Origin: Neptunomonas concharum
GTDB taxonomy: Bacteria; Pseudomonadota; Gammaproteobacteria; Pseudomonadales; Balneatricaceae
Direction of reading: 5' to 3'
Assembly: GCF_008630635.1 (NCBI RefSeq)
Contig: NZ_CP043869.1
Coordinates: 1,054,001-1,118,000 of the forward strand
Length of the DNA stretch: 64,000 nt
Shown here piece after piece: positions 1 to 64,000 of the stretch. Position 1 is the stretch's first letter; each line of letters opens with the position of its first letter. Below the pieces are notes generated by a model. The model ran no database searches. It saw only the letters and a list, made by a program, of their open reading frames with translations, and was not told the origin of the DNA. The translations under genes and the position numbers were made by a program.

Positions 1-16
1 AAACCGGAGTTTTAAT

Positions 17-922
17 ATGAAAATTGGTATTTTATCTCGTAACTCAAGCCTTTACTCCACACGGAGGTTGGTTGAAGCTTGCGAGCAGCGCGGGCATGAA
101 ACAAAGGTCATTGATGCTTTACGTTGCTATATGAACATCAATTCAGACCAGCCTTCAATCCACTTTAAAGGGGATGACCTGACGGGATTCGATGCCATTA
201 TTCCTCGTATCGGTGCATCTGTGACTTTTTATGGATGTGCAGTGTTACGCCAGTTTGAGATGATGGGGGTCTTTCCTGTAAATGAGTCAGTTGCGATTAC
301 TCGTTCCAGAGATAAGCTACGCTCTATGCAGTTGCTCTCACGAAAAGGCATCGGTATGCCAGTGACCGGTTTTGCCAGTAAGCCTGATGATATTAAAGAC
401 TTGCTGGACATGGTTGGCGGCGCCCCAGTTGTTATTAAACTGTTGGAAGGTACCCAAGGTATTGGCGTGGTACTGGCTGAAACGCGTAAAGCTGCCGAGA
501 GTGTTATTGAAGCCTTTATGGGGTTGAAAGCCAATATCATGGTGCAGGAGTTTATTCGTGAGGCAGGCGGTGCGGATATCCGCTGCTTTGTGATTGGGGA
601 TCGGGTGATTGCAGCTATGAAACGCCAAGGTGCAGACGGGGAGTTTCGTTCTAATCTGCACAGGGGTGGTAATGCATCGCTTGTCAGAATCACCCCAGAA
701 GAGCGTCAGACAGCGGTAGCTGCTGCAAAAATTATGGGGTTAGGTGTGGCCGGGGTGGATCTATTGCGCTCTGAAAGAGGCCCCTTAGTTATGGAAGTTA
801 ACTCATCCCCAGGGCTTGAAGGTATTGAAAAAGCCACAGGAAAGGATGTTGCAACTATGATTGTTCAATTTATTGAGAAAAATGCGAAACCGCAGAGGAC
901 GAGAACACGTGGCAAGGGCTAA
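17..922 (+). CDS. rimK: Ribosomal protein S6--L-glutamate ligase RimK
   Basis: ATP-grasp ligase that adds glutamate residues to the C-terminus of ribosomal protein S6 in the cytoplasm. The 301-residue length matches the family. An N-terminal pre-ATP-grasp domain (about 1-95) is followed by the ATP-grasp fold with the lysine/glycine-loop [10 protein letters not shown] (141-150), DIRCFVIGD (187-195), [10 protein letters not shown] (211-220) and the metal-binding [11 protein letters not shown] near 259-269. A GGAG ribosome binding site lies 7 bases before the ATG. The next gene overlaps its 3' end, so the two are probably co-transcribed. RimK substrates can be broader in some species; only the family assignment is firm. 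Confidence 0.95.
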
Positions 923-1970
923 GCCTAATCAAAGTATAACGATTTCAGGTGTCTCTGTGGCACCTGGTCAAAGAGCGGTGATTGATCTTGAGGTAGCACA
1001 ACTTTATACCCACACACCGCTAAGTATCCCCATTGAAGTGATCAATGGTGCTAAAGAAGGCCCGGTACTTTTAGTCAATGCGGCGATACATGGTGATGAG
1101 CTTAATGGTGTAGAAGCAGTTCGTCAGTTACTGGGACGTATAGATGAGTCTAGGCTGAAAGGTACAGTTGTTGCTGTGCCGGTGGTGAATGTCTTTGGTT
1201 TGATCCATAAGTCACGCTACTTGCCTGATAGGCGGGATCTGAATCGTTGTTTTCCAGGCTCTGAGCGAGGGTCGATTGCTGGCAGATTGGCTTATCAGTT
1301 TTTTAATCAGGTGGTCAAGCATTGTAACTACGTGATTGATCTTCATACTGGTGCGATTCATCGCTCAAACCTTCCTCAAATCCGCGCTAACTTGAGCAAT
1401 GAAACCACCAGTGAGATTGCCCATGCTTTTGGTACCCCCATCATTATTGATGCCGTTTTAAGGGATGGCTCGTTGCGAGCAATTGCAGAGGAGCATTCTA
1501 TACCAGTCATTACTTATGAAGGTGGAGAAGCGCTTCGATTTGATCCTATCCCTATAGCTGCGGCGGTTGAGGGTGTGATGCGTGTGATGCGCCTGCTCGG
1601 AATGCTGAGGAAAACACGTAAAAAGTCGCCGATTACGCCGGTTATTGCAAGGTCTACCAGTTGGGTACGAGCAGAGCAAAACGGTATTCTACGCAGTCAG
1701 GTTACTTTAGGAGATCGTGTTGATAAAGGCCAAGTACTTGCTTTTATTAGTGATCCGTTGGGGCGAAGTGAGGTCGAAGTTAAAGCCCCACGAGAAGGGA
1801 TTGTTATCGGCATTCAAACATTGCCGCTGGTCAACGAAGGTGATGCGATTGTTCATATCGCTTTCTTTTATGCGGAAAACCGACTGGTACAAGAAACGGT
1901 TGAGACTTACATTGATGAAGTGATGGAGCAGGCCGGTGAGGAACTGGTGATGTCGAGCATGTTAGGGTAA
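909..1970 (+). CDS. Succinylglutamate desuccinylase/aspartoacylase family zinc hydrolase
   Basis: Zinc-dependent deacylase of the AstE/ASPA (M14-like) family. The zinc ligands are visible as HGDE (H61, E64) and DLHTG (H146), and a catalytic-type glutamate sits in [10 protein letters not shown] (E204). The C-terminal third (about 255-353) looks like the beta-sandwich lid typical of this family. The reading frame is open upstream to a TTG at 861 and an ATG at 882, but GTG at 909 has AGAGGA 9 bases upstream, so I prefer it (353 residues, 14-base overlap with rimK). The same gene pair with rimK recurs in gammaproteobacteria as I recall, suggesting a role in glutamate-tail or acyl-amino-acid metabolism. 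The substrate is not known from sequence. Confidence 0.85.
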
Positions 1971-2035
1971 GGATGTTTATTTTGACCCAGTGAGATTAGA
2001 ATACGTTTCTTTTTTGCTAAGTTGAGTAAGTTACT

Positions 2036-3181
2036 ATGAATTACCCTGAGACGAAGTTACCCAAAGTTGGGACGACTATTTTTACCCAAATGTCTCAAAT
2101 GGCCGCTGAATATCAAGCGATCAATCTTTCTCAGGGTTTTCCCGATTTTGATGGGCCTCGCGCTTTGTTGGATGCTGTTGGTCATTATATTCGTCAAGGT
2201 GCAAACCAATATGCTCCAATGACCGGGGTACCTGCTTTGAGAGAGCAGATCGCCGGAAAAGTCGCAACCCTCTATGGTCGTAAGGTCTGTGCAGATCAGG
2301 AAATAACGGTAACCTCCGGGGCGACAGGAGCGCTATTTGCCGCAATCTCGTCGGTCGTACGCAAAGGTGATGAGGTCATTATTTTTGATCCAGCCTATGA
2401 TAGCTATGAACCGGCTATCGAACTCAATGGTGGTGTGGCCGTTCGCTTGCAACTATTGCCACCGAATTTCCAAGTGGATTGGATGCAGGTCAAGGCTGCT
2501 ATTAGCTCGAAAACGCGCATGATTATTATCAATACGCCGCATAACCCGACAGGCGCCATTCTAAGTGCCGCTGATTTGGATCAGTTGGCAGGTATCGTGG
2601 AAGGGACGGATATCCTGCTGCTGGCAGATGAAGTGTATGAACATATCGTCTTTGAAGGTGAGCACCAGAGCTTATTAAGTCATGATGTGTTGTATCCGCG
2701 CAGTTTTGTGGTTTCATCGTTTGGTAAAACTTACCATACAACAGGCTGGAAGATTGGCTATTGTGTTGCTCCGGCATCACTGTCTGTAGAGTTTCGCAAA
2801 GTACACCAGTATTTAACCTTCTCTACAGCAACGCCGATGCAGCTGGCGTTGGCGGATATTATGCGTGATGAGCCGCAGCACTATTTGCAGCTTCCAACTT
2901 TCTATAAAGCAAAACGAGATCTGTTTTGTTCGCTTATCAAAGGGAGCAGCTTCCAGTTCACACCAGCCAAGGGAACCTACTTCCAGCTGGTGGACTACAG
3001 TGCCATCAGCGACCTTCCAGATACCGAGTTTTGTTTGTGGTTAATTAAAGAAGCCGGTGTAGCGGCTATTCCTGTGTCTGTTTTTTGTGAAACACCACCG
3101 AGCATGCGTTTAGTGCGTTTTTGTTTTGCAAAAGGGGATGATACTTTGAGAAGCGCAGCCGAGCGCCTTGTGCACCTTTAA
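2036..3181 (+). CDS. PLP aminotransferase, methionine/glutamine type (YbdL/MtnE-like)
   Basis: Class I/II fold-type I aminotransferase of 381 residues. Visible landmarks are INLSQGFPDFDGP (29-41), NTPHNPTG with N170, ADEVYEH (D198), the Schiff-base lysine in SSFGKTYHTTGWKIGY (K231), and a C-terminal MRLVRFCFAK that carries the carboxylate-binding arginine. It resembles E. coli YbdL, which prefers methionine and aromatic amino acids, and the KAT/glutamine transaminase K group. The following gene encodes an omega-amidase-type nitrilase, which fits glutamine or 2-oxo-4-methylthiobutyrate transamination followed by removal of the 2-oxoglutaramate product (methionine salvage). Substrate specificity is inferred from that pairing. 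Confidence 0.88.
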   Translation: MNYPETKLPKVGTTIFTQMSQMAAEYQAINLSQGFPDFDGPRALLDAVGHYIRQGANQYAPMTGVPALREQIAGKVATLYGRKVCADQEITVTSGATGALFAAISSVVRKGDEVIIFDPAYDSYEPAIELNGGVAVRLQLLPPNFQVDWMQVKAAISSKTRMIIINTPHNPTGAILSAADLDQLAGIVEGTDILLLADEVYEHIVFEGEHQSLLSHDVLYPRSFVVSSFGKTYHTTGWKIGYCVAPASLSVEFRKVHQYLTFSTATPMQLALADIMRDEPQHYLQLPTFYKAKRDLFCSLIKGSSFQFTPAKGTYFQLVDYSAISDLPDTEFCLWLIKEAGVAAIPVSVFCETPPSMRLVRFCFAKGDDTLRSAAERLVHL

Positions 3182-3194
3182 AGTGAGAGTGGGT

Positions 3195-3986
3195 ATGAAT
3201 ACTCCTTTGGAAAACTTAAGAGTTTCGCTGGTTCAAACGGCGTTGATTTGGCAAAAGCCAGAAGAGAATAGAGTGCAACTAGCAGCGCTGATAGCTCCTC
3301 TGGCGGGTGCCGCAGATGTGATTGTCTTACCTGAGATGTTTACAACAGGTTTCATGATGGAGCCTGAAACGCACGCAGAAACGGAGCAAGGTAAAACACT
3401 TCCGTGGATGAAGCAGCAAGCATCTCAATTAGGGTCAGTCGTTTGCGGCTCGGTAGCCATTCAAACTCACCAAGGATTTGTTAACCGATTCTATTGGGTA
3501 ACACCGCAAGGGGAAGTGTCTTATTACGACAAGCGTCACCTTTTTCGTATGGGTAAAGAGCACGAACACTACCAATCTGGTAACCAGCGAGTCGTTATTC
3601 AGTACCGTGGTTGGAATATATTACCGATTATCTGTTATGACTTGCGCTTCCCTGTCTTTATGCGCAACCAAAATGATTATGATTTAAGTATCTGTGTTGC
3701 CAATTGGCCTGCGCCTAGGCGTAATCCTTGGAGAACCCTACTACAGGCACGAGCGATAGAAAATCAGTGCTACATGTTAGGCGTTAACCGTGTAGGGCAA
3801 GACGCAGCGGGATTGAATTACAGTGGAGATTCGTTAGCTGTTGATTTTAAAGGTGATCTACTAATTGATCAGCCCCAAAGCGTTAGTTTTGTAGAAACAA
3901 CCGCACTATCGCTCTCGTCATTGAGAACTTTTCGAGAAAATTTCCCTGCCTGGCAGGATGCCGACACCTTTAGGCTGGATTTCTGA
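3195..3986 (+). CDS. Nitrilase-family omega-amidase (YafV/MtnU-like)
   Basis: Carbon-nitrogen hydrolase of 263 residues with the Glu-Lys-Cys triad in place: VLPEMFTTGF (E47), YDKRHLF (K113) and IICYDLRFP (C147). Family members such as YafV hydrolyse 2-oxoglutaramate or 2-oxosuccinamate, the products of glutamine or asparagine transamination, to the oxo-acid and ammonia. The frame is open back to a TTG at 3168 that would overlap the aminotransferase, but the ATG at 3195 follows a GA-rich ribosome binding region and gives the standard N-terminus. It lies 13 bases after the aminotransferase stop, so the two genes are almost certainly one operon and one pathway. Confidence 0.88.
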   Translation: MNTPLENLRVSLVQTALIWQKPEENRVQLAALIAPLAGAADVIVLPEMFTTGFMMEPETHAETEQGKTLPWMKQQASQLGSVVCGSVAIQTHQGFVNRFYWVTPQGEVSYYDKRHLFRMGKEHEHYQSGNQRVVIQYRGWNILPIICYDLRFPVFMRNQNDYDLSICVANWPAPRRNPWRTLLQARAIENQCYMLGVNRVGQDAAGLNYSGDSLAVDFKGDLLIDQPQSVSFVETTALSLSSLRTFRENFPAWQDADTFRLDF

Positions 3987-4006
3987 TAGCGTGCTTATTT
4001 CGTCTT

Positions 4007-4948
4007 TTAAGCATGTGAACGCTTAAAGTTAGCGCAGTAATCCACGGATACCTGTTTTGGCGTAAACCAAATATAGTCAGCCTGATCTTGTGTCACATAG
4101 TCTTGAGGTTGAGACAGGCTTTCTTGAACTTCTACTAAAAGAAGCGTTGTGATTGTACTTGAGTTTTTAGTTAACTGTTTTAGGTGAAGTGGAACCCCCA
4201 GATCCTTTCGGCTATGTGTTGCACCAGCAACAAGTACTACAGGCTTGTGGGGGCTGTTAGCCATCTGCCAAGCCATCATAGCATCTCTGGCTAACTGTAT
4301 GGTGAGCATACCGCTTAAGCGATCTTTCTCCGTCATACGGCAATGGCCTTGATAGATTTGCTCTAAGAGCGCCTCTTTGACTGTGTGATCAATATGATTG
4401 ATCGTCTCTTGCTGCTCTTTTGTGAACCGCTGTTTATCGGAGGTTTTATAAAGGTGTTGAAGGGTAACGGTTGATAGGTTTCCAGAGATAACTTTTCCAC
4501 CATGACGAAGGGTTGCATGTATAAGCTTTCCATAATCTGCCCAAGGCCAGCTACGTTCATTCCACTTCAGTTTGTCTTTTAATACTTCGGGACTGTCTGT
4601 TGGCTGAAGTTGCTTGATAAGCCCCTGTTGATCCTCTGACAGCATCTCAAACACCACACTACCAGCCGTTTCTGCCATGCTGGCTGAAATAATCTCTTGC
4701 TCAAGTTGATGGTGATCAGGGTTATCGTGTTTTTCACCAATAAGTACGTAATCGGATCGTTTTAAAAACTCCTGAAGGTCATCCGATGTGATAAATGCCT
4801 GAGTGCGAAGATCATAAATCGTACCCGTCAGTGGATGCTTTTGCAGCTCTGGCGCTTGCCATACACGCTCAGTAGCGAGAGCCGAGAGTACTAGCAAGAA
4901 GCTCAGAACGATAGCCACTACTGAAAGGTAGACTCTGTTTTCTCTCAT
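4007..4948 (-). CDS. ChaN-family (haem-binding uptake, Tiki-like) exported protein
   Basis: Exported protein of 313 residues. A hydrophobic N-terminal segment (about 7-26) ends in LSALATE, a signal peptide or anchor without the lipobox cysteine of ChaN lipoproteins. The family signature GEKHDNPDHH is at 71-80, and a second conserved VLVAGATHSRKDLG motif sits near 240. ChaN-family proteins bind haem or act in iron-related stress; TIKI-fold relatives are metalloproteases, so either activity is possible. The gene starts 24 bases after the LysR gene on the same strand and could be read through from it. It converges on the omega-amidase gene. Confidence 0.78.
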   Translation of the reverse strand: MRENRVYLSVVAIVLSFLLVLSALATERVWQAPELQKHPLTGTIYDLRTQAFITSDDLQEFLKRSDYVLIGEKHDNPDHHQLEQEIISASMAETAGSVVFEMLSEDQQGLIKQLQPTDSPEVLKDKLKWNERSWPWADYGKLIHATLRHGGKVISGNLSTVTLQHLYKTSDKQRFTKEQQETINHIDHTVKEALLEQIYQGHCRMTEKDRLSGMLTIQLARDAMMAWQMANSPHKPVVLVAGATHSRKDLGVPLHLKQLTKNSSTITTLLLVEVQESLSQPQDYVTQDQADYIWFTPKQVSVDYCANFKRSHA

Positions 4949-4972
4949 TATTCACTCCTACTACAGGGGGTG

Positions 4973-5869
4973 TTACGCAGTCGCCAGCTGCTGAGTCAGC
5001 CACGTTTTTAACGCCATAATGTTAGGGTCATAGGCTTTATAAGGTGACGTTAACAGGTAGTAACCGTATCCGCTAGCGTAGCGAATGCCAAAAGGATTTA
5101 CGAGATTTGATGATGCTAGTGTGCTTTCAATCATAAAGTCGGGTAATAAACCGACGCCCTGTTTTTGTAAAATCGCCGCATGGGACATAAAGAAATGCTC
5201 AAAGCCGACAGCGCATGAGTTGCTGGGCAAAATTGCCTCAGAATCTGGGAAAAGATAGCTATAGAACTGTGTCCACAGTTCAGGGCGTGTGGTGTGCAGA
5301 ATCAATGGAAGGCTGAGTAGCGCTTCTTTTGAAGAGGTTGCGTTTTGTAGGAATAGATCACGATGAACTACAGGTAATAAAATTTCTTCCGTTAACAGAG
5401 TGGCGTGTTCGTGGTTTAGCGATAAAGGTAAGCAGCGAATAGCAAGGTCTGCCTCTTGTTCGCCGAATTGGATAGGACCATCACCTGTCACCATAGATAG
5501 TTTTAGGTCAGGTAAGCTGTGTTGAAGCTCGGATAGCTTAGGTATTAACCACAAATTGCTAAACGAAGGGCTAATATTGAGTGTCAGTGTATTTTTACGG
5601 GCTTGTTGCAATGCTGCCGTTGCACTGACTATTTGCTGCATCGCTGCTGTTATTTCTGGAAGGTAATGTTTTCCCGCCTCAGTTAAGGTTAACCCTTGAG
5701 GGGTACGATTAAATAAAGGACGAGAAAGATAACTTTCCAGTAATTGGATCTGCTTGCTGACAGCACCTTGTGTCACACATAACTCATCGGCGGCTTTAGA
5801 GAAACTAAGCCTACGTGCAGCTACTTCAAAGACACGCAGCGCATTGAGGGGAGGAAAATGATTAACCAT
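4973..5869 (-). CDS. LysR-family transcriptional regulator (GcvA-like)
   Basis: Standard 298-residue LysR-type regulator. The winged helix-turn-helix lies at about 6-65, with FEVAARRLSFSKAADEL and VTQGAVSKQIQ, the hallmark of the GcvA/AmpR branch. The effector-binding domain runs from about 90 to the end. It is divergent from the aminotransferase-BKACE pair at 5975, which is the classic arrangement for a LysR regulator and its target. A perfect 12-base inverted repeat begins 6 bases upstream of its start codon, a probable site for autoregulation and control of the divergent genes. The inducer is not predictable from sequence. Confidence 0.92.
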   Translation of the reverse strand: MVNHFPPLNALRVFEVAARRLSFSKAADELCVTQGAVSKQIQLLESYLSRPLFNRTPQGLTLTEAGKHYLPEITAAMQQIVSATAALQQARKNTLTLNISPSFSNLWLIPKLSELQHSLPDLKLSMVTGDGPIQFGEQEADLAIRCLPLSLNHEHATLLTEEILLPVVHRDLFLQNATSSKEALLSLPLILHTTRPELWTQFYSYLFPDSEAILPSNSCAVGFEHFFMSHAAILQKQGVGLLPDFMIESTLASSNLVNPFGIRYASGYGYYLLTSPYKAYDPNIMALKTWLTQQLATA

Positions 5870-5875
5870 TGTATT

Positions 5876-5904
5876 TTAGCCTATGAGTTTTTCTCATAGG
5901 CTAA
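5876..5904. promoter_or_regulatory. Perfect inverted repeat, likely LysR operator
   Basis: TTAGCCTATGAG (5876-5887) and its exact reverse complement (5893-5904) flank a TTTTT spacer. Inside it, T5884 and A5896 form a T-N11-A LysR box. It lies in the 105-base region between the divergent LysR and aminotransferase genes. Seen directly; the function is inferred. Confidence 0.7.
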
Positions 5905-5974
5905 GAGATTATATCGTTTGAGCGTCTTGTGGAAGGCGTATTGAATAGCACTATTCGTTTAGGGGGAAATTTCC

Positions 5975-7327
5975 ATGAATAGTCGCGTATTCCATCGTCA
6001 TTGTCATTCAACATTACCTGTAGCCGTTAGAGGTGAGGGTGCGTATCTCTTTGATCAAAACGGTAAAGCCTATTTAGATGCCAGCGGTGGAGCAGCTGTC
6101 TCATGTTTAGGTCACAATCATGCTGGTGTGAGAGCGGCATTACATCACCAGATAGATTCATTAGCCTATGCTCACAGTGCTTTTTTTACCACAGAGAGCG
6201 CTGAACTATTGGCCGATAAACTGGCAGAGCACGCACCGGGTGATCTCAATCATACCTACTTTCTATCCGGTGGGTCTGAAGCGGTTGAGGCCGCATTGAA
6301 GTTAGCGCGGCAATATTTCCTAGAGATAGGTCAGCCGCAACGAACCCGTTTTATCTCTCGTCGACAAAGTTATCACGGCAATACATTAGGAGCACTCGCT
6401 GTGGGCGGGAATATATGGCGTCGTGCGCCCTTTGATCCGCTACTCATTCCCGCTGAACATATTGCACCCTGCTACAGCTACCGTGACAAGCGAGCACATG
6501 AAACGCCGTTTGAATATGGGCAACGGGTTGCCAATGAGCTTGAAGAGAGGCTATTGGTTGTAGGCCCTGACACAGTGATTGCTTTTATTGCTGAACCCGT
6601 CGTAGGTGCGACTGCGGGTGCACTCACGGCAGAAGAGGGATATTTCTCACGTATCAGAGAAATTTGTAATCAATATGGTGTCTTATTGATACTGGATGAA
6701 GTCATGTGTGGTATGGGAAGAACAGGGACATTATTTGCTCATGAACAGGAGGGTATCCATGCTGACATCGTTACCATTGCTAAGGGGTTAGGTGCTGGGT
6801 ATCAGCCTATTGGTGCTATGTTGGCCAGTGATCGAGTATATGATGCGGTATCAAATGGGAGCGGCTTCTTTCAGCATGGGCATACATATATGGGGCATGC
6901 GACGGCAACCGCTGGAGCATTGGCGGTCCTGAATGCGATACAAAATGAAAACTTACTTCCCAATGTCGTTCACAAAGGAAATCTATTGATGGATAGGCTC
7001 CATCAGCGTTTTGCAGAGAACGTTCATGTGGGCGATATTCGTGGGCGAGGTTTGTTTATTGGTCTTGAATTGGTGAAAGATAAGGAGACCAAGCAACCTT
7101 TCGATCCTGTCACTCAATTGCATGCGCGCATAAAGAACAGGGCTATGGAGCTAGGGTTAATTTGTTACCCTATGTCAGGCACTATTGATGGTACACATGG
7201 GCATCATATTTTATTAGCGCCGCCGTTTATCATCTCGACTGAGCAAGTAGATGAACTAGTCGATAAGCTCGGCAATAGTATTGAATCTGTAATAAAAGAA
7301 GTTACTTCAGGAGCCTCTTGCTCATGA
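5975..7327 (+). CDS. Class III (omega) aminotransferase
   Basis: PLP-dependent aminotransferase of 450 residues. The PLP phosphate-binding region is YFLSGGSEAVEAALKLAR (95-112), the cofactor aspartate sits in LILDEVMCGMGRTG (D241), and the Schiff-base lysine in TIAKGLGAGYQP (K270). These enzymes act on omega- or beta-amino groups such as beta-alanine, 4-aminobutyrate, taurine or diamines. Its stop codon overlaps the start of the BKACE gene in ATGA (7324-7327), so translation is coupled. The pairing suggests that it converts a beta-amino acid into the beta-keto acid that the next enzyme cleaves. The exact amino donor is unknown. Confidence 0.9.
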   Translation: MNSRVFHRHCHSTLPVAVRGEGAYLFDQNGKAYLDASGGAAVSCLGHNHAGVRAALHHQIDSLAYAHSAFFTTESAELLADKLAEHAPGDLNHTYFLSGGSEAVEAALKLARQYFLEIGQPQRTRFISRRQSYHGNTLGALAVGGNIWRRAPFDPLLIPAEHIAPCYSYRDKRAHETPFEYGQRVANELEERLLVVGPDTVIAFIAEPVVGATAGALTAEEGYFSRIREICNQYGVLLILDEVMCGMGRTGTLFAHEQEGIHADIVTIAKGLGAGYQPIGAMLASDRVYDAVSNGSGFFQHGHTYMGHATATAGALAVLNAIQNENLLPNVVHKGNLLMDRLHQRFAENVHVGDIRGRGLFIGLELVKDKETKQPFDPVTQLHARIKNRAMELGLICYPMSGTIDGTHGHHILLAPPFIISTEQVDELVDKLGNSIESVIKEVTSGASCS

Positions 7328-8148
7328 AAAAATCACTGATTATTGTGGCGCCAAACGGTGCCAAGAAAATGAAGAGTGATCATCCTGCTTTGCCGATGAC
7401 GCCCGAAGAGATTGCGCAAGAGGTTGCTGCCTGTGCAGAAGCGGGTGCTGCAATGGTGCATCTACATGCCAGAGATAACGATGGTCACCACTCGCTGGAT
7501 ATCGATGATAATCTACAAGTAATGGACGCCGTTAAGGCGCGTGTAGGGTCTGATGTGGTCATTCAGGTGACGACAGAAGCCATCGGTATTTATACGCCAC
7601 AGCAGCAGATGGCATTGATTAAAGCCGTTGTGCCAGAAGCTGCCTCGTTTGCGATAAAGGAGTTAATTCCTGATCAGAGCAGTGAGAAAACAGCGGCGGA
7701 CTTTTTCCATTGGATAGCCGCTGAGAATATTTTGCCGCAATATATTCTCTATTCAGGGGATGATGTTGCTCGGTATCTGTCCTTAAAAGCAAAGGGGATT
7801 ATACCGAATGCTCCTCACCATCTGCTTTTCGTATTGGGGCGGTATCACGTTCAGCAACAAAGCTCAGTGAGTGGATTACGGGAGTTTCTTCAATACCAGG
7901 AGCAATTAGGACAGACGCCATGGGCGTGTTGTGCCTTTGGTATATCCGAACAAACAATATTGCTTGAGGCTGCGAAACAGGGAGGCGATGTACGTATTGG
8001 CTTTGAAAACAATCTTTTTGCAGCAGATGGTAAACAGCTGGCTACTAGTAATGCATCCCAAGTTGCAGATTTAGTTGATGTTTTTAAGGCCGCTGGTATA
8101 TCCCCAATGAATGTCAGTGAACTACGCCAAGGCTATGGCGGTAGCTAA
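7324..8148 (+). CDS. Beta-keto acid cleavage enzyme (BKACE, DUF849)
   Basis: Zinc enzyme of 274 residues that condenses a beta-keto acid with acetyl-CoA to give acetoacetate and a shortened acyl-CoA. The family N-terminus IIVAPNGAKK leads into the conserved PALPMTPEEIA (21-31) and the metal-binding VHLHARD (H46, H48, D51). The C-terminal part keeps the GFENNLFAADGK segment typical of the family. The start is the ATG at 7324, 10 bases after AGGAG and overlapping the aminotransferase stop; an upstream in-frame TTG at 7318 is too close to the ribosome binding site. Known family substrates include 3-keto-5-aminohexanoate and dehydrocarnitine, but this one cannot be named from sequence. A strong terminator follows. 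Confidence 0.9.
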   Translation: MKKSLIIVAPNGAKKMKSDHPALPMTPEEIAQEVAACAEAGAAMVHLHARDNDGHHSLDIDDNLQVMDAVKARVGSDVVIQVTTEAIGIYTPQQQMALIKAVVPEAASFAIKELIPDQSSEKTAADFFHWIAAENILPQYILYSGDDVARYLSLKAKGIIPNAPHHLLFVLGRYHVQQQSSVSGLREFLQYQEQLGQTPWACCAFGISEQTILLEAAKQGGDVRIGFENNLFAADGKQLATSNASQVADLVDVFKAAGISPMNVSELRQGYGGS

Positions 8149-8160
8149 ACCCTAAACGCA

Positions 8161-8185
8161 AAAAAGCCCCAAAAGGGGCTTTCTG
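8161..8185. terminator. Bidirectional Rho-independent terminator
   Basis: AAAGCCCC (8163-8170) pairs with GGGGCTTT (8175-8182) around AAAA. An A-run precedes and a T-run follows, so it serves both converging genes (BKACE and the hibernation factor). Confidence 0.85.
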
Positions 8186-8199
8186 GTTCAAGGTCTTAA

Positions 8200-8574
8200 T
8201 TAAGCAAGATAGACCTCTTCTTCTTCTTCGAAGACTTCATCATTGACGGCATCATCACCGATGAGCTCAGTATGTTTTGTCGCGCCTTTTTTATGAGTCT
8301 GCTTATCGCGAAGTTTAGATAGCTGGCGGTCAATCTTATCAGCGACAGCATCCAATGCAGCATATAAATTATCAGCGCTCGCTTTAGCTACAACTTCCCT
8401 ACCGCAGGCATGCAGGATAGCTTCTACATCCTCTTGGCGATCTTTTTTGTCAATAGTTACTTGCGCACTGGAGATAATATCAAAATGACTTTGGCTATTT
8501 TCCAGCCAACTTTCAATTTTTTCGCGAACAGCGGGTGAAACTTTATCATGACGGCTAGTGATGTTAATGATCAT
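8200..8574 (-). CDS. Ribosome hibernation promoting factor (HPF/RaiA family)
   Basis: Protein of 124 residues with the HPF/YfiA beta-alpha-beta-beta-beta-alpha fold: MIINITSRHDKVSPAVREKI at the N-terminus, then VTIDKKDRQEDVEAILHA and LYAALDAVADKIDRQLSK. It binds the 30S decoding region and drives ribosome dimerisation or silencing in stationary phase. A charged C-terminal tail of about 30 residues, ending DEVFEEEEEVYLA, makes it longer than short HPF (about 95) and closer to RaiA/YfiA (113). It does not have the long dimerisation domain of long HPF. It stands alone rather than in the rpoN cluster. The symbol hpf or raiA cannot be decided. Confidence 0.88.
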   Translation of the reverse strand: MIINITSRHDKVSPAVREKIESWLENSQSHFDIISSAQVTIDKKDRQEDVEAILHACGREVVAKASADNLYAALDAVADKIDRQLSKLRDKQTHKKGATKHTELIGDDAVNDEVFEEEEEVYLA

Positions 8575-8594
8575 ATTCTTTCCTTATCACACTG

Positions 8595-8614
8595 CGAGCA
8601 ATATCTTTTTGCTC
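8595..8614 (-). promoter_or_regulatory. Small hairpin in the hibernation-factor leader
   Basis: GAGCAA and TTGCTC face each other across 8 bases, about 20 bases before the start codon of the minus-strand hibernation gene. It may influence translation or mRNA stability; function unknown. Confidence 0.35.
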
Positions 8615-8659
8615 AGAATTCGACTTTGAAAAAGTAACGCGCTAACTCCGTATCTAAGG

Positions 8660-8687
8660 GTGAATGTGACAATCTCTTCACATTCAC
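8660..8687. promoter_or_regulatory. 10-base perfect inverted repeat upstream of the hibernation-factor gene
   Basis: GTGAATGTGA (8660-8669) and TCACATTCAC (8678-8687) are separated by 8 bases. It lies between the hypothetical gene at 8730 and the hibernation gene, both on the minus strand. No T-run follows on either strand, so an operator or an mRNA structure fits better than a terminator. Confidence 0.45.
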
Positions 8688-8729
8688 TATAGACCGATTT
8701 TAGCTAGAAAGGAAAGGGGTTTTTGAAGA

Positions 8730-9059
8730 TTATTCTTCAACCCATATTTCGCGTACTGGTTCCCCAAAATCATCGTAAATGATTTTCTTTCGGGGCCGCT
8801 TAGAGTAAGCATGAGTAGGGCTTTCTGTTTTGGAACGGCGCCTAGAGTCTATAGCTGCCAGTGCCTCAGGAACGGGGGTACGCTCCTGCTTCGGGTGGCC
8901 GAATGTAAAGCTGTTACGGTGATAAGCACCTTCCACAAGTCCAGATGCACCACTGTCTACATGCTGAATGGCGCCGCCATGTTTAATGAACTCTTGAATT
9001 TTTGATTCGAGTTCTTGGCGGGTTTCGGCTTTGGTCGGTCGTTTATTCATGGCTGGCAT
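8730..9059 (-). CDS. Conserved small hypothetical protein
   Basis: Protein of 109 residues, not recognised with confidence. The N-terminal part holds KIQEFIKHGGAIQHVDSGASG, which resembles short uncharacterised proteins of Pseudomonas and relatives as I recall. The C-terminal half is basic (SRRRSKTES, SKRPRKKI) and ends in acidic REIWVEE. There is no signal peptide or membrane segment. Two start codons are possible, 9059 and 9050; AAGG lies 4 bases before the first and 13 before the second, so neither is favoured. Basic composition hints at nucleic-acid or ribosome association, but that is speculation. The hibernation-factor gene lies downstream on the same strand. Confidence 0.65.
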   Translation of the reverse strand: MPAMNKRPTKAETRQELESKIQEFIKHGGAIQHVDSGASGLVEGAYHRNSFTFGHPKQERTPVPEALAAIDSRRRSKTESPTHAYSKRPRKKIIYDDFGEPVREIWVEE

Positions 9060-9176
9060 TATGCCTTAATGCACGAGAGGAGGAAATTACCAGATAAAGC
9101 TTTGGCTAAAATATCTGGGTGAGATCGCAAGGGGTTATCGTTATACTCCCGTTCATTATAGTGCTAGGAATGACCG

Positions 9177-9650
9177 ATGAATTATACGCCTCTAAAAGAG
9201 TATCGACATGCGTGGTTTTATCATCACAAGGATATGCCGGTATCGGCTGAAGATCTTGAATTTATCAAGCCGATGACACCAGCCAGAGCATATCAGCTAT
9301 GGACTCAAATGATTAGTAAACAAAGTGATGATATCACTGAATTAGCGAAAGATGATTGGGCTAGCCACAGTCAAACCTGGGTGGAAGAGGGAGCTTGGCA
9401 GAGCGCATGGGATAGTGAGAGTCTTGATCTACCCGACTCGTTTAATCTTTACTTTTCATGGGATAACCAGACCGTTGTTTATTTTTGCTACGGTGCTGAG
9501 CATATCGTTGAAACACGTTGGGATGTGTTTCGTCGCTGCTGGAAGAACTTTTTGTTTATCGATGACAGCCCGATTTTACTGGGAAAAAAGCGCAAAGAAG
9601 TTGCCCAGTTCTTTCAGAATGGATCCTTTAGGCTGGGGCAACGCCCTTAA
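9177..9650 (+). CDS. DUF2947 family protein
   Basis: Cytoplasmic protein of 157 residues. It begins MNYTPLKEYRHAWFYHHKDM and contains IKPMTPARAYQLWTQMISKQSD, VVYFCYG, RCWKNFLFIDD and KRKEVAQFFQNG, all of which I recognise from the DUF2947 family found in Vibrio and other marine gammaproteobacteria. It is rich in tryptophan and aromatic residues and has no transmembrane segment or signal. No function is known for the family. It converges on the TetR gene with 9 bases between the stop codons. Confidence 0.75.
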   Translation: MNYTPLKEYRHAWFYHHKDMPVSAEDLEFIKPMTPARAYQLWTQMISKQSDDITELAKDDWASHSQTWVEEGAWQSAWDSESLDLPDSFNLYFSWDNQTVVYFCYGAEHIVETRWDVFRRCWKNFLFIDDSPILLGKKRKEVAQFFQNGSFRLGQRP

Positions 9651-9659
9651 GTAATACTA

Positions 9660-10280
9660 CTAGCGGAAAAAATTCCCTAGAAACAGATCAATGAGTTGAT
9701 CGCTGTCAGTTTTTAAATCTATCTGCTGAATATGGGTTTGCATGTTGTTATCGACAAGCCCATGCAGATAGCTCCACAGGGCAGCTGCTAATAGCTGGGG
9801 AGTATATTGCGGATTCAATTGAGCGCGGTTCTCAAGGTGAGTCAGTGCATCTAAAATTGATTGGTAGATGCGAGTTGCCTTCTCTTCCAAGTATATTTGT
9901 AGCGCCGTCTGATGCGTGGTGGATTCTGCTGAGTTCAGGACAATTCGGACGGCTTGACTGACCTTCGGATTATTCACTACCACTTTTAGCATCTGCTTAA
10001 TTGTCTCACAAAAGTGAAGCGTTCCATCCGTAGGAGTGGGTGACGATAGCGCTTGTAAAAATATTTCCAAGGTAGGGGCAGCGTCGCGCTCCCACAGCGC
10101 TTTAATAACATCCTCTTTGTTTTCGAAGTGCCAATATACCGCGCCTCTTGTGAGTGATGCCTGCCTTGCAATATCGTTTAGTGTGGTATGACTTACCCCT
10201 TGCTGTGCGAAAAGCATAGCTGCTGAATCAAGTAACAAGTGGTAAGTTTTTTGTGCTTCTTCTTTGGTCTTTCTTGCCAT
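9660..10280 (-). CDS. TetR/AcrR-family efflux repressor
   Basis: TetR-type regulator of 206 residues. The N-terminal helix-turn-helix (about 10-57) reads TLNDIARQASLTRGAVYWHFENKEDVI, very close to AcrR, TtgR and other RND-pump repressors. The C-terminal ligand-binding domain (about 60-200) is of the AcrR type. It lies downstream of the thiolase-like gene on the same strand and near an RND pump operon. A 24-base AcrR-like palindrome in front of that operon is the expected binding site. Ligands of such repressors are usually hydrophobic compounds that the pump exports. Confidence 0.92.
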   Translation of the reverse strand: MARKTKEEAQKTYHLLLDSAAMLFAQQGVSHTTLNDIARQASLTRGAVYWHFENKEDVIKALWERDAAPTLEIFLQALSSPTPTDGTLHFCETIKQMLKVVVNNPKVSQAVRIVLNSAESTTHQTALQIYLEEKATRIYQSILDALTHLENRAQLNPQYTPQLLAAALWSYLHGLVDNNMQTHIQQIDLKTDSDQLIDLFLGNFFR

Positions 10281-10367
10281 TAGCTGAGTCGGTATTTAAA
10301 AATGTTTAATATACCCCAATTCTAATTAATATACATTCACGTCTGTTTATTAAAAGAGAAAAGCTAC

Positions 10368-11432
10368 TTAGGGTGCTTTTGCCACAAGTGCGACGCCTTG
10401 ACGGTAACCTAGCCCTCCATTGCCATGCACCATGCCGTAGGTTTCAGTACCTGAACAGAGGCGATGGTACATGGTGATCAGGCCATTCAGGGCTGGGTTA
10501 TTCCAAGGTGCTCTTGCCAAGTTCATTCCACCGGTAACGGTGATGGTGTGCTCATTTAGGAATTCAGAAATTTCTTCCAAATGATCTACTAGGCCGCTGG
10601 CGAGTAAGAAGGCCATAGGAACAACAGGGTAACAGGTGTAAACTTCTAAAAGCGCATCCCCTTGGCGAAATTGCTTTGCAAAGTCGACATCAGCTGTTTG
10701 GCAACATTGCTGATAAGCGTTTTGTAAGTGCTCATAATTTGATATTTTTCCAATGTAGTCGCGACCATCTCCTTCGAGCCTGCCTAGCCCTACAGCTTTT
10801 ACTTCGATCTGTTCGTTTTTAGGGATATTTAACTGTTGTGCCAAGCGTTCAGAGCATATGAGCATACGGCCTGAAAAGTCGACCAAAGGGTTGGCGCAGT
10901 CAACACCCCTAAAGAGTGAGGTGATAGGTTTGTACCACCGGTCATCCGGAAGTTGCTCTGGGGTGAAACTATCCGATAGCGTGTTACGATAGCTCAATTG
11001 ATAGTTTTCAAACAGCGCATGAGCTATGCGTTGAAATTCATCTTCTGTGCTTTTCTGTCGCGTTATAAAGTGCGTTGCTAGCTCATTATAGGCTTCTGTT
11101 AGCGGATACTGAGCGCCATAAACTGCCATTTTCTCAAGTCGTTCGTCACGGGTGTAACCGCTCTTAATGTGATCTTCCCCACTAATAACAACCGCTTCGG
11201 CACCAGCATCAATCAGAATTTTAGCTTTGGATAGTGCTTCGATCGGTGCGCAACCACTGCGAAAGTGTCCATCTTTTTCAGGGCTATGCCAGTCGGCACT
11301 TAATGGTTCAATAATCAACTGCTTGATATCAAAACCTTTTTCTTGGATCTGTTGTTCAAGTGCTAAGCAATGTTGTTGAGAACCTTGACTATCAATCGTT
11401 TTGGCGGCGGAAATGATTAGGGCGCTAGGCAT
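10368..11432 (-). CDS. Atypical thiolase-superfamily protein
   Basis: Protein of 354 residues with thiolase-fold hallmarks but unusual active-site motifs. SGCAPIEALSKAKIL (from S59) aligns with the thiolase nucleophile region, making C61 the likely catalytic cysteine, and VVISGEDHIKSG matches the following GGxE strand. The usual second-half GHP histidine motif is replaced by TGGMNLARAPWNNPALNG, and the C-terminal CxGGG cysteine by VHGNGGLGY. These substitutions recur in a poorly characterised group annotated as acetyl-CoA acetyltransferase-like. It is shorter than the roughly 490 residues of that group. It lies between the TetR gene and the pump operon. The reaction is unknown. Confidence 0.7.
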   Translation of the reverse strand: MPSALIISAAKTIDSQGSQQHCLALEQQIQEKGFDIKQLIIEPLSADWHSPEKDGHFRSGCAPIEALSKAKILIDAGAEAVVISGEDHIKSGYTRDERLEKMAVYGAQYPLTEAYNELATHFITRQKSTEDEFQRIAHALFENYQLSYRNTLSDSFTPEQLPDDRWYKPITSLFRGVDCANPLVDFSGRMLICSERLAQQLNIPKNEQIEVKAVGLGRLEGDGRDYIGKISNYEHLQNAYQQCCQTADVDFAKQFRQGDALLEVYTCYPVVPMAFLLASGLVDHLEEISEFLNEHTITVTGGMNLARAPWNNPALNGLITMYHRLCSGTETYGMVHGNGGLGYRQGVALVAKAP

Positions 11433-11558
11433 AATGGGCTCATCGTTATTGTAGTTAGAGGATTATAGTAGCAAATCAGATTAGGGTTTTCCTTCATGAT
11501 ATGTGAGTAAATATTTCATATAAATATCCTTTATAGAGGCCGCTATTTACGTATAATA

Positions 11559-11582
11559 AACATACGTTCATGAATGTTTGTT
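11559..11582. promoter_or_regulatory. AcrR/TtgR-like operator palindrome
   Basis: AACATACGTTCA (11559-11570) followed directly by TGAATGTTTGTT (11571-11582) pairs at 10 of 12 positions. Its ACATAC...TGAATGT core resembles the E. coli AcrR operator from memory. It ends 11 bases before the adaptor start codon, where binding would block transcription of the pump genes. It also lies upstream of the divergent thiolase-like gene. Confidence 0.7.
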
Positions 11583-11593
11583 GGTGATGAGCA

Positions 11594-12679
11594 ATGAAAA
11601 AAGCTTTGTTTCTTGTACTGCTAGTGGTGTCTACTGGTTTTTTGAGTGGTTGTGATCAGCCGGTAGAGCCTGCAGCTGTGGATGCTGAAGTTATCAGACC
11701 TGCACAAATCGATTTGGCGATATCGGTAGCTCCCACGACACGACGGACTTTGCCAGCAACCATTGAAGCGTCGCGTCACTCTGCACTGGCCTTTCGTGTA
11801 TCGGGTCAGTTACAAGCCCTACCTGTGAAAGCCGGGGATATAGTGAAGGAAGGGGCGTTATTGGCTCAGTTAGACCAAACCGATTTTAAAACAGTGGTTG
11901 ATGATCGTCAGGCAAGGTATCAACTCGCCAAAGTACAGTACGACCAAATAAAAGCGTTAATTGCGAAACAATACGCAAGTCAGACTCGTTTAGATGAGGC
12001 TAGTGCTAATCTTAAGGCGGCGCGTGCTGCCTTATCGGCTGCTCAGGATAATTTGCGCTACTCTCGGTTGATCGCTCCGTTCGATGGCGTTATTGCGAAA
12101 GTTGATATTGAGAATTTTCAGGCTGTACAAGCGCAGGCCCCCATTATTGAACTGCAAGGTCAAGAGAGTGTTGATATTCGTTTTAGTATTCCTGAAACGC
12201 TGTTAACTCATATCAATCCTGATATTGATGCTAGTAGTATCTGTGGTGTGGTGCGCTTCGATAGTCAACCAGACAGTGAATTTAATGCTTGCTACAAAAA
12301 GCATGACTCCGTTCCTGACCCCTTAACGCGTACCTACCGAGTTGTGTTTAGTATGTCTCGTGAGGCTAAGTTCCCAATCTTTCCGGGAATGTCTGCCAGT
12401 ATCGAGGTTGATATGGGGAATTTCTTATTAGCCGAGGGTATCTCCGGTGCTGTCAGTGTGCCTATTGAGTCTGTGTTTGAAACACAGGGTAAAAGTTTCG
12501 TCTGGCGAGTTACTGATCAAATGCAAGCGACGAGGACTGAGATTACGCTCCTGAAAATAATGGAAGATCGAGCGATCATTAAAGGCTTGGATGATGCTAC
12601 GCCTATTATCAGTGCGGGTGTTGCCTACGTGAAAGAGGGACAAAAGGTAAGAGCAATTAATAAAGAACGCGGATTGTGA
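11594..12679 (+). CDS. RND efflux periplasmic adaptor (membrane fusion) lipoprotein
   Basis: Membrane-fusion protein of 361 residues. The signal peptide ends in the lipobox LSGC (C20), so the mature protein is lipid-anchored. Order of parts: beta-barrel/lipoyl half with SGQLQALPVKAGDIVKEG (about 70-87), an alpha-hairpin (about 98-150), the second lipoyl half (YSRLIAPFDGVIAKV), then beta-barrel and membrane-proximal domains. It links the inner-membrane pump to a TolC-like channel that is not encoded nearby. The permease starts 10 bases after its stop, so they form an operon. The AcrR-like palindrome directly upstream suggests repression by the neighbouring TetR protein. Confidence 0.93.
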   Translation: MKKALFLVLLVVSTGFLSGCDQPVEPAAVDAEVIRPAQIDLAISVAPTTRRTLPATIEASRHSALAFRVSGQLQALPVKAGDIVKEGALLAQLDQTDFKTVVDDRQARYQLAKVQYDQIKALIAKQYASQTRLDEASANLKAARAALSAAQDNLRYSRLIAPFDGVIAKVDIENFQAVQAQAPIIELQGQESVDIRFSIPETLLTHINPDIDASSICGVVRFDSQPDSEFNACYKKHDSVPDPLTRTYRVVFSMSREAKFPIFPGMSASIEVDMGNFLLAEGISGAVSVPIESVFETQGKSFVWRVTDQMQATRTEITLLKIMEDRAIIKGLDDATPIISAGVAYVKEGQKVRAINKERGL

Positions 12680-12689
12680 GGCGCTTGTC

Positions 12690-15600
12690 ATGAACTTGGC
12701 TGAGTATGGTATTCGTCACAAAACGGTGACTTGGTTAGTTGTCGCATTGCTCATTGGTGGGGGAATATTCTCTTTTTTAGGGTTAGGAAGGCTCGAAGAT
12801 CCAGCATTCACTATTAAAGAGGCCTTGATCAACACGGCGTATCCGGGAGCATCCCCTCAAGAGGTAGAAGAGGAGGTGACGCTCGTATTGGAAAATGCTA
12901 TCCAACAGTTGCCGTATGTTGAAGAGATTGTTTCTACATCGAGTGCTGGTTTTTCTCAAATACAAGTGGAAATGAAGAGCACTTATCGAAAGAAAGATCT
13001 TGCTCAAATCTGGGATGAAATGCGCCGTAAAGTTAATGATATTGCAGCAACCTTACCGCCAGGAAGTTCATCGCCACAGATTATCGATGATTTCAGTGAT
13101 GTTTACGGTATGTTCATGGCGCTCAGTGGGCAAGGATATAACTACGAACAGTTGGAAGATTATGCTGACTTTCTTCGCAGGGAGTTGGTGTTATTGCCAG
13201 GCGTTGGCAAAGTTACTGTAGGAGGGAGCCGTCAAGAGCAGATTATCATAGAGATTGATCGAGCGAAGTTAGCCGCTACGGGTTTCTCTGTGGCTGCGCT
13301 ACAGCAAGTGCTTAGTACTCATAATCTTGTTAGCGATGCGGGCAGAATCCGAGCCGGTAGTGAATATATTCGTATCAGTGCACTGAACTATTCGCAAATT
13401 AGCCAAGGTCTGGGTGGCTTATTATTAGGTGAAGCCAACGGTGAATTAGTTCATCTAACAGATGTTGCTACAATCCGTAAAGATTACGTTGATCCTCCAC
13501 TTCACTTATATCGCTACAACGGTGATTTTGCGCTAACGCTGAATCTCTCTTTTGCGGCGGGAGTAAATGTCGTTGAGGTTGGACAAGCAGTACAGTCTCG
13601 TTTGCAAGCATTGGAATACAGCCGCCCAATCGGGATGCAGATTGATTTTATCTACAATCAGCCCGAGAGGGTTGAGGCATCGGTGAATGATTTTCTGGTC
13701 AGCCTAGGGCAAGCCGTCGCTATTGTAGTAATCGTTCTGCTCATCTCTATGGGAACCCGGCCGGGTATTTTGATGAGTGGTGTTTTATTACTGACGATCT
13801 TAGGGACTTTTATTTTAATGCGTATCTATGGCATTGAATTGCACCGCATTTCTCTAGGCGCGCTGATTATCGCGTTGGGCATGCTGGTGGACAATGCTAT
13901 TGTGATTACCGAAGGGGCTATCATTGGTATGCAGCGTGGTATGACACGCTTGGAGGCCGTTCGTAAAATTGTTCAAAACACCAGTTGGCCACTGCTGGGT
14001 GCAACCATTATCGCGATTGCTGCTTTTGCCCCGATAGGTCTTTCTCCTGATGCCAGTGGGGAGTTTACCAGTAGTTTGTTTTGGGTTTTGTTTTTTTCTC
14101 TGCTTTTGAGTTGGTTCCTTGCCATTACGGTGACGCCGTTCTTTTGTTATCTGTTATTTAGAGAAAAGACTCATACAAAGGAGAATGACTTACCGAGTGA
14201 GGATCCATATAGCGGGGTGATTTACCGTCTTTATAGACAGGCATTAGATGTGGCCTTGAGGTTTAGGTGGTCCACGGTGGTATTGATGGTTGCGATACTA
14301 TGTGTCTCTCTTTATGGGTTTAAATATGTGAAGCAAGGGTTCTTTCCGTCAACTTCTTTACCCATTGTACTGGTAGATTACTGGTTGGCAGAAGGCAGTG
14401 ATATTCGGGCCACCGAAACTGATATCAAACGGTTGGAGAAGCAAATTCTTGAACTGGATCATATTGAGCAGGTTACCAGCACCATAGGACAGGGAGCAGA
14501 GCGCTTTATGTTGACTTACGCACCTGAACATAACTTTTCCAGTTATGCTCAGATTATTGTGCAAACGGACAGCTATGAGCATCTGGAACCGACGGTTGGT
14601 AAAATTAATACACTGTTGAAAGAGCAATACCCTCAGGCCTTTGCGAAGTTTACCCGCGTATCTATTGGCCCTACTACAAAGGCTAAGATAGAAGCCAGAA
14701 TCATAGGTTCAGACCCCGACACACTCAGAGCGCTAGCCGCTCAAGTGATGGATATTTTTGATAATGAACCGACGGCCACTAATGTCGATCAGGACTGGCG
14801 TCAGCGAACTAAATTGTTGCGACCGGTTTATGATGAAGCAGAAGGACGGCGTTTGGGTATCAGTGAGGCAGACCTGAATCAGGCAATCAAAATGCACGTT
14901 AACGGTCTTCCTATTGGTTTGTATCGCGATGGTTCTGATTTGTTGCCTATTGTGTTGCAGGCTCCTGCGTCGGAGCAACAAGGCGTTGAGTCCCTCAAAA
15001 ATCTTCAGGTATACAGTTCCGCACGGCGAACCTACGTCAATATCGGTCAAGTTGTTAAGTTTATTGAAATCGATTGGGAAGACCCTCTGATTAAAAGGCG
15101 TGACCGTAAGCGAACATTGACGGTTATGGCAGATCCTAATCCCGCTACAGAAACGACAGCGGCGGAGTTATTAAACCGTTTGAAGCCCAAAGTGGAAATG
15201 TTATCCCTGCCTGTAGGATATGAGATTAAATGGGGGGGAGAATTTGAGGCACAGCAAAAAGCCAATAGGGCGGTGTTTACACCTTTTCCGCTAGGCATAC
15301 TGGTGATGTTCGTTATAACCGTATTTATGTTCAACTCTATGAGACAAACGTTAGCCGTTTGGTTGACGGTGCCTCTCGCTATCATTGGCGTAACGTGGGG
15401 GTTGATCCTTATGGGAGCTCCCTTTAGTTTTACAGCGCTACTGGCTGTCCTTAGTTTGGTTGGCATGCAGATTAAGAACGGTATTGTGCTGGTGGAGGAG
15501 ATAAAGCGTTTGGAAGAGGAAGATGGCTATGCTTGGATTGATGCGATTCGTGATGCGTCGGTCAGTCGTGTGAGGCCGGTTACGATGGCTGCTATCACAA

Positions 15601-15758
15601 CGATTCTGGGAATGCTGCCATTGTTATCAGACGTTTTTTTCGAACCGATGGCCGTTACGATTATGTATGGTTTGGGTTTCGCTACGATCCTTACCCTGTT
15701 TGTTGTGCCCGTCCTATTTGCTCTACTTTACAGGGTCCGGTTAAATCCTTCAGAATAA
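12690..15758 (+). CDS. RND efflux transporter permease subunit
   Basis: Proton-driven tripartite efflux pump of 1022 residues, AcrB-type architecture with 12 predicted membrane helices and two large periplasmic loops. The TM4 motif LGMLVDNAIV (about 393-402) carries one proton-relay aspartate where AcrB has two (DD); TM10 keeps the lysine in QIKNGIVLVEE (about 927). The single-Asp DN form is common in non-AcrB HAE-type pumps of this length. An N-terminal GLGRLEDPAFT motif is also typical of that branch. Substrates cannot be deduced; the associated TetR regulator and thiolase-like gene suggest small hydrophobic or acyl compounds. No outer-membrane partner gene is present. Confidence 0.93.
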   Translation: MNLAEYGIRHKTVTWLVVALLIGGGIFSFLGLGRLEDPAFTIKEALINTAYPGASPQEVEEEVTLVLENAIQQLPYVEEIVSTSSAGFSQIQVEMKSTYRKKDLAQIWDEMRRKVNDIAATLPPGSSSPQIIDDFSDVYGMFMALSGQGYNYEQLEDYADFLRRELVLLPGVGKVTVGGSRQEQIIIEIDRAKLAATGFSVAALQQVLSTHNLVSDAGRIRAGSEYIRISALNYSQISQGLGGLLLGEANGELVHLTDVATIRKDYVDPPLHLYRYNGDFALTLNLSFAAGVNVVEVGQAVQSRLQALEYSRPIGMQIDFIYNQPERVEASVNDFLVSLGQAVAIVVIVLLISMGTRPGILMSGVLLLTILGTFILMRIYGIELHRISLGALIIALGMLVDNAIVITEGAIIGMQRGMTRLEAVRKIVQNTSWPLLGATIIAIAAFAPIGLSPDASGEFTSSLFWVLFFSLLLSWFLAITVTPFFCYLLFREKTHTKENDLPSEDPYSGVIYRLYRQALDVALRFRWSTVVLMVAILCVSLYGFKYVKQGFFPSTSLPIVLVDYWLAEGSDIRATETDIKRLEKQILELDHIEQVTSTIGQGAERFMLTYAPEHNFSSYAQIIVQTDSYEHLEPTVGKINTLLKEQYPQAFAKFTRVSIGPTTKAKIEARIIGSDPDTLRALAAQVMDIFDNEPTATNVDQDWRQRTKLLRPVYDEAEGRRLGISEADLNQAIKMHVNGLPIGLYRDGSDLLPIVLQAPASEQQGVESLKNLQVYSSARRTYVNIGQVVKFIEIDWEDPLIKRRDRKRTLTVMADPNPATETTAAELLNRLKPKVEMLSLPVGYEIKWGGEFEAQQKANRAVFTPFPLGILVMFVITVFMFNSMRQTLAVWLTVPLAIIGVTWGLILMGAPFSFTALLAVLSLVGMQIKNGIVLVEEIKRLEEEDGYAWIDAIRDASVSRVRPVTMAAITTILGMLPLLSDVFFEPMAVTIMYGLGFATILTLFVVPVLFALLYRVRLNPSE

Positions 15759-15788
15759 GGTCATAATTTTTTACCAAGGATGGTAATT

Positions 15789-16649
15789 ATGAAGACCCAC
15801 AACCTAGGGCTGGCATCGCTGGCTCTTTCTCTGTTCTGCGCCCCTACCGTTGCTATTGGTGTTTCGTCCGATCCTAACTTGCAGCAAGCATCAAGCCTTG
15901 ATGAGAAACGGGAAACCATTGATCTCTCTCACTACCTTTACACTGAAAAGTTGGATGGTGTTCGTGGTTACTGGGATGGCCGTAAACTAATGACGCGAAC
16001 GGGCAAGCCTATTCACGCACCTGCTTGGTTTTTAAGCGCATTACCTGAGATTGCTGTGGAAGGAGAGCTATGGATAGGGCGGGGTCAGTTTGAGAGGGTG
16101 TCAGGTATTGTTCGAACAAACGAACCTAACGATGAAAATTGGAGAGATGTAACCTTCTGGTTATTCGACCTACCGCATTATCCTGGTGATTACAAAACGA
16201 GAAAGCAATTCTTAGACCAGACGGTTACACGGATTAATGTACCTTTTATTCGTGCGGTCAACGTGAAGCCCTTTACTTCTGATTTGCAGCTCCAACGAGA
16301 TTGGCAGTTGTGGCAAAAGCAAGGAGCTGAGGGTGTCATGCTCTATAAAGAAGACGCACTTTACCTTCCTGGTAGGGGCACAGCCCTGTTGAAACTTAAA
16401 GGTTATGAGGATGCAGAAGCTACCGTAATCGAAATACTCGAAGGAAAAGGGAAATACCGAGGTATGATGGGGGCTCTGCTAGTGGAAAGTGCTAACGGTG
16501 TACGTTTTAAGGTTGGTTCAGGCTTTACTGATGAGCAACGTAAGACTCCACCGGCGATAGGCTCGCAAATTACCTACCGTTACAATGGACTTACCCGTAA
16601 TGGGCTACCTAGGTTTGCCCGGTTTGAACGGCTTCGCCCTGAAGAGTGA
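15789..16649 (+). CDS. Exported minimal ATP-dependent DNA ligase (Lig E type)
   Basis: DNA ligase of 286 residues containing only the adenylation and OB-fold core, preceded by a signal peptide (about 1-22, MKTHNLGLASLALSLF), which implies periplasmic action. The nucleotidyl-lysine is in motif I EKLDGVRG (K54); EGELWIGRGQF, GAEGVMLYK and LLKLKGYED are motifs III, IV and V. Related Lig E enzymes of Neisseria and Haemophilus relatives have been linked to biofilm DNA or uptake. The longer frame starts at 15780, but AAGGA at 15776-15780 fits the ATG at 15789. The 3' end overlaps the converging J-domain gene by 41 bases. The ribosome binding site contains CAAGGATG, a possible CsrA/RsmA site. Confidence 0.9.
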   Translation: MKTHNLGLASLALSLFCAPTVAIGVSSDPNLQQASSLDEKRETIDLSHYLYTEKLDGVRGYWDGRKLMTRTGKPIHAPAWFLSALPEIAVEGELWIGRGQFERVSGIVRTNEPNDENWRDVTFWLFDLPHYPGDYKTRKQFLDQTVTRINVPFIRAVNVKPFTSDLQLQRDWQLWQKQGAEGVMLYKEDALYLPGRGTALLKLKGYEDAEATVIEILEGKGKYRGMMGALLVESANGVRFKVGSGFTDEQRKTPPAIGSQITYRYNGLTRNGLPRFARFERLRPEE

Positions 16650-17229
16650 TTAAGCACTCGTAAGCTTCCCGAATGGCAATAAACGCTTCGGGTGATCCTC
16701 CTTTGTCGGGATGGTGTCGTGTTGCTTGTTTTTTATACTGCTGTTTAATAATAGACGGCGTGGGATTATCAATATCGATTTCGAGCCTTTTAAGTGCCTC
16801 AAGTCGCTTATCTATACAGTAGAACCGTGCCCAAAACTGCCGCAGCATTGTTTGTACCTCTTCGGCTTGGGTGCTCTCAAATTCACGCGTATCTAGATAG
16901 TAATTACGCAGTGCTGCTGCGCTGATTTCTGCAGGAAACATTTCTGTATTCGAATTGAATGTGTTTTCATCGCACTTTTCAATAGAGATACTAAGCGGGG
17001 ATATTGAAAGCAGGACTTGCTCCTCTTGCCATAGGGTTTGTTGTAGCCGATAAAGTGCATTCATGGTGAGAAAATGCTTTTGAAAGAGGGCAAGGTCGGA
17101 GTCGGATAAGTTATTCTGATCAGCAAACAAACCGTGAGACTCAAAAATTTTAATCAATTCATACTCACTAAACCCTTGTGGCTGATCCTGGAGGGTTTTG
17201 AGTATGAGGGCTACGAAAGGGTCGGACAT
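16609..17229 (-). CDS. DnaJ-related protein with C-terminal J domain
   Basis: Co-chaperone-like protein of 206 residues. An N-terminal DNAJ-related domain (about 1-130, beginning MSDPFVALILKTLQDQPQGFSEYELI) is followed by a C-terminal J domain (about 145-200) with the essential HPD at 173-175 in ATRHHPDKGG. It would stimulate a DnaK-type Hsp70. It lacks the Gly/Phe and zinc-finger regions of DnaJ. The 3' end overlaps that of the ligase gene on the opposite strand by 41 bases, so both mRNAs could pair at their ends. The partner clients are unknown. Confidence 0.88.
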   Translation of the reverse strand: MSDPFVALILKTLQDQPQGFSEYELIKIFESHGLFADQNNLSDSDLALFQKHFLTMNALYRLQQTLWQEEQVLLSISPLSISIEKCDENTFNSNTEMFPAEISAAALRNYYLDTREFESTQAEEVQTMLRQFWARFYCIDKRLEALKRLEIDIDNPTPSIIKQQYKKQATRHHPDKGGSPEAFIAIREAYECLITLQGEAVQTGQT

Positions 17230-17316
17230 GTTAGTTTCCTAGCAATCAGGCTTTATTCATCCGATCAATGTTATTAAGCTCGATAAAATTAAGGTGAATG
17301 TAAAAAAGGAACCGGT

Positions 17317-17799
17317 GTGAAAGTAAATCTTAGTCCAAAGTTGCGTCTTTTGCTGATAATCGTTATTGGTCTCATATGGGTTGTTAATGAGTATCGAGGT
17401 GACGGTGTAGTCTTATCCGGTAATGACCAAGTAGCTGATAAAACGCTCACCTATAATGATGAACAATCCTCCGGACGTCTAGAAAAGGCATTCCGAGAGA
17501 AGACCAGTGACCTGATGGTAGAAGATTCAGGTAGCGTGATTAAGCTGCTGCCGGATGATAACAAAGGCTCAAGGCACCAGAGAATCTTGCTAAAGCTAGC
17601 TTCCGGACAAACCATCTTAATTGCCCACAATATCGACTTGGCTCCCCGTATAAACAGCCTGAAAAAAGGCGATAGGCTGAAGTTTAAAGGGGAGTATGAA
17701 TGGAATGAAAAGGGTGGCGTTGTTCATTGGACGCATCACGACCCTGCAAAGCGACACCCCGGTGGTTGGCTTGAGCATAACGGTAGACGATATGAGTAA
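17317..17799 (+). CDS. DUF3465 family membrane-anchored or exported protein
   Basis: Protein of 160 residues with an N-terminal hydrophobic anchor or signal (about 8-24). The conserved core reads GSVIKLLPDDNKGSRHQRIL, LIAHNIDLAPRI, GEYEWNEKGGVVHWTHHDP and HPGGWLEHNGRRYE, which I recognise as DUF3465. The histidine/aspartate-rich HWTHHDP and SRHQR motifs and the OB-like layout suggest a secreted nucleic-acid or metal-binding role, but no activity is established. The GTG start is supported by AAAAAGGA 6 bases upstream. It stands alone between the J-domain gene and a peroxiredoxin. Confidence 0.8.
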   Translation: MKVNLSPKLRLLLIIVIGLIWVVNEYRGDGVVLSGNDQVADKTLTYNDEQSSGRLEKAFREKTSDLMVEDSGSVIKLLPDDNKGSRHQRILLKLASGQTILIAHNIDLAPRINSLKKGDRLKFKGEYEWNEKGGVVHWTHHDPAKRHPGGWLEHNGRRYE

Positions 17800-17877
17800 G
17801 TAAAAACCCTGTTATTTATATCTGTTTGTTTCCCTCAAATCTGATTAAACTGATAGCTTCACTTTGTGGAGAAGATC

Positions 17878-18351
17878 ATGATCGAACTTGGAAACACAAT
17901 ACCCGATGCTCCTTTAACCGTTGTAACGCAGGGCGGTCAGGAAACACTACCGGCAGCTGAACTGTTCGCAGGTAAAAAAGTCGTCCTGTTTGCTGTACCG
18001 GGGGCTTTTACACCAACCTGTTCTGCTCATCACCTGCCAGGCTACGTTGTTTTAGCGGATGATATTAAAGCGAAAGGTGTTGATTTGATTGCGTGCCTAT
18101 CCGTTAATGATGCCTTTGTCATGCGGGCATGGGGGGAGCAACAAAACGCTGACGCGATTACTATGTTGGCAGATGGTGGAGGCGCTTTCACAAAAGCTAT
18201 CGGTCTTGAAATGGAAACCGGCGATTTCGGTGGTTTGCGTTCTCAGCGTTACGCAATGGTGATTGAGGATGGGGTTATCAAGCAATTGTATATAGAAGCG
18301 CCAAAGCAGTTTGAAGTCAGTAAAGCAGAAGCTGTGCTTGCCGCACTGTAG
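17878..18351 (+). CDS. Prx5-type peroxiredoxin
   Basis: Thiol peroxidase of 157 residues that reduces hydrogen and organic peroxides in the cytoplasm. The peroxidatic cysteine lies in PGAFTPTCSAHHLPGYV (C48), the signature of the Prx5/AhpE-like bacterial class, and GLRSQRYAMVIEDGVI completes the family core. No fused glutaredoxin domain is present, unlike some relatives. The frame extends to a GTG at 17866, but the ATG at 17878 has GGAGA 5 bases upstream and gives the usual MIELGNTIPDAPL start. A terminator follows the gene. Confidence 0.93.
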   Translation: MIELGNTIPDAPLTVVTQGGQETLPAAELFAGKKVVLFAVPGAFTPTCSAHHLPGYVVLADDIKAKGVDLIACLSVNDAFVMRAWGEQQNADAITMLADGGGAFTKAIGLEMETGDFGGLRSQRYAMVIEDGVIKQLYIEAPKQFEVSKAEAVLAAL

Positions 18352-18394
18352 ATGCTAGTTATGATAGTCGTATAACGGCGTGCTGGTGAATTAA

Positions 18395-18427
18395 AAAAGT
18401 CCTCGTCATTTGACGGGGATTTTTTAT
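18395..18427 (+). terminator. Rho-independent terminator after the peroxiredoxin gene
   Basis: CCTCGTCA (18401-18408) pairs with TGACGGGG (18411-18418) with one wobble. An A-run precedes it and ATTTTTTATTT follows. Confidence 0.85.
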
Positions 18428-18488
18428 TTAGTTTACTGTTAAACGAATGGCCATGAAATAAAACCTCTTGCTTTAAAGGAAAGGGCTT

Positions 18489-19658
18489 TTGAATCATCCC
18501 TTAGTGATTATTGTAGTAGCACAATTATTGGGTACGTCGCTCTGGTTTACGCCTAATGGAGTCTCTAGCGGGTTAATTCAAGATTGGGGTTTATCCATAG
18601 AGCAGTTGGGTTTTCTAACCAGTACTGTGCAGTTAGGATTTATTGCAGGCACGCTAGTGGTTGCTTTTAGTGGCGTTGCTGATCGCTTTCGCGCCAGTTA
18701 TGTCTTTGCGTGCAGCGCGTTACTTGGTGCGGTGTTTAATGGTTTATTTATTCTTGCCGAAGGTAGTTTTTTTGCAGCGCTTGTTTGGCGGTTTTTAACT
18801 GGGTTTGCATTGGCGGGTGTTTATCCACTAGGTATGAAGCTTGTGGTTAGTTGGGTTCCGCATAAAACAGGTTATGCCTTAGGTTGGTTAGTGGGAATGC
18901 TAACCTTGGGCACAAGTTTGCCGCATTTGATGCAGGGCGTTGCTTTTGGTTTTGACTGGCGTTGGGTGGTTTTTGCGGCTTCATTTCTGGCTACCGTCGC
19001 CGCTTTTATGGTTTATAAGCTTGGAGATGGTGAGTTTATTCCTACTTGTTCAGGCCGACTGTTGAAAGGAGCTGTTTGGCAGGCCTATCGTATTCCACAA
19101 TTTAGAGCCGCTGCGATCGCCTATTTTGGTCATTGTTGGGAGTTGTATGCATTTTGGACACTGGTGCCTATTATCATTACGGGCGTGTTGAACACGACTG
19201 AACTCCCATTGAGTTGGATACCTTGGCTTGCCTTTATTGTGGTTGCTGTTGGACTACCTGGGTGTCTGGTTGCGGGTGCGATGAGTCGTGAGTGGGGTAG
19301 TGCCCGTACAGCTTTTGTCTGTTTATTTATCTCTGGTTTGATGTGCTTTATTTGGCCTTTGATTGAGGGTGCTCCCTTCTGGGTAATTATGTTCGTCTTA
19401 CTGTTATGGGGGCTGACAGTCATTGCAGATTCTGCTCAGTATTCGGCGCTTGCAGCGGATAGCTGCCCTAAGGAGTATTTAGGGAGTGCTTTAGCGCTGA
19501 TGAATAGCATAGGTTTTTTTATGACCATACTGTCGATTTCGCTAACAACCTTGTTATATCCGTTGATCCAAGGTTACGTGGCGTGGATTTTGTTGATAGG
19601 GCCGGTGGTTGGCCTTTGGTCGATGAGAAGGTTGGTAAGTGGCACCTTGTCTCAATAA
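18489..19658 (+). CDS. Major facilitator superfamily transporter
   Basis: Inner-membrane carrier of 389 residues with about 12 hydrophobic helices. An MFS-type loop is visible near residues 58-70 (SGVADRFRASY), and VYPLGMKLVVSWV near 110 fits helix 4. It starts at a TTG preceded by AAAGGAAAGG; the next Met is far inside the first helices, so TTG is the best start. The family branch resembles uncharacterised MFS carriers with AQLLGTSLWFTPNGV at the N-terminus. The substrate is not predictable. Terminator on the upstream side separates it from the peroxiredoxin. Confidence 0.85.
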   Translation: MNHPLVIIVVAQLLGTSLWFTPNGVSSGLIQDWGLSIEQLGFLTSTVQLGFIAGTLVVAFSGVADRFRASYVFACSALLGAVFNGLFILAEGSFFAALVWRFLTGFALAGVYPLGMKLVVSWVPHKTGYALGWLVGMLTLGTSLPHLMQGVAFGFDWRWVVFAASFLATVAAFMVYKLGDGEFIPTCSGRLLKGAVWQAYRIPQFRAAAIAYFGHCWELYAFWTLVPIIITGVLNTTELPLSWIPWLAFIVVAVGLPGCLVAGAMSREWGSARTAFVCLFISGLMCFIWPLIEGAPFWVIMFVLLLWGLTVIADSAQYSALAADSCPKEYLGSALALMNSIGFFMTILSISLTTLLYPLIQGYVAWILLIGPVVGLWSMRRLVSGTLSQ

Positions 19659-19706
19659 GCAACAACAATGACTATACTTTTAAAAGGTTAGTATTGAGGA
19701 TTATAT

Positions 19707-20468
19707 ATGCGGTGGGCGTTGGATAGTTTGGGTACAGCCTTATCGGACTATCTGTCGGCTCCCAGAAACGAGCTGAGTGGCGTTGCGACCAGTTCGCCAG
19801 AGCGGCTGGCAGGTGCCATCAAAAAAGGGGATGTACTCTTAGTTGAGGGAACGAGTCGAGTTAGTACCGCGATAAAATACCTTACACAATCCACTTGGTC
19901 GCACGCAGCATTGTATATCGGCGATACGTTAGACCCATTAGATCAAAAGAAAGAAGCAAGGACGCTGGTGGAGGCCGATTTGGTGGAGGGAGTTAGGGCG
20001 ATTCCTCTGAGTACCTACTTCGATCAGCATACAAGGATTTGTCGTCCCGTTGGTTTATCTGAGCAAGAAATTGACACGATGATAAGCTATCTACTATCTC
20101 GCTTAGGCCATCAGTATGATCGTAAAAATATCATCGACTTAGCCCGATATCTTTTTCCAACGCCCCCTATACCAACACGATGGCGACGCAAACTACTACA
20201 GCTGGGTAGTGGGGATCCAACTCGTGCTATTTGCTCGTCTTTAATCGCAGAAGGTTTTCAGTCAGTTCACTACCCAATATTACCCTCGGTTCTGTATGGG
20301 GAGTCTATTGGTAAGCGGGAGCGAATGCTGTTTAGTCGCCACCCAAGCTTGTTTACACCGCGAGATTTTGATGTCTCCCCCTATTTTAAAGTGATCAAAC
20401 CGATGCTCGAACGCCCTTTTGATTACCACAATATCATTTGCTGGGGAGACCCATTAGATAAGGAATAA
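19707..20468 (+). CDS. YiiX/YebB-like cysteine hydrolase (NlpC/P60 superfamily)
   Basis: Protein of 253 residues with a permuted papain-like fold. The catalytic histidine lies in QSTWSHAALYIGD (H66) and the cysteine in TRAICSSLIAEGF (C176), in the His-before-Cys order of the YiiX/LRAT-like branch. VEADLVEGVRAIPLSTY between them is also typical. There is no signal peptide. Related proteins act on peptides, lipids or acyl bonds; the true substrate is unknown. It is 48 bases downstream of the MFS gene and may be expressed with it. Confidence 0.8.
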   Translation: MRWALDSLGTALSDYLSAPRNELSGVATSSPERLAGAIKKGDVLLVEGTSRVSTAIKYLTQSTWSHAALYIGDTLDPLDQKKEARTLVEADLVEGVRAIPLSTYFDQHTRICRPVGLSEQEIDTMISYLLSRLGHQYDRKNIIDLARYLFPTPPIPTRWRRKLLQLGSGDPTRAICSSLIAEGFQSVHYPILPSVLYGESIGKRERMLFSRHPSLFTPRDFDVSPYFKVIKPMLERPFDYHNIICWGDPLDKE

Positions 20469-20554
20469 GCGCTGGTCATAAAAAATACCCTTAACTGACA
20501 TATATAGTCGATACACTCCGACAATTTCTTTACTTGAAGGCTTTCGGAGGCTAT

Positions 20555-23500
20555 ATGAATTTCCCGCAAAAATTAATGGTGTTATCGGTGTCAGCTGCAC
20601 TTCTCGCTGGCTGCAACTCGAATGACAAATCAGGTTTTTCGTTTAGCTTGCCTGAAGGAAAGGTTTTACAGCTTGATATAGACGAGCCGCTTGAGACGGT
20701 GACTTATGAGATCCCTGGCCAAGGGACTGCTCAGTTACCCCTATCGATAGGTTTTGGTAGTGGTGCATTTCATCATCCTGATGACCCATCAAACATCTTT
20801 TATACGATTACTGACCGCGGCCCTAATATCCCTTGTGGTAGTTCATTAAAGATCCTCAAAATTGAAGACCTTTGTGGAGCAGGCAATAGTTCAGGCAAAA
20901 TTTTCCCGGTGACTGATTTTGCCCCAACGATTGTTAAGTGGGAGCTGACAGGAACCCCCGGAAACTATTCGGCATCTATTTTAAATAAAATTCCACTATC
21001 TAGAACTGATGGTTCAATGGTTACAGGGCTTACAAACAATTTGGTTGCTACCGATACGGAAGGTGGCTTCTCTATGAAGGGTGAGGCTCTGGCATATGAT
21101 AATGGTGGGTTAGATCCTGAAGCGCTCGTTAAGTTAAAAAATGGATCTTTCTGGATTGCCGAAGAGTATGGCCCTTCATTAGTACATGTGAGTAAAACGG
21201 GTCAGGTGTTGTCTAGAGTCGTACCCGCCTCTGTTACAGCCGATATTGTCGATGATGCTGGTTATCCTGTAGTAGGAAGGCTACCTGAGGTGCTCAAGCA
21301 TCGTAAACTCAACCGTGGTATAGAGTCTTTAGCGATATCTCCCAATGAGGATGCGCTTTACTTCGCGATGCAAAGCCCATTAGCTAATCCAAATGCCGAT
21401 GCGTATAAAAACTCCCGTCATTTGAGAGTCTTAAAATATGCGCTAAATGGTGACGGGTCACTAGGAGACCAGCTAGGGGAGTGGAGTTATGAGATGGATT
21501 GGCCACAGACGTTTGCGTCTCCCGATGGCACAGGTGATGTTTCTACGAAGCTGTCGGATGTAAAAGTATCTGAGATGCTAGCCGTAGGGGATGATGATCT
21601 GGTGGTGTTGGAGCGTATCTCTAAAACCACCAAACTCTATCGAATTAGTTTGCAGGGGGCGGATAATATTATGGGGCAGGCGGTTAGCTACGATACTGTC
21701 TCTGTCAATGAAAGCGACCAGCGCAAAACACTTGAAGAGGTCTTTGATCTTGCCACTGTAGGTGCAAGGCCGGTCACTAAACATCTGGTTTTTAACTCCC
21801 TAACGGATATGCCAGAAGGTTCTCAGCTTTCAGATAAAGTAGAAGGGTTGGCGCTTTTAGATAAAACGCATCTATTGATGATTAATGATAACGACTTCGG
21901 TATAGCGGGTGCTGGCTCACAAATTACTATATTGCCGATTGGAGAGCGTTTAACGGAAGGCGATTTACCAACGCCTATAAAATTGAGCGTTGTGGGTCGC
22001 TATGATAGCGGTGTCTATGATGAAAGTGCCGCAGAAATCGTGGACTATCATGTGGGAAGTCAGCGCTTATTTGTGGTGAATGCAAATAATAAAAAAATAG
22101 ATGTACTCGATCTTTCGGGTATATCAACGACTGCTGTTGCTGTCGATCCAACTCAGCTTAATGACCTACCCTTAGTGTCTACTTTAGACATATCGGCTGA
22201 TGCATCGAGCCTCGCATTAGGTGCTGCAAATAGTGTTTCAGTTCATGGGGATCTATTAGCCATTGCAGTAGAAGCTGAGGACAAACAAGCAAATGGTTTT
22301 GTAGCCTTCTATGATCTTAGTGGAAACACAGCGCGCTTTATGAAAACGGTCGAAGTGGGTGCGTTACCTGACATGGTCGCGTTTACCCCAGATGGCTCTA
22401 TGGCTGTTGTTGCCAATGAAGCGGAGCCAAATGATGACTACACAAACGACCCAGAGGGATCAATATCGATTATTCCTATTATCAATGGACAGCCGGCCAT
22501 GTCTGCTAAAACAGTTAGCTTTGTAGACTTTAATGTTGGGCAGTCCCGTCATGGGGAGCTATCGAGTCAGGTACGTATATTTGGGCCTAATGCAAGCGTA
22601 GCTCAAGATCTTGAGCCGGAGTATATTGCGATTTCGTCTGATAGTAGCCGCGCCTATGTGGCCTTACAGGAGAATAATGCACTTGCCGAAATAGATCTTA
22701 ATAATCAGCGTGTTATAGCGATTCACCCTTTTGGAGTAAAAGACTACGGTTTGTCTGTCAATGCCATCGATGCCAGCGATAAAGATGGCGCAGTGAATTT
22801 TTCACGATACCCCGGTGTTGTTGGTATGTACCAGCCGGATACCATTGCAACGATGGACTACCGTGGAAAACCCCTTGTGTTGAGTGCGAATGAGGGTGAT
22901 GCGCGAGACTATTCAGGCTTTTCAGAAGAGCAACGCGCTGAAGATTTGGTCGATGATAACAAGTTAGATGCTACCAACCCACAATTCGCTGCTGCTCAAG
23001 ATAGCGAACTGATCGGCCGACTCAAGGTGACAACCGAGACAGGAGATACAGACCAAGATGGCGACATCGATATTATTCACAACTACGGTGCGCGCTCTTT
23101 TTCTATCTGGCAAGAGGGGAAGCAGCTGTTTGATAGCCACTCAGATATCGGTCGTATAACCGCAGGGCGTTTAGGTAAGGACTTTAATGGTGGAGATAAA
23201 CGAAGCGATGACAAGGGAGCGGAACCCGAAGCGCTGACCGTAGGCGTTATTAATAACCGTACTTACGCATTTGTAGGGTTAGAACGGACCAATGGTATTA
23301 TGATCTATGATGTTACTGACCCTTATGGTGTTCAGTTTATTGACTATGTAGAAAATATAAACCGTGCTTCAGAGAAAGGAGATATAGGGCCTGAGGGGAT
23401 GAAGTTTATTGCCAAGGACGTTAGCCCTACGGGCAAACCATTGTTGGTAGTCTCTAATGAAGTATCTGGGACCACGACGGTGTATCAGATAGATCAGTAA
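20555..23500 (+). CDS. Large lipoprotein: phytase-like esterase domain plus choice-of-anchor I domain
   Basis: Exported protein of 981 residues. The signal peptide ends in LLAGC (C20), so it is a lipoprotein. The first half (about 35-500) is an esterase-like activity of phytase domain, with SFWIAEEYGPSLVHV and NRGIESLAISPNEDALY. The second half (about 540-975) is a beta-propeller of the choice-of-anchor I type, with SVHGDLLAIAVEAEDK, VANEAEPNDDYTNDPEGS and VLSANEGDARDY. Acidic, calcium-binding-like loops (DTDQDGDID) are present. It may release phosphate from organic phosphates at the cell surface, by analogy only. The frame begins at TTG 20534, but GGAGG 4 bases before the ATG at 20555 sets the start. 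Confidence 0.85.
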   Translation: MNFPQKLMVLSVSAALLAGCNSNDKSGFSFSLPEGKVLQLDIDEPLETVTYEIPGQGTAQLPLSIGFGSGAFHHPDDPSNIFYTITDRGPNIPCGSSLKILKIEDLCGAGNSSGKIFPVTDFAPTIVKWELTGTPGNYSASILNKIPLSRTDGSMVTGLTNNLVATDTEGGFSMKGEALAYDNGGLDPEALVKLKNGSFWIAEEYGPSLVHVSKTGQVLSRVVPASVTADIVDDAGYPVVGRLPEVLKHRKLNRGIESLAISPNEDALYFAMQSPLANPNADAYKNSRHLRVLKYALNGDGSLGDQLGEWSYEMDWPQTFASPDGTGDVSTKLSDVKVSEMLAVGDDDLVVLERISKTTKLYRISLQGADNIMGQAVSYDTVSVNESDQRKTLEEVFDLATVGARPVTKHLVFNSLTDMPEGSQLSDKVEGLALLDKTHLLMINDNDFGIAGAGSQITILPIGERLTEGDLPTPIKLSVVGRYDSGVYDESAAEIVDYHVGSQRLFVVNANNKKIDVLDLSGISTTAVAVDPTQLNDLPLVSTLDISADASSLALGAANSVSVHGDLLAIAVEAEDKQANGFVAFYDLSGNTARFMKTVEVGALPDMVAFTPDGSMAVVANEAEPNDDYTNDPEGSISIIPIINGQPAMSAKTVSFVDFNVGQSRHGELSSQVRIFGPNASVAQDLEPEYIAISSDSSRAYVALQENNALAEIDLNNQRVIAIHPFGVKDYGLSVNAIDASDKDGAVNFSRYPGVVGMYQPDTIATMDYRGKPLVLSANEGDARDYSGFSEEQRAEDLVDDNKLDATNPQFAAAQDSELIGRLKVTTETGDTDQDGDIDIIHNYGARSFSIWQEGKQLFDSHSDIGRITAGRLGKDFNGGDKRSDDKGAEPEALTVGVINNRTYAFVGLERTNGIMIYDVTDPYGVQFIDYVENINRASEKGDIGPEGMKFIAKDVSPTGKPLLVVSNEVSGTTTVYQIDQ

Positions 23501-23510
23501 TTACTATACG

Positions 23511-23536
23511 CTTAAGCGCCCATAAGGGCGCTTAAG
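23511..23536. terminator. Perfect 11-base hairpin between converging genes
   Basis: CTTAAGCGCCC and GGGCGCTTAAG surround an ATAA loop. Neither side has a strong T-run, so termination efficiency is uncertain, but the site lies between two convergent stop codons. Confidence 0.65.
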
Positions 23537-23554
23537 ATTGAACATAAACAGACA

Positions 23555-24127
23555 TTACAACCATTCATCTCGACGCTTTTTCTTTTTCGGGAGATAAGGC
23601 ACGAGTAAACCTAAAAAAACACCGCCAATAGCGACTAAACCGCCATAGGTAAACCAGCGCATTAAGTTACTCTCATCCATATTATCAATTTGACGATTGA
23701 GGTCTTTTATTTCCGTCTGTAGTTTTGATAGCTGACCAGAATAAGTGCTGTTTTCAGTTCGATAGGTTTCTAGTTCACTGCGAAGGTTTTCGATTTCAGA
23801 CGATTGTTCGGTCACCAGTGATTGGCTTTCATTTAGTTCAGACTCAAGCTTTGGTAACCGAATCTGCATGCTGGCTCCGCTGCTAACATTATTAGCGTCT
23901 ACCCAGCCGGTTTTTCCGGATGTCGTTCTGATTTGGACAAATTTTCCATCTCCGCTCTTCTTCAAGATATCGATGGAAGAACCACTTCTGACCCTACCTG
24001 TAATTCGGTACTGGTTACTAGGTCCGCCATGGATAAAGACAAAGACATCATCAGCTATGTGTCCTTTTTCAGCGAAAACAGGTGCTGTCGATAACAATAT
24101 CGCAGAGGCGAGTAAAAACTTTTTCAT
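23555..24127 (-). CDS. SH3-domain protein with coiled coil and C-terminal anchor (TIGR04211/YgiM-like)
   Basis: Envelope protein of 190 residues. Signal peptide at 1-19 (ends APVFA), bacterial SH3 domain at about 25-90 (VFIHGGPSNQYRITGRVRSG, SGKTGWVDANNV), coiled coil at about 93-150 (LESELNESQSLVTEQSSEIE), then one membrane helix (about 160-178) and a basic tail KKKKRRDEW. This matches the TIGR04211/YgiM family, whose function is unknown; SH3b domains often bind cell wall or protein partners. The C-terminal helix plus positive tail indicates an inner-membrane anchor with the SH3 domain in the periplasm. Confidence 0.88.
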   Translation of the reverse strand: MKKFLLASAILLSTAPVFAEKGHIADDVFVFIHGGPSNQYRITGRVRSGSSIDILKKSGDGKFVQIRTTSGKTGWVDANNVSSGASMQIRLPKLESELNESQSLVTEQSSEIENLRSELETYRTENSTYSGQLSKLQTEIKDLNRQIDNMDESNLMRWFTYGGLVAIGGVFLGLLVPYLPKKKKRRDEWL

Positions 24128-24273
24128 TCTTCAGAGAGTCCTTCTGTCATGAGGTGTGCATTGTACGGATTCCTCTGATAAGCGCCAGTTATAAACCATT
24201 TCCACGTTGTGAGATTAAAAAGCATTGAATTAGTTCCCTCTAAATGTATGCTTACGCGTTGTTTTCATGTGGG

Positions 24274-24289
24274 GGTGTAATGTTACACC
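24274..24289. promoter_or_regulatory. Palindrome upstream of mscS-like gene
   Basis: GGTGTAA (24274-24280) and TTACACC (24283-24289) flank TG. It lies 25 bases before the GTG start of the channel gene. It may be an operator or a leader hairpin. Confidence 0.4.
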
Positions 24290-24313
24290 GTTTGCAGCAG
24301 GAGGAGTGCCTAA

Positions 24314-25141
24314 GTGGAAAAGTTTCTTGATCCAAAATTTCTTGAAGGACTACAAAATGATTATGTTGTGCCTTGGGCTATCAACATTGCGCTAGCATTC
24401 GTTGTTTTTATTATCGGGCGAATGATTATTGGGATCATTACTCGAGTTGTAGAGCGTCTATTACGAAAGACACGTATGGACAATATGTTGGTGAATTTTG
24501 TCACCTCCATTATGTATGCTCTGTTGTTGCTATTTGTCATTGTTGCATCATTAGATCAATTGGGCGTGGATACCTCCTCCCTGATTGCCATTGTGGGTGC
24601 GGCCGGTTTAGCGATAGGTCTATCGTTACAGGATTCTTTGAAAAACTTCGCAGCGGGTGTTCTGCTGGTAGTATTTAGGCCCTTTAGGGAAGGCGACTTT
24701 GTTGAAGCAGGTGGTGTAACTGGCGTTGTTGAAAGTATCACAATTTTCAGTACCGTCATGCGCACCGGCGACAACCGAGAGGTGATAGTGCCCAATGGCC
24801 CTATCTACGGTGGTGTTATTACGAACTATTCTAAGCGTTCGACTCGCCGGGTTGATATGGTGTTTGGAGTTGGGTATGACGCTGACTTACTGCAGGTAAA
24901 AGCACTATTACAGACGATTATCTCGGAAGATCCTCGTATTTTAGCAGAGCCTGAACCAGTGATTGCTGTATCCGAGCTTGCTGATAGTAGTGTCAACTTT
25001 ATTGTACGCCCTTGGGTTAAGACTGAGGATTACTGGAAGGTCCTATGGGATACAACAGAAAAAGTGAAGCTACGTTTTGATGAAGCGAATGTTAGTATTC
25101 CGTTCCCGCAGATGGATGTACATATACAAAAGCAGGATTAG
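24314..25141 (+). CDS. Small-conductance mechanosensitive channel, MscS family
   Basis: Inner-membrane channel of 275 residues that opens on membrane tension to release solutes after hypo-osmotic shock. Two N-terminal helices (about 20-42 and 62-80) are followed by the pore helix TM3, AIVGAAGLAIGLSLQDSLKN (92-111), with its Gly/Ala packing, then the beta domain (REGDFVEAGGVTGVVESI) and a C-terminal alpha-beta cage. Length fits E. coli MscS (286). The GTG start follows AGGAGGAG by 7 bases, a strong ribosome binding site. The gene stands alone. Confidence 0.95.
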   Translation: MEKFLDPKFLEGLQNDYVVPWAINIALAFVVFIIGRMIIGIITRVVERLLRKTRMDNMLVNFVTSIMYALLLLFVIVASLDQLGVDTSSLIAIVGAAGLAIGLSLQDSLKNFAAGVLLVVFRPFREGDFVEAGGVTGVVESITIFSTVMRTGDNREVIVPNGPIYGGVITNYSKRSTRRVDMVFGVGYDADLLQVKALLQTIISEDPRILAEPEPVIAVSELADSSVNFIVRPWVKTEDYWKVLWDTTEKVKLRFDEANVSIPFPQMDVHIQKQD

Positions 25142-25160
25142 TTAAAAGGCGCAGGCAATA

Positions 25161-27389
25161 TTATGATTTATTGCCTGCGCTTGGTGGTGTCTCTTTGGCA
25201 CTGCTTTCTCTACGGGTGAGAATAGCAATCTGCTCTCGTAGATCGATATTTTCTTGAGTAACTCTCTGTGATTCCACGCGATAGCGAAACACTTCTTCAT
25301 ATCGAGCTTCCAGTTTACTTTCTAATGCATCAAGACTCTTACGTTGCTCGATTACGGTACTTTCAAGCAAATCAATTTGTGACTGTAGATTAGAGATCAT
25401 ACCAAAGCCATTAGGTAGCATATCCTCTTCAGTGTCTTCTTGCTGTACTACACTTTGAGAGCCTAAACCCGTCATGATATGGCTATAGAGCGCCTTAAGT
25501 TCACTGGATTCTCTCTCGGAGTACTTAATAGTTTGCTCAAGCGCATTATGCGCGCTGGCTGCCCCTATTGACCCTGCCAACACATGTTCTAACATCCGGT
25601 GAAACTCCATCAGCTCAATAATGGTAATGTGAGCCTGGCCCAGCACCTGTAGATCTTCAGCGATGGTATAAACAGATTCTCTTGCTTTATCATTCGTTAG
25701 ATATTGAGCGAGTAAATTTTGTGCTTCATCAAGTTTTACGTTTAGAGGGATGTAAGCATCTAAGCCTGTTGGGCGTGCTTTAAGGTTGCTATTTACTGGG
25801 TGCAGAGCCGCCATGAACTCTGTTGTAAGAGTGCGCTCATCTTTATGAGGGTGGTAGATTAACGAGCCTAGAATATAAAATCCTGTGTTAAACAGTAATG
25901 TCCAAAAAACACTATGGGTCACTGGATTTAAACCTTCTAACCCCAGCAGCGCTTCAGGTTTAAGGAGGCTGACTTCCCAAGGGCCTAAACTTAAAATATC
26001 AGGATTTAACCATCCTTGTTTGATAAATGTTGGCAGGGCAAGGGTGTAACACCACACGAAAAAACCTGCTAATAAACCCGCAAATGCCCCAGCGCTATTA
26101 CCTCGCTGCCAGAACATCCCTCCAAAAACAGCTGGTGCAAACTGCAAAATGGCAACGAATGAAAGCAAGCCTATGGCGACCAAAATATAGGAATCACTAA
26201 ACTCTCGCTCAAACCAGTAACTGCACGCTAGGATACAAGCAACCAACACCCAGCGGATTTGTAATAAAAACGACCTTAATGGTTGCGCAGAAGGGACGGA
26301 TTCAATGATCGGCAACACCATATGATTAGACACCATGGTGGCTAGGGTCATCGTTGTGATGATCACCATACCTGTTGCTGCGGAGAACCCACCAATAAAA
26401 GCAAAGAGGGTTAGCGCTTCAGAACCCGCTTGCTGTGGTAGCAAGAGCACAAAAAAGTCGGCACTTTCCTTAGGTAGCCCACTTAGTAAACCAGCAGCGG
26501 CAAGCGGAACGACAAAAAGATTGATCGCAATCATATAGAGAGGGAACAGCCACATCGCCGTTTTGATATGCTGCTGATCAGTATTCTCAATCACGGAAAC
26601 ATGGAACTGCCGGGGTAGAAGAAAAATACCAGCAAAGCTTAGAATAATCAGTGTAACCCACATGCTTGCGCTGTTTTCACTAGCAGTAAAACTGGTTAAA
26701 TGTTGTAGGTTAGCTTCTTGTAAGCGCGAGTGAATATCCTGAATACCATCAAACATCACAAAACAGACGAACAGACCAACCGCGATGAAAGCGAGTAATT
26801 TCACAACACTCTCGACTACCAAGGCAACAATCATGCCTTGGTGGCGTTCGGTCGGGTCGAGGCGTCTTACACCAAACATGATGGTAAAAGCCGTAAGGAG
26901 CACCGTTGCTAGCAAGCCGCTGTATTCCCAAGGTTTACTCGCTTCATGAGTGATGATTTCGAAGGAGCTGACAATCGCTTTTAGTTGCAGAGCGATATAA
27001 GGCAAAATGCCGATTAATGCGATCAGCGTGACTAGGCCTGCGATGCGTTGAGAGCGTCGATAGCGGGTAGATATAAAGTCGGCAATACTAGTAATGCGAA
27101 AAGTTTCTTTTATGGAGACCATTTTGCGTAGCGTGACCCACCAAAAAAGTATCCCTATTAAGGCCCCGACATAAATACCGAGAAACAGAAGCCCAGAGGT
27201 ACTAGCAAACCCAACACTGCCATAAAACGTCCAGGAAGTATGAAAGACCGCCAACGAGAGGGCATAAACCCATGGGCTTTTTAGTGGTCTTCCTGTTTTG
27301 GTAATACGCTTTTCTACGAGCTGCGCAATGATGAACAGCAAAAGCATATAGATAACGACAGTTGAAATAACGGCTAAGGGCGAAAACAT
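25161..27389 (-). CDS. SLC5-STAC membrane protein without a kinase domain
   Basis: Protein of 742 residues. The first about 510 form a sodium:solute symporter-like (SLC5) region of 13 or so helices, closely resembling the transport module of CbrA-type sensor kinases (SPWVYALSLAVFHTSWTFYG near 38-57). Residues about 550-640 form the STAC four-helix domain (LDEAQNLLAQYLTNDKARES, HITIIELMEFHRMLEHVL). The rest is a long coiled coil (LQSQIDLLESTVIEQRKSL, then RVTQENIDLREQIA). There is no PAS, HisKA or HATPase domain before the stop. It may sense or import a substrate such as histidine or proline and signal to a separate kinase. The start follows AAAGG by 8 bases. Confidence 0.82.
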   Translation of the reverse strand: MFSPLAVISTVVIYMLLLFIIAQLVEKRITKTGRPLKSPWVYALSLAVFHTSWTFYGSVGFASTSGLLFLGIYVGALIGILFWWVTLRKMVSIKETFRITSIADFISTRYRRSQRIAGLVTLIALIGILPYIALQLKAIVSSFEIITHEASKPWEYSGLLATVLLTAFTIMFGVRRLDPTERHQGMIVALVVESVVKLLAFIAVGLFVCFVMFDGIQDIHSRLQEANLQHLTSFTASENSASMWVTLIILSFAGIFLLPRQFHVSVIENTDQQHIKTAMWLFPLYMIAINLFVVPLAAAGLLSGLPKESADFFVLLLPQQAGSEALTLFAFIGGFSAATGMVIITTMTLATMVSNHMVLPIIESVPSAQPLRSFLLQIRWVLVACILACSYWFEREFSDSYILVAIGLLSFVAILQFAPAVFGGMFWQRGNSAGAFAGLLAGFFVWCYTLALPTFIKQGWLNPDILSLGPWEVSLLKPEALLGLEGLNPVTHSVFWTLLFNTGFYILGSLIYHPHKDERTLTTEFMAALHPVNSNLKARPTGLDAYIPLNVKLDEAQNLLAQYLTNDKARESVYTIAEDLQVLGQAHITIIELMEFHRMLEHVLAGSIGAASAHNALEQTIKYSERESSELKALYSHIMTGLGSQSVVQQEDTEEDMLPNGFGMISNLQSQIDLLESTVIEQRKSLDALESKLEARYEEVFRYRVESQRVTQENIDLREQIAILTRRESSAKETPPSAGNKS

Positions 27390-27482
27390 CCGGGCTGCCT
27401 TTTAGTCTTGGAGGTGGCCTATGGCCAGATTTTTATCAATATGATGTTATTGTAGCGCTATTTTTGCCAATAGGAGATAGCT

Positions 27483-27764
27483 CTATTTAGTTGTTTTGAC
27501 TTCTGTCTCTTTTTCATGGCAGCCGCAAGCGGGTGGTACCGGGTCTATGCCACCTTCATGCCACGGGTGGCATTTTAATAATCGTTTGGTTCCGAGCCAG
27601 ACTCCCTTGAAAATGCCATGGGTTTCAATTGCCTCGAACATATAATGTGAGCAGCTAGGATAAAAGCGACAGTTACTGCCCATCAATGGGCTGATGATGT
27701 ACTGGTAAAAGCGTATAAGCCCTAACAGTAAGCGCCTTAATAGGCTGTTTATAAACTTAATCAC
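27483..27764 (-). CDS. yidD: Membrane protein insertion efficiency factor YidD
   Basis: Small protein of 93 residues with the full YidD signature: [39 protein letters not shown] and [13 protein letters not shown]. It assists YidC-dependent insertion of inner-membrane proteins by an N-terminal amphipathic helix at the membrane. It normally sits between rnpA and yidC, but here it follows the degenerate GGDEF gene, overlapping it by 8 bases from a GTG start. The relocation suggests co-expression with a signalling protein or simple rearrangement. Confidence 0.93.
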
Positions 27765-28599
27765 TTTGGCAATTATTCTCTGCTCTTAGTAACAAATCAT
27801 CAAACAGTTGGTCTTGTGCGCTGTCAAATTGGGCGCCTCCACAGAGGATTTCGACAGGTATGCTGGTATCGGCTATGCGAATATCTTGCTCTTCAATCGC
27901 TCGCATCACTCGTTTTGCAACGATCTCGGTTTGTTGCAAAGACGCATCCAACAAACTTATGACAAAACTTTTATTATCTAAGCGAGCTACATAGTCTGAT
28001 TCTCTCAGTAACTCCTGTAACACACGTGAAACGCTGATAAGTACATGGTCACCCATATTGTAGCCGTAGGTCTGGTTAATCTGTCGAATATTGTCGATGC
28101 AAATAACCAATAATGACACAGGGTACTTATAGCGCCGTGATCGAGCGATATCTTGCGCGCCCATTGTGAAGAGTTGCTGACGATTAAATAGCCCCGTCAA
28201 TGCGTCATGAGTGGCTTGCGAACGCAAAAAATGTTCTTTATCTACCAGTGAAGAAACATTCTGAAAGTAGAGACTGGTATAGTTTTTTTCAGGCTGAAAC
28301 GTGATCTGAAAATACTGTAAGCCTGAACCGCACATAATGGGAATGCGATTTTGTTGTGTTTTTTGGCTTTGTACTGCGGCTTGAACACCGTGGTTAAGTG
28401 CGGAAATTACATCATCGGATTGGTTCAGCTTATCTAGAGACAGACCGACTAGCTCCTGTAGAGGCGTATGAAATACGTGACCTGCAGATTCATTGGCGTA
28501 GCAAATCAGCCCGTTATCATCCAGAGCCACGAGAGCAAAAGGGCTTTTGTTGGCTAGTTTGTCTGTAGAAAAGTTGTCAGAAGGAGATAACTGGCTCAT
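27757..28599 (-). CDS. PAS-GGDEF protein with degenerate GGDEF site
   Basis: Signalling protein of 280 residues. An N-terminal PAS-like domain (about 20-120: [20 protein letters not shown]) is followed by a GGDEF domain (about 145-280) that begins [14 protein letters not shown] and keeps [20 protein letters not shown]. The catalytic loop, normally GG(D/E)EF, reads [11 protein letters not shown], so diguanylate cyclase activity is unlikely. It could bind GTP or c-di-GMP as a receptor, or act through protein contacts. The frame extends to 28629, but that ATG lacks a ribosome binding site, while the one at 28599 follows GGACGAG. yidD overlaps the 3' end. Confidence 0.82.
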
Positions 28600-28652
28600 A
28601 ACTCGTCCGTCAATTGGTGTGTGTCTCATGATAAGGTGTATTAGGAAGAATG

Positions 28653-28684
28653 AAAATAACGGGGAGGTTAAACCCCGTTATTTT
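28653..28684. terminator. Bidirectional terminator after phoH-like gene
   Basis: AAAATAACGGGG (28653-28664) pairs perfectly with CCCCGTTATTTT (28673-28684) around an 8-base loop. It lies 11 bases after the stop of the minus-strand PhoH gene. Confidence 0.88.
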
Positions 28685-28694
28685 ATATACGGCC

Positions 28695-30083
28695 TTACAA
28701 ATGCTCTTCTGCATACTCAGCCAGCCTAGAGCGGAAGATGCCTTCAAAGTGCACATTAGCGGCCCCTTCAAAGCCTTTAAAGCGCTCGACAATATAGGTG
28801 AGTCCCGAGGTTAGAGGGGTTAGGTAATTTGAGTCTATTTGCGCCAAATTGCCTAGGCAGATCATTTTTGTGCCCTTACCTGAACGGGTAATAATCGTTT
28901 TTAATTGCGAGGGAGTTAGATTCTGTGCCTCGTCAATGATAACAATAGCGTCCTGAATACTGCGCCCGCGAATAAAGTTGAGGGACTTAAACTGGATGTT
29001 GGCTTTTTCTATTGCGTACTTAACGCTGCTTTGAGGGCGCTCATCGTTTTCATGCATTGCTTCAAGGTTGTCATGGATTGCGCTCATCCAAGGAGTCATC
29101 TTCTCCTCTTCAGTGCCTGGCAAGAAGCCTATGTCTTCGGCAACTGGTGGGGTAGAGCGCGTAACGATAATTTTATTGTAGCGCTGGTTTTCAATCACCA
29201 TTTCCAATGCACACGCAAGCGCGATGAGTGTTTTACCCGAGCCCGCTGCACCGTTGAGTATAGATAGATCGATATTGGGGTCCAGCACCGATTGCATGGC
29301 AAAAGCCTGATAAATGTTGATGGGGGATATGCCCCAGCAAGTTTGATGCATGAGATGATCAAACCCGAGATCTCGTAGTGTTATTTCGGTATCACTGATA
29401 CCCACAACTCTTGCGGCAAAGTCTTTAGAGTCGTCGAAGATGTATTCGTTCATGTAAGCGTCGGGGATGAGTGCACGATCTACCTTGTGAAAGGTAAGCC
29501 CCTCCTCTTGATAGCTTTTCACCTGTTCTACATTTTCCCAGAATGTGCCATCTAAATGGGTATGCCCGGCAGGCAGTAAATCTAAGTCAGATACTAACTG
29601 GTCCGTGCGATAGTCTTCTACCTTCTCTAAACCCGCCCCTAACGCCTTAAGGCGCATATTGATATCTTTAGTGACTAAGACTACTTGTCTGTGGGTGGTT
29701 GTTGATTGAAGATGGAGCGCGCAGTTGATGATCTGATTGTCTTTGTTCTTATCGTTTGGTAAGAAACCTTGGCGGTTAGTTAATTCGTGATCCGGAAAGA
29801 TACTCAACTTCCCAAGCTTTACGTCTCTATCTTTGCCTGGCAGTAAGATTTGTACGCCTTTTGTGATCTGCGTGGAGGAGGTGGCCGTTGAGAGAATGTT
29901 ATCAATAGCGCGGATTGCATACCGAGCTTCTTGTGCCACATTTTTCTTTCGGTCTTTAATATCATCCAGCTCTTCCAGCACTGTCATGGGGATGGTTATA
30001 TCTTGCTCTTTAAATTCGTAAAGGCATTGGGGGTCGTGCAGTAGAACGTTGGTATCGAGAATGTATAGTTTGGTTGCGCTCAT
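28695..30083 (-). CDS. PIN domain plus PhoH-like ATPase (YlaK/PhoH2 type)
   Basis: Protein of 462 residues with two parts. The N-terminal PIN nuclease-like domain (about 1-150) begins KLYILDTNVLLHDP with the acidic residues D10, D17 and an E in LEELDDIKDRKK. The PhoH ATPase part (about 240-460) has Walker A GAAGSGKTLIALA near 277-289 and Walker B-type VIIDEAQN. PhoH2 proteins couple RNA cleavage to ATP-driven unwinding. The start is the ATG at 30083 with AAGGA 8 bases before it; a TTG at 30107 is in frame but unsupported. It is divergent from the sirtuin gene. Confidence 0.93.
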   Translation of the reverse strand: MSATKLYILDTNVLLHDPQCLYEFKEQDITIPMTVLEELDDIKDRKKNVAQEARYAIRAIDNILSTATSSTQITKGVQILLPGKDRDVKLGKLSIFPDHELTNRQGFLPNDKNKDNQIINCALHLQSTTTHRQVVLVTKDINMRLKALGAGLEKVEDYRTDQLVSDLDLLPAGHTHLDGTFWENVEQVKSYQEEGLTFHKVDRALIPDAYMNEYIFDDSKDFAARVVGISDTEITLRDLGFDHLMHQTCWGISPINIYQAFAMQSVLDPNIDLSILNGAAGSGKTLIALACALEMVIENQRYNKIIVTRSTPPVAEDIGFLPGTEEEKMTPWMSAIHDNLEAMHENDERPQSSVKYAIEKANIQFKSLNFIRGRSIQDAIVIIDEAQNLTPSQLKTIITRSGKGTKMICLGNLAQIDSNYLTPLTSGLTYIVERFKGFEGAANVHFEGIFRSRLAEYAEEHL

Positions 30084-30187
30084 CGAATCTATCCTTATAC
30101 AGCCCAAGCAGAGAATCCAAAACCCTGAAGTTTTGTTCTTTCATGATAGTCTAATGTTCAGCGTTTGAGGTCAACCGGAGAAAGAAA

Positions 30188-30913
30188 ATGAGCTATGGGT
30201 CTATTGTGGTATTAACGGGAGCAGGCATTTCGGCGGAGTCGGGCATACGTACTTTCCGAGCCAGCGATGGGTTGTGGGAGGATCATCCCATAGAAGATGT
30301 CGCAACTCCTGAAGGCTTCCACAAGGACCCGCAGTTGGTGCATCGTTTCTACAATGAGCGCCGCGCTCATCTTTTTGATGAATCCGTGAAACCCAATGCG
30401 GCACATTATGCCTTGGCACAACTGGAAGAGGCGTTTGACGGCCAGTTCCTTTTAGTGACTCAGAATGTTGATAATTTGCATGAGCGGGCGGGTAGTCATG
30501 CGCTTTTACATATGCATGGCGAGTTGATGAATGTGCGCTGCATTGAAACAGGATACGTATACCCGACTGAAAGTTCGGTAGGCTCTGATGATGCCTGTCG
30601 ATGCTGCGGCATCGTGGGCAATTTACGCCCGGATATTGTCTGGTTTGGAGAGATGCCTATGTTTATGAATGAAATATATCGGGCACTTTCGCATTGTGAT
30701 CTATTTATCTCTATTGGAACATCCGGCCATGTTTATCCAGCCGCAGGCTTTGTTGAGATCGCTAATGAGGTGGGGGCGCATACGGTTGAAATTAATCTTG
30801 AGTCATCTCGTAAAGCCTCTCACTTTAAAGAGCACATTTATGGTCAGGCAAGCTTGGAGGTACCGGCTTATATTGCGCATTTGTTAACCTCCTGTGCAGG
30901 GAAATCAAATTAA
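30188..30913 (+). CDS. cobB: NAD-dependent protein deacylase, sirtuin class III (CobB-like)
   Basis: Sirtuin of 241 residues that removes acetyl and succinyl groups from lysines using NAD. The NAD motif TGAGISAESGIRTFR (10-24) and the pocket QNVDNLHERAG are present, with the catalytic histidine in LHMHGEL. The FYNERR motif carries the Tyr-Arg pair that marks class III sirtuins able to remove succinyl and malonyl groups. A zinc-ribbon-like region (VRCIETG ... CRCCG) has cysteines in the E. coli CobB pattern. The gene is divergent from the PIN-PhoH gene and upstream of ppnN. Confidence 0.93.
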   Translation: MSYGSIVVLTGAGISAESGIRTFRASDGLWEDHPIEDVATPEGFHKDPQLVHRFYNERRAHLFDESVKPNAAHYALAQLEEAFDGQFLLVTQNVDNLHERAGSHALLHMHGELMNVRCIETGYVYPTESSVGSDDACRCCGIVGNLRPDIVWFGEMPMFMNEIYRALSHCDLFISIGTSGHVYPAAGFVEIANEVGAHTVEINLESSRKASHFKEHIYGQASLEVPAYIAHLLTSCAGKSN

Positions 30914-31022
30914 CCTTTTGTTATTTAAAAGAATACCGTTTTATCTAAAAGTGAACTATGTTGATTGATAGAGGCTCAGATAGTGAAGTCTCTTTTGTTT
31001 TTCTATGTGGAGGTGGCGTTTT

Positions 31023-32396
31023 ATGATCACTGAACATTTTGTCAATGCAAGTGTAACGCCATTGGAGAGTCTTGATACTTTATCTCCTCATGAGGTGGCA
31101 AAGCTTCAGGATATTAGCCAGGGCGGCCTTTATCATCTGTTTCGTCAGTGCTGCTTGGCTGTGCTAAATACGGGCAGCGAGTTGGATAGCACGCGAAAAG
31201 TGCTGAATAAATTTCGTGAATTTGATATCCGTATTACCCATAAACACCGCGGTGTTCAACTGGAACTGATTAATGCCCCGGCCTCAGCATTTGTTGATGG
31301 GGAGATTATACAAGGTATACGAGAGCACCTATTTACTGTTTTACGAGACCTTCTGTACGTAGGCGATGAATTGGATCAATGCTGTGATGGGCTCACTGAT
31401 TCGGAGAGGATTACTAATATTGTTTTCCAAATTTTGCGCCATGCATCTGCTATGCGACCCCATGTGAAGCCCAACTTAGTGGTATGTTGGGGGGGGCACT
31501 CTATCAAACGAGGTGAATACGACTACACCAAAAAGGTGGGGTATGAGCTGGGTTTGAGACGATTTGATATCTGCACAGGTTGTGGGCCCGGTGCTATGAA
31601 GGGGCCGATGAAAGGAGCAACCATTGCTCATGCAAAGCAGCGTAAAGATAACCCGCGTTATATTGGCTTGACTGAACCCGGTATCATAGCCGCAGAATCA
31701 CCTAACCCCATTGTAAATGAACTGGTTACTTTGCCAGATATTGAAAAACGCTTAGAAGCCTTTGTCCGTTTAGGGCACGGTATTATCGTCTTTCCAGGTG
31801 GCGCGGGTACAGCGGAAGAAATTTTGTACATGCTAGGGATTTTGCTTCACCCTAAAAATCAGCATATTCCCTTCCCATTAATTTTCACAGGTCCTGCAGG
31901 CAGCGAGGCCTATTTCGAAACGGTTGACCGGTTTATTAAAGCAACGATAGGGCCAAGCGCAGCGCAAAAGTATGAGATCATTGTGAATGATCCTCATGAG
32001 GTTGCCGTGAAGATGCGAGCAGGTTTGGAAGCTGTACTGGCTTATCGCAAACAAACGGATGAGTCTTATCATTACAACTGGCAGCTGCACATCCCGCATG
32101 AATTCCAGCAACCATTTGAACCGAATCATGAGGCAATGGCTCAGCTGAACCTTCGGCGCGGGCAGCCTGATTATATTCTGGCCGCTCAGCTTCGACGGGC
32201 ACTGTCTGGAATCGTTGCGGGTAATGTAAAAGAGCCCGGTGTAATGGCGATTGAGCAACATGGCCCATTTGAGTTAACCGGTGATGTGGATATTATGAAG
32301 TCACTGGATGAATTATTGAGTGCTTTTGTAGATCAACACCGTATGAAAATAAACCATGAGGAATATGAACCCTGTTACCGAATTGTCAGGGCTTAG
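31023..32396 (+). CDS. ppnN: Pyrimidine/purine nucleotide 5'-monophosphate nucleosidase PpnN
   Basis: Nucleosidase of 457 residues (E. coli PpnN, 454) that splits nucleoside monophosphates to base and ribose 5-phosphate and is tuned by (p)ppGpp. The N-terminal DUF4478-like part (AVLNTGSELDSTRK, RGVQLELINAP) leads to a LOG-type Rossmann core with CWGGHSIKRGEYDY, CTGCGPGAMKGPMKGA and the motif FPGGAGTAEE. The C-terminal DUF3412 part runs from about 370. The frame starts at 31005, but the ATG at 31023 has GGAGG 9 bases before it and matches the family N-terminus. A terminator follows. Confidence 0.95.
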   Translation: MITEHFVNASVTPLESLDTLSPHEVAKLQDISQGGLYHLFRQCCLAVLNTGSELDSTRKVLNKFREFDIRITHKHRGVQLELINAPASAFVDGEIIQGIREHLFTVLRDLLYVGDELDQCCDGLTDSERITNIVFQILRHASAMRPHVKPNLVVCWGGHSIKRGEYDYTKKVGYELGLRRFDICTGCGPGAMKGPMKGATIAHAKQRKDNPRYIGLTEPGIIAAESPNPIVNELVTLPDIEKRLEAFVRLGHGIIVFPGGAGTAEEILYMLGILLHPKNQHIPFPLIFTGPAGSEAYFETVDRFIKATIGPSAAQKYEIIVNDPHEVAVKMRAGLEAVLAYRKQTDESYHYNWQLHIPHEFQQPFEPNHEAMAQLNLRRGQPDYILAAQLRRALSGIVAGNVKEPGVMAIEQHGPFELTGDVDIMKSLDELLSAFVDQHRMKINHEEYEPCYRIVRA

Positions 32397-32405
32397 TGCT
32401 AAATG

Positions 32406-32430
32406 AAAGGAGCCCTTGGGCTCCTTTGTT
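32406..32430. terminator. Bidirectional terminator between ppnN and the thiolase gene
   Basis: AAAGGAGCCC (32406-32415) pairs perfectly with GGGCTCCTTT (32418-32427) around TT. The genes converge here. Confidence 0.85.
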
Positions 32431-32457
32431 CATCTTGCTCTCTACTAAGACTTCGTG

Positions 32458-33645
32458 TTAAACCCGCTCAAGTAATGCTGCAATCCCTTGACCACCACCA
32501 ATGCACATAGTGACAACGGCATAACGTCCTTCTGTGCGTTGTAGCTCATACAGAGCTTTGACTGTAATGATAGCGCCGGTAGCACCGATCGGGTGGCCTA
32601 GAGAGATACCCGAGCCATTAACATTGACTTTTTCTTCGGGTAGATCCAAGTCGCGGACAACGGCCAAGGCCTGAGCGGCGAAAGCTTCATTGACTTCCCA
32701 TACGTCAATATCAGAAACACTTAAGCTTGCATTGTCGAGTAGCTTTTTAACAGCGGGTACAGGGCCGATGCCCATATACTTGGGCTCAACACCTGCAAAG
32801 GCATAGCCAGCAATACGAGCCATCGGTTTTAGACCACGCTTTTCGGCTTCGCTGGCACTCATCATAGTGATAGCTGCAGCAGCATCATTCAAGCCCGATG
32901 CATTGCCTGCTGTTACGCTACCATCACGCTTAAACACAGGACGTAATTTAGTCATATCCTCCAAAGTGCAGCCTAAACGGATATGCTCATCTGTGTCGAA
33001 AAAGGTACTACCTTTACGGCTTTGTAATTCAATAGGAAGAATTTGGTCTTTGAAGCGACCTGATGTGGATGCCGCTTCAGCTCTTTGGTGGCTTAAAGTT
33101 GCTAGGGCGTCTTGATCTTCGCGGCTGATACTCCACTTTTCGGCAATATTCTCAGCAGTAATGCCCATGTGGGTGTTCTCAAATGGGCAAGTCAACGCGC
33201 CCACCATCGCATCAACAATTTCAGTGTCGCCCATGCGCTGACCAAAGCGAGCACTTGGCATCCAGTACTGCGAGCGACTCATGACTTCGGCACCGCCAGC
33301 GACCGCAGCGTTGCATTCTCCCAACTCAATCTGTTGAGCAGCTGTGATAATTGCTTGCAACCCACTACCGCAAAGACGGTTGACAGTTAATGCTGGTGTT
33401 TCATGAGGTAAACCACCGTTGACGGCAGCAACGCGGCTGAGATACATATCGCGCCGCTCAGTATGGATAACATTACCAAAAACGCTATGTCCGTATGCTG
33501 CGGGCTCTGCACCTGAACGCTTCACTGCTTCGGCTACGACGGCAGCGCCAAGCTCGCAGGGTGTTTTAGATTTGAGGCTGCCACCGAAACCACCAATGGC
33601 TGTTCGTACACCGCTTAAGATAACTACATCTTGCTGATTACTCAT
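32458..33645 (-). CDS. Beta-ketothiolase / acetyl-CoA C-acyltransferase (BktB-like)
   Basis: Thiolase of 395 residues that cleaves or forms beta-ketoacyl-CoA. Catalytic residues are all present: nucleophile C92 in NRLCGSGLQA, H351 in SLGHPIGATGA and C381 in MCIGGGQG. The N-terminus VVILSGVRTAIGGFGGSLK and the EPKYMGIGPVPA segment resemble Ralstonia BktB, which uses C4-C6 substrates. The frame runs back to 33693, but AAGGA lies 10 bases before ATG 33645, giving MSNQQDVV. No polyhydroxyalkanoate or beta-oxidation genes are adjacent, so its pathway is open. Confidence 0.93.
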   Translation of the reverse strand: MSNQQDVVILSGVRTAIGGFGGSLKSKTPCELGAAVVAEAVKRSGAEPAAYGHSVFGNVIHTERRDMYLSRVAAVNGGLPHETPALTVNRLCGSGLQAIITAAQQIELGECNAAVAGGAEVMSRSQYWMPSARFGQRMGDTEIVDAMVGALTCPFENTHMGITAENIAEKWSISREDQDALATLSHQRAEAASTSGRFKDQILPIELQSRKGSTFFDTDEHIRLGCTLEDMTKLRPVFKRDGSVTAGNASGLNDAAAAITMMSASEAEKRGLKPMARIAGYAFAGVEPKYMGIGPVPAVKKLLDNASLSVSDIDVWEVNEAFAAQALAVVRDLDLPEEKVNVNGSGISLGHPIGATGAIITVKALYELQRTEGRYAVVTMCIGGGQGIAALLERV

Positions 33646-33871
33646 ATCTACCATTTCCTTTTTTCTTGGCTGTTCAGGAGCCGGTTGCTCCAATAGAACT
33701 TAAGAACATAAACTAAAACACTGGAAAGTTGTTAGAGAGGTCTATAGGCAATTGGTACAATCGTTAGACTATAGAGCAATCCTAAAGGCGAATGTCGTAG
33801 CGTTTTATGACATTCCAGACATTTATGGGTATATTTAGCCCTGCCAGAAAGTGTGGGTTAAGGGTTATAGC

Positions 33872-34849
33872 TTGAAAAACAGATTAATAGTGACATTAAC
33901 GACCGTCCATGGCTCACGACAGTACTCTCTTGGGCAGGTTGCCCGTTATATTCTTTTTTTGTTCGTCGTGTTATCCGGGATTAGTTTTTTTATTTCAAAT
34001 TGGTTATTGGTAAAAACGACTGATGATTTGGCCGATCTAGAGGAGAATCATCAGCAGCTATCAGATCAGTATGAAATGATGCTGGGAACGCAGAATCTTT
34101 ACAGGAATGAACTCGATCAATTAAGTGCTTCATTGGCAAAGGTGGCGAATGAGCGTGACCGCCTGCAAGCTGACAACATACGTATGGGCGATAAGCTCCA
34201 AGAAGAAAATTTACGCTTTGGTGAACTGAATGCTACGCTCGATGCCAGTTTGTCTGGGTTAGAAACGCTTTTGAATGTGGATACATCCGAAGCATTAACC
34301 TCCGAACGGCTTGAGGCGCTGACCATGATGGCCAATCAAAGGCTATTTATGCTAAATAGTATACCTAATGGTGTGCCAATACAGGCTATCCGTATCAATG
34401 ATGGTTTTGGCATGCGTATGCATCCAATCCGTAAGAAGAGGGTGATGCATCATGGTATTGATTTTAAAGCAGATGTTGGTACGCCGGTATATGCAACCGC
34501 TGATGGTGTAGTAGAGTATTCAGGTAATAAAGGTGATGGGTATGGCAAGCAAGTGGTGTTGCTGCACAACTATGGATTTAAAACGAATTATAGCCATCTG
34601 AATAAAATTGAAGTTTCAAGCGGTGAATTTGTTCATAAAGGGCAAAAAATAGCGGAAAGCGGCAATACAGGAAAATCTACCGGGCCTCATTTACATTATG
34701 AAGTTCGACACCTGTATCAACCTATTAATCCGGCACCTTTTGTTTCATGGAATGTAGCCAACTTCGATACAATTTTTACAACAGTGAAGAGCATTAAATG
34801 GGCATCCTTAAAAAATCTGTATCCTCTCAATCAAATCGCTCAGCCATAA
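33872..34849 (+). CDS. M23-family peptidoglycan endopeptidase, membrane anchored
   Basis: Protein of 325 residues: one membrane helix (about 25-46), a coiled coil (about 50-130), and a C-terminal LytM/M23 zinc peptidase domain with HHGIDFKADVGTPVYATADG, YSHL and HLHYEV holding the metal and catalytic residues. It would trim peptidoglycan cross-links. I prefer the TTG at 33872 (AAGGG 7 bases upstream) over GTG 33851. Its 3' end overlaps the bactofilin gene by 52 bases. This M23-bactofilin pairing is known to shape cells in other bacteria, so a cell-shape role is likely. Confidence 0.9.
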   Translation: MKNRLIVTLTTVHGSRQYSLGQVARYILFLFVVLSGISFFISNWLLVKTTDDLADLEENHQQLSDQYEMMLGTQNLYRNELDQLSASLAKVANERDRLQADNIRMGDKLQEENLRFGELNATLDASLSGLETLLNVDTSEALTSERLEALTMMANQRLFMLNSIPNGVPIQAIRINDGFGMRMHPIRKKRVMHHGIDFKADVGTPVYATADGVVEYSGNKGDGYGKQVVLLHNYGFKTNYSHLNKIEVSSGEFVHKGQKIAESGNTGKSTGPHLHYEVRHLYQPINPAPFVSWNVANFDTIFTTVKSIKWASLKNLYPLNQIAQP

Positions 34850-35262
34850 CCATTATTGCTGAGGGTAATAAATTCTCCGGTGACATGAGTATCATTGGTA
34901 AGATGCATATTGATGGTATGTTTGAAGGCCATATCAACTCTTTAGATAATATCTCCATCGGAAAGACAGGGCATGTTTCTGGTACGATCCGCGCTAAGCA
35001 CTTGAATGTGAGTGGTATGTTAGAAGGCGAGGTTATCTGCGAAGAGTTGCATATTGAAAAAGGCGGGCAGGTGAGAGCTAATGTGCTCAGTAAGAAAATG
35101 TCCATTGATCCTGCAGGCTGCTTTTTAGGCGAGCGTCGTCAGCAAGAGAGTTCAAGCTTGAATGCTATCAGTGCTCCAGAGTATGAATCTGGCATTGATG
35201 CGATTGACAGTCTACCTGATAAGATAACGCTCTCTGCGCCGGAGAATGAAAAAGGTTCGTGA
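34798..35262 (+). CDS. Bactofilin (polymer-forming cytoskeletal protein)
   Basis: Protein of 154 residues. The central bactofilin beta-helix (about 20-115) shows the short repeating rungs FSGDMSIIGKMHIDGMFEGH, IGKTGHVSGTIRAKHLNVSG and EELHIEKGGQVRANV. The N-terminus (MGILKKSVSSQ) and the C-terminal tail are hydrophilic and likely disordered. Bactofilins self-assemble into nucleotide-free filaments on the membrane. It overlaps the M23 gene by 52 bases and is followed 3 bases later by the YafJ gene, a tightly packed operon. Confidence 0.93.
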   Translation: MGILKKSVSSQSNRSAITIIAEGNKFSGDMSIIGKMHIDGMFEGHINSLDNISIGKTGHVSGTIRAKHLNVSGMLEGEVICEELHIEKGGQVRANVLSKKMSIDPAGCFLGERRQQESSSLNAISAPEYESGIDAIDSLPDKITLSAPENEKGS

Positions 35263-35265
35263 TTC

Positions 35266-36075
35266 ATGTGTGAACTACTGGGCATGAGCGCTAACGTGCC
35301 AACAGATATTTGCTTTAGTTTTAGTGGTTTGATGCAACGCGGTGGTGAAACGGGTCCGCACCGGGATGGTTGGGGTATTGCCTTTTATGAAGGTAAAGGC
35401 ATTCGTGCTTTCCACGATCCTGCGCCGAGCTGCCGATCAGAGATTGCTCAGCTGATAAAGCATCATCCTATAAAAAGCCTTATTGTGATCAGTCATATTC
35501 GACAAGCTAATGTGGGCTCAGTTTGCTTGGAAAATACTCATCCATTTATTCGCGAATTGTGGGGGAAGAGCTGGTCATTTGCGCATAACGGACAGCTGGA
35601 TAAACGAATTTTTGATCTTGAATTAAATTTTTATCAGCCAGTAGGTACAACGGATAGTGAATATGCCTTCTGTTGGCTGTTGGGAGAAATTCGGAAAAGA
35701 TTTCCAACCCAGCCCAGTCATTCAAGCGATCTGACAGACCTTATCCATAATCTTTGTGAGCAGCTAAGAAGCTTGGGCGTCTACAATATGCTGTTGTCTG
35801 AATCAGAGAATCTTTATGCGTATTGCAGCTCGAAACTCTCTTGGTTGACCCGGCGTGCTCCTTTTGGTGAAGCAAGTCTCATGGATGAGGAGCTGACAGT
35901 CGATTTTTGTAAGGAGACAACAGCGAATGATATTGTAACGGTGATTGCGACCGTACCGCTGACAGCTAACGAAGTTTGGAACCAGTTTGAAAGCGGCGAG
36001 CTTGTTGTCTTTAATCAGGGGCTGGTTAGAGAGCAACGTAAAGCTCCACTGTCTAATGAAGTAGACGATCATTGA
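35266..36075 (+). CDS. Class II glutamine amidotransferase (YafJ-like)
   Basis: N-terminal-nucleophile amidotransferase of 269 residues. Cys2 ([12 protein letters not shown]) is the nucleophile after methionine removal, and [25 protein letters not shown] and WSFAHNGQL build the glutamine site. No synthase domain is attached, so the acceptor for the released ammonia is unknown. The stop overlaps the next gene start in TTGA (36072-36075), and it lies 3 bases after the bactofilin stop. The role in this operon is not obvious. Confidence 0.92.
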
Positions 36076-37736
36076 AACCGATAGTGGCGAACAATCAAAA
36101 CGATACGATTATTAGTGCGTTTGAACAGTGGGTTGGCGATTACTCGCAACTTCCTGCGTTTAGTCACGAGAAAGCCTCTATAAATTATGCTCATTTAGAT
36201 GAGCTCAGCCGAGAATTTGCTACCTATCTGCTACACAATACAGACCTTAGAAAGGGGGATAGGGTTGCTATTGTGCTACCTAACTTGTTGCAGTTCACCG
36301 TTGTTTTCTATGGGTTATTGCGTGCTGGAATGGTTGCTGTCACCATTAATCCTCATAGTTCCCTTGATGAGATGCAATACCTGCTAAAGGATAGCGGAGC
36401 ACGTATAGCTGTTATGCTTGATCGGTTTGTTACGGTATCGCAGTCTATGCTATCTAATACGCAGGTCGTTCAGGTTGTCTGGACCTCGCCAAAGGACTTT
36501 CATCCGTTTTGGAGGCGGTGCTGGTCTGGCTTTAAAATGCTATATCATCAAGGTCGCGAGGGTATTAAAAGCAATGCTATCAGTACTATTAGCTTACGTT
36601 CGGCATTGCGTTTAGGGCGGCAGGCAGATGTTGATTTTCCTGAAATAGCGCGTGATGATCTGGCATTAATTCAATATACGGGTGGCACAACCGGACAAGT
36701 GAAAGGTGCCATGTTGCATCACCGCCACTTATTAGCGAATCTTCGCCAAATTCGAGAATTATTAGGCTCAAGTGTATCGCCTAGAAAGGAGCTGGTTATT
36801 GCTGCTCTGCCGCTCTATCATATTTACTCGCTAACACTTCATTGCTTAGTGATGCCCTCGTTGGGGAGTCATTCTGTATTAGTGGAGGAGCCGCGAAAGA
36901 TAGATCGTTTAGTGGATACCATGAGTCAGTACCCGTTCACCTTTTTTGCCGGGCTTAATACCTTATTTGTTAGCCTATGCCGTCACCCTTTCTTTATACA
37001 GTTGGACTTTCAAAGGTTGAAAGTTGTTTGTTCAGGTGGCGTTGCATTAACGCCTTCAACGGCTGCGTTATGGAAAAGAATCACCGGTTGTGAAATTTTG
37101 GAAGGTTATGGTTTGACCGAAGCATCGCCAGTTGTTGCGGCTAACCATCCTGGCAATATTATGGCTGAAAGTGTTGGACAAGCGCTGTCTGAAACGCAGG
37201 TCTGTGTCGTCAATGAAGAAGGTAATTCTTTAGCACAGGGTGAAACGGGTGAGCTTTGGGTTAAAGGACCACAAGTGATGTCCGGTTATTGGAATGACGT
37301 AGAAAAAACACGCCAAGCTTTCGAAGGGGAGTGGTTTAAAACGGGCGATATTGCGCGTTTAAGCTCACAAGGTTTCATCAGTATTGTTGATCGCAAGAAA
37401 GATGTTATCAATGTGTCAGGTTTCACGGTTTACCCTAGCCAACTGGAAAATGTAATAAGCTGCCATCCTGATATTTTAGAGTGTGCCATCGTTGGTCTAC
37501 CCGATGATGTGACGGGGGAGGCGATTAAGCTTTATGTTGTTTCAGAAAGTCCACGATTGAGCATTCGTGAAATACGTGATTATTGCCGTGAACGTTTAAC
37601 CTCCTACAAAGTGCCAAGACAGGTAGAATTCAGAAAACATCTCCCCCATAATTCGGTCGGAAAGGTGCTTCGTCGCCAGCTAAGAGATGAAGAGCTGCAA
37701 ACTCAGCGATTTCATAAATACAGCGGTCATCAATAA
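36072..37736 (+). CDS. AMP-dependent acyl-CoA synthetase/ligase
   Basis: Adenylate-forming enzyme of 554 residues that activates a carboxylic acid, probably a fatty acid, to its CoA thioester. Motifs: [16 protein letters not shown] (P-loop, about 197-212), [12 protein letters not shown] (about 342-353), [20 protein letters not shown] and the C-terminal lysine in NSVGKVLRR. The TTG start overlaps the YafJ stop by 4 bases; no better start is visible. FadD-like in length and motif order. It sits between bactofilin/YafJ and hrpA, so a link to membrane lipid or cell-envelope maintenance is possible but inferred. Confidence 0.88.
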
Positions 37737-37750
37737 ACATCCTTATAGGG

Positions 37751-40700
37751 ATGCCTCAAGAGAGTTACGTGAATAGCAATCTATCCCATTTAGAGTCTTT
37801 AATTGTCAGTTGTTTAACAAGTGATCAGCCGCGGCTTTCTCGCAAGTTTGCTAAGCTCAAGCAACGATTAGATGATAACCTGCCTGCGTCTCGCTTACTG
37901 GATGAACTCACCCGTGAAGTTAATGAGAGTCAAATAAAAGTTGATTTACGTCGTGCAGCTTTCCCCGTGGTTTCCTATCCAGATCTGCCTGTTTCTGGAA
38001 AGCGAGAAGTCATTAAAGAGGCGATCCAAAGTAGCCAAGTTGTTGTAGTCGCTGGTGAAACGGGCTCAGGTAAAACGACGCAGCTACCCAAAATATGTCT
38101 CGATCTAGGATTGGGAGAACTAGGGCTAATTGGTCATACACAACCCCGCCGACTAGCGGCTCGAACAGTGGCGACGCGTATTGCAGAGGAACTGGGTACT
38201 AACATTGGTGAAGGTGTCGGATACCAAGTTCGTTTTACGGATGAAGTAGGAGAGTTTTCTCTTATTAAGTTGATGACGGATGGCATTCTACTGGCCGAGA
38301 CTCAGCATGATCCTTTGTTATCTAAATACCAAGTTATCATTATTGATGAAGCGCATGAGAGAAGTTTGAATATCGACTTCTTGCTTGGCTACATCAAACG
38401 AATTCTGCCTAAACGTCCTGACCTAAAAGTGATTATCACTTCAGCGACAATTGACTTAGAGCGCTTCTCAAAACACTTTGATAGCGCGCCTATTATTGAA
38501 GTATCAGGAAGGACATATCCGGTAGATGTTATCTATCGTCCTCTACAATCCGAGGATGATGACCAAAAAGAGCGTAGCCTGCAGCAAGGAATTTGTGACG
38601 CAGTAGAAGAGATCATCGCTATGGATCGGGCGGAGCGGATTACTGGCCCAAGAGATGTATTAGTTTTTCTCAGTGGTGAGCGTGAAATTCGTGAAGCTGC
38701 TGACCGGTTACGTAAAATGCAGCTGCGCGACACAGAAATTATGCCGTTGTATGCTCGCCTGAGTGTTGCAGAGCAAACTCGCGTTTTCGAAAATCAGCGT
38801 CATATCGGGCGGCGTATTGTGCTGGCAACCAACGTGGCAGAAACGTCGATTACGGTTCCTAATATTCGCTATGTAATTGATACCGGCGTCGCACGTATCT
38901 CGCGTTATAGTTATCGGTCTAAGGTGCAGCGATTACCGATAGAAGCTATCTCGCAAGCCAGCGCTAATCAGCGAGCCGGTCGGTGTGGCCGTATAGCTGC
39001 GGGTGTGTGTATTCGGCTCTATAGTGAAGAGGATTATAAGCTACGCCCCGAATTTACCGATGCTGAAATACGTCGTACCAATTTAGCGGCAGTTATCTTA
39101 CAGATGCTGAATTTAAAACTCGGTAATATAGCTGATTTCCCGTTTATTGATCCGCCTGACAGTCGCTTTATTAGTGATGGCTTTAAACTGCTCGAAGAAC
39201 TCGGTGCTGTGAACCCACGAAGGCAGATGACAGCATTAGGTAAGCGCTTAAGCCAACTGCCTGTAGATCCCCGTATTGGTAGGATGGTATTGGAGGCCTC
39301 AAAGCAAGGCGCACTGAAAGAGGTTTTAGTAATTGCCAGTGCGTTAAGCGTTCAGGACCCCAGAGAGCGTCCAATGGATAAGCAGCAAGCAGCAGATCAA
39401 GCCCATGCTGTCTATGTGGATGAGCATTCAGATTTTCTCACCGTCGTTAATTTATGGAACAGCTACGAGTCGCTTCGACAAGCGCTTTCTCAATCTCAGT
39501 TGCGCAAGCATTGTCAGAAAAGCTTTCTCTCTTTTATGCGGATGCGGGAATGGCGAGATATTCATCGCCAGTTGCTATTGAGTTGTCGCCAATTGGGTCT
39601 TAAAGAAAATAGCGAGTCAGCAGATTATAAAGAAATACATATATCGCTATTAGCCGGCTTGCTTAGTCATATGGGGTTTCGCCAGGAAAATAAAGAGTAC
39701 CTTGGTGCTAGAAATCGACGTTTTCATCTGTTCCCAGCCTCAGCCCTATTTAAAAAGCCGGCTAAGTGGATTATGGCGGCGGAGCTGGTAGAAACCACGA
39801 AGCTCTATGCACGTATGGTTGCACGCATTGAGCCAGAATGGGCAGAACGATTAGCATCTCACCTTGTTAAGCGTAGTTATCTGGAGCCAGTGTGGCAAAA
39901 GAAGCGTGCACAAGTGACCGCTATTGAGCAGGTGTCGCTGTTTGGTTTGTTGATTATCCCAAAACGCACAGTTAACTATGGGGCGATTGATCCTGATGTA
40001 TCCCATCAGGTTTTTATACGATCAGCACTGGTTGAAGGGCATTATGATACAAAAGCTCGCTTTTTTAATCACAACCAGCAACTGTTGAATCAAATCGAAG
40101 GGCTAGAAGCAAAAACTCGAAGAAAAGATCTGCTGGTGGATGAAGAGGCGCTTTATGATTTCTACGCGGAGCGTTTTCGGACATATCAGGGAGAACATGT
40201 TGTTAATGGTGCTGGATTTGAGAAATGGCGTAAGCAGTTAGAGCATGAGCGCCCCGATGCGCTTTGCTTAACGGAAGAGGATCTACTACAGCGTTCTACT
40301 TCCCATATATCGCAGAGTGCTTATCCTGATGAAATAAAGCACAAAGGTATGCATCTTAAACTCCACTACCATTTTGAGCCGGGTGCAGAAGATGACGGTG
40401 TAACTTTATCAGTACCTATTGCCCTGCTAAAACAGCTACCTTTAAAGCGCTTAGAATGGCTGGTGCCGGGTATGCTGCAAGATAAATGTACAGCGTTACT
40501 AAAAGGGTTGCCGAAGCAGCGTCGGAAGAATTTTGTACCTATTCCTGATTATGCCTCCGCACTTTATGAAGCAATGGTGTTTGGTGACGGAGATCTTTAT
40601 GAGGCGATGTGCCTTCAGTTGCTGCGGATGACCGGCGTTAAGCTTGATCCTTCAGAACTGAGGGATGTTGTCTTGCCAGATCACTGGCGTATGAATATTC

Positions 40701-41692
40701 GTGTTAAAGATGCGGCAGGAAAGCAAATTGCGCAGGGTCGAGATTGGCAGCGATTATGCGAGCAATATGGCCATCAAGCTGAAAAAGCTTTGGAAAGTAG
40801 CCCTGAGCAAAGCTGGGGTAGACAAGGAATTACGCGATGGGATTTCGGGGTCATTCCTGACAAAATTCAGTTGCGACAGGCAGGTGGCATTCACGTCGAT
40901 GCTTGGCCGGCATTACAAGATAAGCAAGAGAGCGTCGCGCTACTAGCGGTAATGGATGCGGCTAAGGCCAAAGAGCTAACGATCCAAGGTGTTATTCGGT
41001 TGGCGCTATTGGCGTTAGTTCCGCAAATTCGGGCCTGTCGCAAGGCGCTGTCGACCCATAGTAACGAAAGTGTGCTCTATACGGGTAAAGTTTTTAATAA
41101 AAAGATGTTGGAAGAGCAGATCTTAAGCCAATCAGTGCGTTCGTTAATGGCATTAGACAACGACCTGCCAAAGGATGAAGCCTCTTTTGAGTTGAAAGTT
41201 GAAGCAGTGAAGGATGGGCTTGAAGCTAGAATTTATGAAATTTCAAAGCTTGTTTTGGTAATACATAAGCAATACCACCAAGCAGTAAAGCATTTAAATG
41301 GTCGTGTGGACTTAAGCACTGTAACTATTTTGAATGACATAAAAAGCCAATTAACGCATTTAATCAATAAAACCTATATTTCCAATATATCGTGGTCTGT
41401 TTTACAGCAATACCCAAGATATATGGATGCTATCCTTTACCGGATAGAAAAATACCCAAGAGAGATACCACGACAACGTATGCTCAGTGAGCAATTACAT
41501 CAATGGTGGGAGCAATATTTGGGGTTAAAGAGCCTTTTGGAAAAACGTGGTTCAGGAATCGATGAGCTTATGGCATTCCGTTGGTATCTGGAAGAGTACC
41601 GTGTTTCCTTATTCGCGCAGCAATTAGGTACTCAAGAACCGGTTTCTGAAAAACGCGTTCGGCAAAGATGGCAAACGTTACAGCCTGACTAA
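37751..41692 (+). CDS. hrpA: ATP-dependent RNA helicase HrpA
   Basis: DEAH-box helicase of 1313 residues (E. coli HrpA, 1300). Motif I GETGSGKTTQLPK near 99-111, the DEAH box in VIIIDEAHERSL near 198-209, motif III SATI, and motif VI QRAGRCGR; then HA2, OB and the long C-terminal region DUF3418 typical of HrpA. Roles described for the family include mRNA processing and rescue of stalled ribosome collisions. It begins 14 bases after the acyl-CoA ligase stop and is the last gene of this run. Its long noncoding 3' flank separates it from the porin. Confidence 0.95.
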   Translation: MPQESYVNSNLSHLESLIVSCLTSDQPRLSRKFAKLKQRLDDNLPASRLLDELTREVNESQIKVDLRRAAFPVVSYPDLPVSGKREVIKEAIQSSQVVVVAGETGSGKTTQLPKICLDLGLGELGLIGHTQPRRLAARTVATRIAEELGTNIGEGVGYQVRFTDEVGEFSLIKLMTDGILLAETQHDPLLSKYQVIIIDEAHERSLNIDFLLGYIKRILPKRPDLKVIITSATIDLERFSKHFDSAPIIEVSGRTYPVDVIYRPLQSEDDDQKERSLQQGICDAVEEIIAMDRAERITGPRDVLVFLSGEREIREAADRLRKMQLRDTEIMPLYARLSVAEQTRVFENQRHIGRRIVLATNVAETSITVPNIRYVIDTGVARISRYSYRSKVQRLPIEAISQASANQRAGRCGRIAAGVCIRLYSEEDYKLRPEFTDAEIRRTNLAAVILQMLNLKLGNIADFPFIDPPDSRFISDGFKLLEELGAVNPRRQMTALGKRLSQLPVDPRIGRMVLEASKQGALKEVLVIASALSVQDPRERPMDKQQAADQAHAVYVDEHSDFLTVVNLWNSYESLRQALSQSQLRKHCQKSFLSFMRMREWRDIHRQLLLSCRQLGLKENSESADYKEIHISLLAGLLSHMGFRQENKEYLGARNRRFHLFPASALFKKPAKWIMAAELVETTKLYARMVARIEPEWAERLASHLVKRSYLEPVWQKKRAQVTAIEQVSLFGLLIIPKRTVNYGAIDPDVSHQVFIRSALVEGHYDTKARFFNHNQQLLNQIEGLEAKTRRKDLLVDEEALYDFYAERFRTYQGEHVVNGAGFEKWRKQLEHERPDALCLTEEDLLQRSTSHISQSAYPDEIKHKGMHLKLHYHFEPGAEDDGVTLSVPIALLKQLPLKRLEWLVPGMLQDKCTALLKGLPKQRRKNFVPIPDYASALYEAMVFGDGDLYEAMCLQLLRMTGVKLDPSELRDVVLPDHWRMNIRVKDAAGKQIAQGRDWQRLCEQYGHQAEKALESSPEQSWGRQGITRWDFGVIPDKIQLRQAGGIHVDAWPALQDKQESVALLAVMDAAKAKELTIQGVIRLALLALVPQIRACRKALSTHSNESVLYTGKVFNKKMLEEQILSQSVRSLMALDNDLPKDEASFELKVEAVKDGLEARIYEISKLVLVIHKQYHQAVKHLNGRVDLSTVTILNDIKSQLTHLINKTYISNISWSVLQQYPRYMDAILYRIEKYPREIPRQRMLSEQLHQWWEQYLGLKSLLEKRGSGIDELMAFRWYLEEYRVSLFAQQLGTQEPVSEKRVRQRWQTLQPD

Positions 41693-42025
41693 GATCAATG
41701 AATGCAATAGATTGATTTCAAGTCAGTATAAGAAAGTTGCTTAGGGGTTGCGTATAGCCATTAGCTGTGCTGTAATGCGCAAAATTTATGTGAAGGCAGG
41801 CTTAGGTTTATTAGCTGCTAAGCATTTAAAGTGATAGTTTGAATAGATATATGAAAGAAAAGGCAAAAAAATTGCTTTCATGTATTTGAAATATTCTAAA
41901 TGTATAGTATTTTCTTAGGTAGCAATGTTCTGAAAGTTATTCTTTTGTAGGATACTGGCAAGTACAAGCGCTAAGAAAAACTAGAATTCACTACTAGTAT
42001 GTTGAATATTGAAGGGGAAAACTCG
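41693..42025 (+). other. Noncoding region upstream of the porin gene
   Basis: 333 bases, A+T-rich towards the porin. I see no confident gene. A partial inverted repeat (TGAAA at 41852-41856 and TTTCA at 41876-41880, with GCAA/TTGC inside) might form a weak hairpin. A strong porin promoter and leader must lie here, but no convincing -35/-10 pair with normal spacing was found by eye. Confidence 0.5.
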
Positions 42026-42919
42026 ATGAAAAAGTCACTGATCGCTCTGGCTGTTGCTGGTGCTCTGGCTGCTCCAATGGTTGCACAGGCTGACGCTACT
42101 CTGTACGGCTCTCTGCGCATCAAAATTGAAAACACTGAAGGCGCTACAAACGACAACCTAGACGTAAGAGATAACTCTTCACGTATCGGTGTTAAAGGCA
42201 GCTCTGAACTGTTCTCTGGCGCTAAGGCTATCTTCCAGTTCGAACAAGCTGTAAGCACTGAAACTGGTGCTTGGGCTGGCGGACGTCTGGCTAACGTTGG
42301 TATCACTGGTGATTTCGGTACTGCATTGTTCGGCCGTATCTGGACTCCTTACTACTCTTGGACTGGCGCTCAGACTGATATCCTAGACAACAGCACTTCT
42401 GCATCTTCTGTTTACCAAGTTGGTGCTCACCGTGCGTCTAACGTAATCGCTTACGTTTCTCCATCTATGAGCGGCTTCCAGGTTGCTGCTGCTGTACTGC
42501 CTAACGATGGTGGTGCTGCTGACGACGAAACTATCGACGTTTCTCACGTTGCTGCTAAGTACGAAAACGCTGGCCTGAACGTTGGTGTTTCTTACCTAGG
42601 CTTCGAAGCTGCTGACCGTGATGTAATCTCTGTTGGTGCTTCTTACACTATGGATGCTGTATACGTTGCTGCTCGTTACGAGAATGACGATGCTCCAGGT
42701 GCTGACCGTGATGCTTGGGAACTGGCTGGTTCTTACACAATGGGTAACACTAAGCTGTTAGCTAACTACATCGACGACGAGCGTGATGCTGACGATCAGT
42801 GGTCTTTGGAAGTTCAGCAAAAGCTAGGCAAGCAGGCTCGTGTATTCGCTGCATACGTTGATCGTAACGTTGCAGACGGTGGCGAAGGCTTCATGGCTGG
42901 TTACCGCGTAGACTTCTAA
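42026..42919 (+). CDS. Outer-membrane general porin (Gram-negative Porin_4 type)
   Basis: Beta-barrel porin of 297 residues for diffusion of small solutes. Signal peptide MKKSLIALAVAGALAAPMVAQA cleaved before DATLYGSLR (shown as the first 22 residues split by the site), a PEFxxxG-like constriction segment, and a C-terminal phenylalanine (GYRVDF) for BAM recognition. Codon use is strikingly biased (Ala GCT/GCA, Asn AAC, Arg CGT), unlike neighbours, which indicates very high expression. The longer frame from 41999 is not used: AAGGGGAAA precedes the ATG at 42026. Two hairpins follow the stop. Confidence 0.93.
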   Translation: MKKSLIALAVAGALAAPMVAQADATLYGSLRIKIENTEGATNDNLDVRDNSSRIGVKGSSELFSGAKAIFQFEQAVSTETGAWAGGRLANVGITGDFGTALFGRIWTPYYSWTGAQTDILDNSTSASSVYQVGAHRASNVIAYVSPSMSGFQVAAAVLPNDGGAADDETIDVSHVAAKYENAGLNVGVSYLGFEAADRDVISVGASYTMDAVYVAARYENDDAPGADRDAWELAGSYTMGNTKLLANYIDDERDADDQWSLEVQQKLGKQARVFAAYVDRNVADGGEGFMAGYRVDF

Positions 42920-42936
42920 TCTAAACCTTAGATTAG
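42916..42936 (+). promoter_or_regulatory. Hairpin over the porin stop codon
   Basis: CTAATCTAA (42916-42924) pairs perfectly with TTAGATTAG (42928-42936) around ACC. It covers the TAA stop. No T-run follows, so it probably protects the 3' end of a stable mRNA. Confidence 0.6.
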
Positions 42937-42944
42937 ACTCCTAT

Positions 42945-42972
42945 AAAAAGGCTCCTTCGGGAGTCTTTTTTG
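42945..42972 (+). terminator. Porin Rho-independent terminator
   Basis: GGCTCC (42950-42955) with a TTCG tetraloop and GGAGTC (42960-42965, one wobble), flanked by an A-run and TTTTTT. Confidence 0.9.
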
Positions 42973-43051
42973 CGTTTAACGAGTTTCAGTTTTATTTTGG
43001 GTTAGCCTACTCTACAATTAGCCCATACTTGAATTTGATTAGGAAAGATCA

Positions 43052-43750
43052 ATGTTACGCTGTGGTAAACATTTAGCACTGGTTCTGGCGTTTTCTCTAG
43101 CGGCTCCAGTTGTGGCAGAAACAAAATCAGATCCGTGGGAAGGATACAATCGCACGATGTATGATTTTAATAAAAGTGCTGATCGTTATCTGATTAAGCC
43201 TTTGGCTCAGGGGTATCAGGCGGTGACACCTGACTTAGTTGAGCAAGGTGTACACAACTTTTTTTCGAATTTAGGGGATATCACCTCTTTAGTTAACAGT
43301 ATTTTTCAATTAAAGCCTGATTCTGCATTACAGGACTTTGCGCGTATAACGTTTAACTCAACGTTTGGATTAGCGGGTTTAATTGATGTTTCAACCCCAA
43401 TGGGGCTACCTTCAAGTGGTGAAGACTTTGGCCAAACATTGGGGTATTGGGGAGTATCATCGGGGCCATATCTGGTGCTTCCCCTGTTTGGACCTTCTTC
43501 GGTACGGGATGCTGTCGGGCGAGTGCCTGATACATACACAGATGTATGGCCTGTTGAGGTGGGTCATATTCCAACGCGTAATTCCGGCTATGGGCTAAGA
43601 TTATTAGATACGCGAGTGAGCTTATTTTCAGCGGAACGTCTCATTTCTGGAGATGAGTATAGTTTTGTCAGGGATGCCTATCTTCAACAGAGAGCCTTTA
43701 TGGTTAAAGATGGACAAATGGACTTGAAATTTAATCAGGATGACTTTTAA
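43052..43750 (+). CDS. mlaA: MlaA/VacJ-family phospholipid-recycling protein
   Basis: Outer-membrane component of the Mla system, which removes misplaced phospholipids from the outer leaflet. 232 residues with DPWEGYNRTMYDFNKSADRY (28-47), VHNFFSNLGDITSLVNS, LIDVSTPMGLPSSGEDFGQT and GPYLVLPLFGPSSVRDAVG, all diagnostic. The N-terminal signal ends AAPVVAET with no lipobox cysteine after it, whereas E. coli MlaA is a lipoprotein; only C4 is near the start. The gene lies 21 bases before the response-regulator gene, as in Pseudomonas from memory. Confidence 0.93.
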   Translation: MLRCGKHLALVLAFSLAAPVVAETKSDPWEGYNRTMYDFNKSADRYLIKPLAQGYQAVTPDLVEQGVHNFFSNLGDITSLVNSIFQLKPDSALQDFARITFNSTFGLAGLIDVSTPMGLPSSGEDFGQTLGYWGVSSGPYLVLPLFGPSSVRDAVGRVPDTYTDVWPVEVGHIPTRNSGYGLRLLDTRVSLFSAERLISGDEYSFVRDAYLQQRAFMVKDGQMDLKFNQDDF

Positions 43751-43771
43751 AGTATACCCAGCAAAAAGTGG

Positions 43772-44941
43772 ATGACGCTTAACACTATGTGTGAAAGTCC
43801 GGCGAGTATTCAGTTGATCGGCTTTGAGCCTGAGCACATTATTTTGTTCAGGCGCATACTTGCAGGTCATGCACTGCTCGTTAATGAAGGTGTTTCCAAT
43901 GTACAGCCTTTTAAACACTTCGGTGTTTATATTGTCAGGGTTGCCCGCGAGGCAGATATACAACTGATCAAGGCGTTAAGTGATTCTGATGGTTATTTTC
44001 TAGTTATTTCAGTTTATGAAAAAGCCGATCCAACCAGGATCTTGGAATCTTTAAGGGCGGGCGCAGATGATGTTTTCTTTCTAACTTCGCTTTTGGAGGA
44101 GCAAAGTGCATTTGTATCAGCGCTTGAGCTATTGTTAACAAGATGCCGCTTAATATATGAAGGCAAAGTCTATAGAGAAACACTGGAAGCTTCGCTAGAA
44201 GAACTTAAGAATGATCAAGAAGCAGCTTACCAAGTCCAATCTCGCCTGTTACCTCCACAGAAGCAAGTGATCAAGGATGTTGAGTTTACTTATTCGGTTA
44301 CACCGTCACTGATTGTGAGCGGTGATTTTATTGACGTAGTTCCGATCAATGAACAACTGACCCTTTTTTATATTGCAGATGTATCGGGTCACGGTGCGGC
44401 TTCTGCGCTTATAACGATTCTCCTCAAAAATATCACTAGCCGCTTGTTGCGCAATTTCAAACGTTCCTCCAGTTACGACATCCTATCTCCTGTAAGAACG
44501 TTAGAGCGCATTAACAAGGAGGTTAACTCGCTTGCGTTAGATAAGCACCTTACAGCGTTTTGTGGTGTGATTAATCATCAGGCAAACATCCTAAACTACG
44601 CTGTTGCCGGCCATCATCCAATGCCTTTTTATAAATCTGGTGGTGAAGTTACTATTTTACCTGGAAGAGGTATGCCACTTGGGTTATTTGAGGAAGCTAT
44701 TTTTGGTGAAGGTCAACAAGTATTAGATGATGATTTTTCACTCACACTCTGCTCTGATGGTGTTTTAGAATTACTCTCTGGCGGGAGCATAGCAGACAAA
44801 GAGCAACAGCTATTGAACTGGCTTAAAAGCAATCCTCCTTGCCATGAAGCGCTAAAGGCTTATGTATTTTCTGGTTGTGAGTTATCCGGGCTTATACCTG
44901 ATGATGTAACGATCATGTCGTTGATGAGAGTGAACCTATGA
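43772..44941 (+). CDS. SpoIIE/PP2C-type phosphatase with degenerate receiver domain (HsbR-like)
   Basis: Protein of 389 residues: a receiver-like domain (about 11-125) followed by a short helical linker and a SpoIIE serine phosphatase domain (about 175-389) with SGDFIDV, DVSGHGAASAL, and CSDGVLELL. The receiver position that should hold the phospho-aspartate reads GVYIVRVARE, so phosphorylation is doubtful. Related HsbR/RsbU-type proteins switch an anti-sigma antagonist on and off. The next gene encodes exactly such a STAS protein and overlaps it by 4 bases. Likely role: partner switching in stress, motility or biofilm control. Confidence 0.85.
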   Translation: MTLNTMCESPASIQLIGFEPEHIILFRRILAGHALLVNEGVSNVQPFKHFGVYIVRVAREADIQLIKALSDSDGYFLVISVYEKADPTRILESLRAGADDVFFLTSLLEEQSAFVSALELLLTRCRLIYEGKVYRETLEASLEELKNDQEAAYQVQSRLLPPQKQVIKDVEFTYSVTPSLIVSGDFIDVVPINEQLTLFYIADVSGHGAASALITILLKNITSRLLRNFKRSSSYDILSPVRTLERINKEVNSLALDKHLTAFCGVINHQANILNYAVAGHHPMPFYKSGGEVTILPGRGMPLGLFEEAIFGEGQQVLDDDFSLTLCSDGVLELLSGGSIADKEQQLLNWLKSNPPCHEALKAYVFSGCELSGLIPDDVTIMSLMRVNL

Positions 44942-45417
44942 GCTCTGGCTCTATTTATTATGCTGTCTTGGATAAACATTACGTTATTAAATTTGTAGGG
45001 GAAGTTAGGCTTACACTCTGTTCTTCTTTAGACACCTACATTGAGACGCTTTTATCGAAGGGTGATTGCACCTCGGTGCTGATTGACCTGAGTGAGGCGA
45101 GTTACCTCGATAGTACAACTTTGGGCCTCGTTGCAAAATTTGCAGTGAGGGCTAAAGCAGATGGCTTATCAGCTCCTGTCTTAGTATCTACCCATGAAGA
45201 CGTCACCAGAACCCTGCTGAGTATGGGCTTTGATCAAATATTTGTGTTACTAGATGTTTTACCTGAAACGCAGTGTGAGCTGAAGCAAATTCCGCTTGTG
45301 CAGGAGTCCGTTTTGGAGACGCAGAAGCGCATTATTGATGCGCACAAAGTCTTAATGTCACTCAACGATGCAAATCATGAAGCTTTCCAGAGTTTGATCA
45401 AAGTTCTCGAAAAATAG
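44938..45417 (+). CDS. STAS-domain anti-sigma factor antagonist (HsbA-like)
   Basis: Protein of 159 residues. The STAS domain (about 8-108) has VLIDLSEASYLDSTTLGLVA, in which the serine of DST is the expected phospho-switch residue; it would be dephosphorylated by the upstream phosphatase. A C-terminal helical extension (about 115-159) is unusual for short STAS proteins and occurs in HsbA-type partners. ATG overlaps the phosphatase stop (ATGA, 44938-44941). No anti-sigma kinase or sigma factor gene lies in the window. A terminator begins at its stop codon. Confidence 0.85.
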   Translation: MSSGSIYYAVLDKHYVIKFVGEVRLTLCSSLDTYIETLLSKGDCTSVLIDLSEASYLDSTTLGLVAKFAVRAKADGLSAPVLVSTHEDVTRTLLSMGFDQIFVLLDVLPETQCELKQIPLVQESVLETQKRIIDAHKVLMSLNDANHEAFQSLIKVLEK

Positions 45418-45438
45418 GAATTTTTCCTATTTTTTTTT
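45411..45438 (+). terminator. Terminator of the phosphatase-STAS operon
   Basis: AAAATAGGAA (45411-45420) pairs with TTCCTATTTT (45424-45433) around TTT, followed by more T. It starts within the last codons of the STAS gene. Confidence 0.85.
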
Positions 45439-45462
45439 ATAAGAGCCTAGGTAGAATAACAG

Positions 45463-45606
45463 TTGTCCAGTGAAGAGAGCAGGGATGCAATATCTCATAA
45501 GGATTGAGAACTTTGGATGGACCACCTACAGGGATGAGAAGGTGACCTGCATGGATGTGGGATGAAGGGCTCTAAGCATAGGATGTTTTAGAGCCCTTTG
45601 TTTTTT
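45463..45606 (+). ncRNA. Candidate CsrA/RsmA-titrating small RNA (RsmZ/CsrB-like)
   Basis: About 140 bases carrying seven GGA motifs at 45483, 45501, 45515, 45532, 45553, 45560 and 45581. Six read GGATG and three fit the CANGGANG recognition core: CAGGGATG at 45480 and 45529, and CATGGATG at 45550. Several lie in predicted hairpin loops: GAGAGC/GC..TCTC, CTCA/TGAG (45494-45508), CACCT/AGGTG (45523-45544), a short stem around TGGA near 45552, and the terminator loop. The 3' end is a Rho-independent terminator. A TAGAAT at 45452-45457 may be the -10 box, giving a 5' end near 45463. No protein-coding frame is apparent. RsmY/RsmZ/CsrB RNAs work by sequestering CsrA-family proteins; no GacA box was recognised. 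Confidence 0.72.
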
Positions 45607-45607
45607 A
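45565..45607 (+). terminator. Terminator of the candidate small RNA
   Basis: AAGGGCTCTAA (45565-45575) pairs perfectly with TTAGAGCCCTT (45588-45598) around a 12-base loop holding GGATG, followed by TGTTTTTT. It can also help end the converging tal transcript. Confidence 0.88.
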
Positions 45608-46561
45608 TCAGCTTTGGGCCAGTAGCGTCTCTAGTTTCACTTGGTCCTTGGCAAAATTACGAATGCCTTCCGCTAGTTTCTCAGTTGCCATAGCATCTTC
45701 ATTCATCATCCACCTGAAACGTGCTTCGCTCATTTCTATTTTATCTAGCGAGCTGTTAGCTGTATTAACGCTAAGACGCTGAGAAAGAGGTTCCACGGTC
45801 GAGGCTAACTCTGCCATAAGCTGAGGGCTAATGGTCAGACGATCACATCCTGCCAAGGACTGGATTTCGCCGATATTGCGAAAACTAGCGCCCATAACAA
45901 TTGTGTTGTACCCATGATGTTTGTAAAAGTGGTAAATACTACTTACCGATTGTACGCCGGGGTCTTTCTCGTTGGTAAAGTCGTCAGTGGGGGCTTTCGA
46001 TTTATACCAATCCAAAATACGACCAACGAAAGGCGATATCAAATAGACATTGGCTTCGGCGCAGGCAACGGCTTGAGCAAATCCAAAAAGTAACGTCAGA
46101 TTACAGTTTATGCCTTCTTGTTCAAGAACTTTTGCCGCTTGGATACCTTCCCAAGTGGATGCTATTTTTATCAAAATGCGATCATTGCTGATGCCGGCTT
46201 CGTTATACATTTGGATAAGTTGGCGAGCTTGTTGAAGGGTAGCCTGTGTATCGAACGATAATCGGGCATCGACCTCGGTAGAAATTCTGCCAGGAATGAT
46301 TTTTAGAATCTCCAGTCCGATAAGCACGCCAAACTTTTGAGACATTAAGCTTAGTTGCTCATGTTTATCGCTGCTATGTGTTAATGCCCATTGCTTAGCT
46401 TCGTTGAGTAGCGCTACATAGGCGGGCAGCTCTGCTGCCTTCAGAAGCAAGGATGGGTTTGTAGTTGCATCAACCGGTGTAAACTGGCGAATAGCCTCGA
46501 TATCGCCTGTATCAGCGACAACCGTTGTCATAGATTTAAGTTGCTCTAGCTGGCTTTCCAT
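45608..46561 (-). CDS. tal: Transaldolase
   Basis: Pentose-phosphate enzyme of 317 residues (E. coli TalB, 317) moving a dihydroxyacetone unit between sugar phosphates. The Schiff-base lysine is K132 in [25 protein letters not shown] (31-42) and [17 protein letters not shown] are other family signatures. It is transcribed with dusA upstream (14-base gap). The tal-dusA pairing next to the STAS and phosphatase genes matches my recollection of the PA2795-PA2800 region of Pseudomonas aeruginosa. Confidence 0.96.
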
Positions 46562-46575
46562 TGAATAAAATCCTG

Positions 46576-47595
46576 TTAATCACTTAATGAAGTAACTTTT
46601 TTGAGTGCGTCGTAAATGACTTGCGTATCCGCACCGGGTTTATGTGCTTGTTCGCTGATGACTCTACGAAATTGTTTGCCGCCCCGAACACCGTGGAATA
46701 ACCCTAGAATATGCCGTGACATGTGACCAAGAGGAACCCCTAGACTCAATTGGGATTCTATATAAGGCAAGTAGTCTTCTAAGGCCTTTACGCGGGTTGT
46801 GGGGGCTTTGGGCGTACCGTATACCTCATTGTCTACCTCAGAGAGAAGAAATGGATTGTGGTAGGCCTCACGACCGATCATAACACCATCCACCCAGTGG
46901 AGGTGTTGCAATGATTCAGCTATGGTTTTAATACCGCCATTGATGATTATTTCCAAATCTGGAAAACAGCGTTTAAGTGCGTAGACCCGTTCATATTGCA
47001 AAGGAGGTATGTCTCGGTTCTCTTTAGGGCTAAGACCTTGAAGGATTGCTTTGCGTGCATGAACAATAAAGGTCTTACACCCGGAGGCCTTTACGGTGTC
47101 AACAAATGTATGCAGAAGCTCGTCGTTGTCTAGGTCATCAATTCCAAGTCTGTGTTTTATCGTAATCGGAATAGATACCAGATCTTGCATGGCAGCTAAG
47201 CAGTCTCTAACTTGCTGAGGGTGCGCCATCAGGCAGGCGCCGATCATATTATTCTGGACTCGATCGCTAGGGCAGCCAACATTCAAATTGATTTCATCAT
47301 AGCCATAGGCTTCTGCCATTTTTGCACATTGAGCCAACTCGGCTGGGTTACTGCCACCGAGTTGCAGGGCCACAGGGTGCTCCCCCTGATTGTATGCTAA
47401 GTGGCGTTCGGCGTCGCCATAGATCAGTGCACCGGTAGTTACCATCTCTGTGTATAACAAAGCATGTTGAGACAGAGTTCGATGGAACATACGGCAGTGT
47501 CTATCTGTCCAGTCCATCATGGGTGCGACCGAAAAGCGGCGGCTTACTGAATCATGAGTGTGGTTCGAGGGGGCGGGGGTGGTCAAACTGTTCAA
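46576..47595 (-). CDS. dusA: tRNA-dihydrouridine(20/20a) synthase DusA
   Basis: FMN-dependent tRNA modification enzyme of 339 residues reducing U20/U20a in the D-loop. FMN-binding [15 protein letters not shown] (21-35) and the catalytic cysteine in [12 protein letters not shown] (C108) identify the DusA class, and [15 protein letters not shown]-type sequence [15 protein letters not shown] fits the phosphate site. The C-terminal helical domain begins near 250. It is divergent from yeaD and 14 bases upstream of tal. Confidence 0.96.
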
Positions 47596-47720
47596 GTCTC
47601 CAAGTCCTACACAAGGCTATCTGCTTTATGTATAGTGCGGCAATTTATAAACGGAATTATACACGTGCGTGCATGGGGGTTCGACTGAAACCTGCGTAAG
47701 TGTATGGTAAGGAGAATATG

Positions 47721-48611
47721 ATGCTGGTCAATCATTTGGAGTTAGCGTTAATTGAGTCCTTGGGTTCAGGCGTGACACGTTGGGAAAGCAAAGGTGGTTT
47801 AGCGTTTATTAAAATAGAGAACTCCTTGGCTACTTGTTGGGTATCGCTCCAAGGTGCACAGGTTCTCAGCTATATTCCCGCTGGCCAACCTGATCTTCTA
47901 TGGTTGTCCCATAAAATGATTGATAGACCGGGTGTGGCGATACGGGGAGGAATTCCTATTTGCTGGCCATGGTTTGGTAAAGCTGAATCAGCAAGCCTCC
48001 CCAATCATGGATTTGCGCGTACTGCTCAATGGTGTTTGGATGATGCTACTGTCACCGATTTCCACCGACTTTCTTTTTCCCTAGCAAGTAATGAATATAC
48101 CCAGTCGATGTGTAGCCGTGACTTTCACTTGTCATTAGAGGTTACGGTTGGTGATGCTTTAGGTCTTGAGCTGATTACCAAAAATACCGGTGATGCGCGT
48201 TGGGGGGTGGGCGCTGCTTTGCATAGCTATTTTGCTGTGGAGCAGTTATCCCAGTCTATGGTTGAAGGGTTAGGTTGTTCTGCAATTGATGTTCAAACAT
48301 TAGAAGCGAGCCGTTTTCCTGAAGTATTTGTTCCAAACCCTGGCTTAGATAAGTTATTTGTGGAAGCGGAACCGTTATTAACGCTGCATCAACCTCATAG
48401 TTTGTTACATATTGAGCAGGATGGTTATAACACCTCAGTCTGCTGGAATCCGGGGGAGTTGGGTGCCGCGAAGCTTGCGGATATGTCCGAAGATGATTGG
48501 GAGTCGTTTGTTTGTATTGAGTCTGTTATTAATCAAAGGCAGGAAGCGATTTGGCTGGATTCTGGGCAGATCCATAGTTTGAGTCAGGTGATTAGATATA
48601 CACCCGTATAG
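47721..48611 (+). CDS. D-hexose-6-phosphate mutarotase (YeaD-like)
   Basis: Aldose-1-epimerase-like enzyme of 296 residues that interconverts anomers of hexose 6-phosphates. GGIPICWPWFG (about 75-85), NHGFAR and the catalytic HSYF (ALHSYFAVE) and ESV motifs (CIESVINQR) match YeaD (294 residues). The frame begins at GTG 47700, but AAGGAG at 47709-47714 places ATG 47721 at the best distance. It has its own terminator downstream. Confidence 0.9.
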   Translation: MLVNHLELALIESLGSGVTRWESKGGLAFIKIENSLATCWVSLQGAQVLSYIPAGQPDLLWLSHKMIDRPGVAIRGGIPICWPWFGKAESASLPNHGFARTAQWCLDDATVTDFHRLSFSLASNEYTQSMCSRDFHLSLEVTVGDALGLELITKNTGDARWGVGAALHSYFAVEQLSQSMVEGLGCSAIDVQTLEASRFPEVFVPNPGLDKLFVEAEPLLTLHQPHSLLHIEQDGYNTSVCWNPGELGAAKLADMSEDDWESFVCIESVINQRQEAIWLDSGQIHSLSQVIRYTPV

Positions 48612-48621
48612 CTTATAGAGA

Positions 48622-48652
48622 TATAAAAGCCCTGTTTTAACAGGGCTTTATA
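48622..48652. terminator. Bidirectional terminator between yeaD and paaE
   Basis: AAAGCCCTGTT (48626-48636) pairs perfectly with AACAGGGCTTT (48639-48649) around TT. Stop codons of converging genes flank it. Confidence 0.88.
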
Positions 48653-48666
48653 GGATAAGACACAAT

Positions 48667-49767
48667 CTACTGACGTTGGTCGAAGTCGACGACTACTTCA
48701 TCAGAGATAGGGTGGGCTTGGCAGCTTAGGATATAACCTGCATCAATCTCGTGCTGTTCGAGACCATGAGTGATGTCCATATCGACTTCACCTTTGACCA
48801 CTTTACACTTACAAGTTGAGCAAACACCTGCTTTGCAGGAGTAAGGTAAATCCATACCATTAGCCATACCAGCATCAAGAATGTTTTCACCTACGGTGGC
48901 TAAGTCGAACATGACTGAACGGCCATCCGCAATCACAGTTACCTTGCTCTGTTTTTCTTCACCGTATTCGGCAATACGCTGTTGCGCTTTTTCCAGAATA
49001 GCTTGTGAGTCTGCTGAAGAGTTTGCAAACAGTTCGTAGTGGATCTGTTCGTCGCTCAGACCCTCGGCGCGAAAGCCGCGGGATACTTCAGACATCATCG
49101 CTTCAGGACCACAGATAAAGGCTTCATCTACCGTTTTAATATTAATCAGGCCTGCTTTTTGTAAGGCGTAGCCTTTTTTATTATCGATGCGACCGTTGAG
49201 CAAATCGGCGCCCTGATCTTCGTAATCCATAATATTGATCCAGTGGAAGCGATCCATATAACGGTTTTTGACGAAGTTTAGCTCATCCTTGAACATCACA
49301 GAGTTGCTGCGGCGGTTACCATAAATAAGGGTAACTTTACTGTTTGGCTCAATGTCTAACGCAGACTTGATAATAGACAGCATAGGCGTGATACCTGATC
49401 CTGCCGCAATACACATGTAGTTTTTAGCGTTTTCTGCTTTTAACTCAGAGTAGAAGCTACCTTGAGGGGGCATGACCTCTATGTCCATGCCTGGTTTAAA
49501 GTTGTCATTGGCAAAGTTGGAAAACTTACCATTTTTAACGCGTTTAATACCCACGCGCATATGGCCATCGGTGACACCTGAGCAGATCGAGTATGAACGG
49601 CGAACATCTTCACCGTCAATCATAGCGCGTAGAGTCAGGAACTGGCCCTGAATAAATGTAAACTTCTCTTTTAGTTCTTCAGGTACTGCAAAGGTTACAC
49701 AAATCGCTGTGTCCGTTTCTGGCTGCACATCGGCGATTTTTAGTGTGTAGAAATTGGTGTCAGACAT
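48667..49767 (-). CDS. paaE: Phenylacetyl-CoA 1,2-epoxidase reductase subunit PaaE
   Basis: NAD(P)H-dependent flavin/iron-sulfur reductase of 366 residues that feeds electrons to the PaaABC oxygenase. A ferredoxin-NADP reductase-like half (about 1-240) with RRSYSICSGV and AAGSGITPMLSI is followed by a plant-type 2Fe-2S ferredoxin domain (about 270-360) with LPYSCKAGVCSTCKCKVV and a final cysteine in YILSCQAHP. It is the last gene of the paaABCDE operon, 8 bases after paaD. The other paa catabolic genes are not in the window. Confidence 0.95.
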   Translation of the reverse strand: MSDTNFYTLKIADVQPETDTAICVTFAVPEELKEKFTFIQGQFLTLRAMIDGEDVRRSYSICSGVTDGHMRVGIKRVKNGKFSNFANDNFKPGMDIEVMPPQGSFYSELKAENAKNYMCIAAGSGITPMLSIIKSALDIEPNSKVTLIYGNRRSNSVMFKDELNFVKNRYMDRFHWINIMDYEDQGADLLNGRIDNKKGYALQKAGLINIKTVDEAFICGPEAMMSEVSRGFRAEGLSDEQIHYELFANSSADSQAILEKAQQRIAEYGEEKQSKVTVIADGRSVMFDLATVGENILDAGMANGMDLPYSCKAGVCSTCKCKVVKGEVDMDITHGLEQHEIDAGYILSCQAHPISDEVVVDFDQRQ

Positions 49768-49775
49768 CGCTTCAC

Positions 49776-50315
49776 CTATATCTTTTTAAAATAATCAAAT
49801 GGTTCGTTGCAATCGTTACACTGAAACAGTGCTTTGCACGCAGTTGAGCCAAATTCACTGACCCTTCGAGTATTACGGGAGCTGCAATGAGGACATTGCG
49901 CATGGGCATCCGGTGTCAGGCCATCATCGTCAAGGTCTGCATCTTCAGGTGGTGCAATACCGTAATTCCTGAGCTTTTTACGACCTTCTGGCGACATCCA
50001 CTCTGAACTCCATGCAGGTGATAATGACATCTTTACGATGACGTCATCATAACCTGCCTCGTTCAGCGCTTTCTTTACATCGGTGCTGATATTATCCATG
50101 GCTGGGCAACCTGAATAGGTTGGCGTGATGGTCACAATGATACGACCATCTTCACGGCTAATATTGCGCAAAATCCCTAAGTCCCAAATGCTCAGTACCG
50201 GCACCTCAGGGTCTTTAACCGCATCGAGCAAGTCCCATAAGTCTTTTACATCAGCGGTATTTCGCTGCTGCAAGCGTTGATACTGCTCTTCTGGCATCAG
50301 TGAGATTTCATTCAT
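49776..50315 (-). CDS. paaD: Phenylacetate oxygenase maturation protein PaaD
   Basis: Iron-sulfur maturation-type protein of 179 residues required for the epoxidase. The MIP18/DUF59 domain (about 20-110) contains LLDAVKDPEVPVLSIWDLGI and TYSGCPAMDNI; the C-terminal zinc ribbon has CPHC and CNDC (AQCPHCSSRNTRR, LFQCNDCNEPFDY). Its length and two-part structure match PaaD. It lies 6 bases downstream of paaC and 8 upstream of paaE on the minus strand. Confidence 0.93.
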   Translation of the reverse strand: MNEISLMPEEQYQRLQQRNTADVKDLWDLLDAVKDPEVPVLSIWDLGILRNISREDGRIIVTITPTYSGCPAMDNISTDVKKALNEAGYDDVIVKMSLSPAWSSEWMSPEGRKKLRNYGIAPPEDADLDDDGLTPDAHAQCPHCSSRNTRRVSEFGSTACKALFQCNDCNEPFDYFKKI

Positions 50316-50321
50316 ACTGGT

Positions 50322-51083
50322 TTACCACTCGCAACCTGGGTGAGAGCGATGTACGATCTGCATCTCTGTCAGCATGTGGCCTAGGTTCTCGGTGTGATAG
50401 CCTGTGCGGCCTCCGCGAACAGCCCAGCTATCTTCTGGCACAGTCAGCGTTGCCTCTGTCAGAATATCGCTAACCATTTGTCGCCAAGCTCCATGCAGTT
50501 TAGAAACATCTACGCCGATGCCGTTATCAGCCAGTAACTGCTCAGTTTCATCCATATCGAACATCTCATGGGTGTAGCCCCATAATTGTTCGACTGCTTT
50601 TTGAGTACGCTTATGGCTTTCTTCGGTACCGTCACCTAAACGTAAAACCCAATCACGGCTGCGGCGCAGGTGATACTTTGTTTCTTTGATCGCTTTAGCG
50701 GCGATGGCAGACAGGGTTTCATCTTTTGACTGTAATAGCTCTGGCAGTACCAAAGTGTAGTAAGCATCAGCAAATAACTGGCGAACTTGGGAATATGCGA
50801 AATCGCCTTTAGGCATCTCCATCAATAGCAAGTTGCGGTATTCGCGGTCGTTACGCATATAGGCGAAGTCATCTTCGGTACGGCCATCATTTGCCAGTTC
50901 AGCAGCATAGGTATAGAACATACGGGCACGACCGATATAGTCCAGCGCTACGTTGCCGTAAGCGATGTCTTCTTCTAGGAAGGGACCGTAGCTGACCCAC
51001 TCAGAGATACGATGACCTAGTACAACAGAGTCATCACCGAGGCGGGTAGTATATTCAAGCGTTGCAGCTTTGATATCACTCAT
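50322..51083 (-). CDS. paaC: Phenylacetyl-CoA epoxidase structural subunit PaaC
   Basis: Non-catalytic helical partner of PaaA, 253 residues. LGHRISEWVSYGPFLEEDIA (22-41) and DYIGRARMFYTYAAEL (48-63) are family motifs; the helical bundle resembles PaaA but lacks the metal-binding ExxH pair there. The C-terminal GRTGYHTENLGHMLTEMQ is also diagnostic. It follows paaB by 19 bases. Confidence 0.95.
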   Translation of the reverse strand: MSDIKAATLEYTTRLGDDSVVLGHRISEWVSYGPFLEEDIAYGNVALDYIGRARMFYTYAAELANDGRTEDDFAYMRNDREYRNLLLMEMPKGDFAYSQVRQLFADAYYTLVLPELLQSKDETLSAIAAKAIKETKYHLRRSRDWVLRLGDGTEESHKRTQKAVEQLWGYTHEMFDMDETEQLLADNGIGVDVSKLHGAWRQMVSDILTEATLTVPEDSWAVRGGRTGYHTENLGHMLTEMQIVHRSHPGCEW

Positions 51084-51102
51084 TCTTATATACTCCTGCC
51101 AA

Positions 51103-51396
51103 TTACATGTTGTTTACTGGATCAGGTAGCACGTAGTAAGTGGCGTGACGATAGGGTTTGTCATCGCTTGGGTCGTAAAAGCTCTCTGCGTCATCTTCCT
51201 GAGAAGAGCAGATGTCGTTAGATTTAACAACCCAGATGCTTACGCCTTCACTACGACGGGTATAACAGTCGCGTGCGTACTCTAACGCTTGCTCATGATC
51301 TTCAGCATGAAGGGAGCCAACGTGTTTATGATCAAGGCCGCGCTTAGAGCGAATAAATACTTCAAATAATTCTAGTTTTTCAGTGATATTGGTCAT
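51103..51396 (-). CDS. paaB: Phenylacetyl-CoA epoxidase subunit PaaB
   Basis: Small subunit of 97 residues that bridges the PaaAC heterodimers. FEVFIRSKRGLDHKHVGSLH (9-28) and EGVSIWVVKSNDI match the PaaB family, which is usually 90-95 residues long. It lies 12 bases after paaA and before paaC in the usual operon order. No independent promoter was noted. Confidence 0.95.
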   Translation of the reverse strand: MTNITEKLELFEVFIRSKRGLDHKHVGSLHAEDHEQALEYARDCYTRRSEGVSIWVVKSNDICSSQEDDAESFYDPSDDKPYRHATYYVLPDPVNNM

Positions 51397-51408
51397 GATG
51401 CATCCCCC

Positions 51409-52353
51409 TTACGCAGCATTCTGTGCTTTTTTAGCTCGTTTCTTTTCGTTGTACGCTGTGATGGCGTCACGTACCCATTCGCCCTCATCATGGGCAGCAA
51501 CGTGGTGTTCAATGCGCTGGCGGTTACAGTGACCGTTGCCGTTGATTACACTCCAGAATTCATCCCAGTTCAGATCGCTGCTATCAAAATGGCCGCGTTC
51601 TTCATTCCACTTGATGTTTTTATCTGGGTGTTCAAGGCCAAGTACTTCTATCTGCTTGACCGTCTGATCAACAAACTTCTGGCGAAGGTCATCGTTTGTC
51701 TCACGCTTGATTTTCCACTCCATTGATTTTTGAGAGTGTGCTGATTCAGAGTCATGAGGACCAAACATCATGAGCGCAGGCCAGTAGAAACGGTTGAGAG
51801 CATCTTGTGCCATTGCTTTCTGTTCTGGGGAGCCTTTGGCCAGTGCCAGCATCGCTTCGTAGCCTTGGCGCTGGTGGAAAGATTCCTCTTTACAGATACG
51901 GATCATGCCGCGCGAATAAGGGCCATAAGAAGTACGTTGCAGGGATACTTGGTTAACAATAGCAGCGCCATCGACTAACCAGCCAATTGCACCTACATCT
52001 GCCCACGTTAGCGTTGGGTAGTTAAAGATGGAGGAGTACTTTGCAGTACCACTTTGCAACTGTTCTATCATCTCAGAGCGTGAGATACCTAATGTTTCAC
52101 AAGCGCTGTATAAATAAAGGCCATGTCCCGCCTCATCCTGAACTTTGGAGAGCAGAACAGCTTTACGGCGTAGGGAAGGCGCGCGAGTAATCCAGTTACC
52201 TTCCGGTTGCATGCCAATAACTTCTGAATGCGCGTGCTGAGAGATCTGACGGATCAGGTTTTTGCGGTAAGCATCTGGCATCCAGTCTTTGGGTTCAATC
52301 TTCTCTTCTGCTTCGATCTTACGCATGAAATTTTGTTCTTCGGGGGTCATCAT
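51409..52353 (-). CDS. paaA: Phenylacetyl-CoA 1,2-epoxidase catalytic subunit PaaA
   Basis: Di-iron oxygenase of 314 residues that epoxidises the ring of phenylacetyl-CoA using O2 and electrons from PaaE. Metal ligands lie in [15 protein letters not shown] (about 77-91) and [11 protein letters not shown] (about 158-168), plus a glutamate in the N-terminal helix. Two ATG codons start the frame; GGAGAG is placed for the first. It heads the paaABCDE operon. Two inverted repeats upstream may bind the pathway repressor. Confidence 0.96.
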
Positions 52354-52683
52354 TCTGCTCTCCGACTTTCTGGTTCTTGTTTCAGGCTATGAAACTTATT
52401 TTTATCTTCATAGCTGTTTGCGTATCAGTTTGTTAGTTCGACCTATAGGCGCTTTGCTTGCGTTTAAGGCCCACAGCTTTGATAGATTAAATGTACCTCG
52501 TAATTAAAATAAATGATACATAAAATTACAATAAAATTTAAATTAATGTATCGCTTTGATAGTTGGAAAAGTTGTCTTCTCCAATAACGACTGTCAATCG
52601 ATGTCTTGGAGAGAGACGCACTTACCCGCCGAGCTTTTTTTCATCTCGGGAAAAGGTCTTTTATTTCAGCAAGTAATTGCAGA
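52354..52683. promoter_or_regulatory. paa operon upstream region with two inverted repeats
   Basis: 330 bases between paaA and the GDPD gene. GCTATGAA (52386-52393) faces TTCATAGC (52407-52414), about 30 bases before paaA, and GATACAT (52515-52521) faces ATGTATC (52546-52552) farther up in a very A+T-rich stretch. On the minus strand a possible -35 TTGTAA and -10 TTTAAT overlap the second repeat. The pathway repressor and its true site are unknown; no gene for PaaR/PaaX lies here. Confidence 0.5.
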
Positions 52684-53409
52684 TTAGCGCTGTGCTAGCA
52701 GATGAGGGGTGTCTGAGATAATGCTATGAACGCCCATATTCCAGAGAGTCTTAGCATCACTTTGTTGGTTGCAGGTATAGACTAAAAGATCATATCCGAC
52801 CGCTACTATATCATTTGCTTGGGTTGGATTTAGTAGGTTCCAGTCGCAATGAAGGCTGGCAGCACGCAGTTGTTTCTGAGTATTTAACCAATCGTTATCA
52901 ATCGTCTCGTAGAGGGTTCCGAGTAATTGATGGCTGTCGGCTTGGCGGTATTGGTGCAAAAGTTCATGATCAAAGCTGCTAATAAGTATCGGAAAACCGC
53001 TGCGCCAATAAGTTTTGATAATAGGCAAGATTTGCTTAATGACGAGGCAATACTCAATGCCTGTTTGTGCTTTGAGTTCTAAATTAAGCCCCATATCCAG
53101 TTCAGAAAGTAGTGTTAAGGCCTGCGAAAGGGTAGGTATTGGCTCATGACGAAACTGCTCGGAAAACCAACTTCCTGCATCAATGAACTGGAGGTCAGCA
53201 GCAGTAGAATGACAGAGCAGGCCGCTGTGGTTTGAGCATCGATCCCAGCTGTCATCATGGCAGAGGACGACACATCCGTCGCCTAATAGGCTGGCATCTA
53301 ATTCAACCCAGCGAATACCATAGCGGTGTGCCATGCGAATACTGGCAAGCGTGTTCTCAGGGGCGAGAGAGGCCAGCCCTCGGTGGCCAATAACGGCGCT
53401 TGCCAGCAT
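52684..53409 (-). CDS. Glycerophosphodiester phosphodiesterase
   Basis: GDPD enzyme of 241 residues releasing glycerol 3-phosphate from deacylated phospholipids. GHRGLASLAPENTLASI (8-24) carries the catalytic histidine, the metal-binding ELD follows at about 36-38 and the second catalytic histidine in CHDDSWDRCS near 50. It lacks a signal peptide, so it is the cytoplasmic UgpQ type. It is the last gene of the DM13-DUF2207-LemA run, 15 bases after lemA. Confidence 0.92.
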   Translation of the reverse strand: MLASAVIGHRGLASLAPENTLASIRMAHRYGIRWVELDASLLGDGCVVLCHDDSWDRCSNHSGLLCHSTAADLQFIDAGSWFSEQFRHEPIPTLSQALTLLSELDMGLNLELKAQTGIEYCLVIKQILPIIKTYWRSGFPILISSFDHELLHQYRQADSHQLLGTLYETIDNDWLNTQKQLRAASLHCDWNLLNPTQANDIVAVGYDLLVYTCNQQSDAKTLWNMGVHSIISDTPHLLAQR

Positions 53410-53424
53410 AATCTTGTCCGAGTC

Positions 53425-53994
53425 CTAGAATTCGACTTTAGGTACTTGCTTCACTTGGGCGGCTTCTGCTTCATCCAGTTCAAAGAACTCCATCTTGCTG
53501 AATCCAAAGCGCTGAGCTACCAAGTTAGATGGGAAGCTATCCACCATAATATTTAAATCTCGCACAGAGCCATTATAAAAACGGCGAGCCATCTGGATAT
53601 GGTCTTCAAGTTCTTTAAGTTGTGCTTGAAGGTCCAGAAAGTTGGTATTGGCTTTAAGGTCTGGGTAGGCTTCTGCTAGGGCAAAAAGTTGGCGCAATGC
53701 ACCACTTAGCGCCATTTCTGCTTGGGCGGTAGCCGCAGCACCCGATTGCCCTACCTGGACAGCGCTATTGCGGGCATTGACGACTTTTTCGAAGGTTTCT
53801 TGCTCATGGGTGGCGTAACCTTTAACCGTCTCTACCAGATTAGGAATCAGGTTATGTCGACGCTTAAGCTGTACTTCTATACCGCTCCAAGCTTCTTCGG
53901 ATCGTGTACGTTTATCAACCAGTCCGTTATACAGACTAATAATATAAAGCGCGAGAGCAACAATGAGTCCTACTAGGACAGACAATGTAATCAC
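53425..53994 (-). CDS. LemA family protein
   Basis: Membrane-anchored protein of 189 residues. One N-terminal helix (about 3-22) precedes a long helical domain with NGLVDKRTRSEEAWSGIEVQ, RRHNLIPNLVETVKGYATHE, ARRFYNGSVRDLNIMVDSFP and AQRFGF, which are diagnostic. LemA proteins often sit beside DUF2207 or TPM-domain genes, as here. Function is unknown; membrane stress roles have been proposed for relatives. Confidence 0.93.
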   Translation of the reverse strand: MITLSVLVGLIVALALYIISLYNGLVDKRTRSEEAWSGIEVQLKRRHNLIPNLVETVKGYATHEQETFEKVVNARNSAVQVGQSGAAATAQAEMALSGALRQLFALAEAYPDLKANTNFLDLQAQLKELEDHIQMARRFYNGSVRDLNIMVDSFPSNLVAQRFGFSKMEFFELDEAEAAQVKQVPKVEF

Positions 53995-54083
53995 AGGGTA
54001 TCTCCTCTACCTGCGGTTAAAATATAGCTAAACCAAGATTCAGCTGAGTATAACAAACCAGTGTAGCGATCATGAGCTGAATT

Positions 54084-55988
54084 TTACCAGCCGCCGCCAC
54101 CTCCGCCGCCACCTCCACCACCGGAGGAGCCACCACTAAAACCGCTACTGCCTGAGGATGAGGGAGGCGTCGCCGATGAGGCGATTGCACTACTTAACCC
54201 ACTGCTTAGAGAGGAGGTCATCGTAGAGAAATGGGGGCCTTGCTGCCCATGATACCATCGTAAATTTTCTCGCCCTTCGTTGGCTGCTTTTTCCATAATC
54301 TCAGTGAATTGATCCCCCCATTCATTCTCTACACCCAATGCGATTGCATAGGGAAGATAGCGTTCGAACAGCTCGGGTGTTTTTTTAGGTGGGTGCTGGA
54401 AATTCAGCAGGTCTTTTTCTGCAACACTCAGGTATAAGCGGAACCCTTCGATTTGATCCATTAGCTCTCGGCCTGCAACTGTTGGGGCCTTGAGGAGCCA
54501 GTGAAACAGAGCGAGTAGGCCGCCAGCTACAATACAGTACAAAAGAATCGCTTTGCCATTGCTATCAAGCATATCCAAAAGATGTGAACCAATGTTGAAA
54601 GTAAACACAGCAAAGACAATAGGAATAAGCGATGCCAGTGCACGAAGTGCTAAACGAAGCCCTGTGTAGCGGTGGCGTTTTTCTATAAAGATACGCAGGG
54701 CGTTCACCATACCTGCGGTGAGCCCGCCTAAGAAGATACCAAATCCGGCAGCTTCAGCATTATTATCAACGAGTACTAAAACGACAAAGAGCCCGAGTGC
54801 TAGCAATACACTTACGACAAAGCTACCGATATTATGGCGAAAATTTTTGGCGCCATGCTCCGCTTTTAACGTGCTTTTTAGAGCGCTGTAAGCTTTTTGT
54901 ATTTTGCTGTCATATTTATGACCTAGCGAGACGCTCTGAGCATCTGAAGCAAATAGGAGTGTAGCTAGCTTTTGTTCTCCTGAGCTTAATGGCTCTGCCT
55001 TAGTATGGGTTGAACTTCCTAAGTGACTAAGCTGGAATCCACCTGTTGTGTCCGACTCTTTGATGCTCAAATAGCCCTTAATCGCCATATTTATGGTAGC
55101 GGCGGTAAAGGCGCTAGGCTTCATTTTCTGATCGAAAATATACTGGCAAGCGGCTGGGGATAATCCTTCAGGGGGGGTGAATAAGGGGATGATGGTGCCC
55201 GACGCTGGGTCTCTGCCAACTTGGTGCCAGCGAACTAACAAGAAGGCGAAGACAATAACACCGCTGATTAAGGCGAGCAGGCTGGTTAAGTGATCCATCA
55301 ACCACCAATGAATGGTCTGGCTGCTTGAAGGAGGAAAGATGACGCCTTTATTCCAAGCCGCAACAATCGTCATGCCTTCATAAGCGTTTAATGACTTGTT
55401 TAGAGTGTACCGCACTTCAAAGGGAAGCGGCTGCTCTATGTAAACGTCAGAGGTTTGGCTTCCTTGGCGGCCGTTGTAGGCAGTAAATTTGGTTATATTC
55501 GCATCGGTGGGCAGTGTTAACGTGGCTGTTGCCTTCTCTATTGGAAAGCTAAAACCATGACCGATGGCATTAAAATATAGCTCATCTCGGTGTTCAAAGA
55601 ATTGTATTTGGCGATCTGTTTTATATAACAGTTCATAGGTGTGCTCACCTTTGGTGACGTAATTACGTTTGTCGCCAATATAGACCCGAATACCATTACT
55701 GCGCTGTTCGGTATGGTAGGGTTCTGATTGCCCATCACGTTTAATGTCGATGACATCGAAAGATGTTTGATACCGTGTTCCATCGGGCAAGTGGTAGATC
55801 GTTGGGAAGTCGCGGTATATGCCTCGTCGTATTGAGGCATGCTCGGCATTGACGGTTATTTTTTCAGTGATTAGCAGTGTGCCATCCCTTTGTACAAGGA
55901 TGTCTGTTTGGTAATCCAGAATTTTCTCCACAGCAGCGACTTTGCCTGCACAGAGCATCAGTGTGAGTAGCAACAGTAGGTAGCGCAT
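54084..55988 (-). CDS. DUF2207 membrane protein with glycine-rich tail
   Basis: Protein of 634 residues. Signal peptide at 1-20 (ends AGKVAA), a DUF2207 extracytoplasmic beta domain (about 23-230: ILVQRDGTLLITEKITV, RRGIYRDFPTIY), then membrane helices near 240-260, 395-430 and 460-500 and cytoplasmic parts. The C-terminus is a low-complexity tail of Ser/Gly ending in a run of 11 glycines before the last tryptophan, as in the TPM/YgcG-like group. Start set at ATG 55988 by AAGGA 8 bases upstream; a TTG two codons earlier is less likely. Adjacent lemA is the usual partner. Confidence 0.9.
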   Translation of the reverse strand: MRYLLLLLTLMLCAGKVAAVEKILDYQTDILVQRDGTLLITEKITVNAEHASIRRGIYRDFPTIYHLPDGTRYQTSFDVIDIKRDGQSEPYHTEQRSNGIRVYIGDKRNYVTKGEHTYELLYKTDRQIQFFEHRDELYFNAIGHGFSFPIEKATATLTLPTDANITKFTAYNGRQGSQTSDVYIEQPLPFEVRYTLNKSLNAYEGMTIVAAWNKGVIFPPSSSQTIHWWLMDHLTSLLALISGVIVFAFLLVRWHQVGRDPASGTIIPLFTPPEGLSPAACQYIFDQKMKPSAFTAATINMAIKGYLSIKESDTTGGFQLSHLGSSTHTKAEPLSSGEQKLATLLFASDAQSVSLGHKYDSKIQKAYSALKSTLKAEHGAKNFRHNIGSFVVSVLLALGLFVVLVLVDNNAEAAGFGIFLGGLTAGMVNALRIFIEKRHRYTGLRLALRALASLIPIVFAVFTFNIGSHLLDMLDSNGKAILLYCIVAGGLLALFHWLLKAPTVAGRELMDQIEGFRLYLSVAEKDLLNFQHPPKKTPELFERYLPYAIALGVENEWGDQFTEIMEKAANEGRENLRWYHGQQGPHFSTMTSSLSSGLSSAIASSATPPSSSGSSGFSGGSSGGGGGGGGGGGW

Positions 55989-56009
55989 ACACAAGTCCTT
56001 TGATATGCC

Positions 56010-56480
56010 TTATTGGTAGGCGGCTGCGGTAATAAACTCATTAAACGACTCGCACCAGATGATAACGGAGGTGTAATCATCAGGCCGTACCCCTTCGGGG
56101 ATTCTGATCAAGAAGTTATTAAACGTTTTAATATCACCTACTTGTACCATAGACGCTTTGTTTCGTAAAAAGTCGGCTTCTGTTTCAACAAATGTGGGCG
56201 AGAGATAAAGTTTGTAAGCGGGGCCTGGAGCAAGCTCTCCTTTTAAGGCGATTGAAGAGTGTGTGATAATGACTTTACCTTCTCCCCAGTGCAGGAAATC
56301 ACTGCCTGCTAAGTCCTTTGTGAACTCACCACTATAGCGTAAATCTTGTTCCAGTTGAGTAATCTGGTGGGTATTTGGAGCGTTGGGCGCCATTAGAATA
56401 GGTAGCGCATAGATACCTCCCAGAAAACTTAAAGCGGCGACGAAAAGGTGCGAAACGCAAAGTAAAAAGAATTTTCCCAT
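56010..56480 (-). CDS. DM13-domain protein, membrane anchored
   Basis: Protein of 156 residues. An N-terminal helix (about 4-28) anchors a DM13 domain (about 45-155) with SGSDFLHWGEG-type sequence GSDFLHWGEGKVIITHSSIA, YKLYLSP, VQVGDIKTFNNFLIRIPEGV and VIIWCESFNEFITAA. DM13 domains are proposed to act in electron transfer with an oxidised cysteine, here the W-C pair near the C-terminus. It lies 21 bases upstream of the DUF2207 gene, so it heads that operon. Confidence 0.88.
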   Translation of the reverse strand: MGKFFLLCVSHLFVAALSFLGGIYALPILMAPNAPNTHQITQLEQDLRYSGEFTKDLAGSDFLHWGEGKVIITHSSIALKGELAPGPAYKLYLSPTFVETEADFLRNKASMVQVGDIKTFNNFLIRIPEGVRPDDYTSVIIWCESFNEFITAAAYQ

Positions 56481-56699
56481 AACCGCCTCTATTTATTTTT
56501 TATGAGAGCATAGAGGAGGTTGTGCGCAATTACAAAAGTCATTGTATTTCAGGAGAATGGTGAAGATAAGCTCGATAGTGCGATGGGGTAAAGTATTTTC
56601 TGTCAGCATGGTAAACAGACGATCTCACACTAAGTAGAGGGAATTAATTCCTATAATTTTTGTCGATAGGTTAGCGAAAATAATCTGTCAGGAGTCAAC

Positions 56700-57392
56700 A
56701 TGGATACACGCAGCTTACTGGATCAGTTTCTTAAAGCGGGAACCGATATGCTTCAGGGAACATCAACAAGTCAGTCATCCTCTCAGCAAAGTGGAGGTAT
56801 TGGTGATTTGTTATCAAAGAATAGCGGAGGTTTAGTGGCTGGTGGTGTGTTGGGCTTACTATTAGGCAGTAAAAAAGGGCGTAAACTTGGTGGCCAAGCA
56901 CTTAAATACGGCAGCTTGGCGGCATTGGGGGCCGTTGCCTATAAAGCTTACAATAACTGGCAAGCGCAGCAGGCATCGTCTGGAACACCTGCTTCGGCCT
57001 CTCAAGCATCTGTTCCCTTAAGTGAATTACCTGCGCCAGCAGTGGAACAGCACAGTCGAGCAGTCCTCTGTGCCATGATCGGTGCAGCAAAAGCTGATGG
57101 GCACATTGATGACAAGGAGCGTTCACTGATTGATGAAGGTATAGCAAAAATGACAGATGACCCTCAATTACTAACATGGCTAGAACAGGAGTTGCATAAG
57201 CCTCTGGATCCTGCCGACGTAGCGCTTCATGCACGTTCTCCGGAGATGGCTGCAGAAATGTATCTTGCCAGTGTGTTAGTCATTGATGAAGAAAGCTATA
57301 TGGAAAAGGCTTATCTTGAAGAGCTGGCTCGGCAACTGTCCATTGAGCCAGCACTGAAAGCGGAATTAGAACGCCAAGCTGCCTTGGGGTAG
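56700..57392 (+). CDS. DUF533 (YebE-like) TerB-type protein
   Basis: Protein of 230 residues. A low-complexity N-terminus (TSTSQSSSQQSGG), a glycine-rich hydrophobic segment (GGLVAGGVLGLLLGSKKGRK, about 43-62) that could insert in membranes, and a C-terminal helical TerB-like domain (about 115-230: LCAMIGAAKADGHIDDKERS, AEMYLASVLVIDEESYMEKA). Matches inner-membrane YebE. Function unknown; E. coli yebE responds to envelope stress. AGGAG lies 6 bases before the ATG. It is divergent from the DM13 gene. Confidence 0.9.
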   Translation: MDTRSLLDQFLKAGTDMLQGTSTSQSSSQQSGGIGDLLSKNSGGLVAGGVLGLLLGSKKGRKLGGQALKYGSLAALGAVAYKAYNNWQAQQASSGTPASASQASVPLSELPAPAVEQHSRAVLCAMIGAAKADGHIDDKERSLIDEGIAKMTDDPQLLTWLEQELHKPLDPADVALHARSPEMAAEMYLASVLVIDEESYMEKAYLEELARQLSIEPALKAELERQAALG

Positions 57393-57461
57393 TGTGAGTA
57401 AAATTAGCTGTGTACTCAGGCTTCGTTTGCAGTGCTTATGCGTTCCCTCATGTACGCTCTT

Positions 57462-58493
57462 TCAATAAATATAAGAGATACTGAGGGAACCATAACGCTG
57501 AGGATCATCTTGCGTTTCAAACTCTTTTGTACGGTATACGTGAGCAAACGAAACCTTCCAATTGTCATATACGGCTGCTATTCCGATAGCAGCATCAGCA
57601 ACAAAAGGTTTTTTCTGGACGGCGTGACTGTCCTGATAGGAGTTACCATCTAGAAATATGTTATGAATCACCCAGCGGCCGTCGATAGACATAAATGCAT
57701 GGGCACCCCAACCTCGTTTTTGGTTATACAGCTTGTTACCAGGGGCGCTGTTATCACCACCGGGACGTAATGCAGAGGTACCGAAATCATCGGGTAAGTT
57801 AAACCCGAAACGGACTTCCGCACCGCTATTAATATAGGTGGCTACATTGCCAAGGCTGCCGCCAAAATGGGTGATGACATCATATTCGGTATTGCTATAG
57901 AACCTGTCTTTCTGAATTCGGTTTTTATGCTCATAGACGATCTGTATTCCCGGTTCATTTTCAAGTTGGTTATGCCAGCCATCAAAGCGTTCTATGCCGC
58001 GCGTTCTATGCACTAGATCTTGTGCTTCTTTAGCAAGAGAGGCAGGGCCTACGACACCGAGGTTCAGCTCGACAGAGTTTAGTTTGTTGGCTGTTTTTGC
58101 ATGATAGCCGAATCCTGCATAAAGCCACCCCGCATAAGGACGGTCGTCGGGATCGATAGTGACTCGTTCGCGATCTTCGGGTGTGTACATCTGCTGGCCA
58201 ATCGTGAACACTAAATTACGTTGTACGTTATCAGTCACTTTTTCTTTCACGGGGTAGAGAGGGACAAACCAACGATTAATGTCCCGAAAAACCTCGGGAA
58301 TGTTAGGGTCATAAAGGTAGTTGTCTAAGTCAGGTGATACCCATGACAACCGAATACCGTTTGTGTAACTTTGATCGGTATCGGCGAATAGATCATTTTC
58401 AAAGTAGAGATTATGTGTCCAAGGGGCTGCGTAAGATGCTTGGGAAGATAAGCCGATCAAAGATAGAAGTGCTATTGATACCTTATTGTGCAT
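57462..58493 (-). CDS. LpxR-like lipid A 3'-O-deacylase
   Basis: Outer-membrane enzyme of 343 residues that removes the 3'-acyloxyacyl chain of lipid A. Signal peptide at 1-22 (ends SSQASYA), then the family motifs FENDLFADTDQSYTNGIRLS (with catalytic Asn/Asp), QQMYTPED, DRPYAGWLY and DGWHNQLENEPG, and a C-terminal aromatic residue (SISYIY) for barrel assembly. The longer frame reaches 58541, overlapping dsbB; ATG 58493, 2 bases after the dsbB stop, fits the signal peptide. It is the last gene of the minus-strand run. Confidence 0.88.
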   Translation of the reverse strand: MHNKVSIALLSLIGLSSQASYAAPWTHNLYFENDLFADTDQSYTNGIRLSWVSPDLDNYLYDPNIPEVFRDINRWFVPLYPVKEKVTDNVQRNLVFTIGQQMYTPEDRERVTIDPDDRPYAGWLYAGFGYHAKTANKLNSVELNLGVVGPASLAKEAQDLVHRTRGIERFDGWHNQLENEPGIQIVYEHKNRIQKDRFYSNTEYDVITHFGGSLGNVATYINSGAEVRFGFNLPDDFGTSALRPGGDNSAPGNKLYNQKRGWGAHAFMSIDGRWVIHNIFLDGNSYQDSHAVQKKPFVADAAIGIAAVYDNWKVSFAHVYRTKEFETQDDPQRYGSLSISYIY

Positions 58494-58495
58494 GT

Positions 58496-59023
58496 CTAAA
58501 AAAACGCTCGCGTGATGGGGCGTCGTATTAATAGGCGCCACGTAATAAAAAATAACAATATAAAGACAAGAAGAGCTATCCGTTCAACCGGTATGCCGAC
58601 AAGTGCCATGCTGTCAGGCAGGCAGTCATGCTTGCCCACAATAAATTGTTCAATATCCTGCAAATAAGGTGAGTTCAGCAGCCATTCCTGTAAGCCTGTA
58701 TCACACAGCAGAGGCGGTGCTTTTTGGGCGGTTAACCAAACATAACGCCCAGCTGTGGCTAAACCGATACCTGCGATTATTAAGCTCAAAAAGGCGAGAA
58801 GACGTTGCCCGAAAATCCAAGGGTTTAGTATGAAGGCGATCAAAAATATCCCGCTGATAGATAAAAGGCATAAGCGCACGATTTGGCATAGGGTGCAATC
58901 AATCGCTGAAAGTTGCTGGTCAAGTACTATAGTCGCGTAACCTAGAGATACTCCTGCAATGAACAGGCCCAGCAAATTTAGCCTTCGGTAGGAAAACAGC
59001 GCATCATCTATATGTCGTTTCAC
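58496..59023 (-). CDS. DsbB-type disulfide bond formation protein
   Basis: Inner-membrane quinone-linked oxidoreductase of 175 residues that reoxidises DsbA. Four helices; first periplasmic loop with CTLC (C43, C46), second loop with C107 (LLCDTG) and C134 (HDCLP). The CTLC pair differs from the usual CPLC of DsbB. lpxR starts 2 bases after its stop, so the two are translationally coupled. No dsbA gene lies nearby. Confidence 0.9.
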   Translation of the reverse strand: MKRHIDDALFSYRRLNLLGLFIAGVSLGYATIVLDQQLSAIDCTLCQIVRLCLLSISGIFLIAFILNPWIFGQRLLAFLSLIIAGIGLATAGRYVWLTAQKAPPLLCDTGLQEWLLNSPYLQDIEQFIVGKHDCLPDSMALVGIPVERIALLVFILLFFITWRLLIRRPITRAFF

Positions 59024-59054
59024 AGGTGACCTTCAGATTCTAGGGATGTTTTTA

Positions 59055-59396
59055 TTATTTTTGATACCAATGGCCGTCAGTGTGTCGTAGATAATTGCCT
59101 TTATCAGCTTTTTCAAAGAGCTTCTGCCCAACCCGTGCTTCGATAACCTCGATTTGGACACCGGCTTTTTGTGCTGCTTGGGCATAAGCGGCTTTACGTT
59201 TTTGATTAATAGTGGCAATTAACTTGGCTGTTTCGGTATTGGCGGATGGGCTGACGCTCGCTAAATAACCTGAAGGCGTTTCTCCTACCAATCCGCCAGC
59301 TTTAGCTTCGTCCAACGACAGTGCCCAAGCTGAGGGTGATAACAGCAAACAAAGTAAGGCGAAGCGAGATAGAGGAACCGTTATATATTTATACAT
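59055..59396 (-). CDS. ydbL: YdbL-like DUF1318 periplasmic protein
   Basis: Periplasmic protein of 113 residues. Signal peptide at 1-25 (ends PSAWA), then LDEAKAGGLVGETPSGYLAS and INQKRKAAYAQAAQKAGV, which define DUF1318/YdbL. In E. coli YdbL is encoded with YdbH and YnbE and affects their phospholipid transport function. It lies 9 bases after ynbE and upstream of dsbB. Confidence 0.9.
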   Translation of the reverse strand: MYKYITVPLSRFALLCLLLSPSAWALSLDEAKAGGLVGETPSGYLASVSPSANTETAKLIATINQKRKAAYAQAAQKAGVQIEVIEARVGQKLFEKADKGNYLRHTDGHWYQK

Positions 59397-59405
59397 GTCA
59401 CGTCC

Positions 59406-59603
59406 TTAAAAAAGATCACTCTTATCATTAAGAAGGTCGTCAATTTCCCGATCAACCTTGACTAATATCTCATGCTCGATTTTGACATTGAGATTGATGG
59501 TTATAGGCTCATTAGGTACAGCAACCTGAACCTTTGGGGAGCATCCCATTAACAACGAGCCACTTAGCAGTAGCCCGGTCAGCCATAGGTGTTTTTGTGA
59601 CAT
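59406..59603 (-). CDS. ynbE: YnbE-like outer-membrane lipoprotein
   Basis: Lipoprotein of 65 residues with lipobox LLMGC (C21). The mature part holds VPNEPITINLNVKIEHEILV and KVDREIDDLL, diagnostic for YnbE. In E. coli YnbE oligomerises at the outer membrane and extends the YdbH beta-groove, forming part of the phospholipid bridge across the periplasm. It lies between ydbH and ydbL in the usual order. Confidence 0.9.
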   Translation of the reverse strand: MSQKHLWLTGLLLSGSLLMGCSPKVQVAVPNEPITINLNVKIEHEILVKVDREIDDLLNDKSDLF

Positions 59604-59627
59604 GGAAGTCTCCGTTATACATTCGTA

Positions 59628-61940
59628 TTAGGGCTTACGGTAACGCTTCTCTATGCTTTCCGTCAAATTATCTGCAAATTGCAATGTTTTCAGAAGTTTA
59701 AGGACATTTTCCTGAATGTTGACTGAGAAGTTCACAGCTTGTCCATTGTTCCAATCAGGGTTTTCACCTGAGAGTTGTGTTTTAAGTAAAAGTGCGCCAT
59801 TGGGAGCATAATTTACCTCAGCATTAAGCACCCGATAACGAAAATTGGATAGTGCATCTAAAGCAAGACTTAAACCAGTGTTATTTTTTGCTAAGGCTTT
59901 AACGTTACCGTCAGGCTGGTATCTAATCATTCCAGGCCCGCGACTTTTTAAGGCGCCTGCGGTTATCCGAAAGCCTTGATGGTTTAATCGAAGGGGGAGA
60001 TTAACATCAAGAATACCTTCTCCGGATAAACCGGGCTGCCTTTCCAATTGGAGCAGCGCATTTAAAGAAAGTTCACGTAAAGTAATATTTGTACTTAAAT
60101 TAGGATCTGATAAAACGGTGTAAAATGGCTCTGCGGCGAGTGTGCCCCCAAGCAGCTGTGCTGAAAGGGTAGAGACATCCGCTATGGTGTGAGGTGAACC
60201 AATCTTATTGAGCCGATAATCGATCTGAATATTTTCCAGAGGTAGTCCTACCGCTAGCGTTTTAATGCGAAGTGTTCCTTTATCATCAATGCGATCGCCG
60301 CGTAAGTAGGTAGTACTCCTCAACTCAGTATTAAGGAGTTGTACCTGTTCATAGTTAATATCCAGCTCGGTAATCGCGTGATTGATCGTGCCGTCTAATC
60401 GACCACTGAACCATTGGAAGCGGCCGTTATGAGTATAGTTTCCTCTTTGAATAGAGAAGTTTTCAGGTATCTCTTTGACAGGCAGATAAGGTGCTAGCAA
60501 ACTTAAATCGGTTGCCAATGGGAACTCTTTCAAGCGCCACTGGGCGTCAATAATTTGCTTGTCAAAATTAGCAGCAATACTGATGGCGGTATGTAAGGGT
60601 AGGTCGAGCGCTGAGACTGCTAGCGCTGTATCGACTTTAGGCCAGCGAACGTAACTTTTCCCTTGAAGAGTGACCGGAGGAAGTTGGTTACCCGCGACCT
60701 TGGCTTTGACACTTGGTAACTGTATATCAATAGTTGCATGTAGTTTTTGTAGGTCAATCTCGTCGATTGAGAAGGTAGCCGGTTGCAGTGTAATCTGGTG
60801 GTCGGGATGGGATAGATTCTCTGGCTCTACGATCAGTTTAAATGGCTTGGCATTTGAAGATTGATCAATATTCGCTTGTAACCCATCTGGCAAGTGCAGT
60901 GTCAGTTTGCCAAGACGCCAGTTATCGTAGTGTAGCTGGTTGAGGCTTACGTGACTTTGCTTGCTCAGTTCGATGTTTAAGCCTGAGGCAAGGTTAAAGC
61001 GTGTATTACCCGATAGCATCAGTGATGTGGTCTTTGCTTCCTTAAACGGGAGTTGGACTTGAGCTTCTAGACTATAATCTTGATCAATATCTAAACTGAG
61101 TAGCCATCGGTTAAGGCTATCGCGTATTTGGTCAGGAAAAGATATATGAGAGGTGCCGTTGTAGTGCCCTTGTGTGATGCTAAGGGGTATTTCAAAACCT
61201 AAGGGCAGGCGTTTGGCAATCTCCAGTGTGTCCTTAAGATTTATATCGTGTAACAATGAAAACTGAATTCTCCCATCCTTGGTTTGAAATTGGCCGACGG
61301 AGGTCAGTGTCGTGGTATTGGCATCGTCAATGATATTGAATTGCATGCGATTCAAATCATCCAGAATCAAGTCAGTCCGTGCAATTGCTTTATCATCAAT
61401 GGTGGTCATTACGCGGGTAAGTAGCTGTTCCTGTGTTAAATAGACATTACCTGTAAATCGAAAATCTGCTTGCTCAGGCCCGTGCCAATGGATACTAAGT
61501 TGTCCAATCACTAGCTCCTTGGAAGGGGCAAAATCAAGCCATTGTTCGGGTAGCAATTGAATGAGGTCAAAACCAGAGAGTGCTGTATCTTCTTCAGGGG
61601 GTGCTGATTGAGCCCCCGTCATTTCGATATCAAGTTCTGCAAGAGGGATTTCAATACGGCTCAGTTCGCCTTTAAGCAGCAGGTCCCAGGGATCGTAGTT
61701 AATCGAGATGGGCCCAGCTGATAGTTTCGAAACACGATTATCTGTAATTTTTTCAACACGTAGTTCTGAAATTAACAGAGCTTTAGGGCTCGGATACTCC
61801 ACGGTAAACACGGGTTTTTGGAACCCTTGTTCTAAGAGCCATTGCTCTACCACATATTTTGCAATACCGGGTAAGGAGGTATAAGCCAGTACGGGTAAAA
61901 TAATGAGCAGGACAAGAGAGGTAGCGAGCCACTTTTTCAC
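59628..61940 (-). CDS. ydbH: YdbH-family AsmA-like phospholipid transport protein
   Basis: Protein of 770 residues (E. coli YdbH, 879): one N-terminal membrane helix (about 4-22) and a long beta-taco-like periplasmic part with a C-terminal dicarboxylate-type domain (LSTNITLRELSLNALLQLER, LSGEGILDVNLPLRLNHQGF). Together with TamB and YhdP, YdbH is one of three bridges that move phospholipids to the outer membrane. It is followed by ynbE (24 bases) and ydbL. The low identity to E. coli means the assignment rests on gene order as well as sequence. Confidence 0.88.
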   Translation of the reverse strand: MKKWLATSLVLLIILPVLAYTSLPGIAKYVVEQWLLEQGFQKPVFTVEYPSPKALLISELRVEKITDNRVSKLSAGPISINYDPWDLLLKGELSRIEIPLAELDIEMTGAQSAPPEEDTALSGFDLIQLLPEQWLDFAPSKELVIGQLSIHWHGPEQADFRFTGNVYLTQEQLLTRVMTTIDDKAIARTDLILDDLNRMQFNIIDDANTTTLTSVGQFQTKDGRIQFSLLHDINLKDTLEIAKRLPLGFEIPLSITQGHYNGTSHISFPDQIRDSLNRWLLSLDIDQDYSLEAQVQLPFKEAKTTSLMLSGNTRFNLASGLNIELSKQSHVSLNQLHYDNWRLGKLTLHLPDGLQANIDQSSNAKPFKLIVEPENLSHPDHQITLQPATFSIDEIDLQKLHATIDIQLPSVKAKVAGNQLPPVTLQGKSYVRWPKVDTALAVSALDLPLHTAISIAANFDKQIIDAQWRLKEFPLATDLSLLAPYLPVKEIPENFSIQRGNYTHNGRFQWFSGRLDGTINHAITELDINYEQVQLLNTELRSTTYLRGDRIDDKGTLRIKTLAVGLPLENIQIDYRLNKIGSPHTIADVSTLSAQLLGGTLAAEPFYTVLSDPNLSTNITLRELSLNALLQLERQPGLSGEGILDVNLPLRLNHQGFRITAGALKSRGPGMIRYQPDGNVKALAKNNTGLSLALDALSNFRYRVLNAEVNYAPNGALLLKTQLSGENPDWNNGQAVNFSVNIQENVLKLLKTLQFADNLTESIEKRYRKP

Positions 61941-61960
61941 AGGATGTACCTACTAGAAGA

Positions 61961-62305
61961 TTAAAGTTCAGCCAGCATGATGTCGTCGAGCCTCTCAATG
62001 GCGATTTTGATACGAAAAATTAAATCGGTGTATTGATCAGTATCTTGCTCGATATCAATATCGCTGAGGCGATCAGCCGTTTCGTCCAACGTTTCACCGT
62101 GTGCGACAATCTGCTGGTCCCGCAGATACCAGTGGATCAACCCTGTAACTTCAGCAGCGCTGGACACCTCTTCCAGATTATCAAAGAGAGCGTCTCGAAC
62201 AGCGCTCAGTTGTTGCATACGTGGGGTATTATCATCGGTATCAACGTAGAGGCGCAGTAATTGATCGGCATTTTCAATGGCTATATCGTCTACCCACCAA
62301 GTCAT
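61961..62305 (-). CDS. Hypothetical acidic protein
   Basis: Unrecognised protein of 114 residues, strongly acidic and predicted all-helical (RMQQLSAVRDALFDNLEEVS, SDIDIEQDTDQYTDLIFRIK). There is no signal peptide or membrane segment, so it should be cytoplasmic. Its start codon overlaps the O-methyltransferase stop in TGATG at 62303-62307, so it is translationally coupled, and ydbH follows 20 bases later. The coupling argues for a real gene; I cannot assign a function. Confidence 0.75.
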   Translation of the reverse strand: MTWWVDDIAIENADQLLRLYVDTDDNTPRMQQLSAVRDALFDNLEEVSSAAEVTGLIHWYLRDQQIVAHGETLDETADRLSDIDIEQDTDQYTDLIFRIKIAIERLDDIMLAEL

Positions 62306-62955
62306 CAGCGTAGCTTCCTGACAACGTTCAAGCCATCGCGCACGGTTAAAAAAACGTTTTCCATATTAGGGTCGGCTGCAATCAAGCGGTTGGTTTCGAC
62401 CAGTGCATCATCAATATCGGATTCCGGTTGCAGCACTTTTCCAGACCAGAGTACATTATCGAGAATGATTAAACCTCCGGGGCGGGTTAGTTCTTTAACC
62501 TTCAAATAGTAATTGAGGTAGTTACGCTTATCAGCGTCAATAAACGTAAAGTCCAGAGGGCCATCCAGTTGCTCTGCTAAGGTTTCAAGTGTGTCTAAGG
62601 CGCGCCCGAAAATAACCTCAATTTTGTGGCCATGCTCGCTACGATCAAAAAATGTTTGTGCATAATCAATAGCACGTGGGTTGGTCTCGCAGCAAATAAG
62701 CTTGCCTGTTTCGGGCATCCCTTCCGCAATGGATAAAGCAGAGTAGCCGGTAAACATGCCTATCTCCAGAGCGCGTTCTGGTTGGTGAATCGCACTTAGC
62801 ATTTTTAGCGTACGGCCAACGAGGCGTCCTGATAGTTTTTGCGGCCAGCCCATGTTTTCGTTGGTGCCGTCGATCAGCTCTTGAAGCAGAGGGGGCTCTT
62901 CACTTGTATTCAGGAAGGCGTAGTCTTCAATAGCTTCGTTAACCAGATACTCCAT
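62305..62955 (-). CDS. Class I SAM-dependent O-methyltransferase
   Basis: CCoAOMT-like methyltransferase of 216 residues. SAM motif I ALEIGMFTGYSALSIAEGMP (about 62-81), acidic loop CCETNPRAIDYA, metal-binding FTFIDADKRNYLNYY (about 133-147) and ILDNVLWSG (about 160) are all present. Family members methylate catechol-like hydroxyls, but many bacterial ones have unknown substrates. It is the first gene of the YdbH run, overlapping the next gene by one base. Confidence 0.9.
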   Translation of the reverse strand: MEYLVNEAIEDYAFLNTSEEPPLLQELIDGTNENMGWPQKLSGRLVGRTLKMLSAIHQPERALEIGMFTGYSALSIAEGMPETGKLICCETNPRAIDYAQTFFDRSEHGHKIEVIFGRALDTLETLAEQLDGPLDFTFIDADKRNYLNYYLKVKELTRPGGLIILDNVLWSGKVLQPESDIDDALVETNRLIAADPNMENVFLTVRDGLNVVRKLR

Positions 62956-63149
62956 TACTGCAGGGTCTCACTTGTCTCAATTAATAGGAGGTTTCAGCTC
63001 ATCAACGGCTGAACACCCAAAACGCAATCATAGCATTTTCTATAATAAGGATAACGCTACTACACATCATAACTGCCATGTTGGCATACTAACTAGCCGC
63101 TAATTCCTCTACAATTCGATTTTGTTCAGCTTTATTGGAGTAAATATCT

Positions 63150-63500
63150 GTGGATCCTATGATTACCTTCCTGATTACGGGGTTTGTTTCTATGTCGGCA
63201 GCGCTCAGCGCAGGGGCAATTAACAAGTTGCCTGAAGAGAAAAAAGTGGGCAGGTTAGCTGAAAAAAATACTCAGGTAGCCTTTGTTTTAGCCGGTAACT
63301 TAGCTGCATTGACATTGATTGGTGCTCTGGCTTTTGGGGTTCGTCAGCTTGAATGGTGGATTCCATTACTGTGTGTCTTTGTGACCTTTCCCGTTGTACA
63401 TATCTTGATTATGCAGCGCTTGTTAGGTGATGTTAAAAACCTGATATTGATGACACTGCTGGTGCTTATCTCAATTCCGACGCTCTATTATTACTGGTAA
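63150..63500 (+). CDS. Small membrane protein of unknown function
   Basis: Protein of 116 residues with three or four hydrophobic helices (about 4-24, 43-64, 68-88, 96-114) and a short polar loop EEKKVGRLAEKN after the first. I do not recognise the family. GTG 63150 is 9 bases after GGAG and is the best start; the ATG at 63159 is 18 bases away. Its TAA stop overlaps the rmuC start as TAATG, so the two are translationally coupled. Confidence 0.75.
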   Translation: MDPMITFLITGFVSMSAALSAGAINKLPEEKKVGRLAEKNTQVAFVLAGNLAALTLIGALAFGVRQLEWWIPLLCVFVTFPVVHILIMQRLLGDVKNLILMTLLVLISIPTLYYYW

Positions 63501-64000
63501 TGCCCTTGTTTGAGACGCTAATCAATCGGTGGGATACAGCGACGGCAGTCATCGTGTTCTTAGCTGTTGCTACACCTTTGATTGTCATGTTCTTGGTTAT
63601 GCGTGCAGGTTGGGTGCGTCTTGCACAAGACCGAGAGCAGCAGTTGCACGAAAGCCAACTAAAAACGGTTCAGTTTACTGAACGTTTGGCGGTGATGGCT
63701 AAACTTGAGCGCATGGTTGAGGATCTGGAGTATGAGCGTAGCGATCTTCGTGAGCAGTTAGCGATTCGACAGGCGCAAGTCGCCGAGTTGGATGCCCGTT
63801 TGCAAGCCGATAGAAAAGCTAGTGATGAGAAACTTCAACTGTTAACGGATGCGAGAGACCAGTTACGTCAGGAGTTCCAAAATCTTGCGAACCAAATCTT
63901 TGATGAAAAATCCAGACGCTTTTCAGAGTCCAGTCGAAAAGAGATGGGGATGATGCTGACCCCATTAAAGGATCAGTTAGGTGAGTTTAAACGCCGGGTT
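63500..64000 (+). CDS. rmuC: RmuC-like DNA recombination protein, 5' part
   Basis: Open frame from ATG 63500 to the window edge, 167 codons without a stop. It encodes an N-terminal membrane helix (about 15-35), a long coiled coil (about 40-140: VRLAQDREQQLHESQLK, MVEDLEYERSDLREQL) and then the start of the RmuC domain, FQNLANQIFDEKSRRFSESS and LKDQLGEFKRRV. RmuC limits inversion at short inverted repeats. The catalytic-type domain lies outside the window. The start overlaps the stop of the preceding membrane protein gene. Confidence 0.88.
   Translation, partial: MPLFETLINRWDTATAVIVFLAVATPLIVMFLVMRAGWVRLAQDREQQLHESQLKTVQFTERLAVMAKLERMVEDLEYERSDLREQLAIRQAQVAELDARLQADRKASDEKLQLLTDARDQLRQEFQNLANQIFDEKSRRFSESSRKEMGMMLTPLKDQLGEFKRRV

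Follow-up and report, generated by a model that had tools for sequence, protein, structure and literature searches.

The window, a 64,000-nt stretch of a 3.56-Mb genome assembled as a single contig, contains a locus with the gene order porin, mlaA, RssB-like PP2C regulator, RssC-like STAS gene, predicted RNA, tal (convergent), and dus (Table 1). The RNA occupies the noncoding stretch that the sequence-only reading had proposed as a CsrA/RsmA-sequestering small RNA. Among the four loci listed for the STAS protein, its nearest named relatives were from Neptunomonas antarctica (70%) and N. qingdaonensis (69%), and the RNA regions of these two species read identical to those of the congeners G006 and G005. 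The family referred to below (coded f1) is taken to be Nitrincolaceae.

Table 1. Features of the tal locus and of the second GGA-rich stretch (positions in the window unless stated otherwise)
Feature	Position	Strand	Basis or remark
RssB-like PP2C (SpoIIE) regulator gene	43772..44941	+	Pfam PF07228; best NCBIfam RR_RssB_Pseudo, 227.8 bits, under cut-off 700
RssC-like STAS anti-sigma antagonist gene	44938..45417	+	Pfam PF01740; best NCBIfam RssC, 164.8 bits, under cut-off 250
Palindrome TAGGAATTTTTCCTA, candidate activator site, centre about -42	45415..45429	+	First triplet is the STAS stop codon
Palindrome to -10 spacer	45430..45451	+	22 nt (23 in some relatives)
-10 hexamer TAGAAT	45452..45457	+	Sequence; similar hexamers in relatives
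Predicted CsrB/Rsm-type sRNA	45463..45606	+	Start placed by distance from the -10; 3′ end set by the T-run
Long-range stem P1, GTCCA (45465-45469) with TGGAC (45518-45522), around GGA motifs	45465..45522	+	MFE fold
Hairpin H2, CACCT/AGGTG, loop with CAGGGATG	45523..45544	+	Two-sided changes in 5/6 pairs; also by RNAalifold
Hairpin H3, CCTGC-ATGGAT-GTGGG, GGA loop of six bases	45546..45561	+	Two-sided changes in 4/5 pairs; author-named structure
Rho-independent terminator, GGA in loop	45565..45606	+	Stem about 45565-45598, T-run tail to 45606
tal (transaldolase), convergent	45608..46561	-	Pfam PF00923; ORF end 2 nt from the predicted RNA end
Second GGA-rich noncoding stretch	L065:1545-1700 (genome C1:3117191 onward, outside the window)		

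Analysis of the + strand of 45463-45606 showed eight GGA motifs in 144 nt (at 45483, 45501, 45515, 45519, 45532, 45553, 45560, and 45581), one more than the seven counted in the sequence-only reading, whose six GGATG and three CANGGANG motifs were borne out. Five ANGGA motifs were also present. When 127,714 frames of 144 nt were scanned over the 64 kb on both strands, only 44 contained at least eight GGA, and all of them fell in one cluster at 45463-45606. The number of GGA motifs is within reach of composition, 708 of 5,000 dinucleotide shuffles having at least eight. The number of GGATG motifs is beyond it, as none of 5,000 such shuffles reached even five, compared to the six observed.

Folded as the sequence-only reading had suggested, the + strand RNA gave an MFE of -46.6 kcal/mol (z = -2.89), and none of 200 shuffles was as low. 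The reverse strand also folds (z = -3.95), and the z-score therefore cannot tell the strands apart; the + strand is indicated by its GGA motifs, by its promoter elements, and by the way the T-run points. Five of the eight GGA motifs were fully unpaired in the MFE fold, and GGA was present in each of the H2, H3, and terminator loops, which agrees with the placement of GGA in hairpin loops proposed earlier. A 5′ stem equivalent to P1 was found in 11 of 13 single-sequence MFE folds read by eye. The -10-like TAGAAT and the Rho-independent terminator named in that reading are likewise present in the sequence. A simple consensus scan of 45200-45750 called neither a two-hexamer sigma-70 promoter nor a terminator, the former because there is no good -35 and the latter because the loop (16 nt by our count) exceeds the 3 to 8 nt allowed.

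The only + strand ORFs of at least 20 amino acids that overlap 45430-45610 are a 31-aa GTG ORF inside the RNA and a 31-aa TTG ORF over its 3′ end. The first of these would fit a small coding sequence, and a base-pairing sRNA is a related alternative. However, relatives are distinguished by indels in this stretch while the GGA loops and stems persist, and we regard a base-pairing sRNA or a small ORF as extremely unlikely. Promoter and terminator sequence elements were kept among the relatives, and no sizeable ORF was present in the stretch.

Conservation of the structure was measured for helices H2, H3, and the terminator on an alignment (A3) of 21 distinct sequences, which was fitted to the model's structure and therefore favors it. 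With that limit, 89% of the H2, H3, and terminator cells were able to pair, two-sided change occurred in 15 of the 20 pairs, and the covariation score was 0.428 compared to 0.251 (standard deviation, 0.016) in shuffles and at most 0.162 in slid alignments; for each of these three measures, none of 500 shuffles reached the observed value. One of the five measures applied to A3, the number of further pair types, was not above the shuffles (33 versus 32.4, reached in 235 of 500). On an unfitted MAFFT alignment (A1), RNAalifold predicted H2 and the terminator with a total of 19 pairs, nine of them with two-sided change, and recovered neither P1 nor H3; MAFFT misaligned the 5′ half of the full-length RNAs. 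On A3, RNAalifold again omitted H3. In the fitted alignment, the predicted pattern is one of GGA loops that persist while their stems covary, and the conservation of GGA motifs among relatives anticipated by the sequence-only reading was observed. The H3 sequence of N. qingdaonensis, UUUACAUGGAUGUGAA, is near the CsrA SELEX consensus RUACARGGAUGU given in PMC7652899.

Comparison with Rfam covariance models, which the sequence-only reading had proposed as a check, went against an assignment to a known family: no Csr/Rsm model matched. There were no gathering hits to the Csr/Rsm models in the window, and Csr/Rsm families were absent among the 11 Rfam matches at E<=10 in 45300-45700. The CsrB model (356 positions) exceeded its cut-off in none of 54 relatives, in a search with stricter filters and 22 candidates scored per genome; the E. 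coli control, which applies to the CsrB model only, was positive. Membership in Rfam CsrB, CsrC, RsmX, RsmY, or RsmZ was therefore rejected, as there was no covariance-model match at the locus even weakly. Matches to the CsrB model under the threshold were seen at L235 and L237 (G042, from another family) and at L236 (G012), with 55, 52, and 26 bits, respectively.

The distribution of the RNA was examined next to tal, for which a match was found in 107 of 116 family genomes. In 90 of these, the sequence following the gene was inspected; the 17 left out include most of genus g2 and G004, whose best tal match is a 58% tal paralog. The RNA adjoins tal in 24 of the 90 genomes, representing 5 of 16 genera, and is absent there in 66, so that the element which the sequence-only reading had suggested seeking beside tal in related genomes was found in a minority of them. 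By genus, it was present in g1 (6/6), g3 (7/7), g8 (5/5), g9 (3/4), and g12 (3/4), and in none of the 64 genomes of the other 11 genera. Nineteen of the 24 were found by script and five by eye (G003, G079, G129, G083, and G134). Among the latter, G003, G129, and G083 have deviating palindromes, G079 has just four GGA, and G134 carries the RNA type in repeated copies at tal, with no such palindrome seen. On second reading, the RNA was absent downstream of tal in G018 (g12). In g12 (L251, L253, and L242), tandem copies of the RNA type, each with a terminator-like end, lie downstream of tal.

The stretch starts 45 nt past the STAS stop codon and stops 2 nt short of the tal ORF end, a position that would also suit a role chiefly as a 3′ UTR or attenuator in the STAS operon, or as an RNA antisense to the 3′ end of tal, with the GGA motifs incidental. 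In this genome, a run of T after the palindrome could end the STAS message. However, several observations point away from this reading. First, the STAS gene lies beside tal without the RNA in g7 (8/8) and in g11, where STAS was present in 9 of 11 genomes and the RNA in none. Second, the same RNA type was found away from tal by model R1 in G100, G022, and G032 and twice in G004. Third, a GGA-rich stretch beside a thiD-type gene has this promoter element before it too, as described below. Finally, the relatives compared lack the T-run after the palindrome. Such an origin is therefore very unlikely. The narrower proposal that the palindrome is a mere terminator of the STAS gene was also judged unlikely, since the palindrome recurs upstream of the thiD-type gene and has no T-run in the relatives.

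A palindromic activator-like site, a partner RNA, and the lack of a GacA above the cut-off were all absent from the sequence-only reading. The first emerged when relatives were compared, which gave a palindrome, TAGGA-N5-TCCTA, followed by a 22-nt spacer and a -10, found across genera. With +1 placed at about 45464 from the -10, the palindrome is centred at about -42, where a class II activator would bind. By itself, the exact palindrome occurs at five places in the genome, as does its reversed control, and with two mismatches it is rarer than the control (21 versus 38 on both strands). When a -10 spaced by 22 nt is required, two matches remain compared to none for the control, and both precede GGA-rich stretches; the other three exact palindromes have as neighbors a peptidase/FKBP pair, a DUF898-like gene, and a GGDEF gene, respectively (names assigned by eye). 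This means that the palindrome is informative only together with the spaced -10, as seen in the genome itself (2 versus 0) and in the family (91 versus 42).

Across the 116 family genomes, the spaced pattern was found at 91 sites in 58 genomes, against 42 in the reversed control (our own tallies), so that a part of the 89 distinct sites is due to chance. At least five GGA occurred in the next 150 nt at 66 of the 89 distinct sites and at least six at 56, compared to a background mean of 1.9 per 150 nt and a frequency of 3.4% for random windows with at least six, these being drawn from fetched loci that include the RNAs themselves. The other 23 distinct sites, with fewer than five GGA downstream, may be chance occurrences. 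Some promoters of g8 and g15 were missed by the strict pattern, their spacer being 23 nt. A slightly stricter pattern applied across the order was found in 13 of 18 family genomes and in 4 of 372 others; the five sites outside the family, compared to 12 for the reversed control (our own tally), were followed by zero to four GGA. An Rfam scan of 15 loci detected TPP riboswitches alone, in 4 of the 15, and no match for the RNAs, and a further scan gave one weak unrelated match. The canonical GacA box, TGTAAGN6CTTACA, was rejected as the control site: in a scan of the window allowing up to three mismatches, the nearest matches begin at 42915 and 59857, and there are none upstream near the RNA.

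Other arrangements of the element were also seen. Loci L080 (G131) and L006 (G004) have several palindrome-preceded GGA-rich stretches close together, apparently by local duplication. In genus g3 (L132, L136, L138, L113, L114, and L133), a third class of GGA-bearing RNA has the same promoter element, with the -10 CATACT and a GGGGGCG-type terminator.

The second spaced palindrome of the genome is at C1:3117147. The GGA-rich stretch after it, with 10 GGA in 150 nt, is divergent from a phosphomethylpyrimidine kinase gene (thiD-type, by Pfam) with a TPP riboswitch. Similar stretches, with the 5′ block GTGGATCTCCTGTTCATGGAACGAAT and variants of it, were found in many genera of the family. The thermodynamic z of this second RNA was nil (-0.05). 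The tal-linked RNA and the second RNA probably act as one output. As judged from the comparison of promoters, the predicted tal-linked RNA is one of a family-wide set of putative sponge RNAs that have a promoter element in common, one distinct from the GacA box.

Taken together, a CsrB/Rsm-type CsrA sponge RNA with an activator-dependent promoter is very probably the right explanation of the locus. We read it this way because of the conserved GGA loops with covarying stems, the position at tal in five genera, the presence of csrA, and the second RNA with the same promoter, and by the same comparison the sequestering role proposed by the sequence-only reading gains support. The genome has two csrA genes. 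One, shown to be above the NCBIfam csrA cut-off, is the canonical gene and adjoins tRNA genes (recognized by eye). The gene context of the second copy (Pfam CsrA; L007, genome C1:1236695-1236850, outside the window) looks phage-type by eye. From these sequences, we infer transcription, CsrA binding, titration, and the identity of an activator as follows. Transcription would start from an activator-dependent, sigma-70-type promoter in which the palindrome covers the -35 region, and the same element lies before the other GGA-rich RNA, at the thiD-type gene, which is the more widely conserved of the two. The RNA at 45463-45606 would bind several CsrA dimers through its GGA loops and single-stranded GGATG sites, and the mRNA targets of CsrA would thereby be freed. 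As far as sequence can tell, the RNA is of a known kind, and its input, the predicted promoter and activator site, is the variant.

Csr/Rsm RNAs are commonly located by GacA boxes or Rfam models. Both fail here, and the fixed spacing of palindrome and -10 finds the RNAs (66 of the 89 distinct sites), pointing to at least two RNA types without an Rfam match in the 15 loci scanned. Like RsmX, RsmY, and RsmZ of Pseudomonas, the RNA is short and GGA rich, with ANGGA motifs, a Rho-independent terminator, and CsrA/RsmA encoded in the genome; unlike them, it has no Rfam match, no nearby GacA box, and a palindrome at about -42 instead. The Pseudomonas RsmX, RsmY, and RsmZ loci presumably differ from the tal-linked one. 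The earlier view that this is not a known Pseudomonas Rsm locus holds to that extent, yet the genome is not that of a Pseudomonas, the STAS relatives being Neptunomonas. CsrB and CsrC of enterobacteria (RF00018 and RF00084) share the repeated GGA and the expected titration of CsrA; however, the RNA here is about 144 nt long, compared to 356 positions in the CsrB model. Searches of a collection of open-access papers for Neptunomonas with CsrA and for Marinobacterium with CsrA and small RNA found no paper.

CsrR1 and CsrR2 of Alcanivorax dieselolei are predicted CsrA-related sRNAs that are also from a marine gammaproteobacterium; they are set apart by their description, CsrR1 coming from the hfq leader and CsrR2 lying beside a ferredoxin gene (PMC9788540). 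Sponge RNAs in species without Gac have already been proposed, with RpoN-type sites before some of them in P. syringae (PMC5568370). That study covers other species, and no palindrome of the TAGGA-N5-TCCTA kind is described in the passages compared. According to the same 2017 study, Gac orthologs were present in all species whose RsmA-regulating sRNAs had been validated (PMC5568370), a statement to which a proven case here would be directly relevant.

The UvrY/GacA equivalog model was over its cut-off in none of 35 family genomes (best, 211.8 versus 280 bits), an absence judged by score alone; among 19 relatives from other families, 10 passed it and two more narrowly missed it. The best match of this genome to the GacA model is a LuxR-type response regulator at C1:1767341-1768003, outside the window (169 versus 280 bits). 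Relatives of this regulator were found in 105 of 114 family genomes at E<=1e-30, although matches near that value, as in G098 and G088, look like paralogs. Its identity to GacA proteins of the order was 32 to 34%, compared to 35% to another regulator of its own genome; by bit score, the GacA proteins were ahead (134 to 148 versus 121). In a 21-row tree that included only six other regulators, it joined four GacA proteins (support, 96/93) on a long branch. The helix of its HTH domain reads KTVHAHRANILRKL, compared to KTVNSYRYRIFEKL in a GacA of the order.

A similar pair of predicted GGA-rich RNAs is found in Marinomonas mediterranea, also a marine gammaproteobacterium with CsrA (PMC8523701). 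Its CsrB and CsrC have GacA boxes TGTAAGN6CTTACA and are under PpoS/PpoR, the regulator there being 50.9% identical to GacA and located beside uvrC, whereas the candidate regulator here has the lower identity given above and, in the six loci viewed by eye, other neighboring genes. In E. coli, UvrY leaves a footprint on an 18-nt repeat near -183 of csrB and a second crosslink near the -35 (PMC4682653), and the latter counts against a clean contrast with the palindrome over the -35 region here.

The divergent GacA-like regulator is the likeliest candidate for the proposed activator of both RNAs. We suggest that the family may have kept the Csr sponge system and changed its input, such that a GacA-derived regulator with a new recognition helix would read TAGGA-N5-TCCTA over the -35 region in a class II-like manner (about -42) rather than a far-upstream GacA/UvrY site, and would control a few dedicated sponge RNAs, the tal-linked one among them. 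This LuxR-type response regulator would thus replace canonical GacA on TGTAAGN6CTTACA. We give this full scenario about an even chance. If it holds, the locus would be a testable case of rewiring, in which the expected output, CsrA titration, is unchanged and the activator site is altered.

The sponge may be real and the palindrome read by another LuxR-type or an unrelated activator, an alternative that changes the activator and nothing else in the best explanation and that we hold to be a lesser but substantial possibility. The palindrome is unlike a GacA box, and the matches listed for the genome include at least seven regulators of this receiver-plus-HTH type. The link between regulator and promoter across genomes also has exceptions. 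For instance, eight of the nine genomes without the regulator (G010, G025, G091, G092, G094, G016, G015, and G031) have no pattern site with at least five GGA, yet G084 (71% complete) has a GGA-rich site and no regulator match, and G088 and G098 (87 and 98% complete) have GGA-rich sites and no clear match. Conversely, many regulator-bearing genomes lack a strict promoter match, an extreme example being g2, where the genomes searched have a regulator match and 1 of 15 has a strict promoter match (G128, with four GGA after it). Set against this, the GacA-like regulator is the best GacA-model match of the genome and occurs almost throughout the family; both its HTH helix and the DNA site are unlike those of GacA. 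At one locus (L223, G026:C25), in the sole genome where this was seen, the gene of the GacA-like regulator is convergent with a GGA-rich stretch that has the palindrome before it, the two being about 500 bp apart.
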